From Zhaonella formicivorans (GTDB lineage Bacteria > Bacillota > DUOV01 > Zhaonellaceae): a DNA stretch of 64,000 nt. The translations under genes and the position numbers were made by a program. The notes beneath the pieces were generated by a model that was not told the origin of the DNA, ran no database searches, and worked only from the letters and a program-made list of their open reading frames with translations. The stretch covers positions 2,792,001-2,856,000 of the forward strand of contig NZ_CP085524.1 of assembly GCF_004353525.1 (NCBI RefSeq), given 5' to 3'. Positions 1 to 64,000 of this stretch are shown in pieces. Every line of letters starts with the position of its first letter. The stretch's first letter is position 1.

Positions 1-1341
1 ACCGTTGACGCCAGGGTGGAGTTTGTTGATCAGGCGGAAAAAACCGAAGGGGGGGACGATAGCCCTACGGTTTGGAGGCAGGATGTTACCATTGAACTGT
101 TTGTACGAGTTAGCAGGGTTAGCAATGCCCATGTAATTACCGACGTGTTAGCGCCGGGAATGGCTCTGAATATTGTCAAAGACAAGTGTATCGTGGAAAG
201 TGTGGTTGGCCAGGCGTCTAAGCAGGTTAAGGCAGTGGCCGATATTGAATTCCCGCGGGAAGTAGCCAAAATAAAAGTTGTACAGGCCAAGGTGAAAGAT
301 ATAGCTACAGAAGTCGTGGCGGATAGGATAGAAGTTTCAGGGCAACTGCATCAGCAGATTTTCTATATCGAAGAGGGCACTGGACGGATGTTTGAAACCA
401 GTGTCGACGAAGAGTGGACTGCACCAATCGAACTGCCGGGAGCCCGGCCCGGCATGGATGTGACAGCGGACGCTATGGTGGAGTGCGCGGAAGTTGAACT
501 GAAACCCGATATCAAAAATCAAGCCCGTCGGACAGCAATTATTAAAATAGCCGTTAAAGCCATGGCGGATCTGCCTCTGGAATTTGTCAAGGATGTAACC
601 GGCCCCAACATCAGGACAGTCAAAGGTGTTCTGAAGTGTGAAAATGTGGTGGGTTCGGCCACCAGTCAGGTGGATATCCAGAGAGACATAACTTTCCAGC
701 AGCCCGTCAAAAAAATAATGAGTGCCGATGCCAAAGTGAAGTTCAAAAGAAAAGATACCAGGGTGGTGCCCGATCAGGTAGTTGTGGAAGGCATCCTACA
801 TAAGCAGATCTTTTTTGTTGGTCTGTGTGATGATGCGGTTTGGGAGAAATCACTGGATGAGCCTTTTTCAACTTTTGTCGATATCCCCGGCGCCCAACCG
901 GGCATGAATGTGGCGGTAAAGGGCAGGGTGGAAAATGTGGATTTGATACCGCCCGATTACCCGGAAAAATGCTGCGAGAATTTTGAACCGGAAAAGTATT
1001 CCTGGGATCAGGCGGCGGTGGTGGAAGTAAAGGCCAAAGTAACACAGACAAGGGAAATCGGCATTATATTGGATGTAACCGGCGAGGCTGCCGTTTTACC
1101 AGCCGAAGAATATGTGCGGGCAGTGGTGGACCGTCCCAGCATCAGGTTTTATAAGATTCAGCCGGGGGATACTTTCTGGAAACTGGCAGAGCGTTACGGC
1201 ACCACGGTGGAGGCAATTATGGAGCTTAACCCTTGCCTTGATCCGCAAAACCTTCAAATTGGCACTATAATGAAAATTCCCTGCGGCGTCCCTGGCGCCG
1301 TTAGTCCCCAGTCATCAGTCATCAGTCGCCAACAGTTTTAG
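1..1341 (+). CDS. SipL-like DUF3794 (SPOCS) and LysM spore coat protein, 5'-truncated by window
   Basis: The frame is open to the first base of the window, so the N-terminus is missing; at least 446 residues remain. At least two SPOCS/DUF3794 units are recognisable from the recurring LPGARPGMDV and IPGAQPGMNV segments, each followed by a VEN/VEC strand, and from repeated LHQQIFYIEEG / LHKQIFFVGL strands. The C-terminus is a LysM domain (IQPGDTFWKLAERYGTTVEA ... LQIGTIMKIP). The architecture SPOCS repeats plus LysM is that of SipL of clostridia, which anchors the coat morphogenetic ATPase SpoIVA at the forespore surface; DUF3794-LysM paralogs also exist. The last dozen codons (about 1305-1341) run into the dispersed repeat that follows, so the tail SPQSSVISRQQF is repeat-encoded and probably not conserved. 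Nearby sleB/ypeB support a sporulation role. Confidence 0.8.
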   Translation, partial: TVDARVEFVDQAEKTEGGDDSPTVWRQDVTIELFVRVSRVSNAHVITDVLAPGMALNIVKDKCIVESVVGQASKQVKAVADIEFPREVAKIKVVQAKVKDIATEVVADRIEVSGQLHQQIFYIEEGTGRMFETSVDEEWTAPIELPGARPGMDVTADAMVECAEVELKPDIKNQARRTAIIKIAVKAMADLPLEFVKDVTGPNIRTVKGVLKCENVVGSATSQVDIQRDITFQQPVKKIMSADAKVKFKRKDTRVVPDQVVVEGILHKQIFFVGLCDDAVWEKSLDEPFSTFVDIPGAQPGMNVAVKGRVENVDLIPPDYPEKCCENFEPEKYSWDQAAVVEVKAKVTQTREIGIILDVTGEAAVLPAEEYVRAVVDRPSIRFYKIQPGDTFWKLAERYGTTVEAIMELNPCLDPQNLQIGTIMKIPCGVPGAVSPQSSVISRQQF

Positions 1342-1533
1342 TCACCAGTTGCCAGCCATCAGCAGGCTAACGCCGTCGTTAGTCGTTAGCTTTCAGCCGC
1401 CAGCTATCAGCCCTCAGCAATTAGCCATTGGCTTTTCTGCAAAAGTCATACATGCAACTAAGTACTAAAAACTAATGACTAATGACGCAGCCGTAGGCTG
1501 CTACTGCGACTAGGAACTGGCGACTCACTGCTA
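1305..1533. repeat. Degenerate CAGTCATC/CAGCTATC repeat element between genes
   Basis: This stretch is built from short degenerate units (CAGTCATCAGTC, CAGTCGCC, CAGCCATCAG, CAGCTATCAGCC) on the left. The inverse units (GACTAATGACG, GACTAGGAACTGGCGACT) lie on the right, so the two flanks could pair as an imperfect hairpin. It starts inside the end of the preceding gene. The same type of element recurs at 7.6, 19.7, 57.2 and 61.8 kb. No gene is seen in 1342-1676 apart from the ribosome binding site of the next gene. Confidence 0.7.
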
Positions 1534-1676
1534 GTTCGCTTCAACGGTCAAAATGCCACCGTAATTTTACCTGTTGCTGGTTGCGCAGACCAAGTTCTCT
1601 TTACTTAATTTACCTGTGGCAATGCTCTTTTGGGGCTAATAGTATATAGTAACTGGGAAGAAGGAGGGAATTTTAG

Positions 1677-1946
1677 ATGAGCAGTGATTTGGAGAAGCTT
1701 TTACAGCAGATAGAAGCTAACGGGCATGCTGCTGCCGAGGTACATCCCAAGGAAGAACCAAAGCTGGGGGCCGGGAAAGTCGGTCCCACCGCAAGTGACC
1801 CCCGAGAGGTACCGGCAGAGGGAGAGGGTTCAGAGCCAAAACCTGCCGGGACAATCCCCGGAAGCAGTATAAACTATCGCAAGAGGACAGCATTTGTGGT
1901 ATTTCTTATTTTAATTCTTTTATTATTCAGCAACTCTTGGCGTTAA
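1677..1946 (+). CDS. Small tail-anchored membrane protein, function unknown
   Basis: An 89-residue protein starting at ATG with a strong ribosome binding site (AAGGAGG about 9 bases upstream). The first 65 residues are polar and rich in Glu, Pro and Gly, suggesting a disordered domain. Residues about 70-86 (TAFVVFLILILLLF) form a single hydrophobic segment right at the C-terminus, as in a tail-anchored protein. A bidirectional terminator follows. The convergent neighbour at 2547-2918 also carries a FALFLILILLIFA segment, which suggests these are related small spore or membrane proteins; that relation is inference. I do not recognise the family. Confidence 0.6.
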   Translation: MSSDLEKLLQQIEANGHAAAEVHPKEEPKLGAGKVGPTASDPREVPAEGEGSEPKPAGTIPGSSINYRKRTAFVVFLILILLLFSNSWR

Positions 1947-1977
1947 CAACATATATCTTTAGCAAACATAACGAATT

Positions 1978-2001
1978 AAGCCGTGCACACTTGCACGGCT
2001 T
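1978..2001. terminator. Bidirectional terminator hairpin
   Basis: The perfect 10-bp stem AAGCCGTGCA / TGCACGGCTT has a 4-base loop. It lies between convergent genes and overlaps the stop codon of the minus-strand gene. The U-tract is weak on both sides. Confidence 0.6.
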
Positions 2002-2422
2002 AACTCTTATCTTTTATTGTTATGTTGTGCGTATCATCGTGCGCAATTTTTTTGCCTGCTTCTTCGCTCTTAGGGGTTGTTTTTTGTTCTTTGATCATGG
2101 AAAGCATGTTCATTAAGGCTGCGATGGCGTTAGGGTTTTTAGCCAGCATTCCGGCCAAGTCGCTCGGGTTAAGTCCTCCTTGTCCTTTGTTATGTAAGAG
2201 TCCGGTCAAGGTATTCATTAGTGTGTTATCCAAATTCAAAGGCTGCCCCTGACCTGTGGCGGGCAGCTGGATAGTTACCGGCTTAATAAGATTCACTATG
2301 CTTAAGAGAGTTAATAAGCTCAACAGGGCCAGCAGGTTATCCGTAGAGAGCTTGGGATGTTGTTCCAGTAAGCTGAACAGACCGGCGACCAGATCAACTC
2401 CTTCATCTTTTTTCTTTTCCAA
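2000..2422 (-). CDS. Small hydrophobic-helix protein, possibly sporulation-related
   Basis: A 140-residue protein of unknown family. TTG (2420-2422) is the likely start because GGAGGT lies 7 bases upstream. Residues about 25-50 (LLALLSLLTLLSIVNLI) are strongly hydrophobic. The rest is Leu/Asn/Gln/Met-rich with predicted short helices (PSDLAGMLAKNPNAIAALMN), followed by a charged Lys/Glu tail. It is oriented with the 2547-2918 gene (gap about 124 bases), which has a similar helix-plus-disordered composition. The setting between spore coat and cortex-lysis genes suggests a sporulation role, but no motif proves it. Confidence 0.55.
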   Translation of the reverse strand: MEKKKDEGVDLVAGLFSLLEQHPKLSTDNLLALLSLLTLLSIVNLIKPVTIQLPATGQGQPLNLDNTLMNTLTGLLHNKGQGGLNPSDLAGMLAKNPNAIAALMNMLSMIKEQKTTPKSEEAGKKIAHDDTHNITIKDKS

Positions 2423-2546
2423 AGTCCGTACCTCCTTGTAATGATCTTTTGATGGCTTGTAGTTAATATATTCACCGACCTAACAGATGTTGACAAAAAC
2501 TTTTCAAAACATAAAACTAGCCACACTGGGTGTGGCTGTATGCAAA

Positions 2547-2918
2547 TTACTCTAAACAGGGCGAACCATCTCCATGTTTTCCTGGGATTGATTCAGCTCC
2601 GTCTGCACTTAAATCCCCCCTAGCATCGCCGGGCGGGCCGGCGGGTTCAGGGCCCTGGGTGGCAAAGATAAGTAAAATGAGAATTAAAAACAAAGCAAAG
2701 GGATTTGTTCCCTCCAACTGGGCGGGATCGGTATCTGCAGGCATAATGCTTACTTGGGCCTTAGGTTTAATGGCCGAGAAGCTCTGTAAAGCCTTTTGTC
2801 CCGTTTGGCTGCTAAGTAGCTCGGCAAAATGGCCCGTTAGTTGAGTAACAGTTTTACCTGTGGGACCTAGAAAAGGTTCGACGCTTTGTAATAAATTGAG
2901 AAAATCGGGGTTAAACAT
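2547..2918 (-). CDS. Small membrane protein with Pro/Gly-rich tail, unknown function
   Basis: The frame extends upstream to an ATG at 2948, but no ribosome binding site precedes that codon. AGGAGG lies inside the extension, upstream of ATG 2918 (or GTG 2921), so the shorter 123-residue form MFNPDFLNLLQSVEPFL is preferred, with a somewhat long spacer. An amphipathic helical region (residues 1-50) is followed by a hydrophobic segment (FALFLILILLIFA) and then a Gly/Pro/Asp-rich tail. There are no catalytic motifs. It probably forms a pair with the 2000-2422 gene. Family not recognised. Confidence 0.5.
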   Translation of the reverse strand: MFNPDFLNLLQSVEPFLGPTGKTVTQLTGHFAELLSSQTGQKALQSFSAIKPKAQVSIMPADTDPAQLEGTNPFALFLILILLIFATQGPEPAGPPGDARGDLSADGAESIPGKHGDGSPCLE

Positions 2919-3092
2919 CACGTAATTTTCAGCCTCCTTCCTCCGCATGGTTTTCTAATCCATACTATGTGCCTGTGGAGTTTGCGGTGAATGACAAAAA
3001 CTGGTGACAAAGCCGTTTTTCTTTTCAGGGATAGAATAATTTCCTGCCAACAAAACCAAAATAAACGTAAAGTTGGCTAAAAAAATTCTTGG

Positions 3093-3665
3093 ATGAGGGG
3101 GATAAATTTGCGGAAATATCTTTCCTGGAAAACAGTTGCGGTATTTATCCTGCTGGCCGGGATAATCCTGTCCGTTCCATTATTGAGCAAAGGTCAGGAA
3201 GAAAATCCTTCGAGGCAGGAGGGCAAATCTTCAGTGACGGATTCAGTCTTTGAGGAGGAACAATTTCCAGACGTTATTCCTACCCAGGGTGGTTGGTCCT
3301 TAGTCAAAAGGAACGACGAGGTGAATCTCTTGACCAGGTTAGTAGCGGCGGAAGCAACCGGAGAACCCTATGAAGGCCAGGTGGCTGTAGCTGCAGTGCT
3401 GTTAAACAGAGTCCGGCATGCATCTTTTCCAAATACCATCAGCGGGGTTATTTTCCAGCCCCATGCCTTTGAAAGTGTTTCCAACGGCCTTATTTGGCGG
3501 GTCAGCGACCTGAACACTGCCAGGAGAGCCGCCATAGATGCTTTAAACGGCTGGGATCCGACCTATGGCGCCCTGTATTTCTGGAACCCTTACAAACCGG
3601 TGAGCGGCTGGATCTGGACACGGAAAATAGTAAGGCAAATCGGAAAACACGTTTTCGGTATATAA
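3093..3665 (+). CDS. sleB: Spore cortex-lytic hydrolase, SleB/CwlJ family
   Basis: A 190-residue protein with an N-terminal membrane/signal segment (VAVFILLAGIILSVPLL), a short linker, and a C-terminal hydrolase-2 domain. The motif TRLVAAEATGEPYEGQVAV contains the catalytic glutamate of the SleB lytic transglycosylase fold, and VLLNRV, HAFESV and YFWNP are further family signatures. SleB cleaves muramic-delta-lactam cortex peptidoglycan during germination. Unlike Bacillus SleB it lacks an N-terminal peptidoglycan-binding domain. A TTG at 3108 is an alternative start because a G-rich Shine-Dalgarno sequence lies just before it and none precedes ATG 3093. ypeB follows 18 bases later, the classic sleB-ypeB pair. 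Confidence 0.88.
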   Translation: MRGINLRKYLSWKTVAVFILLAGIILSVPLLSKGQEENPSRQEGKSSVTDSVFEEEQFPDVIPTQGGWSLVKRNDEVNLLTRLVAAEATGEPYEGQVAVAAVLLNRVRHASFPNTISGVIFQPHAFESVSNGLIWRVSDLNTARRAAIDALNGWDPTYGALYFWNPYKPVSGWIWTRKIVRQIGKHVFGI

Positions 3666-3683
3666 GAGGAGGGGGTTAATTTA

Positions 3684-5039
3684 ATGCGGAAGATGTTGTT
3701 TGGCATTCTGGCGGTGCTGGTGCTGGCAGGCTTGGTCAGCTGGGGGTTCTGGGAAAGAGCTAATAAGGAAAGGCTGGCCAATGCACTGGAAGCAGATTAT
3801 CAAAGGGAATTTTATAATGTGATTAGCCACGTAGAACAAACTCGGGTGCTGTTGGGCAAAAGTCTTGTTTCAGGTTCCCCCCGGCATAACATCCTGTACT
3901 TAACCGAAATTTGGAATAGGGCTGCAGATGCCCAAGTTTCATTGGCACAGCTGCCTTTTACCGACATCAATCTCTCAGCCAGCCGTAAGTTTCTGGCCCA
4001 ACTGGGCGATTATGCTTTTTCCCTGGCGCGGGCAGGAGCCAACGGCAAACAGCTTACCAATGAAGATTACAACCGCCTGACCAAGCTTTACGAGGAAGTG
4101 GGCAGGTTCAGCGCGGACCTGCACCAGATGGAGAGCCGTTTTAACCAGAAAGGTTTCAGGTGGACCAGGGGTCTCACCGGGGACTGGCTGCGGCCCGCCA
4201 GCGCGGAGCCGCAAGCGCCCAACGATTTGTCCAATTTCGTGGAGATTGAAAAGCGAATTCAGGGTTTACCGGCGCTGATTTACGACGGTCCCTTCTCGGA
4301 TCACCTGGAAAAGATTGAACCCAAGGGGTTGACCGGAAAGGAGGTAACTTCCAGCCAGGCGGCCGGATTAGCCAGGAGTTTTTTAAACAAAGGGAAAAAA
4401 CAGGGGTACAATGTTGTTCACTCCGGCACAGTACGGGGCAAAATAGCTGCCTATACTTTTACCTTTGATCCTGCCGATGCGCCGGGCCTCATCACTGTAG
4501 ACCTAAGCAAAAAAGGTGGACACCCCATTACGATGATTAACAGCAGGACAGTTAACAAAGCGACCTTGTCCGCCGCTGAAGCAGAAGCCAAGGCAGCCCG
4601 TTTTCTTGAAGCAAACGGCTATCCCGATATGCTTGCTACTTACACAATCCGGCAGGGCAATACCCAGGTGATTTCTTATGCTTACCGCCAGCAAGGGGTG
4701 GTAGTCTATCCTGATTTAGTTAAGGTGAAAGTCGCTCTCGACAACGGCGAAGTAGTAGGGTTTGAAGCTTTTAACTACCTTATGTCCCACCGCCAGCGGG
4801 ATATACCAAAAGCAAAATTAACCGAGGCCGAAGTTAAAAATAAAATCAACCCCAGGGTAAAAATCGAAAATATACGCAAGGCAATAATTCCCCTGGACAA
4901 CGGCAAAGAGGCCTTCACCTACGAGGTTAAAGGCAAGCTGGGGAATGAACTCTACTTAATATATATCAATGCTTTAACAGGTGATGAAGAACAGATCCTC
5001 AAGGTTATTAACCAGCCGGAAGGGAACTTGGCAATATAG
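3684..5039 (+). CDS. ypeB: Germination protein YpeB
   Basis: A 451-residue protein with an N-terminal membrane anchor (residues about 4-22, LFGILAVLVLAGLVSWGFW), a helical domain, and a C-terminal half containing PepSY-like repeats (for example AEAEAKAARFLEANGYPDM and LTEAEVKNKINPRVKIENIR). YpeB is needed to localise and stabilise SleB in the spore and inhibits it until germination. The ribosome binding site AGGAGGGGG precedes ATG 3684. Adjacency to sleB makes the assignment firm. A terminator follows directly. Confidence 0.9.
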   Translation: MRKMLFGILAVLVLAGLVSWGFWERANKERLANALEADYQREFYNVISHVEQTRVLLGKSLVSGSPRHNILYLTEIWNRAADAQVSLAQLPFTDINLSASRKFLAQLGDYAFSLARAGANGKQLTNEDYNRLTKLYEEVGRFSADLHQMESRFNQKGFRWTRGLTGDWLRPASAEPQAPNDLSNFVEIEKRIQGLPALIYDGPFSDHLEKIEPKGLTGKEVTSSQAAGLARSFLNKGKKQGYNVVHSGTVRGKIAAYTFTFDPADAPGLITVDLSKKGGHPITMINSRTVNKATLSAAEAEAKAARFLEANGYPDMLATYTIRQGNTQVISYAYRQQGVVVYPDLVKVKVALDNGEVVGFEAFNYLMSHRQRDIPKAKLTEAEVKNKINPRVKIENIRKAIIPLDNGKEAFTYEVKGKLGNELYLIYINALTGDEEQILKVINQPEGNLAI

Positions 5040-5040
5040 T

Positions 5041-5068
5041 AAAAGTGCCGCCTAATGGCGGCCCTTTT
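5041..5068. terminator. Bidirectional terminator after ypeB
   Basis: AAAAG-GCCGCC / GGCGGC-CTTTT stem with TAAT loop and T-run. It lies between convergent genes and can serve both. Confidence 0.85.
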
Positions 5069-5095
5069 GCTTATTGCAGCAACTGGAGCAGGTCG

Positions 5096-6097
5096 TTAGA
5101 ATTCAATCTGCAGCAGTTCCATTACATTTTGGATGCGGTTAATCACTGTTGATTGGTCGGAACCGGCAAATAAGAGGCCCACGGCGTTATTATCTTCGTC
5201 CAAAACAAGTGAGCCGCTGTCGCCAGGGCTGGCCATGGGGCCTGCTACTATTTGGTCGGTAAAATAGACATTGTCATTATCACCCATGCTAACTTTCAGG
5301 GTGGTGGCTACCACTTGCACTGTGCTGGTGTTAATTCCGCTGGAACGACCGCTCTTTTTGAGCTTCATGCCCAGTTTGGCCTCTTTTACCCCTTTCACCG
5401 GACCTATTTCCAGGATCTCCGGAGTTATGGCGGCGGGAGAAACGGGGGTGGCCACTGCGGCATCAACCAAATTATCAGACGCGGACCTCTTAAGTAGCGA
5501 CATCCTGTAATTGGGGCGAACCAGCCTGATAATCCTGTTGCCCGCCCATTCAACTGCTGCTGCCTGCGGGCATTCGGACTGGACGTATTCCCGCTGGATA
5601 GGCACAAACCTTTCCAAATAGCCGATCAGCTGGTCTTTTGTTCCTCCGTCGTAGGGTCCCGGCTGATAGATCGGGTCCCCTATTTTACAGCGACCGTCTT
5701 TGCCGTCGGAGCTGTTGGCTAAGACGTGGTTGTTGGAAAGAATAAGCGGTTTCTTGGTGGCGCTGTCTTTAACCACCGCCCCGAAAGTCCCGGCGGAGAT
5801 CAGATAATGTCCAATGCTGATGCCGGGAGGAGCGGGCCGCATATAGTCGGTTCTCCCCAGGAGACGGATTTCCCCCACCTCGATAATATCAGTAGACACG
5901 TCATAGATTTTAGGGGGGATTTTTTCTCCTCTTTTTAATTCACTGGCAGGCATCTTTTTGCTGACCAGGACAACTACGGAATGTTCGTTTGTTGTTTCCC
6001 CCCTGACCATTTTTAAACCTTTGCCTACGCCCACCACATTGGAAACACTCATTATGTCATAGCGGCTTCTGCGCAAAAGCCTATCTATTCTATCCAT
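5096..6097 (-). CDS. Trypsin-fold serine protease-like protein
   Basis: A 333-residue protein without a signal peptide. The motifs fit a chymotrypsin-type triad: LSNNHVLA (His), NLVDAAVATP (Asp) and SPGDSGSLVLDEDNNAVGLL (Ser in GDSG). The N-terminal part (VGVGKGLKMVRGE ... SVVVLVSKKMPASEL) resembles the regulatory N-terminus of Nal1-like trypsin-superfamily proteins found in many Firmicutes. The substrate is unknown. The protein would be cytoplasmic or packaged into spores. It stands alone between two terminators, convergent with ypeB. Start at ATG with AGAGGGGAG upstream. Confidence 0.7.
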   Translation of the reverse strand: MDRIDRLLRRSRYDIMSVSNVVGVGKGLKMVRGETTNEHSVVVLVSKKMPASELKRGEKIPPKIYDVSTDIIEVGEIRLLGRTDYMRPAPPGISIGHYLISAGTFGAVVKDSATKKPLILSNNHVLANSSDGKDGRCKIGDPIYQPGPYDGGTKDQLIGYLERFVPIQREYVQSECPQAAAVEWAGNRIIRLVRPNYRMSLLKRSASDNLVDAAVATPVSPAAITPEILEIGPVKGVKEAKLGMKLKKSGRSSGINTSTVQVVATTLKVSMGDNDNVYFTDQIVAGPMASPGDSGSLVLDEDNNAVGLLFAGSDQSTVINRIQNVMELLQIEF

Positions 6098-6169
6098 TAA
6101 CGCTCCCCTCTCTTTAAGATCTACCTTAGTATATTAGTATTCGGTTCAGGCAGAGGGGTGAGGAATTAG

Positions 6170-6197
6170 TAAAAAAAAAAAGGCCCTTAACGGGCCG
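6170..6197 (-). terminator. Terminator for the YbaB gene
   Basis: Stem GGCCC/GGGCC with loop TTAAC, followed on the minus strand by a run of about 11 T. Confidence 0.8.
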
Positions 6198-6223
6198 GTA
6201 TGGGGGATATTTTGTGAAATTTG

Positions 6224-6544
6224 CTAGAATAATTCGGAAATATTCTCTAGATTAAAGCCGGTTAATTCTGACATGGTTTTGGCAGCCAGGTCTTTTGAGC
6301 GGTCGAAAGCTTCGTTAACGGTGCTGACGAGAGTAGACTCCAGCCCCTCCCGACCAAGCAAAGTGAGAGCATCGGGAGCCAGACGTATTACCTTTATTTT
6401 GGCTAAACCTGAGATAACCACAACTACTGCTCCATGTCCGCCTGATACCTCAATAGTTCTGCTGTCCAACAGCTGTTTGGCCTGGGCCATGCTTTCCTTA
6501 AACTTATTGGCCTGGGCAAATAAATCGTCTAAATTCAATCCCAT
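6224..6544 (-). CDS. YbaB/EbfC-family nucleoid-associated protein
   Basis: A 106-residue protein. The N-terminal amphipathic helix LNLDDLFAQANKFKESMAQAK and the sheet region with GGHGAVVVVISG and KIKVIRLAPDAL match the YbaB/EbfC DNA-binding fold, and a C-terminal helix (AFDRSKDLAAKTMSELTGF) follows. These proteins dimerise and bind DNA. In most Firmicutes ybaB sits between dnaX and recR. Here it is a stand-alone gene with divergent sequence, so it may be an accessory paralog. AAGGAGG precedes the ATG. Confidence 0.75.
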   Translation of the reverse strand: MGLNLDDLFAQANKFKESMAQAKQLLDSRTIEVSGGHGAVVVVISGLAKIKVIRLAPDALTLLGREGLESTLVSTVNEAFDRSKDLAAKTMSELTGFNLENISELF

Positions 6545-6811
6545 GTCAACCTCCTTATAATGAGTGCAAGCTTAGTTTTGGCTCCCACTTCCGGGAAGCC
6601 AGGTGGGCGTAAAGCCAACTTTTCTTTATGCTATTAACTTATGAAGGTACAGTACAAAAGTTGACTTTTTACAGAATTTACTTTCCGGCGCATAGCCTTT
6701 TAGAACGGTTAAGCCTGCGTAAGCAAGGAAAGTTGGTTTTAGCATACAAAAAACGCAGATTTTACATTAAACTGCTGATAGTGCAGATAATAATAGATGA
6801 GGTGAAGCTTA

Positions 6812-7621
6812 ATGCATTTTGTTGTTTGCGTCAAACAAGTCCCCGATACGGCTGAAGTCCGGGTCGACCCGAAAACCAATACTCTAGTCCGTGAAGGTGT
6901 ACCTTCCATTATCAATCCTTATGATGCCCATGCGGTGGAAGCTGCGGTGCAGCTTAAGGAAATTTACGGCGGTAAGGTGACCGTAATTTGCATGGGGCCT
7001 CCCCAGGCGGAAGAAGTGCTCCGCCGCTCTATTTCTTTTGGCGCCGATGAAGCTATTCTTTTGAGCGATCGTAAATTTGCCGGGGCTGATACGCTGGCAA
7101 CAAGTTTAATACTGACGGAAGGAATTTTGAAATTGCACCGGGAGCAACCTGTAGATTTGGTGCTGTGCGGCAAACAAGCTATTGACGGTGATACGGCCCA
7201 GGTAGGGCCGGGGATCGCAGCCCGCTTAGGTTGGCCGCAATTAACTTATGTAATGAAAATTGAGTCCCTGGACTTGGACAAAAAAACCATTATTGTGCAC
7301 CGCAAGCTGGAAGGGCAACGGGAAATAGTCAGCGCTACCTTGCCCGCTTTGTTAACTGTAGTAAAGGATATCAACGAACTGCGTTACGCCAGCTTGCCTG
7401 ATTTGCTCCGTTCGGTGCGCTTTACGCCCAGGATATGGAGTAAAGATGATTTAGGACTGGATGAGAGCAGGATTGGGCTTAAAGGCTCGCCTACTGCGGT
7501 ACGTAAAATTTTTCCTCCGCCGGAGCGCCCCCAGGGGGAAATGCTGAAAGGCACTCCCCGGGAAATGGCCCGAGAATTGGTGGAGAAGCTGGTTACGACG
7601 AAAATAATAGCGGATAAGTAG
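6812..7621 (+). CDS. fixA: Electron transfer flavoprotein beta subunit, FixA
   Basis: A 269-residue protein beginning MHFVVCVKQVPDTAEVRVDP, the standard EtfB/FixA N-terminus, with SIINPYDAHAVEAA and the nucleotide-binding VDLVLCGKQAIDGDTAQVGP. With FixB it forms the ETF heterodimer that takes electrons from NADH. In FixABCX complexes the flavin bifurcates them to ferredoxin or flavodoxin and to quinone through FixCX. The ribosome binding site GAGGTGA lies 7 bases before ATG. fixB, fixC and fixX follow in order; a 150-bp repeat element interrupts the fixA-fixB junction. Confidence 0.93.
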   Translation: MHFVVCVKQVPDTAEVRVDPKTNTLVREGVPSIINPYDAHAVEAAVQLKEIYGGKVTVICMGPPQAEEVLRRSISFGADEAILLSDRKFAGADTLATSLILTEGILKLHREQPVDLVLCGKQAIDGDTAQVGPGIAARLGWPQLTYVMKIESLDLDKKTIIVHRKLEGQREIVSATLPALLTVVKDINELRYASLPDLLRSVRFTPRIWSKDDLGLDESRIGLKGSPTAVRKIFPPPERPQGEMLKGTPREMARELVEKLVTTKIIADK

Positions 7622-7775
7622 CTATCAGCTACCAGCCGCCAGCCATCAGCTTATAGCTTGGTCATATATGTAGCCACTTTAAAAAAACTTTGCAAGGATG
7701 GCTATGGCCGCTATTGCTGGGAAGTGCAACAATTTAATAATCAAGCTGCAGGCTGACAGCTGAAAGCTGATGGCC
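7618..7775. repeat. Inverted AGCTATCAGC repeat element between fixA and fixB
   Basis: The left arm (units GCTATCAGC, TACCAGCCG, CCAGCCATCAGC) starts at the fixA stop codon. The right arm (AAGCTGCAGGCTGACAG, CTGAAAGCTGATGGCC) is its imperfect reverse complement. The unpaired centre is about 80 bases. It resembles a MITE-like insertion inside an operon. Confidence 0.7.
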
Positions 7776-7805
7776 AATATGTCAGTTGGAGGCGGGTGTT
7801 TATCG

Positions 7806-8858
7806 ATGTGTGCAACTGAAGCAAAAAATAATGCCGAGTTAAGTGAATACAAGGATGTCTGGGTGTTCATCGAACAGGCACAAGGAGAAGTGGCGCCGGT
7901 GTCCTGGGAACTCTTGGGTGTAGGAAAGAAATTGGCTGAGCAGTCAGGGGGCAGGTTGGCAGGCGTGCTGCTGGGTCATGAAGTGGGTAACCTGACGCAG
8001 GAGATTTTTGATTACGGAGCGGAACTGGTGTATGTTATCGATGAACCGGTTTTACGGGATTACCGTACCGGACCCTACGCCAAGGGGCTGGTGGACTTAG
8101 TACAAAAATACAAGCCGGAAATTTTTTTAATGGGGGCCACCACTTTGGGCAGGGACTTATCCGGTGCTGTGGCTACTACCTTGGAGACCGGCCTTACAGC
8201 CGACTGCACTGAGCTGAGCATAGATCCCGGTACCAGGCTGCTCTTGCAAACCCGTCCTGCTTTTGGGGGGAATATCCTGGCTACCATTGTCTGTAAAAAC
8301 CACCGGCCCCAGATGGCTACCGTCCGTCCCCGGGTCATGCCTATGCCGGAAAAAGGCCAAGTTCGGAAAGGAGAGGTTATCAAAGAAAAACTGGGACTAA
8401 AAGAAGAAGATATCAGGACAAAAATCATTCAACTGGTTCAAGAAAAAGGCGCTGCTGTCTATTTGGATAAAGCCGAAATCATTGTGGCAGGGGGCCGGGG
8501 GATCGGCAGCAAAGAAAACTTTAAAATCCTGGAAGAACTGGCCGGCGTGCTGGGCGGGACTTTAGGCGCTTCCCGGGCCGCGGTGGAGGCCGGATGGTTG
8601 GGGTTGGAATACCAGGTGGGGCAAACGGGTTTAACTGTGCGCCCTAAAGTATATTTTGCCATCGGTATTTCGGGGGCAATCCAGCACCTGGTTGGGATGC
8701 AGACTTCCGATGTGATTGTGGCGATTAACAAAGACCCGGAAGCCCCAATCTTTAAAGTCGCTACTTTCGGGATAGTAGGAGATTACATGGAGGTTGTACC
8801 TGCATTAACTGAGGAATTCAGGCAAAAATTAAACGGCACTGCCGGGAGGGAGGTATAA
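7806..8858 (+). CDS. fixB: Electron transfer flavoprotein alpha subunit, FixB
   Basis: About 350 residues. The N-terminal domain starts at DVWVFIEQAQGEVAPVSWEL, and the C-terminal FAD-binding domain carries VAGGRGIGSKENFKILEEL, GASRAAVEAGWL, the GQTG motif and AIGISGAIQHL...IVAINKDPEAPIF, all diagnostic of EtfA/FixB. The frame is open upstream to ATG 7770, but that lies inside the repeat element. ATG 7806, downstream of GGAGGCGGGTG, gives the usual length. It is the partner of FixA, and its stop is 2 bases before fixC. Confidence 0.92.
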   Translation: MCATEAKNNAELSEYKDVWVFIEQAQGEVAPVSWELLGVGKKLAEQSGGRLAGVLLGHEVGNLTQEIFDYGAELVYVIDEPVLRDYRTGPYAKGLVDLVQKYKPEIFLMGATTLGRDLSGAVATTLETGLTADCTELSIDPGTRLLLQTRPAFGGNILATIVCKNHRPQMATVRPRVMPMPEKGQVRKGEVIKEKLGLKEEDIRTKIIQLVQEKGAAVYLDKAEIIVAGGRGIGSKENFKILEELAGVLGGTLGASRAAVEAGWLGLEYQVGQTGLTVRPKVYFAIGISGAIQHLVGMQTSDVIVAINKDPEAPIFKVATFGIVGDYMEVVPALTEEFRQKLNGTAGREV

Positions 8859-8860
8859 AT

Positions 8861-10162
8861 ATGGCTGTGGAAAAATTTGATTGCATCGTAGTGGGTGCCG
8901 GCGTGGCAGGGACAGCTACAGCCTATCTCTTGGCAAAAGCCGGGATAAATACTCTCTTAATTGAAAGAGGTGATTACCCCGGTTCGAAAAACGTCATGGG
9001 CGGGGTACTCTACCGTCATCCTACGGAGGAAATAATCCCCGGCTTCTGGCGGGAAGCTCCCCTGGAGCGGCCGGTGGTGGAACAGCGGCTGTGGATTTTG
9101 GACCAGGATTCGGCTGTAACCCTTGGTTATAAAGGAAAACATTTTGGTCGGGAACCTTATAATAACTTCACTGTCTTAAGGGCTAAATTTGACCGCTGGT
9201 TTGCCAAGCAAGCGGTGGAAGCTGGAGCGCTGCTCATTACGGAAACGGTGGTAGAAGATCTGCTCTACGAAGGAAACAAGGTGGTAGGTGTCCGTACCGG
9301 GCGAGCCGACGGCGATGTCCGGGCCGATGTAGTTGTCTTGGCAGAAGGCGTCAACTCCATGTTGACTCAGAAAGCTGGCCTGCAGCATGATGGTTTAAAC
9401 ACCGCCCAATTGGCGGTGGCGGTTAAGGAAGTTATTGCTTTGCCCAAAGAGAAGATTGAGGACAGGTTTAACCTGGAGCCAAATGAAGGCGCCACAATCG
9501 AGTTGGTTGGGGAATCGACTCAGGGCATGGTGGGCACCGGATTTATTTATACCAACAAGGATTCCATATCCATTGGCTGCGGCGCGCTGCTTTCCCAGGT
9601 AGTACGGAACAGGTGGAATCCCAACGAGCTCCTGGAAAGGCTGAAAAACCATCCAGTGGTAAAACCGCTCCTGGAAGGAGGGGAAACCAAGGAATATGCG
9701 GGACATTTAATTCCTGAAGGCGGCTATAATGCTATACCCAAGCTTTATAGGGACGGTCTCCTGGTAGTGGGTGATGCGGCTATGCTGGTCAACGGGATCC
9801 ACCGGGAAGGTTCAAATATGGCCATGATGTCAGGAAAGTATGCAGCCGAGACTGTTATTCATGCCAGGGAACGGGGTGACTTTAGCAGTGCCACTCTTTC
9901 CCTCTACGAGAAAAAATTAAAAGACAGCTTTATTTTAAAGGACTTGCAGAAATATCAAAACGCTTCCGCGTTTTTTGAGACCAATGACCATCTTTTTACA
10001 TTATATCCTAAGCTGGCCAACTTTGTAGCCAGAGAGTTTACCACTGTAGACAATGTGCCGAAAAAGGAAAAACAGCGTAAAATTATGGAGGGTGTGACGG
10101 CTAAACGTTCCAAATTCCAGCTGGCTAAAGACTTTTACCGGCTGTGGAGGGTGATGGGATGA
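8861..10162 (+). CDS. fixC: ETF-quinone oxidoreductase-like flavoprotein FixC
   Basis: A 433-residue flavoprotein. The N-terminal Rossmann dinucleotide-binding motif is VVGAGVAGTATAYLLAKAG, and the ETF-QO/FixC signature region GLLVVGDAAMLVNGIHREG (about residues 297-316) binds FAD. It lacks the C-terminal 4Fe-4S domain of mitochondrial ETF-QO; that role is filled by the separate FixX. It passes the high-potential electron of the bifurcation to quinone at the membrane. Translationally coupled to fixX (ATGA overlap). Confidence 0.93.
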   Translation: MAVEKFDCIVVGAGVAGTATAYLLAKAGINTLLIERGDYPGSKNVMGGVLYRHPTEEIIPGFWREAPLERPVVEQRLWILDQDSAVTLGYKGKHFGREPYNNFTVLRAKFDRWFAKQAVEAGALLITETVVEDLLYEGNKVVGVRTGRADGDVRADVVVLAEGVNSMLTQKAGLQHDGLNTAQLAVAVKEVIALPKEKIEDRFNLEPNEGATIELVGESTQGMVGTGFIYTNKDSISIGCGALLSQVVRNRWNPNELLERLKNHPVVKPLLEGGETKEYAGHLIPEGGYNAIPKLYRDGLLVVGDAAMLVNGIHREGSNMAMMSGKYAAETVIHARERGDFSSATLSLYEKKLKDSFILKDLQKYQNASAFFETNDHLFTLYPKLANFVAREFTTVDNVPKKEKQRKIMEGVTAKRSKFQLAKDFYRLWRVMG

Positions 10163-10440
10163 AATCTCTGGAAGATAAACTGTTTTTAAATCGCTACCAG
10201 GCTGATAAGCACAGCCATCTTAAGATCAAGGATAGGGAAGTTTGCAAGTATTGTGAGACTAGACCGTGCACCTATATCTGCCCGGCCAAAGTTTATGCCT
10301 GGAATGACAAAGACGAGATTATCGAAACTGCCTACGAAGGCTGCGTGGAATGCGGCACTTGCCGTTATGGCTGCGCCCATGACAATATCGACTGGCGCAA
10401 TCCCCGCGGCGGTTTCGGCATTGCCTACAAATATGGCTAG
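10159..10440 (+). CDS. fixX: Ferredoxin-like protein FixX
   Basis: A 93-residue protein. CKYCETRPCTYICPA and CVECGTCRYGC supply the cysteines of a ferredoxin-type FeS domain, as in FixX and the C-terminus of ETF-QO. ATG 10159 overlaps the fixC stop (ATGA) and has GGAGG 8 bases upstream, so it is preferred over an upstream in-frame GTG. It completes fixABCX, which in anaerobes can couple NADH oxidation to ferredoxin reduction. Its presence in a genome with a one-carbon branch suggests supply of low-potential electrons. Confidence 0.9.
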   Translation: MKSLEDKLFLNRYQADKHSHLKIKDREVCKYCETRPCTYICPAKVYAWNDKDEIIETAYEGCVECGTCRYGCAHDNIDWRNPRGGFGIAYKYG

Positions 10441-10620
10441 GAACATTATTCACAGTTTATCGTCTATTTCCATAAAGAATAAAAAAATTTCCATAAAAAG
10501 TCACAATTTAGCAGGTTATTTCCAGGTCATGTCGAACTATACTACATATAGCGAAGAGTAGATATAATACAACGATATATGGTGTTTTATCGACAGGAAT
10601 AGAGAGCGAGGAGGTGCCTA

Positions 10621-10788
10621 GTGAAAGGGGATAAACTTGCTAAATTAATCAGCCTTAAATCGCAGGAATTAACAAAGTTGGCATTGAGTCCGAAAGTTAC
10701 CCTGCTGGATAAGGATGTCTACCAAAAAAGCTGTGAGTTGGACGAGCTGGTAGTAAAATATATGAAACAGGTTAGGAAGAGGGCGTAG
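10621..10788 (+). CDS. Spo0E-like aspartyl-phosphatase peptide (55 aa)
   Basis: A GTG start (10621) sits 5 bases after GAGGAGGTG and opens a 55-codon frame. The region YQKSCELDELVVKYMKQ matches the Spo0E-family core (S-x-E-L-D-x-L-I/V-x-x-Y), which dephosphorylates Spo0A~P and restrains sporulation. The N-terminal helix LAKLISLKSQELTKLAL is also compatible with the short two-helix Spo0E fold. Its length is typical of the family (45-85 residues). It stands alone between fixX and lgt. Confidence 0.7.
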   Translation: MKGDKLAKLISLKSQELTKLALSPKVTLLDKDVYQKSCELDELVVKYMKQVRKRA

Positions 10789-10886
10789 GCGCTGGCAAGT
10801 GCTTGCGCTTTTTCCTTTAATCGGTTGCGAACTTGACTTAACCGCGCTTCTTAATCATAATAAATAGCATAAGTGAGGTGTATCCA

Positions 10887-11648
10887 ATGAATCCGATTGC
10901 TATCGAGATAGGGCCTTTGGCCATCAGGTGGTACGGCATTTTAATCAGCTCGGCTCTGGCTTTTGGCACTTATCTGGCCTACAGGGAAGCGGCCAGAAAG
11001 GGCATTGATCCGGAGCACATTCTTAACCTTGTCTTATTGGCTGCCCCGGCGGCCATCATCGGCGCCCGGTTATACTACGTGATCTTCAGCTGGACCGATT
11101 ATGCCGGTAACCCGGCGGAGATTTTTGCTATTTGGCATGGCGGCCTTGCCATTCATGGAGGGCTGGTTGGTGGTGTTCTGGCAGGGTATTATTATATCCG
11201 TAAGCACCATCTTAAGTTTTGGCAGATAGCAGATATAGTAGCTCCCAGTATCATCCTGGGGCAGGCCATCGGTCGCTGGGGCAACTTTTTTAACCAGGAG
11301 GCCCACGGGGGACCCGTATCTTACGAGTTTATCAGCAAATTTCCCAAGTTTATTCAAGAGGGCATGTATATCGGCGGCCAGTATTATCATCCTACATTTT
11401 TGTACGAATCTACGTGGAATGTAGCTGTTTTTCTGTTTTTGCTCTGGCTGCGGCGCCGCAACAACCTGCCAGAAGGCGTCGTTTTTCTCAGTTATTTGGC
11501 TCTGTACTCGGTAGGACGCTTTTTCATCGAGGGGCTGCGCACCGACAGCCTGATGCTGGGACCGATTCGGGTGGCCCAGCTGGTCAGCCTGACACTGATT
11601 GTATTTGCCGGGACAGTTATTTATTGGAAGCTGAAAAGTAGTAAATAA
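10887..11648 (+). CDS. lgt: Prolipoprotein diacylglyceryl transferase
   Basis: About 253 residues, seven hydrophobic segments. Signatures are IRWYGILISSALAFGTY at the N-terminus, IIGARLYYVIF, WHGGLAIHGGLVGG (catalytic His region) and the Lgt signature GRWGNFFNQEAHG. It transfers diacylglycerol from phosphatidylglycerol to the lipobox cysteine of prolipoproteins in the membrane. ATG 10887 has GAGGTG at proper spacing; a GTG at 10878 overlaps that Shine-Dalgarno sequence and is less likely. Confidence 0.95.
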   Translation: MNPIAIEIGPLAIRWYGILISSALAFGTYLAYREAARKGIDPEHILNLVLLAAPAAIIGARLYYVIFSWTDYAGNPAEIFAIWHGGLAIHGGLVGGVLAGYYYIRKHHLKFWQIADIVAPSIILGQAIGRWGNFFNQEAHGGPVSYEFISKFPKFIQEGMYIGGQYYHPTFLYESTWNVAVFLFLLWLRRRNNLPEGVVFLSYLALYSVGRFFIEGLRTDSLMLGPIRVAQLVSLTLIVFAGTVIYWKLKSSK

Positions 11649-11689
11649 TAGGTTTATGTTGTTTTCTTCAAGGCATTGGATCTAACAGG

Positions 11690-11709
11690 GCTGTTGAGTC
11701 ATCAACAGC
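11690..11709 (+). terminator. Hairpin after lgt, left border of folded element
   Basis: A perfect 8-bp stem GCTGTTGA/TCAACAGC has a GTCA loop and no T-run. It is a near-copy of the terminator hairpin at 11976-11997 (GGCTGTTGG-ATCA-CCAACAGCC), so the intervening 260 bases are flanked by two related hairpins. Confidence 0.5.
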
Positions 11710-11710
11710 G

Positions 11711-11965
11711 GCAGCTTGTAGACAAATGCAAAAATTGTAATCCATTGTGTGTAGCTGCGACATTATGACAAGCCCTAGAGCGCTCTGCGAAGAGTTTGAC
11801 TGGAAGCGGACGAGCGGCACGGACGCCGCGAGAGCGGTGGAGCGATAGGATGTCGCGTCACCGCGCCGCTGGAAGTCAAACGCTTAAGCAGCAAGCGCTC
11901 TTGGCGATAGTCTTTGGAGCAGCGGTACAAGGTTTACAATTTTGCGAGGTCTAATAATACTTTGT
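11711..11965. ncRNA. Candidate structured RNA or palindromic element
   Basis: No open frame of note lies in 11649-12211. The middle is highly folded. The outer arm GCAAAAATTGTAATCC (11728-11743) pairs imperfectly with GGTTTACAATTTTGC (11931-11945). GAGCGCT (11778-84) pairs with AGCGCTC (11894-11900), and GTTTGACT (11794-11801) with AGTCAAAC (11874-11881). Inside are two closed hairpins: GCGGC-ACGGAC-GCCGC (11814-11829) and GCGGTG..GCGA-TAGGATG-TCGC..CACCGC (11834-11864). The centre is much more GC-rich than its surroundings. This nested three-way junction could be a non-coding RNA ended by the terminator at 11976, or a non-autonomous mobile palindrome. Confidence 0.5.
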
Positions 11966-11975
11966 CGACGGTCTG

Positions 11976-12003
11976 GGCTGTTGGATCACCAACAGCCTTT
12001 TTT
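11976..12003 (+). terminator. Strong intrinsic terminator
   Basis: Perfect stem GGCTGTTGG / CCAACAGCC with ATCA loop followed by six T. Confidence 0.88.
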
Positions 12004-12211
12004 AGGATGGCTAAAATGCAATGCAAACAATTTAGGTCTGGATTTTTTATAGTGTTGAGATGCTGAACGTCGGGGCTGTTATGTATATGCCGTCAAGATA
12101 TGGTGCTTGACTATTACAGTCAAATAAAATTTTAACCTTTATCATTAGGAGCAAGAGAGGAGAACACTGGCAGTTTGGATAATTTTTTATAGGTCCACTT
12201 ATCGATTTTAA

Positions 12212-12559
12212 ATGCCCTGGTTTGACGGGACCGATATCGGTCCGGTTATACATGTACATTTCGGGGGCAGAGGTATTCTCGATTACCGGACCAAGGTGCT
12301 TAACGGCTATAAAGCGCTGCAAATATGTGCGGAAAACAACATCTTTGTGCAGTTAGATTCCCATAAACACCTGAACAATATTGAGGGCACTGACGGAATG
12401 GCTTTATCCATGTGCCTCTTGGCTGAAGGGATGGCTGTTTTGGCAGGACTCCCCAGGGAGCTAAGCGGGCTACAGATCAACGTGGCCGGCATCAACTTAC
12501 TGGCTGATTTGGCGCTAATGCGGACGTTTAGAGACTCTATGTGGAGCGAACATTCGTGA
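12212..12559 (+). pseudogene. Fragment of a possible B12-mutase-like TIM-barrel protein
   Basis: A 115-residue open frame in which a TAA directly precedes the ATG, with no good ribosome binding site. It shows soluble-enzyme character ([54 protein letters not shown]). The last part faintly recalls the TIM-barrel subunit of methylaspartate mutase and related adenosylcobalamin mutases. That guess is supported mainly by the GlmL-like reactivase fragment directly downstream. The fragment ends in a different frame from the GlmL part, and both lack their proper junction, as after a deletion. Family assignment is weak. Confidence 0.35.
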
Positions 12560-12569
12560 AAAAGGTAAG

Positions 12570-13919
12570 TTGACTTATCTCGGCCGCGCGCAGACTCCAA
12601 CTACTGTGGAAAATATTACAGTTGGTTTACAAAACGCCAAATACAACTTAACCTGTGCCATTGATCTACCTGATTTTGCAGCCGATGAAGTTTACGCCGC
12701 CAGCAGCGCAGCCGGGGGGCTGCGCATGGTTGCCATGGGTTTTATGCCCCGAGTAACTGCTAAAGCTGCAAAAGAGGTGGCTATGAGCGCCGGCGCAAGA
12801 GTCTTGGAGATTTTATCCCATGAAGATAAACCTGGTTTTAAAGTACAAGTGCTCCGTGAGATTAATCCGGATATAATCCTGCTGGCGGGCGGCACTGACG
12901 GCGGCGATCAAGAATCTATACTGGAGAACACGCAAGTGATTGTTGAAAGCAAGGTTAACGCCGTAGTCATTATTGCAGGCAACTCTGCAGCCCAGCCCAA
13001 AGTGGAAGCTATTTTAAACAACAGCAATATCAAAAATGTCAGGGTCGCTAACGTAATGCCAACTATTCATGAATTAAAAGTGAAGCCTGCCCGCCAGGCT
13101 ATCCATGAGCAGTTTATCCGCCAGATAACGCGGGCAAAAGGGCTGGGTAAGTTAAAAGAGAATGTAACTAACGGCAAAGTAATTCCCACCCCTGGCGCAG
13201 TGCTTTTGGGTGCCGAGCTTTTAGCTGCCGGGACCCATAACGCCGGCGGATTAGGAGATCTATTGGTATTGGACATAGGGGGAGCTACCACTGATGTCCA
13301 TTCTTTGCTCCCCTCCTTGGGGGAGTTGCCGGATGAGGAAAAAGGCCTGGTAATTAACAACGAGAAGCAGGTTTCCTACCGCACGGTGGAAGGAAATCTG
13401 GGACTCCGGGTCAGCGCTACGGGAATTGTGGAGACCGCCGGACCGGAGGCCATTTTGCAGAAAGTCGGGCTTTCCGGCAAAGAGAACTGGCAGAGGTTGA
13501 TAAGTTATGCTTCGTTCGTTGAAAAGAACCCCGAGCATATCAGTACATCTGAAGAAGAAAAGATGTTCGATGAAGCTATGGCTATTACAGCCTTGGAAAT
13601 TGCTTTGAAGCGTCATGCCGGTTACTTGGCCAGGGAGTACGACCCCATATTAGGCGTGACGCCAGGGACTCCTATTGGCAGGGATTTAAGAAAAGTCAAA
13701 TTGGTAATAGGTGTTGGCGGGATATTTACTCATTCTTCTCTTGAAAAGTCTTTCAGAATTATAGAGAAAGCGCTGTCCAATCCGGGTATTTCTCTGTTGC
13801 CGCACAAGCCTCAAATTATCATTGATAAAAATTATTTGATGTATGCAATAGGTGCAATGGGTGAAATTTATCCCAATGAAACGTTCGAATTTGCCAAGGA
13901 ATATTTTAGCCTCCAGTAA
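12570..13919 (+). pseudogene. GlmL/MutL-family mutase-associated ATPase, N-terminally truncated
   Basis: The frame from TTG 12570 gives 449 residues matching GlmL (the chaperone-like ATPase that accompanies glutamate mutase and similar B12 mutases). The matches are ASSAAGGLRMVAMGF, LLAGGTDGGDQESILEN, VIIAGNSAAQPKVEAIL, TPGAVLLGAELLAAGTHNA and LVLDIGGATTDVHSLLPSLG. The expected N-terminal phosphate loop (DIGS-T-TK) is absent. Homology (EKGKLTYLGRAQTPTTVE) begins at about 12550, just where the preceding fragment stops in another frame. The gene therefore looks fused and truncated by a deletion and is probably not functional, although the downstream part is intact and well conserved. Confidence 0.7.
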
Positions 13920-13940
13920 AAACGGAAAGGAGCAAGCAAC

Positions 13941-14816
13941 GTGAATGTACGGAAAAGATTGCGGCAGTTATTGGAAGCTGACTCAATTTTAGTGGCGCCA
14001 GGCGCCCATGATGCACTTACTGCCAAAATAATAGAACATGTTGGTTTTGACGCTGTATATATGACCGGGTATGGCCAAGCCGCCAGCCATTTAGGGCAGC
14101 CCGACGTGGGGCTGTTGACCATGACTGAAATGCTGACGAGGGTAAACAACATAGCGAGTGCTGTGCTGATTCCGGTGATCTGCGACGGGGATACAGGGTT
14201 CGGCAACGTGGTTAATGTAATCAGGACAGTACAGGAATACGAAAAAGCGGGAGCTGCAGCCATTCAGCTTGAAGATCAGGTTGCGCCCAAAAAGTGCGGC
14301 CACATGACCGGAAGGCAAGTAATACCTAAAGAAGAAATGGTGGCGAAAATCAAAGCTGCCGTAGCAGCCAGAACGGATAAGGACTTCGTTATTATTGCCC
14401 GCACCGATGCCAGAACGGTCTACGGCATCGAGGAGGCAATTGAACGCGGTAAAGCCTACGAACAAGCAGGCGCCGATGTGATATTTGTTGAATCTCCTGA
14501 ATCAGTAGAAGAAATGAAATTAATAACCTCCAGTTTTAGAGTGCCGGTTTTGGCCAACATGGTGGAAGGCGGACGGACTCCTTTATTAAATGTCAGAGAG
14601 TTGGAGCAATTAGGTTACGGAATAGTAATCTATCCTACTTCCTCCACTTACATTACAGCTCAAGCGGTGAAAAACTTAATGGAAGAACTTAAGCGGCAAG
14701 GGACAACAGAACATTTAATACCTCAAATGATTCCTTTTGGTGACTTTAATAACCTGATTGGCCTGCCCAAAATCAGGAAGCTGGAAGCAGGACAGTTTGA
14801 AGAATTAGTAAGGTAA
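13941..14816 (+). CDS. PEP mutase/isocitrate lyase-family C-C lyase (2,3-dimethylmalate or methylisocitrate lyase-like)
   Basis: A 291-residue protein of the PEP mutase/ICL superfamily. APGAHDALTAKIIEHVGFDAVYMTGYG, CDGDTGFGN (metal-binding Asp), QLEDQVAPKKCGHMTG (the K-K-C-G-H catalytic cysteine signature) and IARTDAR are all present. Its length and motifs fit 2-methylisocitrate lyase, oxaloacetate decarboxylase-like and 2,3-dimethylmalate lyase members. Position next to a mutase/GlmL remnant recalls the nicotinate-fermentation module of Eubacterium barkeri (methyleneglutarate mutase plus dimethylmalate lyase), but no other gene of that pathway is visible. GTG start with AAAGGAG upstream. A terminator follows. 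Confidence 0.78.
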   Translation: MNVRKRLRQLLEADSILVAPGAHDALTAKIIEHVGFDAVYMTGYGQAASHLGQPDVGLLTMTEMLTRVNNIASAVLIPVICDGDTGFGNVVNVIRTVQEYEKAGAAAIQLEDQVAPKKCGHMTGRQVIPKEEMVAKIKAAVAARTDKDFVIIARTDARTVYGIEEAIERGKAYEQAGADVIFVESPESVEEMKLITSSFRVPVLANMVEGGRTPLLNVRELEQLGYGIVIYPTSSTYITAQAVKNLMEELKRQGTTEHLIPQMIPFGDFNNLIGLPKIRKLEAGQFEELVR

Positions 14817-14833
14817 CAAATGACTGACTCTTG

Positions 14834-14877
14834 CCCCTGCGTTGCAATCAATTGGTGATTGAGCGCAGGGGATTTTT
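14834..14877 (+). terminator. Intrinsic terminator
   Basis: CCCCTGCG/CGCAGGGG outer stem with inner CAATCA/TGATTG stem and T6 tail. Confidence 0.9.
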
Positions 14878-14974
14878 TCAAGTTCTTTTGCTTTAATAAT
14901 ACATTAAGTTAGTCCTGACTGGTTTCATGGGGCATGCATCGATTTAGGAGGAACCGTTGTTTTACACATTAATT

Positions 14975-15541
14975 CTATTTTGGTAAATAAGAAAGGTAGG
15001 CAGGAATTATAATCCTTTGGCCGGGGTAGATAAGATCCGGACTGGCAAGGTTATTTGCGTTAATCAATGCCTCTAGTGTTACCCCGTGAAGTTGGGCGAT
15101 TTTCCAGAGGGAATCGCCAGGGCGGACGATATAAATTTTGCCGTTTAAGCCAGGGGTTAAGTTGTCCCCGGGGGGATTAAAGTGGACGCCGCTGTAGGAC
15201 CCCGTAATGTCCACCGGAGTCCCAATTTTTACCTGGGGGAATAATTCTTCCACATCGTGATTGTACATGCGAATGCAGCCGTTGGAAATGGCCTGGCCGA
15301 TGGAAGTGGGGTTGTTGGTGCCGTGGATACCGTAAGATCCGTCATCGGTGGGAATGTCAAGCCCCATCCAGCGAGTGCCTAAAACTCCGCCCGGGTTGAT
15401 AATTTTGTTTACCACCTGGTAGCTGCCGGTCGGGGTAGGGGTGGACGGCTTGCCAATAGCCACTGGGTAGGTTTTGATCAGGGAGTTGCCCTTATACCAG
15501 GATAAGTGGCGGGAGTTCAAATCTATGACAATTCGTTTCAT
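14975..15541 (-). CDS. L,D-transpeptidase (YkuD) with C-terminal LysM
   Basis: A 188-residue protein. The YkuD domain occupies residues 1-115, with YGIHGTNNPTSIGQAISNG followed by CIRM, i.e. the H-x-G-T and S-x-G-C-I-R-M catalytic Cys/His motif. The LysM domain occupies about residues 137-183 (YIVRPGDSLWKIAQLHGVTL). Such enzymes form 3-3 cross-links or modify spore or cell-wall peptidoglycan. There is no classical signal peptide, as in B. subtilis YkuD, which is spore-associated. AAAGAGGTG precedes the ATG. Confidence 0.9.
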   Translation of the reverse strand: MKRIVIDLNSRHLSWYKGNSLIKTYPVAIGKPSTPTPTGSYQVVNKIINPGGVLGTRWMGLDIPTDDGSYGIHGTNNPTSIGQAISNGCIRMYNHDVEELFPQVKIGTPVDITGSYSGVHFNPPGDNLTPGLNGKIYIVRPGDSLWKIAQLHGVTLEALINANNLASPDLIYPGQRIIIPAYLSYLPK

Positions 15542-15703
15542 TGCAGCACCTCTTTCCGAATGTATTCACTAACAGCTTATTCATTCGGAGGGTGGGGGTT
15601 AAACATTAACGGAAACTTAACAAAGTTCTCAGGCTATTTTAAGGTTTTATTGCTAACTTATTAATTGAAATACTCGACCTCCTTTTTTATACCTCCTAAT
15701 AAA

Positions 15704-15788
15704 CGCGCTCCTTGCGGGGCGCGAATGCTACCCGGTTTTTGCCGGGTTTACATAGATTTTACATCTGGAGCAAGCAGATAGCTTGCTC
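15704..15788. other. Three consecutive hairpins in the 15542-16030 gap
   Basis: Within a 490-base gene-free stretch lie three hairpins: CGCGC..GCGCG (15704-15723), ACCCGG-TTTTTG-CCGGGT (15730-15747) and GAGCAAGC-AGATA-GCTTGCTC (15768-15788). None has a long T-run directly after it; the last is followed by TAATATTTTTG and could terminate transcripts from either side. I see no gene in the rest of the gap. Confidence 0.5.
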
Positions 15789-16039
15789 TAATATTTTTGT
15801 TGGAATATTTCTCCACTTCCCTCTTCTGATATTGCTCCTATGTAATTTGCTCTGGCACTAAACAGGATGTGCATTGTGCGTCAAGCAGCGCTAAAGGTTT
15901 GCTTCGGTTAAATGAAGATTCCTTTATGCCGTTTCAAACGCAACCTGAAGAAACGCTTGTTTTTGTAACTGTTACCATCATGTCTTGTGAGCTCCCGGCA
16001 TAAATGTAAACTAAAGCTTCAGGGAAGAGGGTGAAGGAG

Positions 16040-16516
16040 ATGAAAGTGGGGGTAGAAATAATTGCCGAAACTGCAGTGCAGATTTATCCCCATAGCTGCT
16101 TCAAGATCGATTTGACCGGTAATCATCAACTGATACAAGGTTTTTCGGGATTTGATAAATATGCTTTTTCCGGATTTGTGCTACGGAATAAAAGAGTTGC
16201 AGCCAGCGGGCGAGTAGCGGAGTATGGTTTTAGGGGGACACTCTTCGGTCTTGGTTCCTGGGAAGCGGAAGAAGCAAAGGTGGCAGTTATACCAGAACTT
16301 TTATCCGCCCGGTTTAGATTACTTTTAAGCACTGACTTAATTCCAGACAGGGATTCATTTATAGCCTCTTTTGGATTAAGACTAATTGCTGCAGGCAGAA
16401 GGATTTTATTAGATATTCCGCTATGCTGCCCGGTTTTAGAGGTAATGGAAACAGCTCCGGGGAGATACAGTGTGGAATTGACTGAGTTACTTAGGGAGCG
16501 ACTGGAGAAATGGTGA
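16040..16516 (+). CDS. Hypothetical protein, function unknown
   Basis: About 158 residues. ATG 16040 is chosen (GAGGG about 9 bases upstream); an in-frame GTG at 16031 is possible. The sequence is beta-rich with no membrane segment (VGVEIIAETAVQIYPHSCFK, SGFVLRNKRVAASGRVAEYG, LLSARFRLLLSTDLIPDRD). I do not recognise a family and see no catalytic motif. It is a single gene ended by a strong bidirectional terminator, convergent with the gate-domain transporter. Confidence 0.6.
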   Translation: MKVGVEIIAETAVQIYPHSCFKIDLTGNHQLIQGFSGFDKYAFSGFVLRNKRVAASGRVAEYGFRGTLFGLGSWEAEEAKVAVIPELLSARFRLLLSTDLIPDRDSFIASFGLRLIAAGRRILLDIPLCCPVLEVMETAPGRYSVELTELLRERLEKW

Positions 16517-16533
16517 AATAAATAAGATTAATA

Positions 16534-16567
16534 AACAAGCATGGCGAGCGCGGCCATGCTTGTTTTT
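16534..16567. terminator. Bidirectional terminator
   Basis: AACAAGCATGGC/GCCATGCTTGTT 12-bp perfect stem with A- and T-runs on the two sides, between convergent genes. Confidence 0.9.
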
Positions 16568-16577
16568 AAAAGGGCTC

Positions 16578-17663
16578 CTAGCTTACCAGTGGGGTTAGCA
16601 CCAAAGCCAGGATGAAAGCGGTAACAATCCGCATAACGGCGCCTAAGACAGCTGCTTCCATAGCTTCCCGCTCTGTCAGGTCGGATCCGCTGGCCCAGAT
16701 TGCGGGTACTTGTCCAACTATTACCTGGAGAGGAAATCCAGAAGAAGCCAATACAAAGGAGCCGATTACCAGTTTGGGGTTTAATGTTGCTGCCGTATCT
16801 TTCAAGGTATTCATTGCTAGGGTCGGCGAAACCAGGATAGACTGAATACCTGTTTGCGGATCGATGGAGAGAGCCGTCAAGGCAGCTGTTAAGCCCTGTT
16901 CGATAGGTCCCCAGATGCCGATATAGTTTAAAGCTCCGATGATAGCAAAAATAGCAGCGGCTGCAGGGATGAGGAGCAGGAATAAGAGCTCTGCACCTTC
17001 CCGGGCGGCGCCAAACAGAGTAGGCAGGGCGCCGGTAGTAGGCGTGAACCGGTCAATGTGCACCAGTGACTTTGCTTCAGTATTGCGGTAAATTGTCCGG
17101 CTCAAGAGCCAGGGCACTACGACCAAAGGCAAGAACACGGCGATAACAATGACCGGGAAGACTTTGATCCCTGCGGCAGTCATGGCCAGCATTCCCAGCA
17201 TAAAAGTGGAAAATGACTGCTGGGACTGAATCATGGTGGCAATGGCTATTTTTTGTTCGTCCTTGGTAGCTTTAGCCCTTTTTAAAGTAGGGCCGGTAAT
17301 ACGCCCAGCGGCGTTGATGTCACCGAGGATATTATAAACTGCAGGAATAACTACCGTGGGGTTGATGCCCATTAACTTGGTGATAGGGGTGAAGATTCTG
17401 ATCAGTGCATCGGTAAAACCAAGTCTTTCCAGGATCCTCCCGGTGACTACGCTGAGGATGATGGTTACACCTAGAGTGCCGGTAATGTAAACGTTCACAA
17501 TTACGGGTACGGTGCGCTCAACCATGGCGTTAAAAATACCGGCTATGAAACCAGGGTTAACTAAAAGACCAAAAATTGAAAGTGCCACCATAATAAGTCC
17601 CACAAGTTCAATCCGGGAAACTGCTTTTTTGCCTTGGGTCAGTTCTCTTTCCAGTGTTGACAT
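16578..17663 (-). CDS. Nucleoside-recognition (gate) domain membrane protein
   Basis: A 361-residue integral membrane protein with about 9-10 hydrophobic segments. Two related gate-like halves are visible (VTIILSVVTGRILERLGFTDALI...PTVVIPAVYNILGDINAAGRITGP and GALPTLFGAAREGAELLFLL). This is the pattern of the nucleoside-recognition/Gate family (YjiH-like and SpmA/SpmB relatives), whose substrates are mostly unknown. It lies 24 bases after the NIF3-like gene and is probably co-transcribed with it, so the two may share a substrate pathway. AAGGAGG precedes the ATG. Confidence 0.75.
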   Translation of the reverse strand: MSTLERELTQGKKAVSRIELVGLIMVALSIFGLLVNPGFIAGIFNAMVERTVPVIVNVYITGTLGVTIILSVVTGRILERLGFTDALIRIFTPITKLMGINPTVVIPAVYNILGDINAAGRITGPTLKRAKATKDEQKIAIATMIQSQQSFSTFMLGMLAMTAAGIKVFPVIVIAVFLPLVVVPWLLSRTIYRNTEAKSLVHIDRFTPTTGALPTLFGAAREGAELLFLLLIPAAAAIFAIIGALNYIGIWGPIEQGLTAALTALSIDPQTGIQSILVSPTLAMNTLKDTAATLNPKLVIGSFVLASSGFPLQVIVGQVPAIWASGSDLTEREAMEAAVLGAVMRIVTAFILALVLTPLVS

Positions 17664-17687
17664 AATTTTTACCTCCTTGATTTATTT

Positions 17688-18701
17688 TTAAGATGTTTTT
17701 TCAACCAAATACTTTGTTGCTATTTCAGCTGCATAGCGTTTGATATTCGGGTTTCCCGCCTGGGCGACCGGTATGGCGGTAACCCTTTCCCTGAATAACA
17801 CTACCTCAACCTCCGGCAGAAGCATCTGTACCGCTGCCGCTAAAGGCAAGCCGTTTTCAAAAATTTCCACCGCATGGGAATTTCCAACGATGAAATTTAA
17901 ACCCAATTCTTTTGCTTTGGCCACCAGGGCGCTGTCGGGGCGGACCCTGCTGATGCTGGCAAGTACAGTATCGACTTCCGGGAATTCACCGACTGCCTTT
18001 TCTAAGTGGGCAGGGCTGAAACCGGTATGGGGAAAAATATGCAGGATGTTTTTAACGGGGGAATCAGGGCTGCCGTTTAAGATTTTTGGCCCGGTAGCCA
18101 CCACGGTTTCTTCCATGGCCCAGCTGTCCCGCAGTTCTTTCTCCCGCTCCAGCATTTTTTCTTCCGTGGCTTTGTCCATGAGCAGGTTTAACCTGCTGAC
18201 GATGTCGCCGGCTGTCTTGATTTCTTCCAGGGCTTGTCCTACAAAGAGGATATTGCCTGGGAGCCCGGCATAAGCAATGTCCACATGGAGGGTCCTATGC
18301 CCGTGCAGGTATGGAATACCGGGGTGCAAACCGTGAAATGCCTCGTGCAATTCGATGACAGCAATGTTGTATAAGGAAAGATAATATTTTAAAGGTACCC
18401 CTCCGGAATTGGCCGCATCGGCAATCGGGTGATGGGCGATTATGACATCCACGCCGGTGGCTCCCGCCAATTCAATGGCTGATTCCGTAAGGGTCATTGT
18501 TACGGCTAGTTTCTTGACCTGAGCTTGGGGGTTGCCAAAAACTAGGCCGGGAAACTCCATGACACTTTTGCCGGGAATATTGGAAGATTTCATCACCACG
18601 AAAGGATGGCTGGCTGCAGCTACTTGATCCATGCTGGTCACTACACGACCGCCGGTGATGTGGTTAAGCGCTTCGAGTACGTCGTTAACGAGTGTTGTCA
18701 A
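17688..18701 (-). CDS. NIF3-like metal-binding protein
   Basis: A 337-residue protein. VDVIIAHHPIADAANSGGV contains the double-His HHP motif of NIF3/YbgI dinuclear metal proteins. A preceding VTMTLTESAIELAGATG and later ISRVRPDSALVAKAKELGLN...VGNSHAVEIFENG resemble the second metal-binding half. It is divergent from housekeeping NIF3 (GTP cyclohydrolase-2-like), so a dedicated hydrolase role is possible. It is the first gene of an operon with the gate-domain transporter. TTG/ATG ambiguity is small; GGAGG lies upstream of the ATG at 18701. Confidence 0.6.
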   Translation of the reverse strand: MTTLVNDVLEALNHITGGRVVTSMDQVAAASHPFVVMKSSNIPGKSVMEFPGLVFGNPQAQVKKLAVTMTLTESAIELAGATGVDVIIAHHPIADAANSGGVPLKYYLSLYNIAVIELHEAFHGLHPGIPYLHGHRTLHVDIAYAGLPGNILFVGQALEEIKTAGDIVSRLNLLMDKATEEKMLEREKELRDSWAMEETVVATGPKILNGSPDSPVKNILHIFPHTGFSPAHLEKAVGEFPEVDTVLASISRVRPDSALVAKAKELGLNFIVGNSHAVEIFENGLPLAAAVQMLLPEVEVVLFRERVTAIPVAQAGNPNIKRYAAEIATKYLVEKTS

Positions 18702-18846
18702 TGGTATAACCTCCTACAAATAGTGATAAAGGGAGCAAAAGTAAAAACTAATCACCTCCATGCTGTTAGCAAGATTATATTCAGCCAGTAACATTTGGCC
18801 TGCCGCGAGATCCCGGGCTTTCGCGACCGTCAAATCGGCTGACAAA

Positions 18847-18912
18847 AAAACCGCAGGCTTAAAACACCTAATAGACCTTTAATAAGGCTAGGTGTTTTAA
18901 ACCTGCGGTTTT
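18847..18912 (-). terminator. Very long terminator hairpin
   Basis: The 24-bp arms (18847-18870 and 18889-18912) have a single mismatch and an inner CCTT/AAGG. On the minus strand the stem is followed by GTTTTTTTG, so it terminates the 19007-19348 transcript. The remaining sequence between 18702 and 19006 shows no gene. Confidence 0.8.
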
Positions 18913-19006
18913 AAGGCTCTCCAAAGGAGTTCCGTCTACCAGCAGCGGTTTAGTCGATCAGCCCTGTGCCTGCTCCAGGCAGAGGACCGGAAGACGCTAT
19001 ATTAAA

Positions 19007-19348
19007 TTATTCCGCGTCATCTTCCAAAACAATAATCGTACCGGCAATTTCGGTAAAAGGATCATAGTCCTTTAAAACCAGCTTGACAGGCAAGGATAAT
19101 TGTGCCTCAATTTGCTTATGCAGTTCCTCTTTGTACAAATCTAGCAGGGCCATATCCATAACCCGTGTAAGCTGCCGCTGGGTTGTATCCAGCGATTGGA
19201 GGGCAGGCACCCTTTGGTGCTCTGCTAAAATCACGATTTTCCTACCGATAATGTCTACCCGCTGGCGTTTGACCCCAGTCTTGAATAATTCCTGGTTGAT
19301 GTTATTGTAGATTTTCATAACCTGCTGTTTTAATGCCCCTATATCCAT
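19007..19348 (-). CDS. DUF2294/MpsC-like small protein
   Basis: A 113-residue protein, MDIGALKQQVMKIYNNINQEL at the N-terminus. It has a central RQRVDIIGRKIVILAEHQRVPALQSLD, an RQLTRVMDMALLDLYKEELHKQI helix and a C-terminal strand segment. The layout matches DUF2294, recently named MpsC after its presence in some sodium-dependent membrane-potential systems of Firmicutes. No partner gene of such a system is adjacent, so function is open. GTGACCT / AGGTCAC spacing places the start at ATG 19348. It is monocistronic. Confidence 0.55.
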   Translation of the reverse strand: MDIGALKQQVMKIYNNINQELFKTGVKRQRVDIIGRKIVILAEHQRVPALQSLDTTQRQLTRVMDMALLDLYKEELHKQIEAQLSLPVKLVLKDYDPFTEIAGTIIVLEDDAE

Positions 19349-19494
19349 AGGTCACCTCACAGGCTATTTGCTAAGCTGTTACTTCGACATAAAGTTAAAA
19401 ACTCCTGCTTTTTTTACATCGGGATTTTTTTTTAGCATTCTCAGGTTAGTAAAATTAATAGGCAGTAAAATTAATTTTAAAGTTCACACAAAAC

Positions 19495-19523
19495 TTGACT
19501 ATACCCTACGGGGGTAGTAAAAT
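19495..19523 (+). promoter_or_regulatory. Promoter with an embedded CsoR/CstR-type operator
   Basis: TTGACT (19495-19500) and TAAAAT (19518-19523) are separated by exactly 17 bases. The spacer ATACCCTACGGGGGTAG is a near match to the CsoR/CstR-family operator pattern (ATACCC-TACG-GGGGTAT, as upstream of copZA in B. subtilis). A repressor bound here would directly block RNA polymerase. The regulator gene itself is not in this window. Confidence 0.75.
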
Positions 19524-19567
19524 GGTTTATGATAGGTAACATTCACTTGGGAAAAGAGGTGAAAAGG

Positions 19568-19624
19568 ATGTTTACCAAGCACTGGATGTTGAGAGAAACT
19601 GCCCATTGCAAAGAGGGTTGCTGA
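19568..19624 (+). CDS. 18-residue Cys/His-containing peptide under CsoR-type operator
   Basis: ATG 19568 lies 8-9 bases after AGAGGTG and opens an 18-codon frame, MFTKHWMLRETAHCKEGC, ending TGA at 19622-19624. An in-frame GTG at 19559 would add three residues. The peptide has two His and two Cys (H5, H13, C14, C18), i.e. potential metal or persulfide ligands, consistent with the copper/sulfur-type operator 45 bases upstream. A strong palindrome follows at 19661. No larger gene is downstream in the same orientation, so the peptide appears to be the only product. Whether it is translated is untested. Confidence 0.45.
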   Translation: MFTKHWMLRETAHCKEGC

Positions 19625-19660
19625 ATTTGGTCCCGCGGCCGGACGGTAAATGGCCGTATC

Positions 19661-19693
19661 AGGAGGGGCTTCCTTTAATTGGAAGCCCCTCCT
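19661..19693. terminator. 13-bp perfect palindrome after the small peptide
   Basis: AGGAGGGGCTTCC / GGAAGCCCCTCCT with TTTAATT loop. There is no T-run on either side, so it may be an RNA 3'-end stabiliser or a terminator of unusual type rather than a classic one. Confidence 0.55.
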
Positions 19694-19880
19694 GCGTCGT
19701 CAGTCCTTACTCGTTGGTCGTTAGCGGTCACCAGTCACCATTTCCTAGTCCCTAGTCACCGGTGCTGTAGCCTGAAATTCAGCCACGTAACTGATGACTG
19801 GAGACTAGTGACTCGGCCAAAGGTCGTTGCCAGGGACTGGTGACTTTATGGTTGCCAAAACTAACGAGTAAGGACTGACG
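19694..19880. repeat. Inverted repeat element with CAGTCC/GGACTG arms
   Basis: The left end CGTCAGTCCTTACTCGTTGG is the reverse complement (one or two changes) of the right end ACTAACGAGTAAGGACTGACG. Internal units CACCAGTCACC, TAGTCACC, GACTGGAGACTAGTGACT and GGGACTGGTGACT continue the inverted symmetry. It is about 185 bases in total, the same class as the elements at 1.3, 7.6, 57.2 and 61.8 kb. Confidence 0.75.
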
Positions 19881-19882
19881 AT

Positions 19883-19918
19883 TCGACCTAAGTCCGTTAA
19901 TAAACAGACTTAGGTCGA
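19883..19918 (-). terminator. Hairpin at the end of the glutamate synthase-like gene
   Basis: The 12-bp perfect arms TCGACCTAAGTC/GACTTAGGTCGA overlap the last codons and stop (19897) of the minus-strand gene. No T-run follows. Confidence 0.55.
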
Positions 19919-21321
19919 TACGCCGGTTCCACCCCGGTAGCCTCGGCCACAATTGGATCAAGGGCTATTAAATCTTCCTTGTTCACTCGGTGCAATGAAG
20001 TCTTGCCTAAGGCTATAATTCCTTCCTGGATCTCCGCTGTACAGGAATTGATAAATCGGGCCAGGCTCTTAGCGCCTTCTTCAACGTTAAATTTATGCTG
20101 CACTTTGCCGTCGTACCAGGCTACTTGGGTGGGAGGCTCGAAAGGCAGCGCCTTTAAAACCTGAGTGTGGGCGGTGGCAAACAAAGCCATAGTACCGATA
20201 TATACGGCATCGGCTCCCAAGGCGATTGCCTTCAAAAAATCTCCCGGCGTATTCAGCTTGCCCGCAGCGATGAGGCTGACTCTGTCTTTTACATCTGACT
20301 CTGCCAAGAACTTTCCGGCCCGGGCAATGGTAAACACGGTGGGAAGACCGAAGTCATCCTGCAGGATAGGAGGCGAACCTTTGGTGGCAGCTTCAGCTCC
20401 TTCCACTGCAATGAAGTCCACTCCGCTTTCTACAGCCAGATCCAGGTCATGCTCAAGGTTCTTGCCTGCCCCCATTTTTACTCCAATGGGCACTCCCTCA
20501 GTGATTTCCCGCAGTTCATTCACCAGTTGCCGCAGTTTTTTGGGGCTATTAATGCCTGGTTGGCGGGAATGAACTACCGCATCTTCACCAGGTGCAACCT
20601 GAAACTGCGCCCGTAACCTTTTGTCCAAAAGGTTGGCGCTAAGGGTATGAGCAACACCCCCGATAGCCCCTTGGCCTATTTGGATTTCGATGGCATCGGC
20701 CTGTTTTAAGATTTCTATGGACTTGCTCCAGTGGCCGCGGTTATACTGCAGGATTAAATATTTTGCTGCCTTCCGTTCTTTAGGAAGAAAGGGACCTTCG
20801 CCGGTGTTGGTGGCTGTGCCTGCCATTGCAGCTCCTTTGGCCAAGGCGATTTTAAATTTTTCGCTTAAAGCATAGCCGTAAGCCATTCCAGAGACTATGA
20901 TCGGGGTTTTTAATAACATAGGTTTGGCTGCCTTTTTGCCGATTATTACCGAAGTGTCGATGGGGACATCACCGGGCGTGGGCAGCTTAGCCAGTTGGGC
21001 GAAAGTAAACATCAGGCTGTCCAGCGAAGGAAATTTTCTGGGGGTACCCAGGGGGCGGTTAACAACTTTGCCTTCTTCTGCCCGCATGTTGGCTTCGACA
21101 ATGGTTTGGGGCCCTACCCTGGTGGTAGCAGAAATGAATTCCCAGATATTTTCGTTGTAAAGATCGGTCATAATGGTATGTATAGCGCTGCGGCTGAACT
21201 TTTCTATTGTTTTTCGTCCCAGATATTTTAGCCCCAGTCCCCCCAGCGCGGCAGCAGCTATACCTATCCCAAGGCCAAGGGACCCCGGTATTAAACGAGG
21301 AGGTTTGGATTTGGTGAACAT
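19897..21321 (-). CDS. FMN-binding glutamate synthase-family protein
   Basis: A 474-residue protein. The N-terminus is hydrophobic (LGLGIGIAAAALGGLGLKYL). The glutamate synthase FMN/TIM-barrel domain follows, with PIIVSGMAYGYALSEKFKIAL, KGAAMAGTATNTGEGPFLP, QIGQGAIGGVAHTL, IGVKMGAGKNLEHDLDLAVE, GADFIAVEGAEAATKGSPP-like and AIALGADAVYIGTMALFA segments. This is the stand-alone GltB central domain type found in many anaerobes. It lacks the glutaminase and FeS-reductase parts, so it may not make glutamate from glutamine. The carboxy end (TGVEPAYRPKSVY) is encoded in a hairpin adjoining the repeat element. Upstream is the glycine riboswitch region, divergently oriented. Confidence 0.82.
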   Translation of the reverse strand: MFTKSKPPRLIPGSLGLGIGIAAAALGGLGLKYLGRKTIEKFSRSAIHTIMTDLYNENIWEFISATTRVGPQTIVEANMRAEEGKVVNRPLGTPRKFPSLDSLMFTFAQLAKLPTPGDVPIDTSVIIGKKAAKPMLLKTPIIVSGMAYGYALSEKFKIALAKGAAMAGTATNTGEGPFLPKERKAAKYLILQYNRGHWSKSIEILKQADAIEIQIGQGAIGGVAHTLSANLLDKRLRAQFQVAPGEDAVVHSRQPGINSPKKLRQLVNELREITEGVPIGVKMGAGKNLEHDLDLAVESGVDFIAVEGAEAATKGSPPILQDDFGLPTVFTIARAGKFLAESDVKDRVSLIAAGKLNTPGDFLKAIALGADAVYIGTMALFATAHTQVLKALPFEPPTQVAWYDGKVQHKFNVEEGAKSLARFINSCTAEIQEGIIALGKTSLHRVNKEDLIALDPIVAEATGVEPAYRPKSVY

Positions 21322-21724
21322 CTAACCATTCCTCTCTATTCCGAAAAAAAGAATATACTTTCCTACTCGTAATAAAAAAATTCTAATTTAGTATGCCACA
21401 GGAACTGATAAAAATTCCCGCGACATTTTTACTGCCGAAAATTCAACCTGCAGTAGATTTAGAGCAAAAACAGGGGGGAAAAAGCTAGTGAAAAAATTAA
21501 CTTGTGTAAACGAAAGGGAATAGTAAGATCTTGTCGAATATTGTAAAAAAACTTAATAAAAAGGCTTTGCTAAGAATTTTTTATTACTCCGGTTTCCGAT
21601 GTTGATTTTTGCTGTTGCTATTCAATTCTTTTTAAAATTTAGCTCAAATTTTTAGCTAAAATTAAATAGATACCATTGTAAATTTTTAAAATATTTGATA
21701 TATAATTATAGTTAGAAAGATGTG

Positions 21725-21930
21725 GATGAACGGTGGCGGGAGAGACCCTGACAAGGGGCGCCGAAGGAGCAACCCATTAGCTGCTAACTTATGGGGAAAC
21801 TCTCAGGCAAAAGTACCGTCATCGGACACAGCCTCTGGAGAGGTCCTGCTGCGGGCAAGACGCCAGTAGGACACCAACGGGGAAACTCCGGCATTTTCCG
21901 GAGTAATCTCTCAGGTAAAAGGACAGGGGA
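21725..21930 (+). promoter_or_regulatory. Tandem glycine riboswitch
   Basis: Aptamer 1 (about 21733-21822) has GGCGGGAGAGACCC, GGCGCCGAAGGAGCAA and AACTCTCAGGCAAAAG. Aptamer 2 (about 21833-21927) has CTGGAGAGG, GCAAGACGCC, CCAACGGGGAAACTCC and ATCTCTCAGGTAAAAGGACAG. These are the conserved cores of the cooperative gcvT-type glycine riboswitch. It sits in the 864-base gap upstream of gcvT; from 21322 to 21720 the gap shows only AT-rich sequence with a plausible TATAAT near 21700. Confidence 0.95.
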
Positions 21931-22024
21931 AAGTAGCACAGGTTAAGGGAGAACTTCAAATTAGTGAAGGAATCCAAAACTAAAATTTGTGCTATTTTCT
22001 CTTGTCCTTTTCTTTTTCTTTACC
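21921..22024 (+). terminator. Riboswitch expression-platform terminator
   Basis: GGACAGGGGAAAGTAGCACA (from 21921), which is the 3' edge of aptamer 2, can pair with the sequence at 21988-22007 (TTGTGCTATTTTCTCTTGTC), followed by a long T-rich tract. Because aptamer and terminator compete for the same bases, glycine binding should prevent termination, an ON switch for the gcv operon. Confidence 0.8.
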
Positions 22025-22185
22025 ATTTCTGGTAAGATATTCTTGGTTGAAGAGAAAATAGGCACCGGTTTGGGGGCGATAAATAATTAAATGATAGTAG
22101 GGTAGAATTTTGCTTAGAGACATATTTTTCACATGAAGAAATGTGTCCTCTGACTGATTAGTGTAAATTTAGGAGGTGTTTATGG

Positions 22186-23283
22186 ATGACCGAACTGAAA
22201 AAAACCCCTTTAAATGAAGTTCACCGGGCCCTTGGCGCCAAGATGGTGGATTTCGGTGGTTGGGATATGCCGGTCCAGTACAGCGGCATTTTAGAAGAGC
22301 ACAAGGCCGTCCGGACTAAAGCCGGTTTATTCGATGTGAGCCACATGGGTGAAATCAGGGTAAAAGGACCTGATGCTTTAAAGTTGGTACAAAAGCTGAT
22401 TACAAATGATGCCAGCAAACTAAGCATTAACCAGATTCAATATGCTGTTTTCTGTTTGCCCAGCGGCGGCACTGTAGATGACCTGCTGGTCTATAAAGTG
22501 GCAGATGACGAATACTTGTTGGTTGTAAATGCTTCAAACACCGACAAGGATTACGCTTGGGTTGCCCAACACAAAGATGGTTATAATGTGGAAATTGTAA
22601 ACGAATCAGCAGATACAGCCCAAATTGCCATTCAAGGACCTTATGCCGAGCAGATTTTACAGGGCTTGACCTCTACCGATCTGTCTGCCATTAAAAATTA
22701 CTGGTTTACATACGGGCAGGTAGATGGGGTGGATTGTCTCATTTCCAGAACCGGTTACACCGGCGAGGATGGGTTTGAGATTTACTGTCCGCCTGATAAA
22801 GCAGTCCAGCTTTGGAATAAGATGCTCTCAGCAGGAGGAGATAATATCTTGCCCTGTGGTTTAGGGGCCAGGGATACGCTGCGTTTTGAGGCTAAAATGC
22901 CTCTCTACGGCCATGAGTTAGGGGAGGATGTCACTCCGTTGGAAGCAGGTTTAGGCAGGTTTGTTGTTTTGGAGAAAGAAGATTTTATCGGCAAGGATGC
23001 TTTGGTAGCCCAAAAGGCTGCAGGTATTCCAAGGAAAGTGGTCGGTTTTGAGATGATCGAGCGCGGCATTGCCCGTGCCGGCTATCCCGTGAAAAAAGAC
23101 GGGCAGCAGATTGGTCATGTGACAACCGGCAGTTTCTCTCCTACCCTGGAGAAGAATTTGGGTTTGGCGATTCTCGATACCAAATACGCGGAGATTGGCG
23201 AAACCATCACTGTGGAAATCCGAAATAAGGACGTAAAAGCACAAATTGTGCGTACACCATTTTATAAAAGGGAGGCCAAATAA
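22186..23283 (+). CDS. gcvT: Glycine cleavage T protein (aminomethyltransferase)
   Basis: A 365-residue protein starting MTELKKTPLNEVHRALGAKM, with GGWDMPVQYSGILEEH, LFDVSHMGEI, SRTGYTGEDGFEIY and GLGARDTLRFEAKMPLYGHE, all GcvT signatures. It transfers the aminomethyl carbon of glycine from lipoyl-GcvH to tetrahydrofolate, releasing ammonia and giving methylene-THF. The start is the second of two overlapping ATGs; AGGAGGTG lies 7 bases upstream. First gene of a four-gene operon under the glycine riboswitch. Confidence 0.97.
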   Translation: MTELKKTPLNEVHRALGAKMVDFGGWDMPVQYSGILEEHKAVRTKAGLFDVSHMGEIRVKGPDALKLVQKLITNDASKLSINQIQYAVFCLPSGGTVDDLLVYKVADDEYLLVVNASNTDKDYAWVAQHKDGYNVEIVNESADTAQIAIQGPYAEQILQGLTSTDLSAIKNYWFTYGQVDGVDCLISRTGYTGEDGFEIYCPPDKAVQLWNKMLSAGGDNILPCGLGARDTLRFEAKMPLYGHELGEDVTPLEAGLGRFVVLEKEDFIGKDALVAQKAAGIPRKVVGFEMIERGIARAGYPVKKDGQQIGHVTTGSFSPTLEKNLGLAILDTKYAEIGETITVEIRNKDVKAQIVRTPFYKREAK

Positions 23284-23284
23284 A

Positions 23285-23668
23285 ATGATTAAAAGCGATC
23301 TCAAGTACACTAAGGACCATGAATGGGTAAAGGTAGAAGGAAACAAGGCTAGAATCGGTATTTCGCATCATGCGCAGGAAGCTATGGGCGATGTAGTTTT
23401 TGTGGAACTGCCGGAAGTTGGAGATGAAATCAGTCAGCACGATTCTTTCGGCACGGTGGAGTCCGTAAAAGCTGTTTCCGATGTATACGCTCCGGTAAGT
23501 GGAAAAGTGGTGGAAATCAACGAAGCACTGCTTGATTCTCCTGAATTGATTAACAGCGACCCATATGGTGAAGGCTGGATGATCGTTATTGAAGTGGAGG
23601 ATGAAGGACAGCTTGAAAGCCTGCTCTCCGCCGAAGAGTACGAGGCATTCCTCAAGGAGGCAGAATAA
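23285..23668 (+). CDS. gcvH: Glycine cleavage H protein
   Basis: A 127-residue lipoyl carrier. [20 protein letters not shown] and [20 protein letters not shown] contain the lipoyl-lysine (ESVKA), and [12 protein letters not shown] ends the domain. It shuttles aminomethyl and reducing equivalents between P, T and L proteins. ATG 23285 has GGGAGG upstream; upstream extension of the frame overlaps gcvT and is not used. A LipM-like gene at the end of the cluster probably supplies its octanoyl group. Confidence 0.97.
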
Positions 23669-23670
23669 AA

Positions 23671-25005
23671 ATGAAATATGTTCCACACACCGAGCAAGAC
23701 CGGCAGGCCATGCTCGCCGCTATCGGTGTCAGTTCTGTGGAGGAGCTGTTTAGCGATATTCCGGAGAGCCTGCGGCTTAAAAAGCCAATGGCTATTCCGG
23801 CAGGCCTGTCCGAACCTGAAGTGAAAAAAGTTGTTTCCGGCTTAAGCAAAAAGAACGAAACAATAGACGATTACATCAGTTTCTTGGGCGCCGGCGCATA
23901 CGACCACTATATACCCAGCTTTGTAGATCAACTGCTGCTCCGCTCTGAATTTTACACGGCTTATACTCCATATCAGCCGGAAATCAGCCAGGGCACACTG
24001 CAGTCAATTTACGAGTACCAGACGCTGATCTGCGAATTGACCGGCATGGATGTGGCTAACGCCTCCATGTACGATGGCGCCTCCGCGCTGGCTGAAGCTG
24101 CGGCCATGGCTTGCGACCGCAAAAGCCAGGTTGTTGTCTCCAGTGCTGTTCACCCTGAATACCGGGAAACCTTGGCAACCTATGCTTCCGGGCAGGGTAT
24201 TGAGATAAGAGTGGCGGAGCACGCCGGAGGGGTTTCTCCCGCCAGCAGCTTTGAGCCTCTTGTTTCCAAAGATACCGGAGCCATCATTGTCCAGTATCCC
24301 AACTTCTTTGGAAATGTTGAAGATCTAAGAAGTTTGGCAGATCTGGCTCACGCCAACGGCGCCCTGCTGGTAGTGGCAGTGGTTGACCCGGTGTCCCTGG
24401 GAATTTTGGAATCCCCGGGCAAATGCGGCGCGGATATTGTAGTAGGCGAAGGACAAAGCTTCGGGAACAGCATCAGCTTTGGCGGGCCATACCTGGGATT
24501 CTTTGCTGCCAAAGAGAAATATGTACGCCGTATGCCTGGTCGGATTGTAGGGGCTACCATAGACAATAAAGGACAAAAGGCTTTTGTGCTTACCCTGCAG
24601 GCCCGGGAGCAGCATATCCGCAGGGAAAAGGCCACTTCCAACATCTGTTCCAACGAAGCCTTGTGCGCTTTGGCGGCCAATATGACTCTTTGCGCCCTGG
24701 GCAAAGAGGGCTTAAGGGAAATGGCCTACCTATCTTTACAAAAGGCCCATTATGCTTTTAACAAAATCACATCCATTCCCGGGGTTGAGCCGGTATTTAG
24801 GGCGCCCTTTTTCAAGGAATTTGTGGTAAAACTGCCGAAATGTCCGGATGAAGTCAATAAAGAGCTTTTAAAGGATAAGATTTTGGGCGGGCTGCCGCTG
24901 AAGCGTTTTTATAAGGATATGGATAATGCAGTGCTGTTCTGTGTCACTGAACTCAGGACCAAGAAAGAAATCGATCTCTTGGCTGCAAGATTGGGGGGAA
25001 TGTAA
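23671..25005 (+). CDS. gcvPA: Glycine dehydrogenase (decarboxylating) subunit 1
   Basis: A 444-residue protein, the N-terminal half of P protein in split form. [59 protein letters not shown] and [20 protein letters not shown] are characteristic. With GcvPB it decarboxylates glycine using PLP and loads H protein. It starts 2 bases after gcvH and ends directly before gcvPB. Confidence 0.97.
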
Positions 25006-26466
25006 GTGAAAGAGAAACTGATTTTTGAGCTTTCTTCGCCGGGACGTAGAGGCTATTCCCTGCCGGCGGTTGATGTGCCTGAACAAGAAGTTTCGGCCCT
25101 TATCCCCCAGGAGTATTTGAGAACGGAAGCACCGGAACTCCCTGAAGTCAGTGAAGTGGATGTGGTGCGTCACTTTACCAGGCTGTCGCAGCAAAATTTC
25201 GGTGTGGATACAGGGTTTTACCCTTTAGGTTCCTGCACTATGAAATACAATCCCAAAGTCAATGAAGAGATGGCCAGACTCTCCGGTTTCAGCAGGATTC
25301 ACCCCTACCAGCCGGAAGAGACTGTTCAAGGGGCTTTGCAGATGATGTACGAGCTGGCCGGTTACCTGGCGGAAGTCACCGGGATGGCTAAAGTGACTTT
25401 GCAGCCGGCAGCAGGTGCCCATGGGGAATTGACGGGCCTGAAGATCATTAAGGCTTACCACCAGCACCGTGGCGATACTAAAAGGACAAAAGTGATTGTC
25501 CCCGACTCTTCCCATGGTACAAACCCAGCAACAGCTGCAGTAGCAGGTTTTAAAATCGTGGAAATAAAGTCTAATGCCGATGGCGATGTGGACCTGGAGG
25601 CTTTAAAACAGGCTGTCAACGAAGAAACTGCGGCCTTGATGCTTACTAACCCCAGTACATTGGGAATGTTTGAAACCAATATTGAAGCGATTGCCAAAAT
25701 TGTGCACGATGCCGGCGGACTTTTGTACTACGATGGTGCCAATACCAATGCTATTATGGGCTATGCTCGTCCCGGCGATATGGGCTTTGACGTGGTCCAC
25801 CTGAATTTGCACAAAACCTTCTCTACACCGCACGGCGGAGGCGGACCGGGAGCAGGTCCGGTAGGTGTCAAGGAATTCTTGACCCAGTATCTCCCGAAAC
25901 CAACTGTGGAGTATAATGCAGATGAAGATAAGTACTATTTAAACTATGATCTGCCTTATTCCATCGGACGGATGAAAGCTTTCTACGGCAACTTCGGGGT
26001 GCTGGTAAAAGCTTATACCTATATCCGGGCTCTGGGAGCGGAAGGTTTAAAAGAAGCAACGGAAAACGCCGTGCTTAACGCCAATTATCTGAAAAAGCTG
26101 GTGGCGCAATATTATTATTCGCCTTTTGACAGGCACTGCAAACACGAGTTTATTGTAACTCCCAAGAACCTGAAGGAGTATGGCGTTCATACTCTGGATA
26201 TTGCCAAGCGTTTGCTTGATTATGGCTTCCATCCTCCCACCATCTACTTCCCGCTAATTGTGGAGGAAGCTATGATGTTTGAACCAACTGAAACCGAGAG
26301 CAAGGAAACTTTGGATGGTTTTGCGGAAGCGATGGCTAAAATTGCCCAGGAGTGCAAAGAAAATCCAGAATTGGTACGGACTGCTCCCCACAGCACCGTA
26401 GTGGGCAGGTTGGACGAAGTCAGGGCTGCCCGCCAGCCGGACCTGCGCTGGAAGAAAGCCAAATGA
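25006..26466 (+). CDS. gcvPB: Glycine dehydrogenase (decarboxylating) subunit 2
   Basis: A 486-residue protein with GTG start abutting the gcvPA stop. [33 protein letters not shown] and [20 protein letters not shown] (PLP-binding lysine in HKTF) are signature segments, completing the heterotetrameric P protein. No L protein (lipoamide dehydrogenase) gene is in the operon, so it must be encoded elsewhere. Its stop codon lies within a palindromic repeat (26464-26490). Confidence 0.97.
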
Positions 26467-26490
26467 GTCAGGGGACGGTTCTCTGACTCA
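26464..26490. repeat. REP-like palindrome (GTCAGGGGACGGTTCTCTGAC type)
   Basis: TGAGTCAG / CTGACTCA arms around GGGACGGTTCT, with the gcvPB stop at its left edge. The sequence matches, from memory, the widespread GTCAGAGAACCGTCCCCTGAC palindrome found near REP-associated Y1 transposases in many anaerobes. A single copy is seen in this window. Confidence 0.65.
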
Positions 26491-26543
26491 TTCCAACCAG
26501 CCAAGAGAAGTTAGTTTTTTATTATTGAGGAAGGCGGTATAAG

Positions 26544-27353
26544 ATGCAACAGTGGAGACTTATCGACACAGGATATGCCGGTGGTTTCAGGAACATGGCG
26601 GTGGATGAAGCTATCCTCCTGGAACATGCCGCGGGGAATGTACCGCCCACCTTGCGTTTTTATGCCTGGCAGCCGCCTACGGTTACCATAGGCTATTTCC
26701 AGGACATGAAACGGGAAATTGATGTGGAAGCCTGCCAAAAAGCAGGCTTCCATTACGTCAGAAGGCTTACCGGTGGGCGGGCCATCCTGCATGACGTGGA
26801 ATTAACCTACAGCATTGTGGCCAGGGAAGATAATCCGGTGGTTTCCGGCACTGTGTTAGAATCCTATTTGAAGATCAGCCGGGGGATTGTTGCCGGCCTT
26901 GCTAAGCTGGGTATACAAGCCGAGATTGCTTCCCATGTGAAGAAGGAGAAAGGAACAGCGGCCTGTTTTGATTCCCCCTCGTGGTACGAAATTGTCTTTG
27001 AAGGGCGTAAATTGGTCGGCAGCGCCCAGACCAGAAAGCACGGTGTTATTCTCCAGCATGGTTCTATTCCATTGAGTTTGGATGCGGAAAAGTTATTTTC
27101 TGTGTTAAAATTTTCCAATGAAGGCCTTAGGGCTAAACTGGCAGAAAAGTTTAAGTCCCAGGCTTGTGCAGTCAATGAGGTTTTAGGCAGAGAGGTCACT
27201 TACAGCCAGGCAGTGGAAGCTTTTACCACGGGCTTTGCCCAAGGTTTGGGTGTTAGCTTGGAACAGCAAAACTTAACGCCGGCAGAACAGGAACTGGCCC
27301 AAAAGTTGGAACGGGAAAAATATAATACGGAAGCCTGGAATTTTAAAAGGTAG
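26544..27353 (+). CDS. lipM: Octanoyltransferase LipM-like / lipoate-protein ligase family
   Basis: A 269-residue protein of the BPL/LPL fold. MAVDEAILLEHAAG, PTVTIGYFQD, YVRRLTGGRAILHD, ACFDSPSWYEIVFEGRK and LVGSAQTRKHGVILQHGSIP match B. subtilis LipM, including the catalytic cysteine (C141 here, in ACFD). LipM moves octanoyl from acyl carrier protein to GcvH, the first step of lipoate synthesis; a true lipoate ligase cannot be fully excluded. Directly downstream of the gcv operon, which makes the GcvH connection strong. Confidence 0.85.
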   Translation: MQQWRLIDTGYAGGFRNMAVDEAILLEHAAGNVPPTLRFYAWQPPTVTIGYFQDMKREIDVEACQKAGFHYVRRLTGGRAILHDVELTYSIVAREDNPVVSGTVLESYLKISRGIVAGLAKLGIQAEIASHVKKEKGTAACFDSPSWYEIVFEGRKLVGSAQTRKHGVILQHGSIPLSLDAEKLFSVLKFSNEGLRAKLAEKFKSQACAVNEVLGREVTYSQAVEAFTTGFAQGLGVSLEQQNLTPAEQELAQKLEREKYNTEAWNFKR

Positions 27354-27374
27354 CTTGAAAAAGCTACCTTTTAC
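27345..27374 (+). terminator. Terminator of gcv-lipM operon
   Basis: AAAAGGTAGCTT / AAGCTACCTTTT stem with GAAA tetraloop, overlapping the lipM stop codon. Confidence 0.88.
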
Positions 27375-27456
27375 TGTATGCGCATTTTTCTACCCGGTTT
27401 GCACCGGATCTGTGATAAGATGGCAGAGGAAAACGATCGAGGGGAGAAATCTAAAA

Positions 27457-27969
27457 ATGATGATGATCTTAATTATTTTGGGAATCCAAATAATCTATGT
27501 ATCTTTTTTCACGGTGCGCATGATATTTACTTTAAAAGGGCAAAGAACTCTGGCTTCCATGATTAGCGCCGTAGAAGTTTTCATCTATATGACCGGCTTA
27601 TCCCTAGTGTTAAAAAATCTCGATGACCCCAAAAATTTGGCAGCATACTGCGTTGGTTACGCCATAGGTGTCCTGGTAGGCAGTAAAATTGAGGAATGGG
27701 TAGCACTGGGCTACGTGACGGTCCAAATAATAACCGGGCAAGAGGACAGCCAGTTAGCGGAGATGCTGCGCGAGCAAGGATACGGAGTGACCAGCTGGCT
27801 GGCTGAAGGGAGAGACGGAGCCAGGCTGGTCTTGGAGGTGCTCACCAAACGCAAGTTTGAGCCCCACCTTTTTAAATTGGTGGATTCCATCAGCGAAAAG
27901 GCTTTTATCATCTCCCACGAGCCCAGAAATTTCCGGGGAGGCTTCTGGGTGAAGACGTTGAAGCAATAG
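27457..27969 (+). CDS. UPF0316/DUF2179 membrane protein
   Basis: About 170 residues from ATG 27457 (GGGGAG upstream); the frame is open farther upstream but that part overlaps the terminator. Three N-terminal membrane helices (MMMILIILGIQIIYVSFFTV, AVEVFIYMTGLSLVL, CVGYAIGVLVGSKIEE) are followed by a soluble DUF2179-like domain (YVTVQIITG...LREQGYGVTSWLAEGRDGAR...LVLEVLTKRK). This is the pattern of the YebE-like UPF0316 family of Firmicutes, function unknown. It is convergent with the ferritin-like gene. Confidence 0.8.
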   Translation: MMMILIILGIQIIYVSFFTVRMIFTLKGQRTLASMISAVEVFIYMTGLSLVLKNLDDPKNLAAYCVGYAIGVLVGSKIEEWVALGYVTVQIITGQEDSQLAEMLREQGYGVTSWLAEGRDGARLVLEVLTKRKFEPHLFKLVDSISEKAFIISHEPRNFRGGFWVKTLKQ

Positions 27970-27983
27970 GTTGTAACCTAAGT

Positions 27984-28460
27984 TCACGTTTTTAGGCGTT
28001 GTTTCTTAAGCTCTTTTGCTTTTTTATAAAGCCACAGGCAGTGGCTTTCTTCGTCTATCAGGTTGCTCCAGAGCATATCTCGAATTTCCGCATCATCTAC
28101 GGCATTGATTAGCTTGCGGTAATCCCTGATAGCCAGTTTTTCCGTCAAATAACCCGCTTTGAGCATGTTTGCCATTCCGGCCAGGTTGGAAACCCTGCCT
28201 ACGATTTGACCAAAGACTGGTAGACCGGCGCTTGCAACGGCACCTAATGCTTTCTTTATACGACTTTGGTCCAGTTCCAGGATGTTTATCTTAGCAGCAA
28301 TTACTTTTACATGTTCCTCCTCAACTTTTTTAAACCTCTGCAAACCGTGGCACAGTTCGGCATCATCCGTGGCTTGACTGAGATGGTGGTAGAATTCCAC
28401 TTGTCCTTTCTCCAGCAGCAGGAACCAGTTGAGCGCATCCAGCAGCGTATTTTCACCCAT
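27984..28460 (-). CDS. Ferritin-like four-helix protein
   Basis: About 158 residues. ATG 28460 (MGENTLLDAL) is preferred over 28493 because GGAAGGCGGG precedes it. FLLLEKGQVEFYHHLSQ, FKKVEEEHVKVIAAKI, YLTEKLAIRDYRKLIN and LWSNLIDEESHCLWLYKKAK provide the spaced Glu and E-x-x-H motifs of a rubrerythrin/ferritin-like diiron helix bundle. A Gly/Ala-rich hydrophobic stretch in the middle recalls membrane-associated members of the superfamily. Substrate unknown; peroxide reduction is the usual guess for such proteins in anaerobes. Confidence 0.65.
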   Translation of the reverse strand: MGENTLLDALNWFLLLEKGQVEFYHHLSQATDDAELCHGLQRFKKVEEEHVKVIAAKINILELDQSRIKKALGAVASAGLPVFGQIVGRVSNLAGMANMLKAGYLTEKLAIRDYRKLINAVDDAEIRDMLWSNLIDEESHCLWLYKKAKELKKQRLKT

Positions 28461-28627
28461 GTTTAACCCGCCTTCCCACAACCTCTGCATCATATGGTTT
28501 AGTATTGGTAAGTATGTTAATATTATTCTGTAGAAAAACCGTGGACAAGCGTAAATTGGGTATAAAATATCCTAAAGTTGAAAGTTTACTTTATACATGG
28601 TACATGGGAGTGCAAGGGAGGATGGCT

Positions 28628-29320
28628 ATGGCCCATAAAATTTTGATCGTGGACGATGAACCGACTATTGTGGAATTAGTGAAATTCAACTTGGAGAATG
28701 CAGGTTACCAAACCGTACATTGCGATAACGGCCTGGATGCTATAGAAACGGTAGCAGCCGAGCAAATTGATTTGGTTATTTTGGACATTATGCTCCCGGG
28801 TATAGATGGTTTGGAAGTCTGCAAGCGGATTAGGCAGCGAAGCAAAGTGCCCATCTTAATGCTAAGCGCCCGGACGGCTGAACTGGACCGGGTGCTGGGG
28901 CTGGAACTGGGGGCAGATGATTACCTGACTAAACCTTTCAGCCCCAGGGAATTGCTGGCCCGTGTTAAAGCTATATTGCGTCGCGTAGAAGAAATTAATC
29001 CTGGCAAAACCGGCAGTGAGCTGAAGTTAAAGGATTTAACGCTGATCCCCGAGCAGCACCGGGTATTGGTTAAAGGCAAGGAAGTAGACTTAACATTAAC
29101 CGAATATCAGTTGCTGGAATTGATGCTCAAATCCCCGGGCAGGGTTTTCAGCAGGGATTATTTGCTCGAGGCGGTATGGGGGGCCGATTATTTCGGCGAT
29201 ACCAGGACCATCGATGTGCATATCAGACACCTGCGGGAAAAGATTGAACCCACTCCTGGCAATCCGGAATACATTTTGACAGTACGGGGAGTTGGCTATA
29301 AATTTAAGGAGCAAGAGTAA
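28628..29320 (+). CDS. phoP: OmpR/PhoB-family response regulator (PhoP-like)
   Basis: 230 residues. The receiver domain (ILIVDDEPTIVELVKFNLE; phospho-acceptor D53 in VILDIMLPG; LSAR; LTKPFSPREL) is followed by a winged-helix output domain (LTEYQLLELMLKSPGRVFSR...DVHIRHLREKIEP...VRGVGYKF). ATG 28628 has GGGAGG at 7 bases. It overlaps the kinase gene by one base. Family and kinase partner resemble PhoP/PhoR phosphate response, but no pst genes are in view, so the stimulus is unproven. Confidence 0.88.
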   Translation: MAHKILIVDDEPTIVELVKFNLENAGYQTVHCDNGLDAIETVAAEQIDLVILDIMLPGIDGLEVCKRIRQRSKVPILMLSARTAELDRVLGLELGADDYLTKPFSPRELLARVKAILRRVEEINPGKTGSELKLKDLTLIPEQHRVLVKGKEVDLTLTEYQLLELMLKSPGRVFSRDYLLEAVWGADYFGDTRTIDVHIRHLREKIEPTPGNPEYILTVRGVGYKFKEQE

Positions 29321-31083
29321 TGTTCACCAGCATTCGCTCAAAGTTGATTGTCACATACCTGGTGCTGATTTTGACAACCCTCTTCATCACCGGCGGTTTT
29401 CTGGAGTACTCCTTACGGGACTATAACCGGGAAAGTTTAAAGCAGGAAATGATCAAGCAGGCGTCAGTCATCAGTGAATTAGTTGTAGAGGAGCTCCAGG
29501 CCGGTGGCCCGGCGGAGCTCAACCCTTTGGCTTCCAGTCTGGACAAAAATATAGGGGCCAGGGTAACCATAATCGATAAAAACGGGTATGTTTTAGCCGA
29601 CTCCCGTTCCTCTTACCTGACTATGGAAAACCATTTGGAACGACCGGAAATACAACAAGCTTTGCATAAGGGCCTGGGTACCGATGTCAGGCACAGCGCA
29701 ACAATGGATGATAACCTGCTCTACGTGGCCAAGCCTATCTTTGTCGACGGCACTGTGCTGGGAATAATCCGGCTGGCTGTCCCCCTGGCTCAAGCGAGAC
29801 TCGTGCCTTTCGCCGTGACTAAATTGCTCTTAGCCGGAACAATTTTGGCGGCTCTCGCGGCAATTTTGCTGAGCATTAGTTTTGCGCAAAGTCTTACTGA
29901 GCCTTTGCAGGAAATAGCCAGAGTGGCCCGCAGGATAACTGCCGGTGACTTTAGCCTGAAAATTTACCCCCGTTCCCACGATGAAATTGGACAGCTGGGG
30001 GCCATAATTAATGAAATGGCAAACACCATCCGGGAAAAAGTGGCTGAGCTCTCCTTTGCCAAAGACCGTTTGGAGACGGTGCTGAACTACATGGTGAGCG
30101 GTGTTTTGCTTTTAAATGCCAAAGGGGAGATTTTGTTGGCCAACCCGGCTGCGGAAGCTATTTTTGCCATTAAAGCAAAAGAGGCAACTGGCAAGCATAA
30201 CCTGGAAGTGCTCCGCAATTATCATTTAAATGAAAAAATGCAGGAGGCCTTGAAAACAGAAGAGGTAGTGACTGCTGACCTGCAGACTATTTTTCCTGAG
30301 GAGAGATTCTTGCGGGCTTACTTTGCCCCCTTGCCCGGTGAGAGCAGGGCAAAAGGCGTGCTGATCGTGCTGCATGATATCACTGCCATGCGTCGTTTGG
30401 AACAAATGCGGACCGAATTCGTGGCCAATGCTTCCCATGAACTGCGTACACCACTCACTGCCATCAAAGGCTTTGCCGAAACTCTGCTTGATGGCGCTTT
30501 GCAAGACCCTGTAGCCAGCAAGAGGTTTGTCAGCATCATTGATCAGGAAGCCGAAAGATTGAACAGGCTGGTGGAAGATCTGCTGGATTTGGCTAGGATT
30601 GAATCAAAAAAGGTCAAGATGGTGATGCAACCGGTAGAACTGAACTCGCTTGTATCCCAGATTGCTTTGGAATTAAACCATAGGCTGGACAAAGGGGACC
30701 TAAAGCTAGAGATTATCGTTCCAAAAGATCTTCCTAAGGTGAAAGGGGACCGGGACTGGCTCTACCAGGTATTTTTAAACCTAATCGATAATTCAATTAA
30801 ATATACTCCGCCGGGTGGAAAGATACTGGTATCGGCAGTTCCCAAGGAAAAGGAGATACGGGTGGAAGTGCAGGATAGCGGTATAGGCATCCCCAAGGAG
30901 GACCTGCCCCGGATTTTCGAACGTTTTTACCGGGTTGACAAAGCACGCTCCCGCCAACTGGGCGGCACCGGTTTAGGTTTGTCCATTGTTAAACATGTGA
31001 TTGAAAATCATGGCGGAAAAATTGGCATTAAAAGCAAACTAGGGGAAGGGACTACAGTCTGGTTTACGCTACCCAAAGCATAG
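29320..31083 (+). CDS. phoR: PhoR-like sensor histidine kinase
   Basis: A 587-residue protein: TM1 (residues about 9-30), an extracytoplasmic sensing domain, TM2 (about 165-190), HAMP, a PAS domain (VLNYMVSGVLLLNAKGEILL), HisKA with H373 in ANASHELRTPLTAIKGF, and HATPase with NLIDNSIKYTPPGG, DSGIGIPKEDLPRIFERFYR and GGTGLGLSIVKHV. This is the full PhoR/ResE/VicK-type architecture. It is translated from an ATG overlapping the regulator stop (TAATG). Confidence 0.9.
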   Translation: MFTSIRSKLIVTYLVLILTTLFITGGFLEYSLRDYNRESLKQEMIKQASVISELVVEELQAGGPAELNPLASSLDKNIGARVTIIDKNGYVLADSRSSYLTMENHLERPEIQQALHKGLGTDVRHSATMDDNLLYVAKPIFVDGTVLGIIRLAVPLAQARLVPFAVTKLLLAGTILAALAAILLSISFAQSLTEPLQEIARVARRITAGDFSLKIYPRSHDEIGQLGAIINEMANTIREKVAELSFAKDRLETVLNYMVSGVLLLNAKGEILLANPAAEAIFAIKAKEATGKHNLEVLRNYHLNEKMQEALKTEEVVTADLQTIFPEERFLRAYFAPLPGESRAKGVLIVLHDITAMRRLEQMRTEFVANASHELRTPLTAIKGFAETLLDGALQDPVASKRFVSIIDQEAERLNRLVEDLLDLARIESKKVKMVMQPVELNSLVSQIALELNHRLDKGDLKLEIIVPKDLPKVKGDRDWLYQVFLNLIDNSIKYTPPGGKILVSAVPKEKEIRVEVQDSGIGIPKEDLPRIFERFYRVDKARSRQLGGTGLGLSIVKHVIENHGGKIGIKSKLGEGTTVWFTLPKA

Positions 31084-31187
31084 GCGGAGTGATGCGGGTT
31101 ACAGACAGGGTTTAATTTGCATGCTACACTAGCGGAAAGGCCGGCTAAATGTTGCAAAATTTAACAGGCTCTGACGGAGGTGAGACA

Positions 31188-32897
31188 ATGCTCGCGGCTT
31201 TCGCAAAACAGCAGTCATTGCTTAATCCGGGGTTAATCCTGGTTGATCGCCGGGGCATAGTTACTTTTATGGACCCCGGGGCAGCGCAGTTGCTCAAAAT
31301 TACGCCGGCGGAAGCCAGCGGACGCAGGTTAACGGAATTTTTCCCGGAAACCAGGATTCTGGAGGTCTATACTACCGGCCAGGCTTTATGCTGTGAGCAG
31401 ACCCTGGAAGAAGCCAAAATAAACATCACTTATCTTCCTGTTCTGGAAGACGGAGAGCTTCATAGTGTGCTGGTTTGTTTGCAGGGAGCCGGCGCAGCCG
31501 GCGGCGAGGCGGAAGAAGTGCAAACCTTACAAGTCCTGATCTCCCTTTACGAAGCTATTTTGGCAGACCTGCCTTTAGGCATCGCAGTGGTCAATCGCCA
31601 GGGCCGGTTGGTGATGTTAAACAAACAGTATTCTCAGCTGTTGGAGATTGCACAAGAGGAGGCAACAGGTCTTTCCATTGAAAAAGTAGTGCCTTTTACC
31701 CGTATGACCGAGGTAATGCGCCATGGGGAGGCATTTCTTGATACCGGTGTCCGCTACCGGGGACGCACCCTTTTTTTATCGGAAGTGCCTATCAAAAGCG
31801 GGAATGAGGTTTTAGGGGGCTTAAGCAAACTGGTAGCCAAAGAAAGTCTTGAAGATCAGGACCTGAAGGATTTGACGGAACGTTTTCATCTTCTGGAAAG
31901 CAAGCTGATGTTCTATAAAGAGGAATTGAAAGAACTGCGGCGTTCCCGTTCACCCTTTGAGGCAATTCGCGGGGAAAACCTCGCAATTAAAAAACTGGTG
32001 CAGTTGGCCCAGCGGGTAGCCCGGGGGGAAGCCAATGTCCTTATTACCGGGGAAAGCGGGACCGGGAAGGGCCTCTTTGCCCAGGCCATTCATAACGCCA
32101 GCCGCAGGAACGGTGAACCCTTTATCAAAATCAACTGTGCCGCCATTCCGGAAAACCTATTGGAGTCAGAGCTTTTTGGCTATGAAGAAGGAGCTTTTAC
32201 GGGAGCGGTTCGCGGAGGTAAACCGGGGAAATTTGAATTGGCTAACGGCGGCACTATCTTTCTGGATGAGATAGGAGACATGCCCCTGGCTATGCAAGCA
32301 AAAATCCTGCGGGTGCTACAGGAGAAAACTTTTGAGCGGGTTGGCGGCAGCAAAACTATTACAGTGGATGTCAGGGTAATTGCGGCCACCAATCGGGACT
32401 TGCGAAAGTTAATTGACGAGCAGCAATTTCGTCTCGACCTTTATTACCGTTTGGCGGTTATAAATTTGCATATTCCTCCCCTCAGGGAGCGGCGCGATGA
32501 TCTTTTGCTTCTCACCCGGGAAATTATCGATAAACTGGGCCGTACTTACGGGCAAAAAGTGGCTGGCATTGAGCCCGAAGTGGAACAAATTTTTCTATCC
32601 TATTCCTGGCCCGGCAATGTGCGGGAGCTGGAAAATGTCCTGGAACATGCTTTTAACTTTTTGGACCCCGAGGAACAGCTCATCGGGCCTCATCACCTGC
32701 CCGGCATCTTATTGGAACAGGGAACAAAAGCCGGTAGTCTGGAATTAGGCGCTGCTGTTGCCCACGCGGAAATCGAAGCTATCCGGCGAGCTCTGCAGCT
32801 GGCCGGGGGAAATAAGCAGAAAGCGGCCAAAATCCTGGGTATTCACCCCTCCGGCTTATATCAAAAGCTGAAAAAATATGCTATTACCGACTGTTAG
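31188..32897 (+). CDS. Sigma-54-dependent activator with two PAS domains
   Basis: About 569 residues from ATG 31188 (GGAGGTG upstream; a 13-codon longer form has no such site). Two PAS-like units (LVDRRGIVTFMDPGAAQLLK, AVVNRQGRLVMLNKQYSQLL) precede the AAA+ domain: GESGTGKGLFAQAIHN (Walker A), YEEGAFTGAVRGG (GAFTGA loop) and GGTIFLDEIGDMPLAMQ. A Fis-type helix-turn-helix ends the protein (NKQKAAKILGIHPSGLYQKL). It probably activates the sigma-54 promoter at 35254, 2.3 kb downstream. The NasC-like gene follows after 14 bases. Confidence 0.9.
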   Translation: MLAAFAKQQSLLNPGLILVDRRGIVTFMDPGAAQLLKITPAEASGRRLTEFFPETRILEVYTTGQALCCEQTLEEAKINITYLPVLEDGELHSVLVCLQGAGAAGGEAEEVQTLQVLISLYEAILADLPLGIAVVNRQGRLVMLNKQYSQLLEIAQEEATGLSIEKVVPFTRMTEVMRHGEAFLDTGVRYRGRTLFLSEVPIKSGNEVLGGLSKLVAKESLEDQDLKDLTERFHLLESKLMFYKEELKELRRSRSPFEAIRGENLAIKKLVQLAQRVARGEANVLITGESGTGKGLFAQAIHNASRRNGEPFIKINCAAIPENLLESELFGYEEGAFTGAVRGGKPGKFELANGGTIFLDEIGDMPLAMQAKILRVLQEKTFERVGGSKTITVDVRVIAATNRDLRKLIDEQQFRLDLYYRLAVINLHIPPLRERRDDLLLLTREIIDKLGRTYGQKVAGIEPEVEQIFLSYSWPGNVRELENVLEHAFNFLDPEEQLIGPHHLPGILLEQGTKAGSLELGAAVAHAEIEAIRRALQLAGGNKQKAAKILGIHPSGLYQKLKKYAITDC

Positions 32898-32911
32898 CGA
32901 GGAGGGCCGTT

Positions 32912-35128
32912 ATGGACAGTGAACTGAGGAGAGCCATAAGATCATGTTTTGACAGCAGCGCTGCTACCGGGTCCTCAGCCGGCGTAACTCCTGACCACTG
33001 GGTTTATTCCACCTGCGGCTACTGCGCGGTCGGATGCGGCCTGTATATCGGCGTTCGCCAGGGCCAAGCTGTGGCGGTGCAGGGTAATACTAATTATCCC
33101 GTTAACCGGGGCAGGCTATGTGTCAAGGGGTTGTACGAATGGAAGGTGTTGCACCATCCGGAGCGGGCTACCGAGCCCATGGTACGCAAAAAAGGCAGGC
33201 TGGTACCGGTTAGCTGGGATGAGGCTTTGGGGCTGCTGGTGGAAAAACTGCAGCAGAATCTCAGGGCCTTTGGCCCTACCTCTATTGGCATTTACCACAC
33301 GGGCCAATTTTTGCTGGAGGAGTATTACACCCTGGGCAAACTGGCCAAGGGGGTTCTCTGCACCCCAAACATCGATTCCAATACCCGGCTGTGTATGGCG
33401 GCAACAGTCTATGGCTACGCCCGTTCCTTTGGCACTGACGGGCCGCCTGGCTGTTACGAGGACCTGGATGCAGCAGACTTGATTTTTGTTTGCGGCGCGA
33501 ACCCGGCCGAAATGCATCCCCAGCTTTGGCGACGCATCATGCGGAACCGGCAAAAAAACGGGGCTAAATTGCTTGTGGCCGATCCCCGCACCACCTTGCC
33601 TGCCCGGGTGGCAGATTTGCACCTGGCCTTGCGTCCGGGGACCAATGTTCCTTTGTTGAACAGCATGGCTTATGTGCTGCTGGAAGAGAAATTAATAGAT
33701 GAAAGGTACATTGCTGCGCACACCACCGGTTTTGGGGAACTGCAGGAAGTGGTCAGGCGCTACCCGCCGGAGAAGGCTGCGGAACTGACGGGGGTGCCCG
33801 CCGGTAAAATTGCAGAGGCGGCCCTGCTCTTTGGCCGTTCGCCTGCGGCCACCACCGTCTTTTGCCAGGGGGTTAACCAGAGCATGGCCGCGGCGGAGAC
33901 GGTAACCCTAATCAACAACCTGCATCTCATTACCGGCAAAATCGGTAAACCGGGTTCTGCGCCCTTTTCCCTTACCGGGCAAGCTTCCTCCATGAGCAAC
34001 CGGGAGGTAGGGGGAAGTGGTTCCTTGCCGGGTTTCCGCAATCAGTCCAACCCTGTGCATCGACAGGAAGTAGCTGACTTTTGGGGGGTCGATGCGGGGA
34101 AAATTCCTGCCGGAACCAACGATATCATGAAGATGATGCAAATGATCGAGCGGGGTGAATTGAAATTTCTTTGGACCATGGGTACCAACCCTGCCGTTTC
34201 ACTGCCCCAACAGGGTTATGTGCGGGAAATGCTGGACAAGGTTTTCCTGGTGGTCCAGGATATTTATTACCCCATGGAAACAGCCGCTTATGCCGATATT
34301 TTCCTGCCTGCCGCCCAGTGGGGAGAAAAGACCGGTACTTACACCAACGCGGAAAGACGGGTCAATGTGGGGTATAAGGCTGTAGAACCGCCCGGTCGGG
34401 CCAAAGCGGATTTTGACATTTTACTGGAAGTGGCCAAGAGGCTGGGCGCCGCCAAGCTTTTCCCCTGGCGAAATACGGAGGAGGCCTTTGAAGAATGGAA
34501 GCTGCTTTCCCGGGGACGCCCCAACGACATGGGAGGCATGACCTACCGGCGTTTGGAACAAGAGGGAGGATTGCAGTGGCCTTGCCCATCGGAGGAACAC
34601 CCGGGGACAGCCCGCCTGTATGCTGACGGATTTTTTCCTACCCGACCGGATGTGGCCCAGGCTTACGGACCTTTCAACGACCCTGAAGGAAGGGCTAAAC
34701 TGTGGGCAGTGGACTATGAGGCGCCCCCCGAAGTTCCTGATGAGCACTATCCTTTCTGGCTAAATACCGGTCGTATGATTGAACATTTTCATACCCGGAC
34801 CAAGACCAAACGGGTTCCCGAACTGCACTGCCTGGCGGAGGAGGGGTTTGTGGAAATCAACCCTGCCGATGCGGAGAAGCTTGGCATCCGGGACGGGCAA
34901 AAGGTACGCCTTACTTCCAGGCGCGGCTGGGTTGAGGTGAAGGCTTTGCTAAAAAACACTGTGGCCCCCGGCCAGCTGTTTATGCCTTTTCATTTTGGGG
35001 ATTTGGACCCGGGGGAACAGGGGTTAAAGCAGGCGGCCAATCACCTGACCTTAAATTGGGTAGACCCGGTTTCCAAACAGCCCATTTTCAAAATTGCCGC
35101 CTGTAAAATTGAAAAGGTTGAAGAGTAG
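32912..35128 (+). CDS. Molybdopterin oxidoreductase, assimilatory nitrate reductase/Cys-formate dehydrogenase type
   Basis: 738 residues, no Tat signal, so cytoplasmic. The N-terminal 4Fe-4S motif is STCGYCAVGCGLYIGV...LCVKG. The region NTRLCMAATVYGY places a cysteine as the likely molybdenum ligand, as in NapA/NasC nitrate reductases and Cys-type formate dehydrogenases. The MGD-binding and C-terminal domains carry WTMGTNPAVSLPQQ, TNAERRVNVGYKAVEPPGRA, FWLNTGRMIEHFHTRTKT and FMPFHFGD. Nitrate versus formate (or another substrate) cannot be settled here; no nitrite reductase or moa/mob genes are adjacent. Co-transcribed with the sigma-54 activator. Confidence 0.75.
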   Translation: MDSELRRAIRSCFDSSAATGSSAGVTPDHWVYSTCGYCAVGCGLYIGVRQGQAVAVQGNTNYPVNRGRLCVKGLYEWKVLHHPERATEPMVRKKGRLVPVSWDEALGLLVEKLQQNLRAFGPTSIGIYHTGQFLLEEYYTLGKLAKGVLCTPNIDSNTRLCMAATVYGYARSFGTDGPPGCYEDLDAADLIFVCGANPAEMHPQLWRRIMRNRQKNGAKLLVADPRTTLPARVADLHLALRPGTNVPLLNSMAYVLLEEKLIDERYIAAHTTGFGELQEVVRRYPPEKAAELTGVPAGKIAEAALLFGRSPAATTVFCQGVNQSMAAAETVTLINNLHLITGKIGKPGSAPFSLTGQASSMSNREVGGSGSLPGFRNQSNPVHRQEVADFWGVDAGKIPAGTNDIMKMMQMIERGELKFLWTMGTNPAVSLPQQGYVREMLDKVFLVVQDIYYPMETAAYADIFLPAAQWGEKTGTYTNAERRVNVGYKAVEPPGRAKADFDILLEVAKRLGAAKLFPWRNTEEAFEEWKLLSRGRPNDMGGMTYRRLEQEGGLQWPCPSEEHPGTARLYADGFFPTRPDVAQAYGPFNDPEGRAKLWAVDYEAPPEVPDEHYPFWLNTGRMIEHFHTRTKTKRVPELHCLAEEGFVEINPADAEKLGIRDGQKVRLTSRRGWVEVKALLKNTVAPGQLFMPFHFGDLDPGEQGLKQAANHLTLNWVDPVSKQPIFKIAACKIEKVEE

Positions 35129-35149
35129 GAGGAAATCCTGCTCTTTTTA
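35122..35149 (+). terminator. Terminator after NasC-like gene
   Basis: AGAGTAGGA / TCCTGCTCT with GGAAA loop and TTTTTATTTTG tail, overlapping the stop codon. Confidence 0.8.
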
Positions 35150-35253
35150 TTTTGTTCTAATTTTTTAGAGACATTTTCGCGATTTATAGAGACTGAGTGT
35201 GAGGGAATCGCCCATAAGCATTGATTTGACGGGACCTGTGAGCGGGAGCGATT

Positions 35254-35270
35254 TGGCACGTTTTTTGCTA
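35254..35270 (+). promoter_or_regulatory. Sigma-54 (-24/-12) promoter
   Basis: TGGCACGTTTTTTGCTA: GG and GC are separated by exactly 10 bases, an excellent match to the sigma-54 consensus TGGCACG-N4-TTGC. It lies 93 bases before the Tat-molybdoenzyme start and downstream of a sigma-54 activator gene. Confidence 0.92.
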
Positions 35271-35362
35271 CAAGAGTAAGATAAGCAACTTTGTTAAATT
35301 TTTAACAGCCTGTTTTACGTTGTCCTTGCTCTCCAAAAAACCAGAATCGGAGGTGTTTGAAG

Positions 35363-37930
35363 TTGGACAAAAAGAAATTTAAGCTGACCCGCCGCCAGTT
35401 TTTAAAGGCTTCGGCAGCAACCGGGGCCCTGCTGGCGACTACCGGGACGGCTAAATTTGTGCAAAAAGCTGCAGCAGAAGGTAAAGCCCCGAAAGAAGTG
35501 AAATATATCCGGACCACCTGTTCGCCAAACTGTACCGGGGCTTGCGGGATGATTGCCCAGGTGGTGGACGGGGAAATTAAGACAATTATTCAGGCAGCAG
35601 ATTATCCGGAGCCCGAGTATAACCCCCGCGGCTGCCTGAAAGGCCTTTCCATGATGAACCTGATTTACGGCCCCGACCGGATTAAGAAACCGCTCATTGC
35701 CAAAGGAAAGCCCGGTAAGGGAGAATTTAAAGAAGTATCCTGGAATGAGGCCCTGGATTACGCCGCCGGTCGCTTGCAGGAAATTGCCAGGAAATATGGA
35801 CCGGAATCGGTGGCAGTGATTTTTCAGGTAGGGGGGACCGGCTATGTCCATAAAGGGGCTGTGGTTGCTCTGGCTACCCTGGCTGGCTGGAACTTGGTCC
35901 ATCCTTACGACCAAAACGGCGACCTGCCTATGTTCTGGCCCATGACTTTTGGCGTGCAAACCGAGGAACTGGAGCCTTTAGAATGGCTTAATTCACGCTA
36001 TGTAGCCGTTTTTGGCTCAAATATTTTGGCTACACGCCTGCCAGACGCCCATTTTTTGGTAGAGGCAAGAAACCGGGGGGCAAAACTGGTTGTTTTTGAC
36101 CCAAATTTCACTCCCACGTCAGCCAAGGCCGACCAGTGGGTGCCCCTGAAGGCCAGCAGTGACGCTGCTCTGGCTTTGGGAATTGCACGGGTGATCATTG
36201 CAGAGCAATTATACGATGCTGAATTTATTAAGACCTATACCGATTTACCCCTTTTGGTGCGGATTGACAACCAGAAGCGCCTCAAAGCGGAAGAAGTCAA
36301 GGGCCTGTCAAAACCGGCAGACGTACCGCCCTATCGTGAATCATACGTGGCGTATAACGGAGAGTTTTTGGCTGTCCACCCGGAAAAGCTGGACTTGCCA
36401 CTGAATATAGCCTTGGAAGGCGAAATAGAAGTGGAATTAAAGAGCGGTCAAAAGGTCAAGGCCAAACCGGCTTTTCAGCTGTTAAAAGAAAGCTTGAGCG
36501 TCTATACTCCCGACTACGTGGAGCGGGAAACCGGCGTGCCGAAAGATACGGTTGTACGCCTTGCCCGGGAGATGGCTGCCACCAAACCGCTGCATATCGT
36601 CTACGGGGCCAGCAATTACCAGTGGTATCACGGCGATTTGAAAGGCCGGGCTATCGCGCTTTTACCTGTCCTGACCGGCAACATCGGCAACCCGGGAGCA
36701 GGGATATCCACTTATGCGGGCCAGTACCGGGTACGTTTAAATTTAGGAGCATGGTGGGTTCCCGAAGGCAAAAAGCAAAATTGGCTTCCTTGGCTGTACA
36801 TCTTACACGGTCCAACGAAGCAGATGAAAGCCCAGTGGCCCAAGAACGGGATTAAGGCTCTCGTCATAGGCTGGGGTAACCCCTTTGACCAGCACAATAT
36901 GGCCAACCGGCTGCGGCAGATGGTGGAAGAAGGGGAACTGGAACTGGTGGTCACCATGGATTTCCAGATGTCCACCAGCTGCCGTTACAGCCATGTTGTG
37001 CTGCCCGGTGTTTCCTGGTACGAAAAAACGGAACTGGTAGCTTCTCCGGTCCACCCTTACCTGCAATTGCAGCAGCCGGTAGTTAAGCCTGTTTATGAAG
37101 GAAAGCCGGAATTTTGGATTGCCAGGGAACTGGCCAAAAGAATTAACCCGGAATTTGAAAAACACTTTTTCCCCGGCCTTGACCATGAGCAGGCGGCTGA
37201 AAAAGTAATCGAACTGCTCCTCGAGACCGGCGGTCCTACTGTGGAAGGCATTACCCTAAAGCAGCTGAAAAAAGGGCCGGTGCGGGCAAAATCGGAGGTG
37301 CCCGGTTACCGCCAAATTCCTTTTTATGAGCAGGTACACTTTAAGCGTCCCTTTCCTCCGGTCAGCCTGCCCGCCAAACTGGAACAAACGGCCCAGTTTG
37401 TCAAAAGCGGCCGCATTGAGTTTTACAAAGATGAGGACATCATGCTGGAACTGGGTGAGGCCTTGCCGGTGCATAAGCCGCCCTTTGTGGACAGCGAGTA
37501 TGCGTTAAACCCGGGGGCCAGGGAAAAATATAAGTTTTCCCTCATTACCCGCAATGCCATCTACCGGGTGCACTCCACCCATTCCAACAATATCTGGATG
37601 AATGAACTGCAGGACGGCAAGCCAAGGGTCTGGCTAAATCCCGAGGATGCTGCTTTCAAGGGGATCAAAGAGGGAGAGCCCGTAGAACTCTATAATGACC
37701 GGGGTAAAGTGCAGGGTTATGCTGTCCTGGACCCGGGAGTGGGGAGACAGGTAGTTGTCTTTGAACAAGGCTGGTGGAGCCGCTACCTGCAGGGGGCTTC
37801 CTACAACTCTTTGACTTACCCTTTCATCAAACCGACCCATGAGGCTTACTTTGTCCCGGGGATGTGGGCTCCCAATACGGCCTGGAATGAGTGTCTCGTG
37901 GATGTGAGAAAGGTAGGTGGAATGCAATGA
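35363..37930 (+). CDS. Tat-exported molybdopterin oxidoreductase catalytic subunit (CISM)
   Basis: About 855 residues from TTG 35363 (GGAGGTG 8 bases upstream; an in-frame TTG at 35357 is too close). A twin-arginine signal (LTRRQFLKASAATGALLATT) is followed by the N-terminal FeS motif TTCSPNCTGACGMI...PRGCLKG and the bis-MGD domains (FGSNILATRLPDAHFLVEAR, VIGWGNPFDQHNMANRLRQM, DFQMSTSCRYSHVVLPGVSWYE). It belongs to the broad DMSO reductase/PsrA/TtrA group of exported oxidoreductases. The substrate cannot be predicted; the expected metal-ligand region reads YDQNGDLPMFWP, without an obvious Cys or Ser. First gene of an A-B-C operon under sigma-54 control. Confidence 0.85.
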   Translation: MDKKKFKLTRRQFLKASAATGALLATTGTAKFVQKAAAEGKAPKEVKYIRTTCSPNCTGACGMIAQVVDGEIKTIIQAADYPEPEYNPRGCLKGLSMMNLIYGPDRIKKPLIAKGKPGKGEFKEVSWNEALDYAAGRLQEIARKYGPESVAVIFQVGGTGYVHKGAVVALATLAGWNLVHPYDQNGDLPMFWPMTFGVQTEELEPLEWLNSRYVAVFGSNILATRLPDAHFLVEARNRGAKLVVFDPNFTPTSAKADQWVPLKASSDAALALGIARVIIAEQLYDAEFIKTYTDLPLLVRIDNQKRLKAEEVKGLSKPADVPPYRESYVAYNGEFLAVHPEKLDLPLNIALEGEIEVELKSGQKVKAKPAFQLLKESLSVYTPDYVERETGVPKDTVVRLAREMAATKPLHIVYGASNYQWYHGDLKGRAIALLPVLTGNIGNPGAGISTYAGQYRVRLNLGAWWVPEGKKQNWLPWLYILHGPTKQMKAQWPKNGIKALVIGWGNPFDQHNMANRLRQMVEEGELELVVTMDFQMSTSCRYSHVVLPGVSWYEKTELVASPVHPYLQLQQPVVKPVYEGKPEFWIARELAKRINPEFEKHFFPGLDHEQAAEKVIELLLETGGPTVEGITLKQLKKGPVRAKSEVPGYRQIPFYEQVHFKRPFPPVSLPAKLEQTAQFVKSGRIEFYKDEDIMLELGEALPVHKPPFVDSEYALNPGAREKYKFSLITRNAIYRVHSTHSNNIWMNELQDGKPRVWLNPEDAAFKGIKEGEPVELYNDRGKVQGYAVLDPGVGRQVVVFEQGWWSRYLQGASYNSLTYPFIKPTHEAYFVPGMWAPNTAWNECLVDVRKVGGMQ

Positions 37931-38613
37931 AACTGGGAATGGTGATTGACCTGGACCGCTGTATTGGCTGTCGCTCCTGCGCGGTATCCTGCAAACAGCA
38001 TAATGCCCAGCCGCCCGGCACCTGGTGGAACCGGGTGTTCACGCCTGGCAGCAGCTGGCACCAGAGTGCGGTCGGCAAAGAGGGGCGGCTGCAGATGAAC
38101 TTTTTGCCTGTCTCCTGCCAGATGTGTGAAAACGCCCCCTGTGAGAAGGTATGCCCGGTTGGGGCCACTTATACCGATGAGTTGGGCGTAGTGCTTGTTG
38201 ACTATGAGCGCTGTATCGGCTGCCGTTATTGTATGGCCGCTTGTCCCTACGGAGTGCGGCAATTTAACTGGGAGGATGCCAAAAAGGCAAAAGCCAAGGC
38301 CGGTTATATGCAAGGGTATGATTACGGCCACCCTGACGATTACAGAGATAAGGAAGGCCGCTTGGTTTATACCCAGGACCGCCCCAAAGGTGTAGTGGAA
38401 AAATGCACTTTCTGCGTGCAGTATACGGAAAAGGGGGAATTTCCCGCCTGTGTACGGGGGTGCCCCGCTAATGCGCGCATTTTCGGGGACTTGGATGATC
38501 CCAATTCAGAAGTGAGCCGCCTGGTGCGGGAAAGGCATACCTTTCGGCTGCTGGAAGAACTGGGCACATCGCCCAAAGTTTTTTATCTTGCACCTACCAA
38601 ACCGAGGCGATAG
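37927..38613 (+). CDS. 4x[4Fe-4S] electron-transfer subunit (DmsB/PhsB type)
   Basis: A 228-residue protein. Four cysteine clusters are visible: CIGCRSCAVSCKQHN, CQMCENAPCEKVCPVGA, CIGCRYCMAACPYGV and CTFCVQY...CVRGCPANA. This is the standard four-cluster ferredoxin subunit of CISM complexes, which hands electrons between the membrane subunit and the catalytic subunit. ATG 37927 overlaps the upstream stop (ATGA) with AGGTGG before it. No signal peptide, so it is co-exported with the Tat subunit. Confidence 0.92.
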   Translation: MKLGMVIDLDRCIGCRSCAVSCKQHNAQPPGTWWNRVFTPGSSWHQSAVGKEGRLQMNFLPVSCQMCENAPCEKVCPVGATYTDELGVVLVDYERCIGCRYCMAACPYGVRQFNWEDAKKAKAKAGYMQGYDYGHPDDYRDKEGRLVYTQDRPKGVVEKCTFCVQYTEKGEFPACVRGCPANARIFGDLDDPNSEVSRLVRERHTFRLLEELGTSPKVFYLAPTKPRR

Positions 38614-38625
38614 GAGGTGGAATGG

Positions 38626-39933
38626 TTGAAAAAGAATAATTTTGCTTTGGGTATTGGTTTAGCACTGCTGCTGGTCAGTTTATTTACCTGGGGATATCAA
38701 CTTTTAAACGGCTTAATTGTAACTAACATGCGCAACCCTTTCAGCTGGGGGCTGTACATTGCTACCTTTGCTTTCTTCGTAGGAATTGCTGCCGGCGGTT
38801 TGATTGTATCTTCTTCAGTATATTTGTTTAACATCGAACAGTTAAAGCCATTTACCAGGATTGCCTCTCTTTCCGCCTTTGCCGGCACATTGGGGGCTGC
38901 GGCCATGATTTTGCCTGATATGGGCCGGGTAGACAGGCTTTACTATTTGCTTTTGCACCCTAATTTTCGCTCACCCCTGATTTGGGACGTGATTGTGATT
39001 ACAACTTACATGGTTCTGACTTTCTTAAGCGTCTATGTCCAGCTGCTGCCGGACTGGAAAAAAGAGGGCCGTGGCTTTCTGAACGGCTGGACAAAAAAGC
39101 TTTCTCAGGACCAGGTTCAGGAAGTCTCCCGCAAGTGGGCGCGCAGGATTTCCGTAGTTGGGCTTCCGGTTGCCATTTTAATTCATACAGTCACCGCCCT
39201 GATTTTTGCTACCCAAGGCTCCCGAGGCTGGTGGAACACGGCAGTCCTACCCCCGGATTTTATTGCTATGGCGGTGGCTTCCGGGACTGCCCTGGTCATG
39301 GTCATTGCCCTATTGGCGGTGGGGAAAGACAACTTTGCCCAATACGGGGGAGCTTTTCAAACCTTGGCCCGGATTGTGGCAGGCGCCTTGGCAGTGCATT
39401 TCTTCCTTGTTTCCGTAGATTTGCTGATGCACTGGTGGTGGGGCAGCCATGAGGCTAAGAACCTTTTACACCTGCTTTTTGGCCGTTATGGATGGCTCTA
39501 CTCGGCAGAACTGGTACTGCCGGCTTTTACCATGCTTTATTTCTTTACCAAAAAGGGGAACGGTTCCTTTAATTCTCTCATCCTGGGCAGCATTTTGCTC
39601 TTTATCGGGGTTTTTGTCCACCGGATGATGCTGATGTACCCTGCTTTTAACGAGTTTCCCCTAAACATTACCCTCCCTGGGATGGAAGTGGAGGGGTGGT
39701 CTTGCCCTATTGCCCTGGGTCAGTTCCAGGAAGGGCTGCCGGTTTTTGCTAATTTTTGGCCTTATGCACCTACCTTGGTAGAGTATCTTTTAACCCTGCT
39801 GCCCTTTGGCCTGGTCCTCTGCGTTTTTTCCCTGGCCTTTAGGCTATATAATTTCCTGCCGCAGCAAGGGCAGCGAGGAAGGTATGGCGAAGCTGAAAAG
39901 ATTAGCCTTAGTAAAAAAGGATTGCAGTTATAA
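38626..39933 (+). CDS. NrfD/PsrC-type membrane anchor subunit
   Basis: About 435 residues, roughly ten membrane helices. The NrfD-family hallmarks are the early NPFSWGLYIATFAFFVGIAAGG, a conserved LPDMGRVDRLYYLLLHPNFR, and LLMHWWWGSHEAKNLLHLLF. It exchanges electrons with menaquinol. TTG 38626 (AGGAGG 8 bases upstream) is preferred over GTG 38617, which lies in the Shine-Dalgarno sequence. Third gene of the Tat-molybdoenzyme operon; the strong terminator at 39947 closes it. Confidence 0.9.
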   Translation: MKKNNFALGIGLALLLVSLFTWGYQLLNGLIVTNMRNPFSWGLYIATFAFFVGIAAGGLIVSSSVYLFNIEQLKPFTRIASLSAFAGTLGAAAMILPDMGRVDRLYYLLLHPNFRSPLIWDVIVITTYMVLTFLSVYVQLLPDWKKEGRGFLNGWTKKLSQDQVQEVSRKWARRISVVGLPVAILIHTVTALIFATQGSRGWWNTAVLPPDFIAMAVASGTALVMVIALLAVGKDNFAQYGGAFQTLARIVAGALAVHFFLVSVDLLMHWWWGSHEAKNLLHLLFGRYGWLYSAELVLPAFTMLYFFTKKGNGSFNSLILGSILLFIGVFVHRMMLMYPAFNEFPLNITLPGMEVEGWSCPIALGQFQEGLPVFANFWPYAPTLVEYLLTLLPFGLVLCVFSLAFRLYNFLPQQGQRGRYGEAEKISLSKKGLQL

Positions 39934-39946
39934 AAGCGGGCTCTAC

Positions 39947-39979
39947 AAAACACCCTCTAGCTTCTAGGGGGTGTTTTAT
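39947..39979 (+). terminator. Terminator of the CISM operon
   Basis: AAAACACCCTCTAG / CTAGGGGGTGTTTT with CTT loop and T-rich tail. Confidence 0.92.
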
Positions 39980-40137
39980 TGTGCAAGTGTATTAAAAGCC
40001 CGTATTTAAGCTTTTTCAATGAAAATTTTTTCATAATTTCGAATAAATAATGTAACTTTCTACATTGAACGACATAATTGAAAATATTACTGTTAGTACA
40101 TAAGCAAAAACAATACATTAAGGGGGAAGGAATAGGT

Positions 40138-40833
40138 ATGGATTACTTAAAGATTGCCAATAGCGCTCCTATGTGGATGGCAGCTGCCCTGGCAATAATT
40201 TTGGTCTTATTTCAAGCTGTTATCTTTGCCAAGAAATCCTATGAAACAGGCAAGAGAATCGGTTTAACAGAAGACCAAATGAAAAGTGCCATGAAGAGCA
40301 GCCTGATCACGTCCATAGGACCATCATTTGTTATTTTAACAGGGCTATTGTCACTGCTTGTCACCGTAGGTGGACCGATGGCCTGGATGAGGTTGTCATT
40401 CATAGGATCGGTAATGTTTGAGCTGATGGCAGCAGGCTTTGGTACGGAAGCGGCAGGAGTAAAAATGGGTATAGACCAAATGACAAACGTGGCTTTTGCC
40501 AACGCTGTCTGGACCATGATCCTCGGTTCAATAGGCTGGATTATATTTGCGACCTTGACTGCCGACAAAATGGACAAGGTCCAAGCAAAAATAGCCAAAG
40601 GCGATCAAGGTCTTATTAAGGCAATATCAATTGCAGCTATGCTGGGCTCCTTTGGTTCCTTGGTATCAGGACATCTGGCTGCAGTAAATAAAAATACCGT
40701 TGCGGCACTGGCAGGAGGGGCGATCATGCTGGTTCTGTCCCCGTTAGCAGACAAGAAAAAAATCAAATGGCTGAAAGAGTGGGCCCTGGCAATAGCGCTG
40801 TTTGGCGGGATGCTAGTAGCTTTGGCATTTTAG
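40138..40833 (+). CDS. DUF5058-family membrane protein
   Basis: A 231-residue protein starting at ATG 40138 (GGGGGAAGGAA upstream). About six hydrophobic helices (MWMAAALAIILVLFQAVIFA, SSLITSIGPSFVILTGLLSL, AVWTMILGSIGWIIFATLTA, GGMLVALAF) and a charged first loop (KKSYETGKRIGLTEDQMK) match the DUF5058 family. Members occur next to M20 amidohydrolases in Firmicutes and are presumed transporter subunits; function is not established. It is the first gene of a three-gene unit with another membrane protein and an AbgB-like hydrolase. Confidence 0.65.
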   Translation: MDYLKIANSAPMWMAAALAIILVLFQAVIFAKKSYETGKRIGLTEDQMKSAMKSSLITSIGPSFVILTGLLSLLVTVGGPMAWMRLSFIGSVMFELMAAGFGTEAAGVKMGIDQMTNVAFANAVWTMILGSIGWIIFATLTADKMDKVQAKIAKGDQGLIKAISIAAMLGSFGSLVSGHLAAVNKNTVAALAGGAIMLVLSPLADKKKIKWLKEWALAIALFGGMLVALAF

Positions 40834-40859
40834 TCCTATAATAAGGAGGGCATTGCAAC

Positions 40860-41552
40860 ATGGAAAATAACAAACAAGTATTTGAAAGCGAATATTTACC
40901 TTATATAAATAAATGGGGTAAACTGACCAATTGGCTGGGTGTATTGCTTTCCTTTGGCCCTGCCCTGGTTCTTGCGGTAATATTTAAGATTATGCCGCCG
41001 GCAGGCGCAATCATTGCAGGATTTATAGCCATTGCCAGTGCGGTAGGTATTAACTGGGTTATAGAACCAATTTCATATTTCCCAATAATCGGCGTAGCAG
41101 GAACATATATGGCATTTATTACGGGGAATATCTCAAATCTTAGGATACCCACAGCGGCAGTTTCGCAAAAAGTGGCTGGAGTGGAACCGGGGACTCAAGA
41201 GGGCACGATTATCTCAACTCTGGGAATGGCAGTATCAGTAATTGTAAATATTGTTATTCTGGCGTTTGGGGTGTTGGCAGGAGCTGCTATTCTAGCCAAG
41301 CTGCCTAAAAATGTGATTAATGCATTTAACTACTTGTTGCCATCGTTATTTGGAGCTGTTTTTGTCCAATTTGCCCTGATGAGGCTAAAATTGGCTCCCA
41401 TAGCATTGGGAATAGGATTACTGCTTACGATTGCCTTAAATGCAGGGGTATTTGGCTTTTTACCAGGACGGCCTACTTACATCGTCACTTTAGGCTCAGT
41501 ATTTGGTACTATAGCTATTGCCGCAGCACTCTATAAGAATAAGAAATTATAG
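40860..41552 (+). CDS. Integral membrane protein, partner of DUF5058 protein
   Basis: A 230-residue protein with about six hydrophobic segments (WLGVLLSFGPALVLAVIFKI, AGAIIAGFIAIASAVGINWV, AVSVIVNIVILAFGVLAGAA, APIALGIGLLLTIALNAGVF). GGAGG precedes the ATG; it is 26 bases after the DUF5058 gene and 21 bases before the amidohydrolase. The pair probably forms a small-molecule permease supplying the hydrolase. I do not recognise a named family with confidence. Confidence 0.6.
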   Translation: MENNKQVFESEYLPYINKWGKLTNWLGVLLSFGPALVLAVIFKIMPPAGAIIAGFIAIASAVGINWVIEPISYFPIIGVAGTYMAFITGNISNLRIPTAAVSQKVAGVEPGTQEGTIISTLGMAVSVIVNIVILAFGVLAGAAILAKLPKNVINAFNYLLPSLFGAVFVQFALMRLKLAPIALGIGLLLTIALNAGVFGFLPGRPTYIVTLGSVFGTIAIAAALYKNKKL

Positions 41553-41573
41553 GATTGCATGGGAGGATTAAAA

Positions 41574-42953
41574 TTGCAAAAGGCTGACGTATTATGCTAT
41601 TTGGAGCAGAAAAAAGATGAATTAAATGAAATAAGCCATAAAATATGGAGCAATCCGGAGGTTTCAGGGGAAGAAAAGGAGTCTGCTGACTTATTCAGGA
41701 TATTACTGGCGGAAAATGGCTTTGAAGTCAAGGAAATTGAGGGCATGGAACACGCCTTTATAGCAGAATACGGCAGTGGTGCTCCGGTCATTGCAGTGCT
41801 GGGAGAATATGACGCGCTGCCCGGACTGTCACAGGCAGTTGATACAAAATTTAACCCAATAAAGCAAAACGGCCCTGGTCATGGCTGCGGGCATAATTTG
41901 CTTGGTACGGCGGCATTAGGCGCAGTGCTGGCAGTCAAAAAATATTTGGAAGAGACAAAGCTTAGTGGGACAATCAGGTTTTACGGCTGTCCTGAAGAAG
42001 AAACATTAGCAGGTAAGGTAAAGATGATCAAGAAGGGCGCCTTTGAGGGTTGTGATTTGGCCTTAAGCTGGCATCCAATGGCTGCAAACACTGCGCTGGA
42101 ACATGCATTTTTAGCAATGAATTCCATTAAGTTCAGGTTTCATGGCATATCGTCTCACGCCGGCCAATCACCGGAGGCAGGGAGGAGCGCTTTGGATGCC
42201 GTAGAGCTTATGAATGTGGGGGCAAACTATTTAAGGGAACATGTCATAGAAAAAGCCCGCATCCATTACACTATTACCAATGCCGGCGGGGCACCGAACA
42301 TTGTGCCAAAGGAAGCTGAGTCATGGTATTATGTAAGGGCACCTTTCAGAAAGGACGTAGAAGAGATAACGGAACGACTGTTCAAGGTGGCCAAGGGGGC
42401 AGCCATGATGACAGAAACCACGGTAGACTATGAAGTGATTAGCGGTTGCTATGAAATGCTGCCTAATAAAGTGCTATTTGATTTAACCTATCAAAACATG
42501 TTGGAAATAGGTGCGCCTAAGTATACTGAGGAAGAACTGGCCTTTGCCAAAGCTCTTCAAGAGACATTAGACCCGCAAGCAGTAGCAGGTGAAACAAAAA
42601 AACTTATGCCTGAAGCTAACGGTGAAGAAGCAAATATCCATCAAGGGGTATTAGAAAAGGAAAAGGCAAATTCTGTGGTAGTTGCTGGTTCCTCAGACAG
42701 CGGGGACGTATCCTGGATCATGCCGATGAACTTGTTTCTTACTGCTTGTTTTCCATTGGGGGTAGCTAATCACTCCTGGCAGGCGACGGCTTCATCGGGC
42801 TCATCTATAGGAATGAAAGGAATGCATTTTGCAGCTAAAGTTTTGTCCGGCATTATGTATGACTTGTTAAACGACCCAAGCATAGTAAACGCTGCCAAAG
42901 CTGAGTTTAATAAGCGGACGGAAAGAAGAAAGTATGTTAGCCCGTTAAAATAG
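41574..42953 (+). CDS. M20-family amidohydrolase (AbgB-like)
   Basis: About 459 residues from TTG 41574 (GGGAGG 8 bases upstream; ATG 41559 lies in that sequence). The M20 motifs are GEYDALPGL (metal Asp region), NGPGHGCGHNLLGTAALGA (His/Cys metal ligands), CPEEETLAGK (catalytic Glu pair) and ISSHAGQSPEAGRSALDAVEL in the dimerisation domain, then SSDSGDVSWIMP. This matches AbgB/aminobenzoyl-glutamate hydrolase and related amide hydrolases. With two presumed permease proteins upstream it forms a take-up-and-cleave module for an N-acyl compound of unknown identity. Confidence 0.85.
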   Translation: MQKADVLCYLEQKKDELNEISHKIWSNPEVSGEEKESADLFRILLAENGFEVKEIEGMEHAFIAEYGSGAPVIAVLGEYDALPGLSQAVDTKFNPIKQNGPGHGCGHNLLGTAALGAVLAVKKYLEETKLSGTIRFYGCPEEETLAGKVKMIKKGAFEGCDLALSWHPMAANTALEHAFLAMNSIKFRFHGISSHAGQSPEAGRSALDAVELMNVGANYLREHVIEKARIHYTITNAGGAPNIVPKEAESWYYVRAPFRKDVEEITERLFKVAKGAAMMTETTVDYEVISGCYEMLPNKVLFDLTYQNMLEIGAPKYTEEELAFAKALQETLDPQAVAGETKKLMPEANGEEANIHQGVLEKEKANSVVVAGSSDSGDVSWIMPMNLFLTACFPLGVANHSWQATASSGSSIGMKGMHFAAKVLSGIMYDLLNDPSIVNAAKAEFNKRTERRKYVSPLK

Positions 42954-42974
42954 CAATAAATAATATTAAGAAAC

Positions 42975-43012
42975 AAATGCACTAAGCTATAGAAACTTAG
43001 TGCATTTATGTT
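42975..43012 (+). terminator. Terminator of the amidohydrolase operon
   Basis: AAATGCACTAAG / CTTAGTGCATTT with CTATAGAAA loop, T-rich tail. Confidence 0.88.
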
Positions 43013-43112
43013 TAACCATAATTTACTGGGATGGTAATAGCCAGGGCTTGGCTACTATGCATAATGATGTATAATGTACTTAATAAACTGGCAATGAGGG
43101 CAGGCGGTAATT

Positions 43113-44732
43113 ATGGGCTTGTCGTTTAGGGAGATTTTAAAAACAGATTTTTTTATTGGCTTTAAGGTATTGGCAGGCCATGGGGGTTTGGATAAGCAGG
43201 TCCAGGGCGTGGCGATACTAGATGCACCTGACGGTTTTAACTGGACCAAGGGCAAAGAGTGGGTTATATCTTCAGGCTATATTTTTCAACAAAACCCTGG
43301 ATTGTTTGAAAGCTATATTGAAACAGATAAATTTAAGGAAATTTCAGGACTAGGCCTAAAGCGGAGATTTATAAAAAATATCCCGGAACACATTATGGCA
43401 GCGTTTAACAAATATGATATACCTCTTATCAGTATACCTGAGGAGCCTTCCTGGATGGAGATCATGAACCAGCTTAATGTACTGGTTATGAATAAAAACA
43501 TAAGGCAGTTCAATATTGGCAAAATCAATCCTAAAAGCTTTACCGATCTACCTTACCAGGTGCGTAAAATAAATAAGATACTTTCGCAAATTGAAAAAGA
43601 AATGAATTTTCCAGCTATGCTCTACGATTTAGATCGTGAAAAGGCGTATTACAGCTCGCCTAAATTTAAATTCTTAGCTGATGGCCTTAAAACAGAGGAC
43701 TTTTGGAATCCTTCATTCAGCATTACTCAAGAGTTGTTGTGTGATAATTTAAAGATGGTAAGATACAGGTTTTATGATGCAAAATACGAGAAACCTTACA
43801 GCTGGATTACCGTGCCAATTTCCGTCGGAGACAAAGTAAAGGCATATTTTGTCGTAGTTGAGGCCACCGGGCTGATAGACTACTTTGATCAGTTTGCCTT
43901 ACGGATCGGTTTTCTGCTGCTGCAGTCACTGTATGAGCAAATACTGGTGGCACAAAACATAGGCGACAAGGGATTTGAAAAGTTCATATCTGAAATTATA
44001 GCAGGGCATATAAAAGACGATGAGGTGCTGGTCAAAAGGGCAATAGAGTTGGGTATTGACGCAAATAAAAACTACTATTTGCTGGAAATGAAGCAGACAA
44101 ATGAAGCAGTAAATTTGACAGGCTATATGGAGGAACTGAAAAATACTGTCAGTAACAGTATTAATCAACTGAGCACCAGAATGGCTGTTATTGACGAAAA
44201 CAGCTGTGTTTTTCTGATTCAGGCGGATGATAAAACTTCTATGGACAAAAATTTGCAGCTGATCAAAGGGGCCGCAAAAAAATTAAAACAAAAATTAATG
44301 CAAAAATTTAAGGATATTAGTTTAGTGTATGGTATTGCAGATATAAGCACCAGTATTTACGAAATAAAAAGGAATTATATAAGAAGCGAGCAGGCCATAG
44401 CCATTGGCAGGCTTTTATACCCTGATGAGGATTTTCTTGTCTACTCTGATTTAGGAGTATTTGCGTGGCTAGATATTAAAGAAGATGAGATGGAAATTAT
44501 GCTAAAAGATCTTAATGAGCTGTTTATAAAGGATGAGCATAAAGAATTATTAAAAACGTTAAGAACATATCTTGGCTGCCAGATGAATTACAGTCTTACG
44601 GCAAAACAGCTTTTTGTCCATATAAATACAGTAAGAAAAAGGATAGACGAGATAAAAGAACTGATTAATGTGGACTTGGAGGACCCAATAGATAGATTAA
44701 AACTTGAAATTCTACTTAAGCTGCTAAAGTAA
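43113..44732 (+). CDS. PucR-family transcriptional activator
   Basis: A 539-residue protein. The N-terminal PucR-like domain (SFREILKTDFFIGFKVLAGH, VQGVAILDAPDGFNWTKGKE) and the C-terminal CdaR/PucR helix-turn-helix (YLGCQMNYSLTAKQLFVHIN, TVRKRIDEIKELI) define the family. A central GGDEF-like/CdaR sensor region lies between. PucR relatives respond to nitrogen-containing metabolites, such as purine degradation in B. subtilis. Located between the amidohydrolase unit and the sigma-54 activator, it could control either flank. Confidence 0.85.
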   Translation: MGLSFREILKTDFFIGFKVLAGHGGLDKQVQGVAILDAPDGFNWTKGKEWVISSGYIFQQNPGLFESYIETDKFKEISGLGLKRRFIKNIPEHIMAAFNKYDIPLISIPEEPSWMEIMNQLNVLVMNKNIRQFNIGKINPKSFTDLPYQVRKINKILSQIEKEMNFPAMLYDLDREKAYYSSPKFKFLADGLKTEDFWNPSFSITQELLCDNLKMVRYRFYDAKYEKPYSWITVPISVGDKVKAYFVVVEATGLIDYFDQFALRIGFLLLQSLYEQILVAQNIGDKGFEKFISEIIAGHIKDDEVLVKRAIELGIDANKNYYLLEMKQTNEAVNLTGYMEELKNTVSNSINQLSTRMAVIDENSCVFLIQADDKTSMDKNLQLIKGAAKKLKQKLMQKFKDISLVYGIADISTSIYEIKRNYIRSEQAIAIGRLLYPDEDFLVYSDLGVFAWLDIKEDEMEIMLKDLNELFIKDEHKELLKTLRTYLGCQMNYSLTAKQLFVHINTVRKRIDEIKELINVDLEDPIDRLKLEILLKLLK

Positions 44733-44867
44733 TCAATCTGTGTCAGTTAGTAAATTATAAAAGCTAGGGTACAGAAGTGACAGGTCTTAGCTATGGTCAG
44801 CAGCACAGAAAGGAATTTAATGGAATCAGTAGAATTTTTTAATATATGCTTTGAAGGGGGGAATCCA

Positions 44868-46295
44868 GTGAGCGGTCAGCCGATAGAAGTAGAAAGCCTT
44901 AACCTTTCAAAGACGTTTACAGCAATGCTAGACTTATTGGACGACTGTATTTTTATTGTGGATCAAAAGGGTTACATGGTTTTTTATAACAGAGCTAATG
45001 AAAAACTCGACAAACTTGAACGGGACTTTGTAATTGGCCGGCATATTACTGAATGTTTTCAATTAAATGAACATACCAGCGTAACTTTACGGGCTTTGCG
45101 CAATCGTGAACCGGTCCTTGATGTTTTTCAGGACTACACCACAGTGCAGGGCCATCGCGTAGTTTCTGTAAGCAGTTCATACCCCATGTTTTATAAAAAT
45201 GAGCTAATAGGGGCATTAACTATAACAAAAGACATAACTAGATTTAAAAAACTATTGAATATTATCAATAACGAGTCGGCAGAAGTACCATTGGCCAAAG
45301 ACCCCAGTGCCCGTTACACGTTTGAGCAGATTATTGGGCAGAGCCCTTTGTTAATTAACAGCATTAATATAGCGCGTAAGGCCGCTAAAACTGATTCCCC
45401 CATTTTGCTTTTTGGGGAGACAGGCACAGGTAAAGAATTATTTGCTCAAAGCATTCACAACGAAAGCGGCATCAATGGTCCCTTTGTATCCCTAAACTGC
45501 GCGGCCATACCTGAAAATTTATTGGAAGGGATTTTATTCGGCACTGCTAAAGGAGCTTTTACTGGTTCTATAGAACGGGCCGGACTTTATGAAGAAGCTG
45601 CAAACGGTACTTTGTTTTTAGATGAGTTGAACTCCATGAATCTTAGCCAGCAGTCAAAGTTACTAAGAGTCTTGGAAACTGGCAGGTTAAGGAGAGTGGG
45701 AGAAACCAAAGAACGGATTGTTAAGGCAAGAATAATCAGCGCGCTGAATATATCCCCAATTAAAGCAATTGAGCAGGGCTTAATCCGGCAGGACCTTTTT
45801 TACCGTTTAGGCGTGGTTACAATTAAAATACCATCTTTAAGGGAGCGGCGGGAAGATATCCCCTTATTGACCGACTATTTTATCAATTATTATAACAGCG
45901 TTTTTAAACGTAAGGTACGCGGTGTTTCAGATGAAGTCATACAAATCTTTCTGGAGTACTCCTGGCCTGGTAATGTCAGGGAATTAAGGCATGCTGTAGA
46001 ACATGCCATGAACCTTATTGATAAGGAGGAAACAATAACAAAAGAACACTTGCCATATCTGCTTTTTGAAAAAGTCAACGTAAATTCTTTACAAGACCCA
46101 GGCCAAGCAGTTGATATTGCATTGGCCAGGGAGAGAGGTTGGAAGGATCTGAAGTCGTTTGTGGAAGCTGTAGAAAAAGAAGCCATTATAAATGTATTAA
46201 AAGATAGTAATGGTAATTTAAATAAAACGGCAAAAAAATTAGGCTTAAGCCGGCAAAACCTTGACTATAAGCTAAAAAAGTACGGCTTAACTTAA
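44868..46295 (+). CDS. Sigma-54-dependent activator with PAS domain, creatinine-cluster regulator
   Basis: About 475 residues from GTG 44868 (AAGGGGGG upstream); an in-frame ATG at 44793 lacks a good site but cannot be excluded. PAS (FIVDQKGYMVFYNRANEKLD), AAA+ with GETGTGKELFAQSIHNESG, GAFTGS in place of the usual GAFTGA loop, GTLFLDELNSMNLSQQ and YSWPGNVRELRHAVEHAM, then a Fis-type HTH (NLNKTAKKLGLSRQNLDYKL). Two sigma-54 promoters follow downstream (46450 and 50586), so it very probably activates the creatinase and MttB units. Confidence 0.9.
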   Translation: MSGQPIEVESLNLSKTFTAMLDLLDDCIFIVDQKGYMVFYNRANEKLDKLERDFVIGRHITECFQLNEHTSVTLRALRNREPVLDVFQDYTTVQGHRVVSVSSSYPMFYKNELIGALTITKDITRFKKLLNIINNESAEVPLAKDPSARYTFEQIIGQSPLLINSINIARKAAKTDSPILLFGETGTGKELFAQSIHNESGINGPFVSLNCAAIPENLLEGILFGTAKGAFTGSIERAGLYEEAANGTLFLDELNSMNLSQQSKLLRVLETGRLRRVGETKERIVKARIISALNISPIKAIEQGLIRQDLFYRLGVVTIKIPSLRERREDIPLLTDYFINYYNSVFKRKVRGVSDEVIQIFLEYSWPGNVRELRHAVEHAMNLIDKEETITKEHLPYLLFEKVNVNSLQDPGQAVDIALARERGWKDLKSFVEAVEKEAIINVLKDSNGNLNKTAKKLGLSRQNLDYKLKKYGLT

Positions 46296-46351
46296 AGCAG
46301 CTTAATAATTTACTAAAATGCAAAATTTTTTGAATTTAAAGTAAAAATTTT

Positions 46352-46369
46352 TTACAAATAAGCTTGTAA
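46352..46369. promoter_or_regulatory. Possible activator-binding inverted repeat
   Basis: TTACAA-N6-TTGTAA, about 80 bases upstream of the sigma-54 promoter, is a plausible enhancer half-site pair for the activator. A second copy was not found before the other sigma-54 promoter. Confidence 0.35.
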
Positions 46370-46374
46370 ATGCT

Positions 46375-46400
46375 ACCCAATTTATTTGGGTATTTTTGTT
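46375..46400 (+). terminator. Terminator of the sigma-54 activator gene
   Basis: ACCCAA-TTTAT-TTGGGT followed by ATTTTTGTTT. Confidence 0.75.
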
Positions 46401-46449
46401 TGCCTTTGATACAACAAGCATTGAAAAAAGACTAAGTTTATTATTATTT

Positions 46450-46466
46450 TGGCACAAGATTTGCTA
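46450..46466 (+). promoter_or_regulatory. Sigma-54 promoter of the creatinase operon
   Basis: TGGCACAAGATTTGCTA: GG and GC 10 bases apart, TTGCTA end identical to the other two sigma-54 promoters here. It lies 144 bases before the creatinase start. Confidence 0.92.
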
Positions 46467-46609
46467 ATTACTATGCGTGACAGAAAAATTTTGGGATTTA
46501 TTAACTTTAATAGGGGGAGGTTAGTTAGATGGGTACTGGATAAAGCTAGGTGCTATATTTATCACATTTTTCAAAATAATTAATTAAAATTAACCGGGGA
46601 GGAAACAAT

Positions 46610-47845
46610 ATGTTGCAAATGAGCGATCTGGAAAGGACTAAAATTATCCGCAACGGAGAAAAAGTCAAGCCCACTTTTTCCAGGACGGAGATGGACCGGC
46701 GCAATGCCAAGCTACGTCAGTTTATGGCTGAAAATGATATTGATGCAGTATTGTTTACTTCTTACCATAACATTAACTATTACAGCGACTTTTTATATAC
46801 GGCATTCGGTAGGAACTACGGCCTTATTGTCACTCAAGACAAACATGTAACGGTTAGTGCAAATATTGATGCCGGCATGCCTTGGCGTCGCAGTTATGAC
46901 GACAATATCGTTTATACCGACTGGCAGCGGGACAATTTCCAGTATGCCTGCAAAAAAATCATTTGCGAGGAGGCTGGTATTAAAAAGGGTCGTCTGGGAA
47001 TTGAAGAGGATCACATGACAATAGACCTGCGGAGAAAAATCCAGGATGCATTCCCTGATTTTGAACTGGTTGATGTAGCCCAAGCGGTAATGAAACACCG
47101 GATGATTAAATCCCCCGAGGAAATTCAACATATTAAAAACGGCGCGCATGTATGTGATGTGGGAGGATTTGCAATTAAAGAAGCCATTGCCGAAGGGGTG
47201 CCTGAATATGAACTGGCCCTTGTCGGCACAGCGGCTATGACCCGTGAAATTGCCAAGCTCTACCCCCATGCAGAATTAAGAGATACCTGGGTATGGTTCC
47301 AGTCGGGCATCAATACTGATGGTGCTCACAACTGGGCTACTACCAGAAAAATTCAAAACGGAGATATCTTAAGTCTCAACACTTTTTCTATGATTGCCGG
47401 TTACTATACTGCTCTGGAGCGGACTATGTTCTTTGGGAATGTATCTGATGCCCATATGAAATATTGGGAAATAAATATAGCTGTATATAAGCGTGGCCTT
47501 GAAATTCTTAAGCCCGGCATCAAATGTAAAGACGTCTGCGCTGAATTAAACGAAATCTATCGTGAATACAACTTATTGCCGTATCGTACTTTCGGCTACG
47601 GCCATTCCTTCGGAGTACTCAGTCACTATTATGGTCGTGAAGCAGGGCTTGAACTGCGCGAAGACATTGAAACTGTCTTAGAACCAGGCATGGTCATTTC
47701 CATGGAACCTATGATTATGATTCCTGAGGGACAACCAGGGGCAGGTGGATACCGCGAGCATGACATCCTAGTAATTACAGAAAACGGAGCAGAAAATATT
47801 ACCGGCTTCCCCGTTGGCCCAGAGCATAATATTGTGAAAAAATAA
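46610..47845 (+). CDS. Creatinase (creatine amidinohydrolase)
   Basis: A 411-residue protein nearly colinear with Pseudomonas creatinase: FTSYHNINYYSDFLY, NIVYTDWQRDN, WFQSGINTDGAHN (the active-site His), GDILSLNTFSMIAGYYTALE, FGYGHSFGVLSHYYGREAGL and EPGMVISMEPMIMIPEG with GGYREHDILV. It belongs to the pita-bread M24 fold but lacks need for metal ligands; it hydrolyses creatine to sarcosine and urea. The many creatinase-specific segments distinguish it from ordinary Xaa-Pro peptidases. AGGA site GAGGAAAC precedes the ATG. First gene after a sigma-54 promoter. Confidence 0.92.
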   Translation: MLQMSDLERTKIIRNGEKVKPTFSRTEMDRRNAKLRQFMAENDIDAVLFTSYHNINYYSDFLYTAFGRNYGLIVTQDKHVTVSANIDAGMPWRRSYDDNIVYTDWQRDNFQYACKKIICEEAGIKKGRLGIEEDHMTIDLRRKIQDAFPDFELVDVAQAVMKHRMIKSPEEIQHIKNGAHVCDVGGFAIKEAIAEGVPEYELALVGTAAMTREIAKLYPHAELRDTWVWFQSGINTDGAHNWATTRKIQNGDILSLNTFSMIAGYYTALERTMFFGNVSDAHMKYWEINIAVYKRGLEILKPGIKCKDVCAELNEIYREYNLLPYRTFGYGHSFGVLSHYYGREAGLELREDIETVLEPGMVISMEPMIMIPEGQPGAGGYREHDILVITENGAENITGFPVGPEHNIVKK

Positions 47846-47885
47846 TTTCTGTAAAGTGAGTTGAGCTGCAAGTTGCAGTTTTCAT

Positions 47886-47974
47886 AGCCTGACAATGACT
47901 TCTATGTTTACATCAGGAGCGCGGCAGACCTGGAACGCAGAAAATCTTATTAAGTCTTGTCAGGCTTTATTTTA
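47886..47974 (+). other. Long hairpin between creatinase and creatininase genes
   Basis: AGCCTGACAATGACTT (47886-47901) pairs with AAGTCTTGTCAGGCT (47952-47966) with one bulged base, followed by TTATTTTAT. A further inner CAGG/CCTG stem lies in the roughly 50-base loop. It could be a partial terminator or a processing site that sets unequal expression of the two enzymes. Confidence 0.55.
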
Positions 47975-48006
47975 TATTATGTTAATTAAGGGGAGGGATA
48001 TCTAAT

Positions 48007-48771
48007 TTGAATGCTTATTTAATCCAAAACTTAACCTGGAAAGAATACCAAGCCAAAGCCAAAGATGGTATTTTAATAATTCCTGCCGGTTCCACTGAAC
48101 AGCATGGTTTTCACCTGCCGCTCGGTGTAGATGCTATAATAGCTTCAAACTTTGCTTTACGGGTTGCAGAAAAAGTAGGTGGAGTTGTCGCACCAACTCT
48201 AACTTATGGCTATAAATCCCAGCCTAGCAGCGGCGGCGGGCCCCTTTTCCCTGGAACCATTGATCTGAATGGCGCCACTTTTACATCTTTAGTCAAAGAT
48301 ATATTAACGGAGTTTTTAGCTGATGGCTGGCAAAAGATCTTTATTCTGGATGCACATTATGAAAACGAAGCTTTTATAGCCGAAGCCTGTGATTTGATTT
48401 TACGTAACCCAAAAAACGCTTTTCCTAAAGTATTGCTTGGCAACTGGTGGGACAATATAGACCCTGATTTATTGGCGAAAATATTCGATGAAGTTGAATT
48501 CCGCGGTTGGGCCTTAGAGCATGCTGCCATTACTGAAACTTCTTTGATGATGTATTTTGCACCTGAACTGGTCCATCAAGAATTAAGCATTGATGAAAGT
48601 TTTAATCCACCGACTTACCAGTGTTTCCCTTTGCATGATTCATTATTGCCATCTTCTGGTTCTCTCTACACTGCTAGGTCTAGCTCTGCTGATAAAGGAA
48701 AAATTATTGTAGACAATGTCGTAGAAAAAATAAGTTCTTTTCTGACAAAAGAATTTAGTGAATTGTCTTAG
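48007..48771 (+). CDS. Creatininase (creatinine amidohydrolase)
   Basis: 254 residues from TTG 48007 (GGGGAGGG 9 bases upstream). It resembles Pseudomonas creatininase throughout: LTWKEYQAKAKDGILIIPAG, STEQHGFHLPLGVDA (metal ligands Glu, His, Asp), YGYKSQPSSGGGPLFPGTID, LDAHYENEAFIAEACDL (His and Glu ligands) and RGWALEHAAITETSLMM. The YGYKSQ..SGGG region separates true creatininases from the many other family members (for example MftE). It hydrolyses creatinine to creatine using two divalent metals. Confidence 0.9.
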   Translation: MNAYLIQNLTWKEYQAKAKDGILIIPAGSTEQHGFHLPLGVDAIIASNFALRVAEKVGGVVAPTLTYGYKSQPSSGGGPLFPGTIDLNGATFTSLVKDILTEFLADGWQKIFILDAHYENEAFIAEACDLILRNPKNAFPKVLLGNWWDNIDPDLLAKIFDEVEFRGWALEHAAITETSLMMYFAPELVHQELSIDESFNPPTYQCFPLHDSLLPSSGSLYTARSSSADKGKIIVDNVVEKISSFLTKEFSELS

Positions 48772-48835
48772 AATTTGACCAATAAATCAGAAAAATGAGA
48801 ACAATAATATAATTTTAAAAATAGGAGGGTTGCAA

Positions 48836-50155
48836 ATGAGCACTGAAATTGTAAAAAAGATGATAACTCAAGGTGATGCTGAAGGGCAAGATTTTCCATT
48901 AGGCGAAGTGCCAGAACATGCCCGTAAGGGAATGTACTCTATGGCTACTGTATTACTGGGTTTTACATTTTTTACTTCTACCATGTGGGCCGGTGGAAAA
49001 TTGGGCGTATCTTATAAATTTTGGCCTGATTTGGTTGGAGTTATGCTCATAGGAAACTTTTTGCTTGGGATTTATGTAGCCATACTTGGATATATAGCAT
49101 ATAAAACCGGCTACAATTCTGTGGTTCTTTCACGCTACAGTTTTGGCGATTGGGGCAGCAAGTGGCCCGACTTTGTATTTGGAATTACTCAGATAGGGTG
49201 GTATGCTTGGGGGACAGCTACCATAGCCATGGTTTTTGTTAAAATGCTGGGGCTAAGTGAAAGTTTATTAATACCTTTTATGATTTTTTTTGGGTTTGCC
49301 TTTTGCTGGACAGCGTACATTGGGTACCGCGGATTAGAGGCATTATCGGTAGTGGCAGTCCCGGCAATGACCATTTTGATAATCTGGAGTTTTATTATTT
49401 CTGTCAGGGATGTCGGTGGACTAGAAGGCTTAGTTAAAATCGTACCAAAAGAGCACTTAACTTTTGCTCAAGCATTGACGATAGTATTTGGCACATTTGT
49501 CAGTGGCGGAACGCAGTCTACTAACTGGAGTAGGTTTTCTAAAAGCGCAAAAATTGCAATAATATCTAGTCTTGCAGCATTCTTTGTGGGAAATGGGCTG
49601 ATGATATTTGCAGGTGCTTTTGGGGGATATGTCTATCAGCAGCCTGATATTGTGGAAGTACTGCTGCTACAGGGTCTATGGCTTCCTGCCTTAGTAATGC
49701 TTTTTTTGAATGTATGGACAACGCAGGATAATACTATTTATAACTTTTCAGTTGCAGGATGCAATATGTTTAGGACAGAAAATCGCCGGCTTTTTAACCT
49801 GGGTGGTGCTGCAATCGGTACTATGCTTGCTATTGCCGGCATGTATAACTGGCTAGTCCCGTATATTATTCTCCTGGGGACATTTATTCCGCCTATTGGC
49901 GGCGTGATCATGGCAGATTTCTTTATCAAGAATAAAAGGCAATATCCAAAGCTTTCTCAGGTAAAATTTAAGAAATTTAACTATGTAGGAATATCTGCGT
50001 ATATAATTGGTGCATTAGTTGCAAAGTTTAGTCCGGGCGTACCGCCTATTAACGGGATTGTGGCCTCTGTTATTGCTTATACTGTACTTGATAAAATAGC
50101 TGTTACTTTAAATTTATCTCAATATCATGAGATAGAACGCGAGGCCTCTGTATAG
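48836..50155 (+). CDS. NCS1-family permease, probable creatinine transporter
   Basis: About 439 residues from ATG 48836 (AGGAGGG 7 bases upstream). Twelve hydrophobic segments and the NCS1/CodB pattern: LLGFTFFTSTMWAGGKLG, VFGITQIGWYAWGTATIAM, VSGGTQSTNWSRFSKSA, NVWTTQDNTIYNFSVAGCN and GTFIPPIGGVIMADFF. CodB is a cytosine-proton symporter; relatives beside creatinine hydrolases import creatinine. Substrate is inferred from position directly after creatininase. Confidence 0.85.
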   Translation: MSTEIVKKMITQGDAEGQDFPLGEVPEHARKGMYSMATVLLGFTFFTSTMWAGGKLGVSYKFWPDLVGVMLIGNFLLGIYVAILGYIAYKTGYNSVVLSRYSFGDWGSKWPDFVFGITQIGWYAWGTATIAMVFVKMLGLSESLLIPFMIFFGFAFCWTAYIGYRGLEALSVVAVPAMTILIIWSFIISVRDVGGLEGLVKIVPKEHLTFAQALTIVFGTFVSGGTQSTNWSRFSKSAKIAIISSLAAFFVGNGLMIFAGAFGGYVYQQPDIVEVLLLQGLWLPALVMLFLNVWTTQDNTIYNFSVAGCNMFRTENRRLFNLGGAAIGTMLAIAGMYNWLVPYIILLGTFIPPIGGVIMADFFIKNKRQYPKLSQVKFKKFNYVGISAYIIGALVAKFSPGVPPINGIVASVIAYTVLDKIAVTLNLSQYHEIEREASV

Positions 50156-50301
50156 TATTGGGAGAGATTTATATAATTGTAGCTATATAGTCCTAGTTAT
50201 TCAATGTTATTAAATTTAAATACTGTAAAGTTGAATCAGTTTATCTTAGCAAGGCAGAAGAAGATAAAAATAATACAAGTGCTTAAAGAGGTGACTATTT
50301 A

Positions 50302-50451
50302 ATGGGCCTAACAGCAATATATATTTTAGAGCATTTATTTGCAATTTGTTTATTGATTTGTGGAGTTTTATATGTACGCCATATTGTATTTGACGAAATA
50401 GATGCTCCTAAAAACGTAAGGAAATATGATGATTTTTGTAATTTTAGCTAA
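50302..50451 (+). CDS. 49-residue single-span membrane peptide
   Basis: ATG 50302 with GAGGTG 8 bases upstream. The sequence has a hydrophobic segment (IYILEHLFAICLLICGVLYV) and a charged C-terminal tail (FDEIDAPKNVRKYDD). It lies between the creatinine permease and the terminator at 50504, so it probably ends the same operon. It could be a small accessory subunit of the permease or of another membrane protein; no family is recognised. Confidence 0.5.
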   Translation: MGLTAIYILEHLFAICLLICGVLYVRHIVFDEIDAPKNVRKYDDFCNFS

Positions 50452-50503
50452 GGCTTAAAAAATTATTAATTTTAATCAAAAAATTTTGTATTATTGCTTT
50501 TTT

Positions 50504-50540
50504 AAAGTTGCCCGCATAAAGAGCAACTTTCTTTTTTTTA
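50504..50540 (+). terminator. Terminator of the creatinase operon
   Basis: AAAGTTGC / GCAACTTT with CCGCATAAAGA loop and eight T. Confidence 0.9.
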
Positions 50541-50585
50541 CGGTATTTTCTGGCTTTAGAGGTAATTTGTTTTTCACTGTATTTT

Positions 50586-50602
50586 TGGCACAGAACTTGC
50601 TA
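50586..50602 (+). promoter_or_regulatory. Sigma-54 promoter of the MttB-like pair
   Basis: TGGCACAGAACTTGCTA: GG-N10-GC, same TTGCTA -12 element as at 46450. It lies 152 bases before the first methyltransferase gene. Confidence 0.92.
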
Positions 50603-50753
50603 CTTCAGTAGAATGAAAATATTTGGTAAAAAAATGCAACATTTTTAATTAAGGTAAGTTTCGGGAGGTGGACATATAGGAGAAATAGTGGGAAAAAGCT
50701 TAGTGTATAGGTACACAATAGTAAAATTTAGAGACCAGAAAGGGTGGTAACTG

Positions 50754-52238
50754 ATGACTGCAAAAAGTTTATACGTCCGGGCAAATTACGAAGTGAATCA
50801 GACTCCTCAGTTTAAAGTGTTGAGCGATGACCAGTGTGAAGAGATATATTTAGGTGCACTGGAGACTTTGGAAAGGACTGGTGCTGATGTGTATAGTAAA
50901 GAAGCACTGGAACTCTTGGCTAAAGGTGGTTGCTGGGTAGACGGAACTAGAGTGCGTTTTCCCTCATATGTGGTTGAAAAAGCTATTAGGTCAGTCCCTT
51001 CCCGTATTGTCATCAGCGATCGTAACGGGGTGCGCACCATGTTCTTGGAAGATCATAACATTTACTATGGTCCTGGTTCGGGCAGCGAATTTATTATAGA
51101 TTTTTTCAACGGGGAAAGGCGAAGACCGCAAAAATCAGATGTTGAACTAGTTGGCCGGATAGTTGATGCGATGCCAAACATGGATTTTGCCATGGAACTG
51201 GGCACCTGTATGGACGTTACTCCAACCTTGGCCGATGTACATGCTTTTGAGGCGCTGGTCAGGAATACAACTAAGCCCATTATTCAACCGGCCTATGGGG
51301 TAAAACAATGCCAGGACATATTGGATATGGCTGCGGCTGTTGCAGGAAGCTTAAAGGATCTGCAACAGAACCCTTTTATTATTTTCTATACCGAAACTAG
51401 TTCCCCTTTGCGCCATTTTGAAGAAGCCCTTGATAAGACAATTTTTGCGGCCAAGAATAGCATCCCTAATATCTACGCTCCGAGTACCTTTGCCGGTGGC
51501 GTAGCTCCCGTCACTTTGGCAGGAACAATTTTAATTGCGTTGGCAGATAATTTGGTTGGGTTAGTGGTAAGCCAATTAGCACGAGAAGGTGCTCCTTTTA
51601 TCATGGGAGGTATTGTTTCGACTGTAGATATTTCCGATGGTATGCCCTCTTACGGAGCTCCTGAAGCCAGCTTATTGGCGGCGGGATTTTCTAACGTAGC
51701 AAGTTATTTGGGACTGCTATGCAGCAGCATAGCTGGCTGTTCCGATTCAAAATGTTTTGATGCCCAGATGGGACTGGAAGCAGCATCCTCACTCTTAGTA
51801 GGGGGTTTAAGCGGCTCCAACATTATTCAAAAAAGCGGCAAATTAGAATATGGTGCTACCGGCTCTCTAGAGCTGATTGTTATGAACGATGAAACTATTG
51901 GAATGGTCAAAAGAATTCTAAGGGGAATACAGGTTAATGATGAGACAATGGCAGTTGATGTGATAGATTGTGTAGGTCCAGGGGGTCATTTCTTAGGTGA
52001 AGAACATACCATGAAATATTTTAGGACTGAGTTTTGGAGGCCTACACTGATGAACAGGTTCCGTTACGATGAATGGAAAGCAAATGGCGGCAAGACCATG
52101 GCGCAGCGTGTTAAGGAAAAGACTCAGAATATTATCAATAACCACCGGCCTGAGCCTTTGCCGGAAAAAACATTAGCGGAGATTAAAGCAATTGTGGAAA
52201 GGGCCGAATCCAGGGAAGCTACCCGAAAAAAGAAATAA
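50754..52238 (+). CDS. MttB-superfamily corrinoid methyltransferase, non-pyrrolysine (1)
   Basis: 494 residues of the trimethylamine methyltransferase (MttB) superfamily: FKVLSDDQCEEIYLGALETL at the N-terminus, YYGPGSGSEFIIDFFNGERR, LRHFEEALDKTIFAAKNSIP, PFIMGGIVSTVDISDGMPSY, SIAGCSDSKCFDAQMGLEA, YGATGSLELIVMND and VGPGGHFLGEEHTMKYFR. No in-frame TAG occurs, so it belongs to the non-Pyl branch that includes glycine betaine methyltransferase MtgB. These enzymes move a methyl group from a methylated amine to a corrinoid protein. No corrinoid protein gene is adjacent. Position in the creatinine cluster makes sarcosine or creatine-derived substrates plausible, which is inference. Confidence 0.85.
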   Translation: MTAKSLYVRANYEVNQTPQFKVLSDDQCEEIYLGALETLERTGADVYSKEALELLAKGGCWVDGTRVRFPSYVVEKAIRSVPSRIVISDRNGVRTMFLEDHNIYYGPGSGSEFIIDFFNGERRRPQKSDVELVGRIVDAMPNMDFAMELGTCMDVTPTLADVHAFEALVRNTTKPIIQPAYGVKQCQDILDMAAAVAGSLKDLQQNPFIIFYTETSSPLRHFEEALDKTIFAAKNSIPNIYAPSTFAGGVAPVTLAGTILIALADNLVGLVVSQLAREGAPFIMGGIVSTVDISDGMPSYGAPEASLLAAGFSNVASYLGLLCSSIAGCSDSKCFDAQMGLEAASSLLVGGLSGSNIIQKSGKLEYGATGSLELIVMNDETIGMVKRILRGIQVNDETMAVDVIDCVGPGGHFLGEEHTMKYFRTEFWRPTLMNRFRYDEWKANGGKTMAQRVKEKTQNIINNHRPEPLPEKTLAEIKAIVERAESREATRKKK

Positions 52239-52288
52239 GTATAAACTCTCTAAAGTGAGGCATTAGGAATAGAAAGGAGCGATTATAA

Positions 52289-53755
52289 ATGAGAACCAGA
52301 AGTAATTATAAAGCAAACGCCAGCACCATGTTAAGCATTCTTTCCCCCAGCCAGTGCGAAGAAATATTTTTGGCTGCAGAAGAAGTGCTGGAGCGTACCG
52401 GTGTTACTTTCCACGATGACGAGGCGTTGGAAATTTTAAAGAAAGCCGGCTGCTACGTAGACGGTATTCGTGTCAGAATTCCGTCCTACCTGGTGGACCG
52501 GGCCTTGAGAACAGTACCGCACCGGGTGACACTTTGCAACAGCCGCACCGGTTCCCGGGATGTGCTGTTAGAAGGACATAATGCCTACTTTGGCACAGGT
52601 TCCGATACTCCGTTTTTCTATGACCCCTTTACCGGTGAAAGAAAGCGCTCAACTAAAGAATCGGTGGGCTGGGCCTGCAAAGTCATCGATGCGCTGCCCA
52701 ACCTGGACTTTGTAATGTCACTGGGTATCGTGCAGGATGTGCCCCTCTTAATCTCCGACAGGCACCAATTTGAAGTGCAGGTCTTAAACACCGGCAAACC
52801 TATTGTCACAACTGCCCATGACATCTACGGCTTTGCAGACATCATTGAAATGTGTGAAATCATTGCCGGCGGCGAGGAAGAACTGCGCAAGAATCCATTT
52901 ATGACCCTTTATGCCGAACCTATTTCACCGCTGCAGCATGCCTGGGAAGCAGCTTCCAAATTGATTTTGGCTGCTAAGAAAGCCCTGCCGGTAGTCTATA
53001 CACCTTGCGTTATGGCCGGAGGCACTGTTCCTGCTACTATGGCTGGAGTATTAGTTAACGGTCTGGCGGAAAGTTTGAGCGGACTGGTGCTGCACCAAAA
53101 CACCCGCGAAGGGGCTCCCTTTATCATGGGCGGCGTCTTTACCATTATGGATATGGGAACTACCATTTTCTCCTATGGTTCTCCCGAATTCAACCTGCTG
53201 ATGTCGGCTCTGGCCGATATGGCCCACTACCTGAAGCTGCCCATGTTCGGCACCGCAGGCTGCACCGATTCCTGCATTCCTGACGAGCAAGCCGCTATTG
53301 AAGCAGCTATATCCATTGCCATGACAGCCATGTCCGGGCCAAACCTGAACCATGACGTGGGTTATGTGGAATATGGTTCCACAGCAAGCCTGGAGCTCTT
53401 AACTATCGCCAACGATATTATCGGCATGGCCAGGAGGCTGGTGCGCGGCATCAGAGTGGATGAAGATACCTTGGCTGTGGACTTGATTGATAAGGTGGGA
53501 CCTGGTGGACACTTTTTCACTGAAGAACAGTCATTAAGGCATATGAAGTATGAAATTTGGAACCCGAGTTTGATCAACCGCCAAAGCTACGAAGTTTGGA
53601 AAGGACAAGGCAGCAAGACATTAACTGAAGTAGCCAACGAAAAAGTTAAAGATATTATTCTAAACTACGAACCCGAGCCCCTGCCGAAAGACGTACAGAA
53701 GAAGATCGGAGCAGTTGTGGAACGGGCGGAAAGAAGGCTTAATGCAGCTGTATAA
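52289..53755 (+). CDS. MttB-superfamily corrinoid methyltransferase, non-pyrrolysine (2)
   Basis: 488 residues, a clear paralog of the preceding gene over its whole length (LSILSPSQCEEIFLAAEEVL, YFGTGSDTPFFYDPFTGERK, LQHAWEAASKLILAAKKALP, PFIMGGVFTIMDMGTTIFSY, TAGCTDSCIPDEQAAIEAA, YGSTASLELLTIANDIIGMA and VGPGGHFFTEEQSLRHMKYE). No in-frame TAG. It is richer in GC than its paralog, so the two were not produced by a very recent duplication. AAAGGAGCG precedes the ATG and the gap is 50 bases, so it should be in the same transcript. The pair may act on two methylated intermediates or form alternative activities. Confidence 0.85.
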   Translation: MRTRSNYKANASTMLSILSPSQCEEIFLAAEEVLERTGVTFHDDEALEILKKAGCYVDGIRVRIPSYLVDRALRTVPHRVTLCNSRTGSRDVLLEGHNAYFGTGSDTPFFYDPFTGERKRSTKESVGWACKVIDALPNLDFVMSLGIVQDVPLLISDRHQFEVQVLNTGKPIVTTAHDIYGFADIIEMCEIIAGGEEELRKNPFMTLYAEPISPLQHAWEAASKLILAAKKALPVVYTPCVMAGGTVPATMAGVLVNGLAESLSGLVLHQNTREGAPFIMGGVFTIMDMGTTIFSYGSPEFNLLMSALADMAHYLKLPMFGTAGCTDSCIPDEQAAIEAAISIAMTAMSGPNLNHDVGYVEYGSTASLELLTIANDIIGMARRLVRGIRVDEDTLAVDLIDKVGPGGHFFTEEQSLRHMKYEIWNPSLINRQSYEVWKGQGSKTLTEVANEKVKDIILNYEPEPLPKDVQKKIGAVVERAERRLNAAV

Positions 53756-53816
53756 AAAGGTTATTGTGGATGACCTTGGTAAAAATTACTTTTTACTGTA
53801 AAAAATATAAATTATT

Positions 53817-53838
53817 TGCCCCTCCGGGGCATTTTTTT
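53817..53838 (+). terminator. Terminator of the MttB-like operon
   Basis: TGCCCC-TCC-GGGGCA followed by seven T. Confidence 0.9.
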
Positions 53839-54039
53839 ATTAAACATAACGTGAGACTTTATAAGCTACATTTTACTGTAGGTGCTTTAATGGCTACCTG
53901 CTTTATTTTTGTTTGGCAAAATTATGCGCCAGGGAAAAACACCTCGGCAGTTCGCTAAATTCGCTAAAAAGGCATATTCTTTGTTTTTGAAGGGAACAAT
54001 GTCTCAAGTAATAATAATGATGAAGTCAAGGGTGGAATA

Positions 54040-54894
54040 ATGCCATTGCATGATCGATTGAACATTGATTTACTCTCTCCGGCTGCCGTTACCCGCAAGG
54101 CTGAAACCCTGGGAGTGGAAAAAGCTAAGAATACAATCCGCAGTACGGTGATGCTGGGTATTCTGGCCGGCAGCTTTATAGCTTTTGCGGGAGAGTTTTA
54201 TACTGTCGTAATTTACGATACTCACCTGGGTCCCAGTATTACCAAGCTCCTGGGAGGACTGGCTTTCTCCCTCGGGTTAATCCTGGTGGTGGTAGCCGGG
54301 GCAGAATTATTTACGGGAAACACTTTGTTGATTATAGCTTATATGACGCGGAAAATAACTTTCGGGCAGCTCTTGCGGAACTGGGCCCTGGTGTACCTTG
54401 GCAATTTTCTCGGGGCCATAGGAACGGTACTTCTAATCTATTTTTCTGAACAATGGAAACTGGGCAATTACGCCTTTGCGGCGCAAGCTATAAAGATTGC
54501 CGCCGATAAGGTGAACAGCGATCTTTGGATAGCGTTTGTGCGGGGCATTTTGGCTAACAGCCTAGTGGTGCTGGCCGTATGGTTAAGCTACAGTGGACGC
54601 ACTTTGACGGATAAGGTGCTGGCGGTGATTTTTCCGGTTACGGCTTTTGTCTCGTCCGGATTTGAACACAGTATTGCCAATATGTACTTTATTCCCTTCG
54701 GTATGCTGCTCAAGCTTAACCCCGAGGCAGCGGCGGCAGCTTTGGCTGCTTATCCCGACTTGCATTTAGCCAATTTAAATGTTGCCGGGTTTGTGCTGCG
54801 CAATTTATTGCCGGTAACATTGGGGAATATTATTGGAGGAGCGGTTTTGGTTGGCTTGGTGTACTGGTTTGTTTATCTTCATAAAAAGGTATAA
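54040..54894 (+). CDS. Formate/nitrite transporter (FNT) family channel
   Basis: 284 residues with six membrane helices. GILAGSFIAFAGEFYTVVIY, LGGLAFSLGLILVVVAGAEL-FTGNTLL (the FNT signature loop), LVYLGNFLGAIGTVLLIY, GILANSLVVLAVWLSY, SGFEHSIANMYFIPFGMLLK and NIIGGAVLVGLVYWFVY match FocA/NirC proteins. Directly upstream (15 bases) of the formate dehydrogenase genes, so formate is the likely substrate. AAGGGTGG precedes the ATG. Confidence 0.92.
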   Translation: MPLHDRLNIDLLSPAAVTRKAETLGVEKAKNTIRSTVMLGILAGSFIAFAGEFYTVVIYDTHLGPSITKLLGGLAFSLGLILVVVAGAELFTGNTLLIIAYMTRKITFGQLLRNWALVYLGNFLGAIGTVLLIYFSEQWKLGNYAFAAQAIKIAADKVNSDLWIAFVRGILANSLVVLAVWLSYSGRTLTDKVLAVIFPVTAFVSSGFEHSIANMYFIPFGMLLKLNPEAAAAALAAYPDLHLANLNVAGFVLRNLLPVTLGNIIGGAVLVGLVYWFVYLHKKV

Positions 54895-54909
54895 GCGAGA
54901 GGTGTTGAA

Positions 54910-55401
54910 ATGCAGACCTTAAGTGACAATTTGCACGCTGAGCTGGAAAAACTGATTGCTAAATACAGAACGGCCGATGGGGGTCTGGTCCCGCTGCTGC
55001 AGGAAGCCCAGGATTTGGTAGGCTACCTTCCCCGGGAGGTGATGGAAAAAATCGCTCAGGGCCTGGATCTTTCTTTGGCTAAAGTAGTGGGGGTAGCTAC
55101 TTTCTACTCCCAATTTCACCTCCATCCCCGGGGGAAAAACATCATCCGGGTTTGCCAGGGGACCGCTTGCCATGTGCGGGGCGGCCTTGCGGTGTTGGAG
55201 AAATTCGAGGAAAAGCTGGGAATTGGCCGTGGTGGCACCACCAAGGATTTACAGTTTACTATCGAATCTGTAGCTTGTTTGGGAGCTTGCGGCTTGGCAC
55301 CGGTGGTCATGGTAAATGATGATACTCATGGCAAAATGAGCCCGGAAAAAATTCCTGAGCTCTTAGCAAGTTACAAAGGAGATAAGCCCCATGAGCAATA
55401 A
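54910..55401 (+). CDS. NuoE-like [2Fe-2S] diaphorase subunit
   Basis: 163 residues, thioredoxin-like [2Fe-2S] protein of the NuoE/HoxE/HylC type: LVPLLQEAQDLVGYLPREVM, VVGVATFYSQFHLHPRGKN, CQGTACHVRGG and ACLGACGLAPVVMVNDDTH supply the four cluster cysteines. It pairs with the NuoF-like subunit to connect NAD(H) with formate dehydrogenase. The end overlaps the next gene by 11 bases. Confidence 0.93.
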   Translation: MQTLSDNLHAELEKLIAKYRTADGGLVPLLQEAQDLVGYLPREVMEKIAQGLDLSLAKVVGVATFYSQFHLHPRGKNIIRVCQGTACHVRGGLAVLEKFEEKLGIGRGGTTKDLQFTIESVACLGACGLAPVVMVNDDTHGKMSPEKIPELLASYKGDKPHEQ

Positions 55402-57169
55402 ACGAATCCTGGTGTGCGGGGGTACAGGTTGCATTTCTTCTAAGTCCCGCTCTACTTATGATGTACTGGAAGAGGAACTGCGCCGGCATGATGAGTTGGC
55501 CGAATATCAGCTGGCATTTACCGGGTGCCACGGTTTTTGTGAACAAGGGCCGGTTATTATCATTGAACCTGAGGGTACTTTTTATGCCCAGGTAACTCCC
55601 GATAAAGCCAAGGAAGTGGTTACTGGGCTATTGAAAGGAGAAGCAGTGGAAGGACTGCTTTATGTAGACCCTGTATCGGGGTGCCGGGTGCTACGGAGGG
55701 ATGAGATTCCTTTTTACCAAAAACAACAGCGCCTGGTGCTCAAAAATTGCGGCTTGATTGACCCGGAGGATATCAAAGACTACCTGGCCAGAGACGGGTA
55801 CAAAGCTCTGACCCTGGCTTTACAAATGGACGGGCAGCATATAGTGGATTGGGTTAAGCAGTCAGGCCTCAGGGGCCGGGGAGGGGGTGGGTTCCCCACC
55901 GGGATCAAATGGGAATCCACCAGGAATGCCGTCGGAGATAAAAAATATGTGATCTGCAATGCTGACGAAGGCGACCCAGGCGCTTTCATGGACCGGAGTC
56001 TCCTGGAGGGCGACCCCCATGCAGTGCTGGAAGGAATGATCATAGCTGGCTATGCCACAGGCGCCAGGGAGGGCTTCATTTACATCCGTGCCGAGTATCC
56101 CCTGGCGGTAAAAAGGTTGGCCGTAGCTATTGAGCAGGCGGAAAAGGAAGGATTCTTGGGTGAGAACATCCTGGGCAGCGGTTTTTCCTTCACCATCCGC
56201 TTGAAGCATGGGGCCGGGGCTTTTGTCTGCGGGGAAGAGACAGCATTAATCAATTCTATCCAGGGCAACAGGGGTATGCCCAGGCCCCGCCCCCCTTTTC
56301 CGGCTGTCAAAGGCTTATGGGACAGGCCTACCCTGATCAACAACGTGGAAACTTTCGCCAACATTCCGGTGATTTTTAGCTTGGGGCCCCACAAGTATTC
56401 CCAAATTGGCACTGAGCAGAGCAAAGGGACGAAGATATTTGCTCTCACCGGGAAAATCAACAATACGGGCTTGGTGGAAGTGCCTATGGGGATTACGCTG
56501 CGGGAAATCATTTTTGACATTGCCGGTGGGATCCGGGGAGGAAAGGAGTTTAAAGCGGTGCAGATCGGTGGCCCGTCGGGGGGGTGTCTGACGGAAGAGC
56601 ACTTGGACCTGCCAGTTGATTACGATTCGCTCATTAGCGCGGGGGCCATGATGGGTTCCGGCGGGCTGGTGGTAATGGATGAAAGCACCTGCATGGTGGA
56701 TTTGGCCCGTTTCTTTTTAACCTTCACCCGTACGGAATCATGCGGGAAATGTACCCCCTGCAGGGAAGGAACTAAGAGGCTTTTGGAGATCCTGGAGCGC
56801 ATCACCGGCGGCAACGGAAGGGAAGGAGACATCGAGCTGTTAGAAAGTTTAGGCAGAAACGTGATCGATACTTCCCTGTGCGGGTTGGGGCAATCGGCGC
56901 CAAACCCTATTTTAAGCACCATCCGGTATTTCCGGAAAGAATATGAGCTGCATGTAAAGCATAAGGTTTGCCCGGCTGGCGTGTGCAAAGCTTTAACCAG
57001 CTACCGGGTGCTGGCGGAGAAATGCAAAGCCTGCGGCATCTGCAAAAAGCACTGCCCGGCGGGCGCCATAACAGGGGAGAAAAAGGTAGCCCATGTGATT
57101 GACCCGGAAAAGTGCGCCAAGTGCGGCATTTGCTTTGAAAAGTGTCCTTTTGGAGCAATCATGAAATGA
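55391..57169 (+). CDS. NuoF-like NADH-binding diaphorase subunit (HylB type)
   Basis: A 592-residue multidomain flavoprotein: N-terminal thioredoxin-like [2Fe-2S] domain (CGGTGCISSKSRSTYD...GCHGFCEQGP), FMN/NADH domain (RGRGGGGFPTGIKWESTRN, NADEGDPGAFMDRSLLEGDP), 4Fe-4S motif ESCGKCTPCREGTKRLLEIL, and a C-terminal pair of ferredoxin motifs (CKACGICKKHCPAG, CAKCGICFEKCPFGAI). This is the HydB/HylB layout found in NAD-dependent and bifurcating formate dehydrogenases and hydrogenases. AAAGGAG lies 10 bases before the ATG. Confidence 0.94.
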   Translation: MSNKRILVCGGTGCISSKSRSTYDVLEEELRRHDELAEYQLAFTGCHGFCEQGPVIIIEPEGTFYAQVTPDKAKEVVTGLLKGEAVEGLLYVDPVSGCRVLRRDEIPFYQKQQRLVLKNCGLIDPEDIKDYLARDGYKALTLALQMDGQHIVDWVKQSGLRGRGGGGFPTGIKWESTRNAVGDKKYVICNADEGDPGAFMDRSLLEGDPHAVLEGMIIAGYATGAREGFIYIRAEYPLAVKRLAVAIEQAEKEGFLGENILGSGFSFTIRLKHGAGAFVCGEETALINSIQGNRGMPRPRPPFPAVKGLWDRPTLINNVETFANIPVIFSLGPHKYSQIGTEQSKGTKIFALTGKINNTGLVEVPMGITLREIIFDIAGGIRGGKEFKAVQIGGPSGGCLTEEHLDLPVDYDSLISAGAMMGSGGLVVMDESTCMVDLARFFLTFTRTESCGKCTPCREGTKRLLEILERITGGNGREGDIELLESLGRNVIDTSLCGLGQSAPNPILSTIRYFRKEYELHVKHKVCPAGVCKALTSYRVLAEKCKACGICKKHCPAGAITGEKKVAHVIDPEKCAKCGICFEKCPFGAIMK

Positions 57170-57182
57170 AGCAGGTAATATG

Positions 57183-57303
57183 AATGAGGGCCATCAGCAA
57201 TTAGCCTTCAGCCATCAGCTTGTTTTGGCAATTTCATTTGCTAAACCAGAAATTCTAACCTGTGGCTAATAGCTGATAGCTGGTGGCTGATAGCTGACAG
57301 CTC
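57183..57303. repeat. Inverted AGCTATC-type repeat element within the fdh operon
   Basis: The left arm (GGCCATCAGCAATTAGCC, TTCAGCCATCAGCTT) and right arm (GTGGCTAATAGCTGAT, AGCTGGTGGCTGATAG, CTGACAGCTCAC) are imperfect reverse complements around an approximately 50-base centre. It separates the diaphorase genes from fdhA, as at the fixA-fixB junction. Confidence 0.75.
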
Positions 57304-57322
57304 ACTTAAGAGAGGTGATAGC

Positions 57323-60004
57323 ATGCAGAAAATCACTGTAACAATAAACGGACAACAATATAGTACACAGGTGGGCAGCACCATTTTGCAGGTGGCCGAA
57401 GAAAACGGTATCCATATTCCCACCCTGTGCTATGAAAAAGGACTATCCATATCCGGCAACTGCCGCCTGTGTATCGTGGAGGTGAAAGGGGCTCGAAAGC
57501 TTTTGGCCGCTTGTGCAACTCCTGTTCAAGAGGGAATGGAAATCCAGACTGAATCGGAGCGGGTAATCAGCGCCCGAAGGGATGTGCTGCGCCTGCTAAT
57601 TGCCAACCATGACCTGCGCTGTCTGACCTGTCCAAGAAACGGCGACTGCCGCCTCCAGGATTACTGCTACCGCTACCAGGTGGAAGACACCCCTTACCAG
57701 GGGGAGAAGAAAAGTTACGTCATCGATGACAGCAACCCCTTTTTCATCAGGGATTATTCCAAATGTATCGTCTGCGGCAAATGCGTGCGGGTCTGCGCCG
57801 AAATCAACGGCGCCCATGTCTATGATTTCATGGAAAAGGGTTTTGACTCCAAGGTAACTTCTGCCTATGATGACAAGCTGCAGAATACTACCTGTACCTT
57901 TTGCGGGATGTGTGTCAACGTCTGCCCGGTAGCTGCCCTGGTGCCCAAGTCGGAACTGTGGAACGGCCGGGCCTGGGAAATTACAAAAGTCAAGACTACC
58001 TGTCCTTATTGCGGGGTAGGCTGTCAATTAAAGCTGAAAGTATACGACGGCAGGATCATCGGCGTGGCCAAAGATACTGCAGGTTCCAACTTAGGCCATC
58101 TCTGCGTCAAAGGGCAGTTCGGCTGGGATTTTGTGCATTCCCCCGACCGCTTGACCCAGCCTCTGATCAAAAAAGACGGGGAGTTCCGCCCTGCCACCTG
58201 GGATGAAGCCCTTGATTATGTGGCAGCACGCTTTAAAACGATTAAAGATACCTATGGCGGACAGGCCTTTGCCGGCTTAAGCTCCGCCAAATGCACCAAT
58301 GAAGAAAACTACCTGATGCAGAAGCTGATGAGGAGTGTGCTGGACACCAATAATATCGACCATTGTGCCCGTCTCTGACACAGCTCCACTGTGGCCGGTC
58401 TGGCCACCGCTTTCGGCAGTGGGGCAATGACTAATTCCATCAACGAACTGTTGGAAACAGAAGTAATTCTCTTGATCGGCGCCAACACCACCGAAGCCCA
58501 TCCCGTAACCGGTTACCGCATCAAGCAGGTGGTTAAAGACGGCGCCAAGCTGATTGTGGTTGACCCGAGAAAAATCGAGCTCACCAGGTACGCGGACCTT
58601 TGGCTGCGCCTGAAGCCCGGTTCCAATGTAGCGCTGCTCAACGGCTTGGCCCATATCATCCTAAAGGAGGATTTGTGGGATAAAGAATTTGTCCAGGAAC
58701 GGAGCGAAGGTTTTGAAGAATGGGTTAAAGGGATTGAAGAGTATACCCCGGAGAGGGTGGCGGAAATCACCGGGGTGGATCCTGAGCTGCTGGTTCAGGC
58801 TGCCCGGATGTACGCTTCCGCCCAGCGGGCCACCATCGTTTATGCCATGGGCATTACCCAGCACACCTCGGGCACCGATAACGTGTTTGCGCTGGCCAAT
58901 CTGGCTGTGCTCACCGGAAATGTGGGCCGGTCCGGTACCGGGGTAGATCCGCTGCGGGGCCAAAACAATGTACAGGGTGCCTGCGATATGGGGGCACTGC
59001 CTGATTACTACCCTTCCTACCAACCGGTAAGTGAAGAGGCAAACCGCAGAAAATTTGCCGAGTACTGGGATGCCGAGCTCCCAGGTGAGCGGGGCCTGAC
59101 AGTTACCGAGATGTTTGAGGCAGCTTATGAAGGCAGCATCAAGTGCATGTATATCATCGGAGAAAACCCAATGCTCTCGGACCCCGATGGCAATCATGTC
59201 CGGGCGGCGATGGAAAACCTGGAATTCCTGGTAGTGCAGGATATTTTCTTAACGGACACTGCTAAACTTGCCCATGTGGTGCTGCCGGCTGCCAGCTTTG
59301 CTGAGAAAGAGGGTACATTTACCAATACGGAACGGCGGATTCAGAGGGTGCGCAAAGCTGTTGAGCCACCGGGGGAAGCAAAGGCCGACTGGGAAATAAT
59401 CATGGCGCTGGCTAACAGGCTGGGTGCGCCTTGGCAGTACCGAAACCCGGAAGAAATCATGGCTGAAATAGCCAGGGTAGCGCCCCATTACGGAGGAATT
59501 ACCTACCCCAGGCTGGAAGAACATGGCCTGCAGTGGCCCTGTCCTACGGAGGACCACCCGGGGACCCGGTATTTGCACCGCGACAAATTTGCCAGGGGCA
59601 AAGGCAAGTTCCACGTGGTACGGTACCGGAATCCCGCGGAAGAACCGGACAGCCAGTACCCTCTGAACCTCATAACCGGCAGGATGTTGTACCATTTCCA
59701 TACCGGCAGCATGAGCCGTCGTTCCAAAGGTATCGGCGAACTGCACTCCCACGAACTGGCTATGATGAGCCCGGAGGATGCCAGGGCTTATGGCATTAAA
59801 GATGGCGATACCATTGAAGTTGAGTCCCGCCGGGGTAAAGTAAGAAGTACGGTACAGGTTACCGACCACGTACCCCCGGGAAATATCTTTATGACTTTTC
59901 ACTTTGCCGAAACGCCGACTAACCTTTTAACCAACTCAGCCACCGATCCGGTTTGTAAAATACCGGAACTAAAAGTATGTGCGGTGAAGGTCAGTAAGGT
60001 TTAA
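57323..60004 (+). CDS. fdhA: Selenocysteine formate dehydrogenase catalytic subunit (in-frame TGA at 58376)
   Basis: 893 residues when TGA 58376-58378 (codon 352) is read as selenocysteine; both halves are in the same frame. The N-terminal NuoG-like part has a [2Fe-2S] domain (IPTLCYEKGL...CRLCIVEV), the His-Cys3 cluster (HDLRCLTCPRNGDC) and two [4Fe-4S] (CIVCGKCVRVC, CTFCGMCVNVCPV). Then comes the molybdo/tungstopterin domain starting CPYCGVGC. The TGA falls exactly in the FdhF-type motif HCARL-U-HSSTVAGLATAFG. It reversibly interconverts CO2 and formate; with the diaphorase subunits it is NAD(H)-linked and possibly bifurcating with ferredoxin. AGAGAGGTGA precedes the ATG. Confidence 0.95.
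58391..58407 (+). promoter_or_regulatory. SECIS element for fdhA
   Basis: A perfect 6-bp stem GTGGCC/GGCCAC carries the loop GGTCT, beginning 12 bases after the TGA. The loop and distance match the E. coli fdhF SECIS, which binds SelB. It supports reading the TGA as selenocysteine rather than stop. Confidence 0.88.
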
Positions 60005-60050
60005 AAAGGGTGAAAGACAGCCTTTTATGGTTGTCTCTCGCCCTTTTTAT
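60003..60050 (+). terminator. Terminator after fdhA
   Basis: A 17-bp stem with one mismatch and one G-U pair (AAAAAGGGTGAAAGACA / TGTCTCTCGCCCTTTTT). The remaining 60051-60357 gap shows no gene, only AT-rich sequence and the metF ribosome binding site. Confidence 0.92.
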
Positions 60051-60357
60051 TAGCGTTGATCTGTAATTTTATAAAGTAACCGGTTATAACTTTTTTTAAT
60101 AGATTAAACTATACAATTTAATGTTAAATTGAGCAAATTTTACTTTCCTTAGCAGCCCATGCGGAGTATAATTTAGCTTAAATATTCGTAAAATTTTAAA
60201 AATATTCCATGGCAACAGGGTGCCTTTGCTATGAAGACAATTAGACTGAAATTCAAGTAACCGTTGGGATACGGTATACAATGCTATTTTTTTAATAATT
60301 GGTTTTTTGTAGCCGGGTTAATCCCGAACAAGTTTAACAAGGAAAGGAGTAAGTTGT

Positions 60358-61275
60358 ATGGCATATGCGATTCATACCTTAAGGGAAAAAATTCGTTGGG
60401 GGAAATTTATTGTTACTGTGGAATTGGAGCCGCCGAAAAGCGCTGAGCCCATACCGACGTTGGAAGCCGCCAGCTCAATCCGCAATTATGTGGATGCTAT
60501 TAACATTGCGGATAACCCCATGGCAACTTTACGCATGAGTCCCATTGCTTTGGCCCATATCCTGCAGCAAGATCTGGGTATAGAGGCTGTATTTCACATG
60601 AGCTGCCGGGATCGGAATAGTATAGGGATTCAGTCCGAACTTCTGGGGGCTGCCGCTCTTGGAGTGCGCAACATCTTGGTCATTACCGGGGACCCCTCCG
60701 ATAAGGGCGATCACCCCCATGCTAAAGATGTATTTGAGATGGACTCCATCGGTTTGATTAAGACGGCCTCTGCCTTAAACCAAGGTAGGGACTTGAGCGG
60801 CAAAAAATTATTAGCAGCCCCCACCTTTTTTATTGGAGCCGGTGCCAACCCTGGTGCCGATAATTTGGCTCAAGAGCTTGAAAAATTAAAACGAAAAGTT
60901 GACGCAGGGGTTAATTTTATCCAGACCCAGCCGGTTTTTGATTTGGAAACTGCCGAACGATTTTTGGAAGTAACCCATTCTTTCAATCTACCTATCCTTT
61001 TTGGATTATTACCGCTTAAAAGCTACAAATTTGCTTGTTACTTTAATGAGAAAGTTCCAGGGATCAAGATTAAGCCGGAGGTGTTAAAGAGGATAGAAGC
61101 CGGCGGTCGCCAGGAAGGGATTGCGATAGCCCGAGAGTTGTACGAGGAACTGCAGCGATTTGCCCACGGCGTTCATATCTTCCCCATCGGTGAAGTAGAA
61201 CTGGTTAAGGAAATCGTCAGGGTACCGGCTATTGGACAACAATCCTTTTTTTCACAGAAGGTTATAGGCAACTAA
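60358..61275 (+). CDS. metF: Methylenetetrahydrofolate reductase (MetF type)
   Basis: 305 residues: KFIVTVELEPPKSAEPIPTL, VDAINIADNPMATLRMSPIA, HMSCRDRNSIGIQSELLGAA, ILVITGDPSDKGDHPHAKDV, KVDAGVNFIQTQPVFDLETA and PILFGLLPLKSYKFACYFNE are MTHFR signatures. It reduces methylene-THF to methyl-THF in the methyl branch of the Wood-Ljungdahl pathway or for methionine synthesis. Acetogens usually carry a metV partner beside metF; none is next to it here. AAGGAG precedes the ATG. Downstream is an unrelated riboflavin operon. Confidence 0.93.
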   Translation: MAYAIHTLREKIRWGKFIVTVELEPPKSAEPIPTLEAASSIRNYVDAINIADNPMATLRMSPIALAHILQQDLGIEAVFHMSCRDRNSIGIQSELLGAAALGVRNILVITGDPSDKGDHPHAKDVFEMDSIGLIKTASALNQGRDLSGKKLLAAPTFFIGAGANPGADNLAQELEKLKRKVDAGVNFIQTQPVFDLETAERFLEVTHSFNLPILFGLLPLKSYKFACYFNEKVPGIKIKPEVLKRIEAGGRQEGIAIARELYEELQRFAHGVHIFPIGEVELVKEIVRVPAIGQQSFFSQKVIGN

Positions 61276-61352
61276 ATTATGGAAATTGCAGCCGGCTCTT
61301 GCATCTTGCAGTATAAAAAGTTAATATTGGTATAGAATAACGTACAGCAGAA

Positions 61353-61489
61353 TACCTTCAGGGGTTGGTGAGAGGCGACTGCCTCAATTCCACACCGGCG
61401 GTGATGCTTAAAAAGCTAAGCCCGCGAGCCGCAAGGCTGATTCGGGGAGGTTCCGAAGCCGACAGTAAAGTCTGGATGGGAGAAGGATT
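61353..61489 (+). promoter_or_regulatory. FMN riboswitch (RFN element)
   Basis: The conserved blocks are present in order: CTTCAGGGG, CACACCGGCGGTGATG, AAGCCCGCGAGCC, GATTCGGGGAGGTTCCGAAGCCGAC-type core, AGTCTGGATGGGAGAAGGAT. It controls the rib genes that follow. Confidence 0.96.
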
Positions 61490-61526
61490 GAGAAGCTTAA
61501 GCTGTTGAAGCTTGTTTTAGTTTATC

Positions 61527-61560
61527 ACCCCTGGGTTTCCTATCCGGGGGTTTTAAATTT
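61527..61560 (+). terminator. Terminator of the FMN riboswitch
   Basis: ACCCCTGG / CCGGGGGT stem followed by TTTTAAATTTTT, 38 bases after the aptamer; FMN binding should favour it. Confidence 0.8.
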
Positions 61561-61753
61561 TTATGATTAGCCCAAATTAATACTGCCTTAAAAATTGTTA
61601 ACCATAGCACCCGCTGTTCCGTGAAAGTTAGCTAAGAACGTCAATCTGCCTTGCCTTTAGCTTCCAGCAAAACTCACTAATATCCAGACACGGGAAAAGA
61701 TGCTTTACATGCAGAAAGTGGGTGCAACAGGACATATACTCTACAGATATTTT

Positions 61754-61800
61754 CAGGATTGCTAATGGCTGATAGCTGACGGCTGATGGCCGTTGGCTCA
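61754..61800. repeat. Half of an AGCTGATAGCTG-type repeat element
   Basis: TGGCTGATAGCTGACGGCTG units form one arm; the opposite arm is only weakly preserved (TTTAGCTTCCAGC near 61656). It lies just before the ribD ribosome binding site, inside the leader. Nothing else is seen in the 61561-61834 stretch. Confidence 0.55.
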
Positions 61801-61834
61801 AGTCATCATGATGCTTGAGCAAGGAGGCGAAATT

Positions 61835-62932
61835 TTGGACCATCGTACTTTAATGGCCAGGGCCTTAGAACTGGCTGCCCTGGCGAAAGGCAGGACAAGC
61901 CCTAATCCTATGGTAGGCGCCGTAGTGGTTAAGGAGGGGAGGATCATTGCCGAAGGCTACCATCAAAAAGCAGGTACGTCTCATGCTGAGGTAATTGCCC
62001 TTGAGCAGGCAGGACCTGCCGCCCGGGATGCAACCCTCTATGTAACTTTAGAGCCGTGCAGCCATTATGGCCGGACCCCGCCCTGCGTCAACAAAATAAT
62101 TGCAGCCGGGGTAAAAGAAGCAGTGGTTGCTATGACCGATCCGAACCCCCTGGTTAACGGGCGGGGGATAAAAATGCTGCGGGAAGCTGGAATTAAGGTT
62201 ATTGTGGGCGTTTTGCAAAAAGAGGCGGAAAAACTTAATGAGGTATTTATCAAGTACATCACCACCGGGAGGCCTTTTGTTGCCCTCAAATGGGCCATGA
62301 CTTTGGACGGCAAAATAGCCACTGTTGCAGGAGATGCTAAATGGATTAGCAATGAAGTTTCCCGAGCATATGTCCATACTTTGCGGGATGAGACCGATGC
62401 TATTTTAGTAGGCATTAATACTGTCTTAAGCGATAACCCTAGCCTAAATACCAGATTGCCCGGGAAAAAAGGCAAGGATCCAATCCGGGTAATTCTTGAC
62501 AGCCGCTTGCGGGTTCCCTTGAATTCCAATGTCGTAAATCTGGATTCTCCGGCCCCTACTATAATTTGTTGTGCTGAAAATGCGGACAAGGAAAAAATCA
62601 GCAGACTGGAAGAAAAAGGGGTACTGGTCTGGCAGCTGCCCAGTTCCGCGGGACTCTTGGACCTGTCCTGTTTACTTGACCGCTTGGGAGCAAAAGAAGT
62701 TACGAGCTTGTTGGTGGAAGGGGGAGGTACTGTTATCGAGTCCTACCTGCGGCAAAGATTGGCTGATAAACTATACTGTTTTATTGCCCCGAAAATTGTC
62801 GGCGGACAACAGGCTAAAACGCCGGTGGAAGGCAGGGGAGTCCAATCTATGGCGGAAGCTTACCGGTTGGCAGAGTTAAATTGCGAGAACATGGCCGGCG
62901 ACTTGCTGGTTACCGGCTACTTTAGAAAGTGA
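61835..62932 (+). CDS. ribD: Bifunctional pyrimidine deaminase/reductase RibD
   Basis: About 365 residues. TTG 61835 is chosen as start (AGGAGG 7 bases upstream); the longer in-frame TTG at 61793 is in the repeat. Deaminase domain: ALELAALAKGRTSPNPMVGA, HAEVIALEQAG, LEPCSHYGRTPPC (zinc ligands). Reductase domain: FVALKWAMTLDGKIATVAGD, TLRDETDAILVGINTVLSDN and LLVEGGGTVIESYL. It performs the second and third steps of riboflavin synthesis. First gene of ribD-ribE-ribBA. Confidence 0.95.
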   Translation: MDHRTLMARALELAALAKGRTSPNPMVGAVVVKEGRIIAEGYHQKAGTSHAEVIALEQAGPAARDATLYVTLEPCSHYGRTPPCVNKIIAAGVKEAVVAMTDPNPLVNGRGIKMLREAGIKVIVGVLQKEAEKLNEVFIKYITTGRPFVALKWAMTLDGKIATVAGDAKWISNEVSRAYVHTLRDETDAILVGINTVLSDNPSLNTRLPGKKGKDPIRVILDSRLRVPLNSNVVNLDSPAPTIICCAENADKEKISRLEEKGVLVWQLPSSAGLLDLSCLLDRLGAKEVTSLLVEGGGTVIESYLRQRLADKLYCFIAPKIVGGQQAKTPVEGRGVQSMAEAYRLAELNCENMAGDLLVTGYFRK

Positions 62933-62942
62933 GTGACCAAAA

Positions 62943-63590
62943 ATGTTTACCGGAATTATAGAAGAGCTGGGGACAGTGCTGGAAGCAAAGAGATTACAGT
63001 CGAAAAACTATCTCAGAATACAAGCATCGCTGGTGTTAGAGGGAACAAAGCTGGGAGACAGCATCGCGGTCAATGGCGTTTGCCTGACGGTAGTATCTTT
63101 GGATAAATCCTCCTTCACCGTTGATGTAATGCCTGAAACCTACCGCAAAACCACTTTGGAGAAGCTGTCACCAGGCGATAAGGTCAATTTGGAGCGGGCC
63201 ATGTCAGCCCAAGGCAGGTTTGGCGGCCATTTTGTCAGCGGGCATGTGGACAGCACGGGAGAAATCCTGACTATAGCCCGGGAGGAGAATGCTGTACTGC
63301 TTGAAATCGGCGCTCCGCCTTCCACCATGCGCTACATTGTGGAGAAAGGCTCCATTGCTGTTGAGGGGATCAGTTTGACAGTGGCCAAAGTAGACGAAAA
63401 GAGCTTTTGGTTGTCTTTGATTCCCCATACTTATGCCCTTACTAATTTGCAATATAAAAGGAAAGGCAGCCAACTCAACCTGGAAACCGACATGTTAGCC
63501 AAGTATATCGAGAAATTCACCTTGTTAAACCGTGAAGTGCAGCCCAAACGCAAATTAACTCTGAGCTATTTGCAGGAACTAGGCTTCTAA
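62943..63590 (+). CDS. ribE: Riboflavin synthase alpha chain
   Basis: 215 residues with the internal duplication typical of riboflavin synthase: MFTGIIEELGTVLEAKRLQS, GDSIAVNGVCLTVVSLDKSS and MSAQGRFGGHFVSGHVDSTG in the first half; GSIAVEGISLTVAKVDEKSF and IPHTYALTNLQ in the second. It dismutates two lumazine molecules to riboflavin. It starts 10 bases after ribD. Confidence 0.95.
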   Translation: MFTGIIEELGTVLEAKRLQSKNYLRIQASLVLEGTKLGDSIAVNGVCLTVVSLDKSSFTVDVMPETYRKTTLEKLSPGDKVNLERAMSAQGRFGGHFVSGHVDSTGEILTIAREENAVLLEIGAPPSTMRYIVEKGSIAVEGISLTVAKVDEKSFWLSLIPHTYALTNLQYKRKGSQLNLETDMLAKYIEKFTLLNREVQPKRKLTLSYLQELGF

Positions 63591-63602
63591 GGAGGAAACA
63601 AA

Positions 63603-64000
63603 ATGCTGAATTCAATTGATGAGATTATAGCAGATATCAAGCAGGGCAAAATGGTGATTATCGTCGATGATGAGGACAGGGAAAACGAAGGGGATTTGGT
63701 CATGGCTGCTGAGGCCGTAACTCCCGAAGCAATTAATTTCATGATCACTCACGGTAAAGGTTTGGTTTGCCTCTCGCTGGACAAAAAGAGGGCGGATGAA
63801 TTGGAACTGCCTGAAATGGTGCGGGAAAACAGTGACTCCTTACGGACCGCGTTTACTGTTTCCATAGATTTAAAGTATGGGACAACCACAGGAATTTCTC
63901 CCTATGACCGGGCAGCCACCATCAAGCATGCGGTCAACCCTGCCGCTAAACCCGAGGATTTTGCCCGGCCCGGCCATATTTTCCCTTTGCGGGCAAAAGA
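63603..64000 (+). CDS. ribBA: 3,4-dihydroxy-2-butanone 4-phosphate synthase (RibBA N-terminus), cut by window end
   Basis: 132 codons are visible, open at the window edge. [39 protein letters not shown] (acid Mg site), [34 protein letters not shown] and [13 protein letters not shown] are RibB motifs. In Firmicutes this domain is usually fused to GTP cyclohydrolase II (RibA); the fusion part would lie outside. AAGGAGG precedes the ATG. Confidence 0.92.

Follow-up and report, generated by a model that had tools for sequence, protein, structure and literature searches.

A tiny Cys/His peptide gene with a putative RNA pseudoknot behind a CsoR-like operator in Zhaonella formicivorans

By analogy, the described systems that appear closest in function to the locus presented here are two copper-linked small open reading frames, CruR and CutF. 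CruR (DUF2946) is a copper-responsive upstream ORF of Bordetella, with a CXXC and a RAPP arrest motif, that heads an operon and regulates it through Rho (PMC9426467). CutF of Rhodobacter capsulatus has a signal peptide for its export, and a stem-loop shields the cutO ribosome-binding site (PMC9973294). Our locus lies in a stretch of 64,000 nucleotides that was analysed as a whole (the window). It resembles CruR in being a small ORF with a metal-ligand motif and a copper link, in which translation would be central, but it codes for only 18 amino acids with an AHCxxG(C/H) motif, is followed by an RNA structure and has no downstream gene here. CXXC and RAPP are absent from its sequence, and DUF2946 was not among its matches, as the peptide has none in Pfam. 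The succession of a copper-linked small ORF and an mRNA stem-loop is shared with CutF, although peptides of the window type lack a signal peptide, and often no gene follows them. An operon-heading leader of either kind was not found in the window, where no + strand gene follows the micro-ORF.

Two other kinds of system invite comparison. MymT is a Cu(I)-binding metallothionein of ca. 53 aa with many Cys, whose regulator in M. tuberculosis is the CsoR paralogue RicR. The likeness is that of a small, CsoR-family-regulated thiol peptide, for which Cu(I) binding is predicted in our case, but peptides of the window type offer His together with two thiols, or with a single one, and their genes carry a conserved RNA element; with two Cys and no Pfam or NCBIfam family, the window peptide does not look like a Cys-rich bacterial metallothionein. 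Frameshift and readthrough stimulators, bacterial SECIS elements among them, have a structured RNA some 8 nt past a defined codon. Here, in contrast, the codon in question encodes Cys or His; neither a slippery site nor a conserved UGA is involved, and a conserved open frame beyond that codon is absent from the window-type unit; the combination typical of selenoproteins, a conserved in-frame UGA with coding sequence beyond, was not seen among the homologues. Selenocysteine or pyrrolysine readthrough was dropped, as the last Cys codon is followed by UGA, UAA or a variable sense codon and the frame is not kept. A -1 frameshift was also discarded: although many copies keep the -1 frame open, differences at the positions that vary alter the amino acid, which marks it as non-coding.

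The promoter, TTGACT-17-TAAAAT (19495..19523, + strand), has 10 of 12 consensus matches in the promoter scan. A letter-by-letter check places the -35 box at 19495-19500 and the -10 box at 19518-19523, and confirms the claim of the sequence-only reading that an operator fills the 17-base spacer between them. This spacer, ATACCCTACGGGGGTAG (19501..19517, +), holds the palindrome TACCCTACGGGGGTA (19502-19516), with an exact TACCCN5GGGTA core, i.e., a CsoR-like operator. With up to 2 mismatches allowed, the whole 17-nt spacer has no second copy in the genome. Exact TACCCN5GGGTA sites number 7 in 3.3 Mb, and most of them lie at copper genes. Apart from the window operator, they include the copA promoter (CopA has two HMA domains), a position adjoining a second copper-ATPase-like gene, and the promoters of a SAM methyltransferase gene and of another copy of the micro-gene. 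At the methyltransferase site (G000:C1:143539; L233:1501-2176) the box stands 5' of a SAM-dependent methyltransferase gene of ArsM-like appearance, with a CLSCGT motif, and then a radical-SAM protein; this gene is a possible further CsoR target.

A single CsoR-family protein (PF02583) is encoded in the genome, and its sequence (...KYCVDVL...EHHSRGC...) has the pattern Y-C...H-x3-C, the Cu(I) C-H-C ligand set. CstR is not known to carry the His ligand of CsoR, so that copper is the better reading than persulfide, and control of the window operator by CsoR and copper would fit these ligands. Of the original proposal, a CsoR/CstR-type operator answering to copper or persulfide, the CsoR and copper halves are therefore retained, and a CstR/persulfide regulon is not supported because the sole family member keeps its His.

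A Shine-Dalgarno region with the spacer to the start codon (GAGGTGAAAAGG, 19555..19567, +) precedes the micro-ORF, MFTKHWMLRETAHCKEGC* (19568..19624, +), of 18 residues with a C-terminal Cys/His cluster. The pattern WMLR..(V/T)AHCxxG(C/H) is conserved, with synonymous codon changes in many genomes, and Cys and His are interchangeable as the final ligand among homologues. The window peptide is apparently one copy of an undescribed family of tiny bacterial genes, whose Cys/His-bearing products have 15-30 residues and whose RNA folds ca. 8 bases past the last Cys (or His) codon. In a blastn search of 60 relatives there were two matches, MFTKHWMLHETAHCKEGCLC (same family) and (GTG)-LRKRWMLRAVAHCKEGC (another family). 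Of the 398 genomes searched in the phylum, 33 contain a degenerate pattern for the peptide core and none its reversed control. Model matches were obtained in 62 of 398 genomes of this phylum (Bacillota), a figure that takes in weak matches at E near 0.01, some RNA-only or doubtful, and in 34 of the 198 genomes from the phylum to which a Geobacteraceae genome belongs (Desulfuromonadota-type). The public genomes contained at least 118 loci by a pattern scan; the first and second positions of AHCKxGC were imposed in it and so are not independent evidence, but the MLR stretch was left free. Among the matches listed are Moorella, Desulforamulus, Desulfofundulus, Thermincola, many Omnitrophota, Geobacteraceae, a Nitrospirae and an Actinobacteria MAG; the genome sets are samples, many of the named matches are metagenome assemblies, and L006, L049, L064, L068, L078, L130 and the weak matches L223, L225 and L227 were counted as chance or doubtful.

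The peptide is under codon-level selection. Across 95 non-redundant loci, the Arg codon of MLR is synonymous in 92.5% of differing pairs (65% when columns are shuffled) and the Leu codon in 72% (55%). Of 131 homologues, in a set filtered for Shine-Dalgarno-like motifs, 130 have a start codon preceded by one. The downstream Cys/His peptide postulated at first is real and widely conserved, and the outcome then feared, an operator kept without the peptide frame, was reversed, as it is the CsoR box that accompanies only some copies. No match was found in Pfam, NCBIfam or PHROGs, in viral contigs (0) or in plasmids, and the peptide strings were absent from the full-text literature covered, which leaves aside subscription papers and preprints. 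A resemblance to the PTP loop (HCx5R) was dropped since the R is not conserved.

Between the stop codon and an inverted repeat lies an RNA element that was overlooked in the first reading (19630..19656, +). Its sequence, GUCC-CG-CGGCC-G-GAC-GGUAAAU-GGCCG, could form a putative H-type pseudoknot, with GUC (19630-32) pairing with GAC (19642-44) as stem 1 (GUCC/GGAC in the window copy) and CGGCC (19636-40) with GGCCG (19652-56) as stem 2. The consensus 3' of the last Cys codon is GUCCYGGGCAWGACGNUAAACUGCCC. In 114 distinct copies all 5 pairs of stem 2 (GGGCA/UGCCC) have compensatory changes, in 20 cells against 4.2 in shuffled data, and slid controls fail. Stem 1 is complementary in 99.4% of cells and nearly invariant, which is why the pseudoknot stays putative rather than proven. 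The loop bases GUCC, GAC and UAAAC are as conserved as the peptide. A pattern for the pseudoknot only was found in 43 of 398 genomes (reversed control, 1), and the Rfam 15 covariance models gave only implausible sub-threshold miRNA-type matches, none of them credible. An attC-like resemblance (GTTRRRY) was set aside because base 2 varies.

The distance between the two parts is nearly fixed. In the window an 8-nt spacer, TGAATTTG (19622..19629, +), with the stop codon inside it, separates the last Cys codon from the RNA element. Among 43 homologues, which are covariance-model matches on which the exact gap was not imposed, the distance from the ligand codon is 8 nt in 38, 9 nt in 4 and 12 nt in 1. 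Seven relatives from the Geobacteraceae phylum (with peptides such as MWTERFRIRPVSHCKEGC) have strong hairpins of differing sequence instead of the pseudoknot, and all seven hairpins start exactly 8 nt after the last ligand codon. Since unrelated hairpins keep this spacing, an effect on the ribosome is favoured over a sequence-specific aptamer, at least in the hairpin class; it is also possible that one ancestral spacing has been kept by descent. Peptide and RNA are separable, because some loci have the RNA element alone (L217, in a copper operon; L224 and L226, at a peptidase/BON-domain locus) and others the peptide alone (L210, L214-216). A natural spacing variant occurs in two genomes (L196, L197), where the first part of the RNA element is duplicated in tandem (TTAAGGTCCTGGGC).

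The perfect inverted repeat that follows (19660..19694, no strand assigned; arms 19660-19673 and 19681-19694, 7-nt loop) is the palindrome noted at first sight, with 14 bp and not the 13 then given. It is a terminator-like hairpin without a U tract, for which the terminator scan makes no call, and it was dropped as a terminator. The sequence common to the window and its two nearest matches stops 5' of it, so that the repeat is outside the conserved unit and its supposed part in the device was not borne out. In the window and in several relatives the gene that follows lies on the opposite strand, and many copies, that of the window included, have no downstream gene to regulate. A terminator was found within 120 nt of 52 of the 83 Bacillota copies (12 of 83 when shuffled) and after all 7 of the hairpin relatives, a pattern that fits a complete small transcription unit. 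There are no tRNA or tmRNA genes in the window. The intergenic region at 19700-19890 is rich in repeated motifs like CCAGTCACC and ACTGGTGACT, on both strands, and similar repeats lie beside another copy of the micro-gene (L155).

The model finds three copies of the micro-gene in the genome. Apart from that of the window, L155 (MLRKHYLLRPVAHCEKGCSTKSWVRR) starts at TTG and is without a CsoR box; L156 (MLRKKYMLRAVAHCDSGH), which is divergent to copA, has such a box within its own -35/-10 spacer, and copA has a separate one. In Bacillota, a subclass of the peptides ends in GH (His-type). CsoR boxes were found upstream of 8 of 72 Bacillota copies (0.25 expected), with exact boxes at 6 (0.03 expected), so that of the operator-plus-peptide pair sought in relatives it is the peptide that is widespread. 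The exact boxes are at 5 of 12 His-type but only 1 of 60 Cys-type copies (non-redundant, p=0.0003), and most Cys-type copies have no box at all. HMA/CopA genes are within 1.5 kb of 19 of 83 Bacillota copies, compared with 0 of 23 random sites, and at least 14 of 18 His-type loci have HMA/CopA-type coding, another copper-type membrane protein or an exact box. As the fetched loci differ in length, the counts for His- and Cys-type copies are indicative. The His forms are strongly copper-linked. A membrane protein of ca. 157 aa with the sequence ACCLHHLGD and no Pfam match recurs around L217:2001-2034 and at L192 and L199, in copper operons, next to DUF2933/HMA proteins and the RNA element.

In other phyla the surroundings are different. 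Among the matches listed, 35 Omnitrophota loci have the element 5' of an Rrf2 regulator gene, behind which a ferredoxin, Hcp or superoxide reductase is often encoded, and in three Omnitrophota (L040, L075, L121) it comes after Hcp. A promoter palindrome, TGATACN6-8GTATCA, is present at 28 of 59 non-Bacillota copies and at none in Bacillota; it occurs upstream of element-Rrf2-ferredoxin-Hcp operons (e.g., Omnitrophota L037, L083, L139) and is likely the operator of an Fe-S Rrf2 regulator. In Desulfuromonadota-type genomes the element is near macAB, hemerythrin or rubrerythrin. Geobacter-type micro-ORFs, MW..R(F/Y)..RPV(S/T)(H/R)CKEGC, with hairpin and terminator, were seen just 5' of macAB-type efflux genes at L273, L300, L302, L304 and L306. 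MarR and TetR genes are also found beside relatives. Such varied neighbours and regulators indicate a unit wired to several metal and redox circuits, of which copper is the local wiring here and not a universal one.

We think there is an even chance that the window holds a stand-alone micro-mRNA, derepressed from CsoR, that codes for a peptide binding soft metals and carries an RNA structure by which the ribosome is affected as it finishes. Judging by the box, its context and the CsoR ligands, CsoR would repress from the -35/-10 operator and Cu(I) would release it, giving an mRNA of ca. 150 nt that codes for the 18-residue peptide. The C-terminal AHCxxG(C/H) would be a soft-metal ligand set, most likely for Cu(I), because of the conserved H and C, the interchangeable C/H ligand and the copper context. 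The peptide could then work in trans, as a copper buffer or carrier of minimal size, although three ligands in 18 residues make a weak buffer. The RNA structure, normally 8 nt past the codon of the last ligand (in a few copies 9 or 12), would meet the mRNA entry of the ribosome as this codon is decoded and most likely slow the ribosome at the end of the peptide, protect the tiny mRNA, or both. The metal-buffer and leader-peptide readings offered at the outset both stay in play, with a trans-acting product favoured because no gene is downstream in the window; with no + strand gene following, a cis leader is unlikely here.

There are several other explanations to weigh. One would be an arrest or leader peptide, in which metal bound to the nascent HCxxGC stalls the ribosome against the structure and the stall controls the fate of the RNA or a downstream gene. 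The near-fixed spacing to pseudoknot or plain hairpin, the ligand cluster close to the stop, the element heading Rrf2-ferredoxin-Hcp operons in the 35 Omnitrophota loci among the matches listed, and the precedents of CruR (PMC9426467) and CutF (PMC9973294) all speak for it. However, the opposite-strand gene next downstream, the terminators after most Bacillota copies, the position after Hcp in the three Omnitrophota and predicted folds of the hairpin class in which antiterminator pairing is not evident lead us to consider it unlikely. We regard as quite unlikely that the RNA is the effector, be it a small regulatory RNA or a protein-binding pseudoknot, with translation of the micro-ORF gating its folding. 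The conserved loop bases and the elements without peptide at the copper operon and the peptidase/BON-domain locus would suit this, but the peptide is itself selected at the codon level, and the unrelated hairpins that substitute for the pseudoknot in the macAB-type relatives make its sequence dispensable there. Just as tentative is a purely stand-alone arrest, in which Cu(I) on the nascent HCxxG(C/H) would halt the ribosome with the structure 8 nt ahead and the stalled micro-mRNA would itself be the output, in several phyla and with varied triggers. It is likewise quite unlikely that the peptide handles some other thiol stress (NO, persulfide or oxidant), copper control being one local wiring: the Rrf2, Hcp, superoxide reductase, hemerythrin, rubrerythrin and rhodanese neighbours in Omnitrophota and Desulfuromonadota-type genomes point that way, whereas the replacement of the final Cys by His is in keeping with metal and not thiol chemistry, the His forms are copper-linked, and the window operator and CsoR are of copper type. 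A chance ORF behind a chance operator, common as 18-codon ORFs are by chance, is next to inconceivable given the conservation over phyla, the covariation and the empty reversed control for the peptide pattern in 398 genomes.

Returning to the stand-alone micro-mRNA, a peptide of this kind behind a copper-sensor switch suggests a new copper-handling or copper-sensing device. A gene of ca. 18 codons conserved across phyla is easily overlooked by gene callers, and the combination of a micropeptide, a covarying RNA and a near-fixed distance between ribosome and structure is found in no Rfam or Pfam family or in the literature searched. If the stand-alone arrest were true, this would be a minimal metal-sensing arrest peptide. 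The micro-gene offers a small, testable unit for the handling or sensing of copper and related stresses during translation, and its culturable carriers include Moorella thermoacetica and Desulforamulus.
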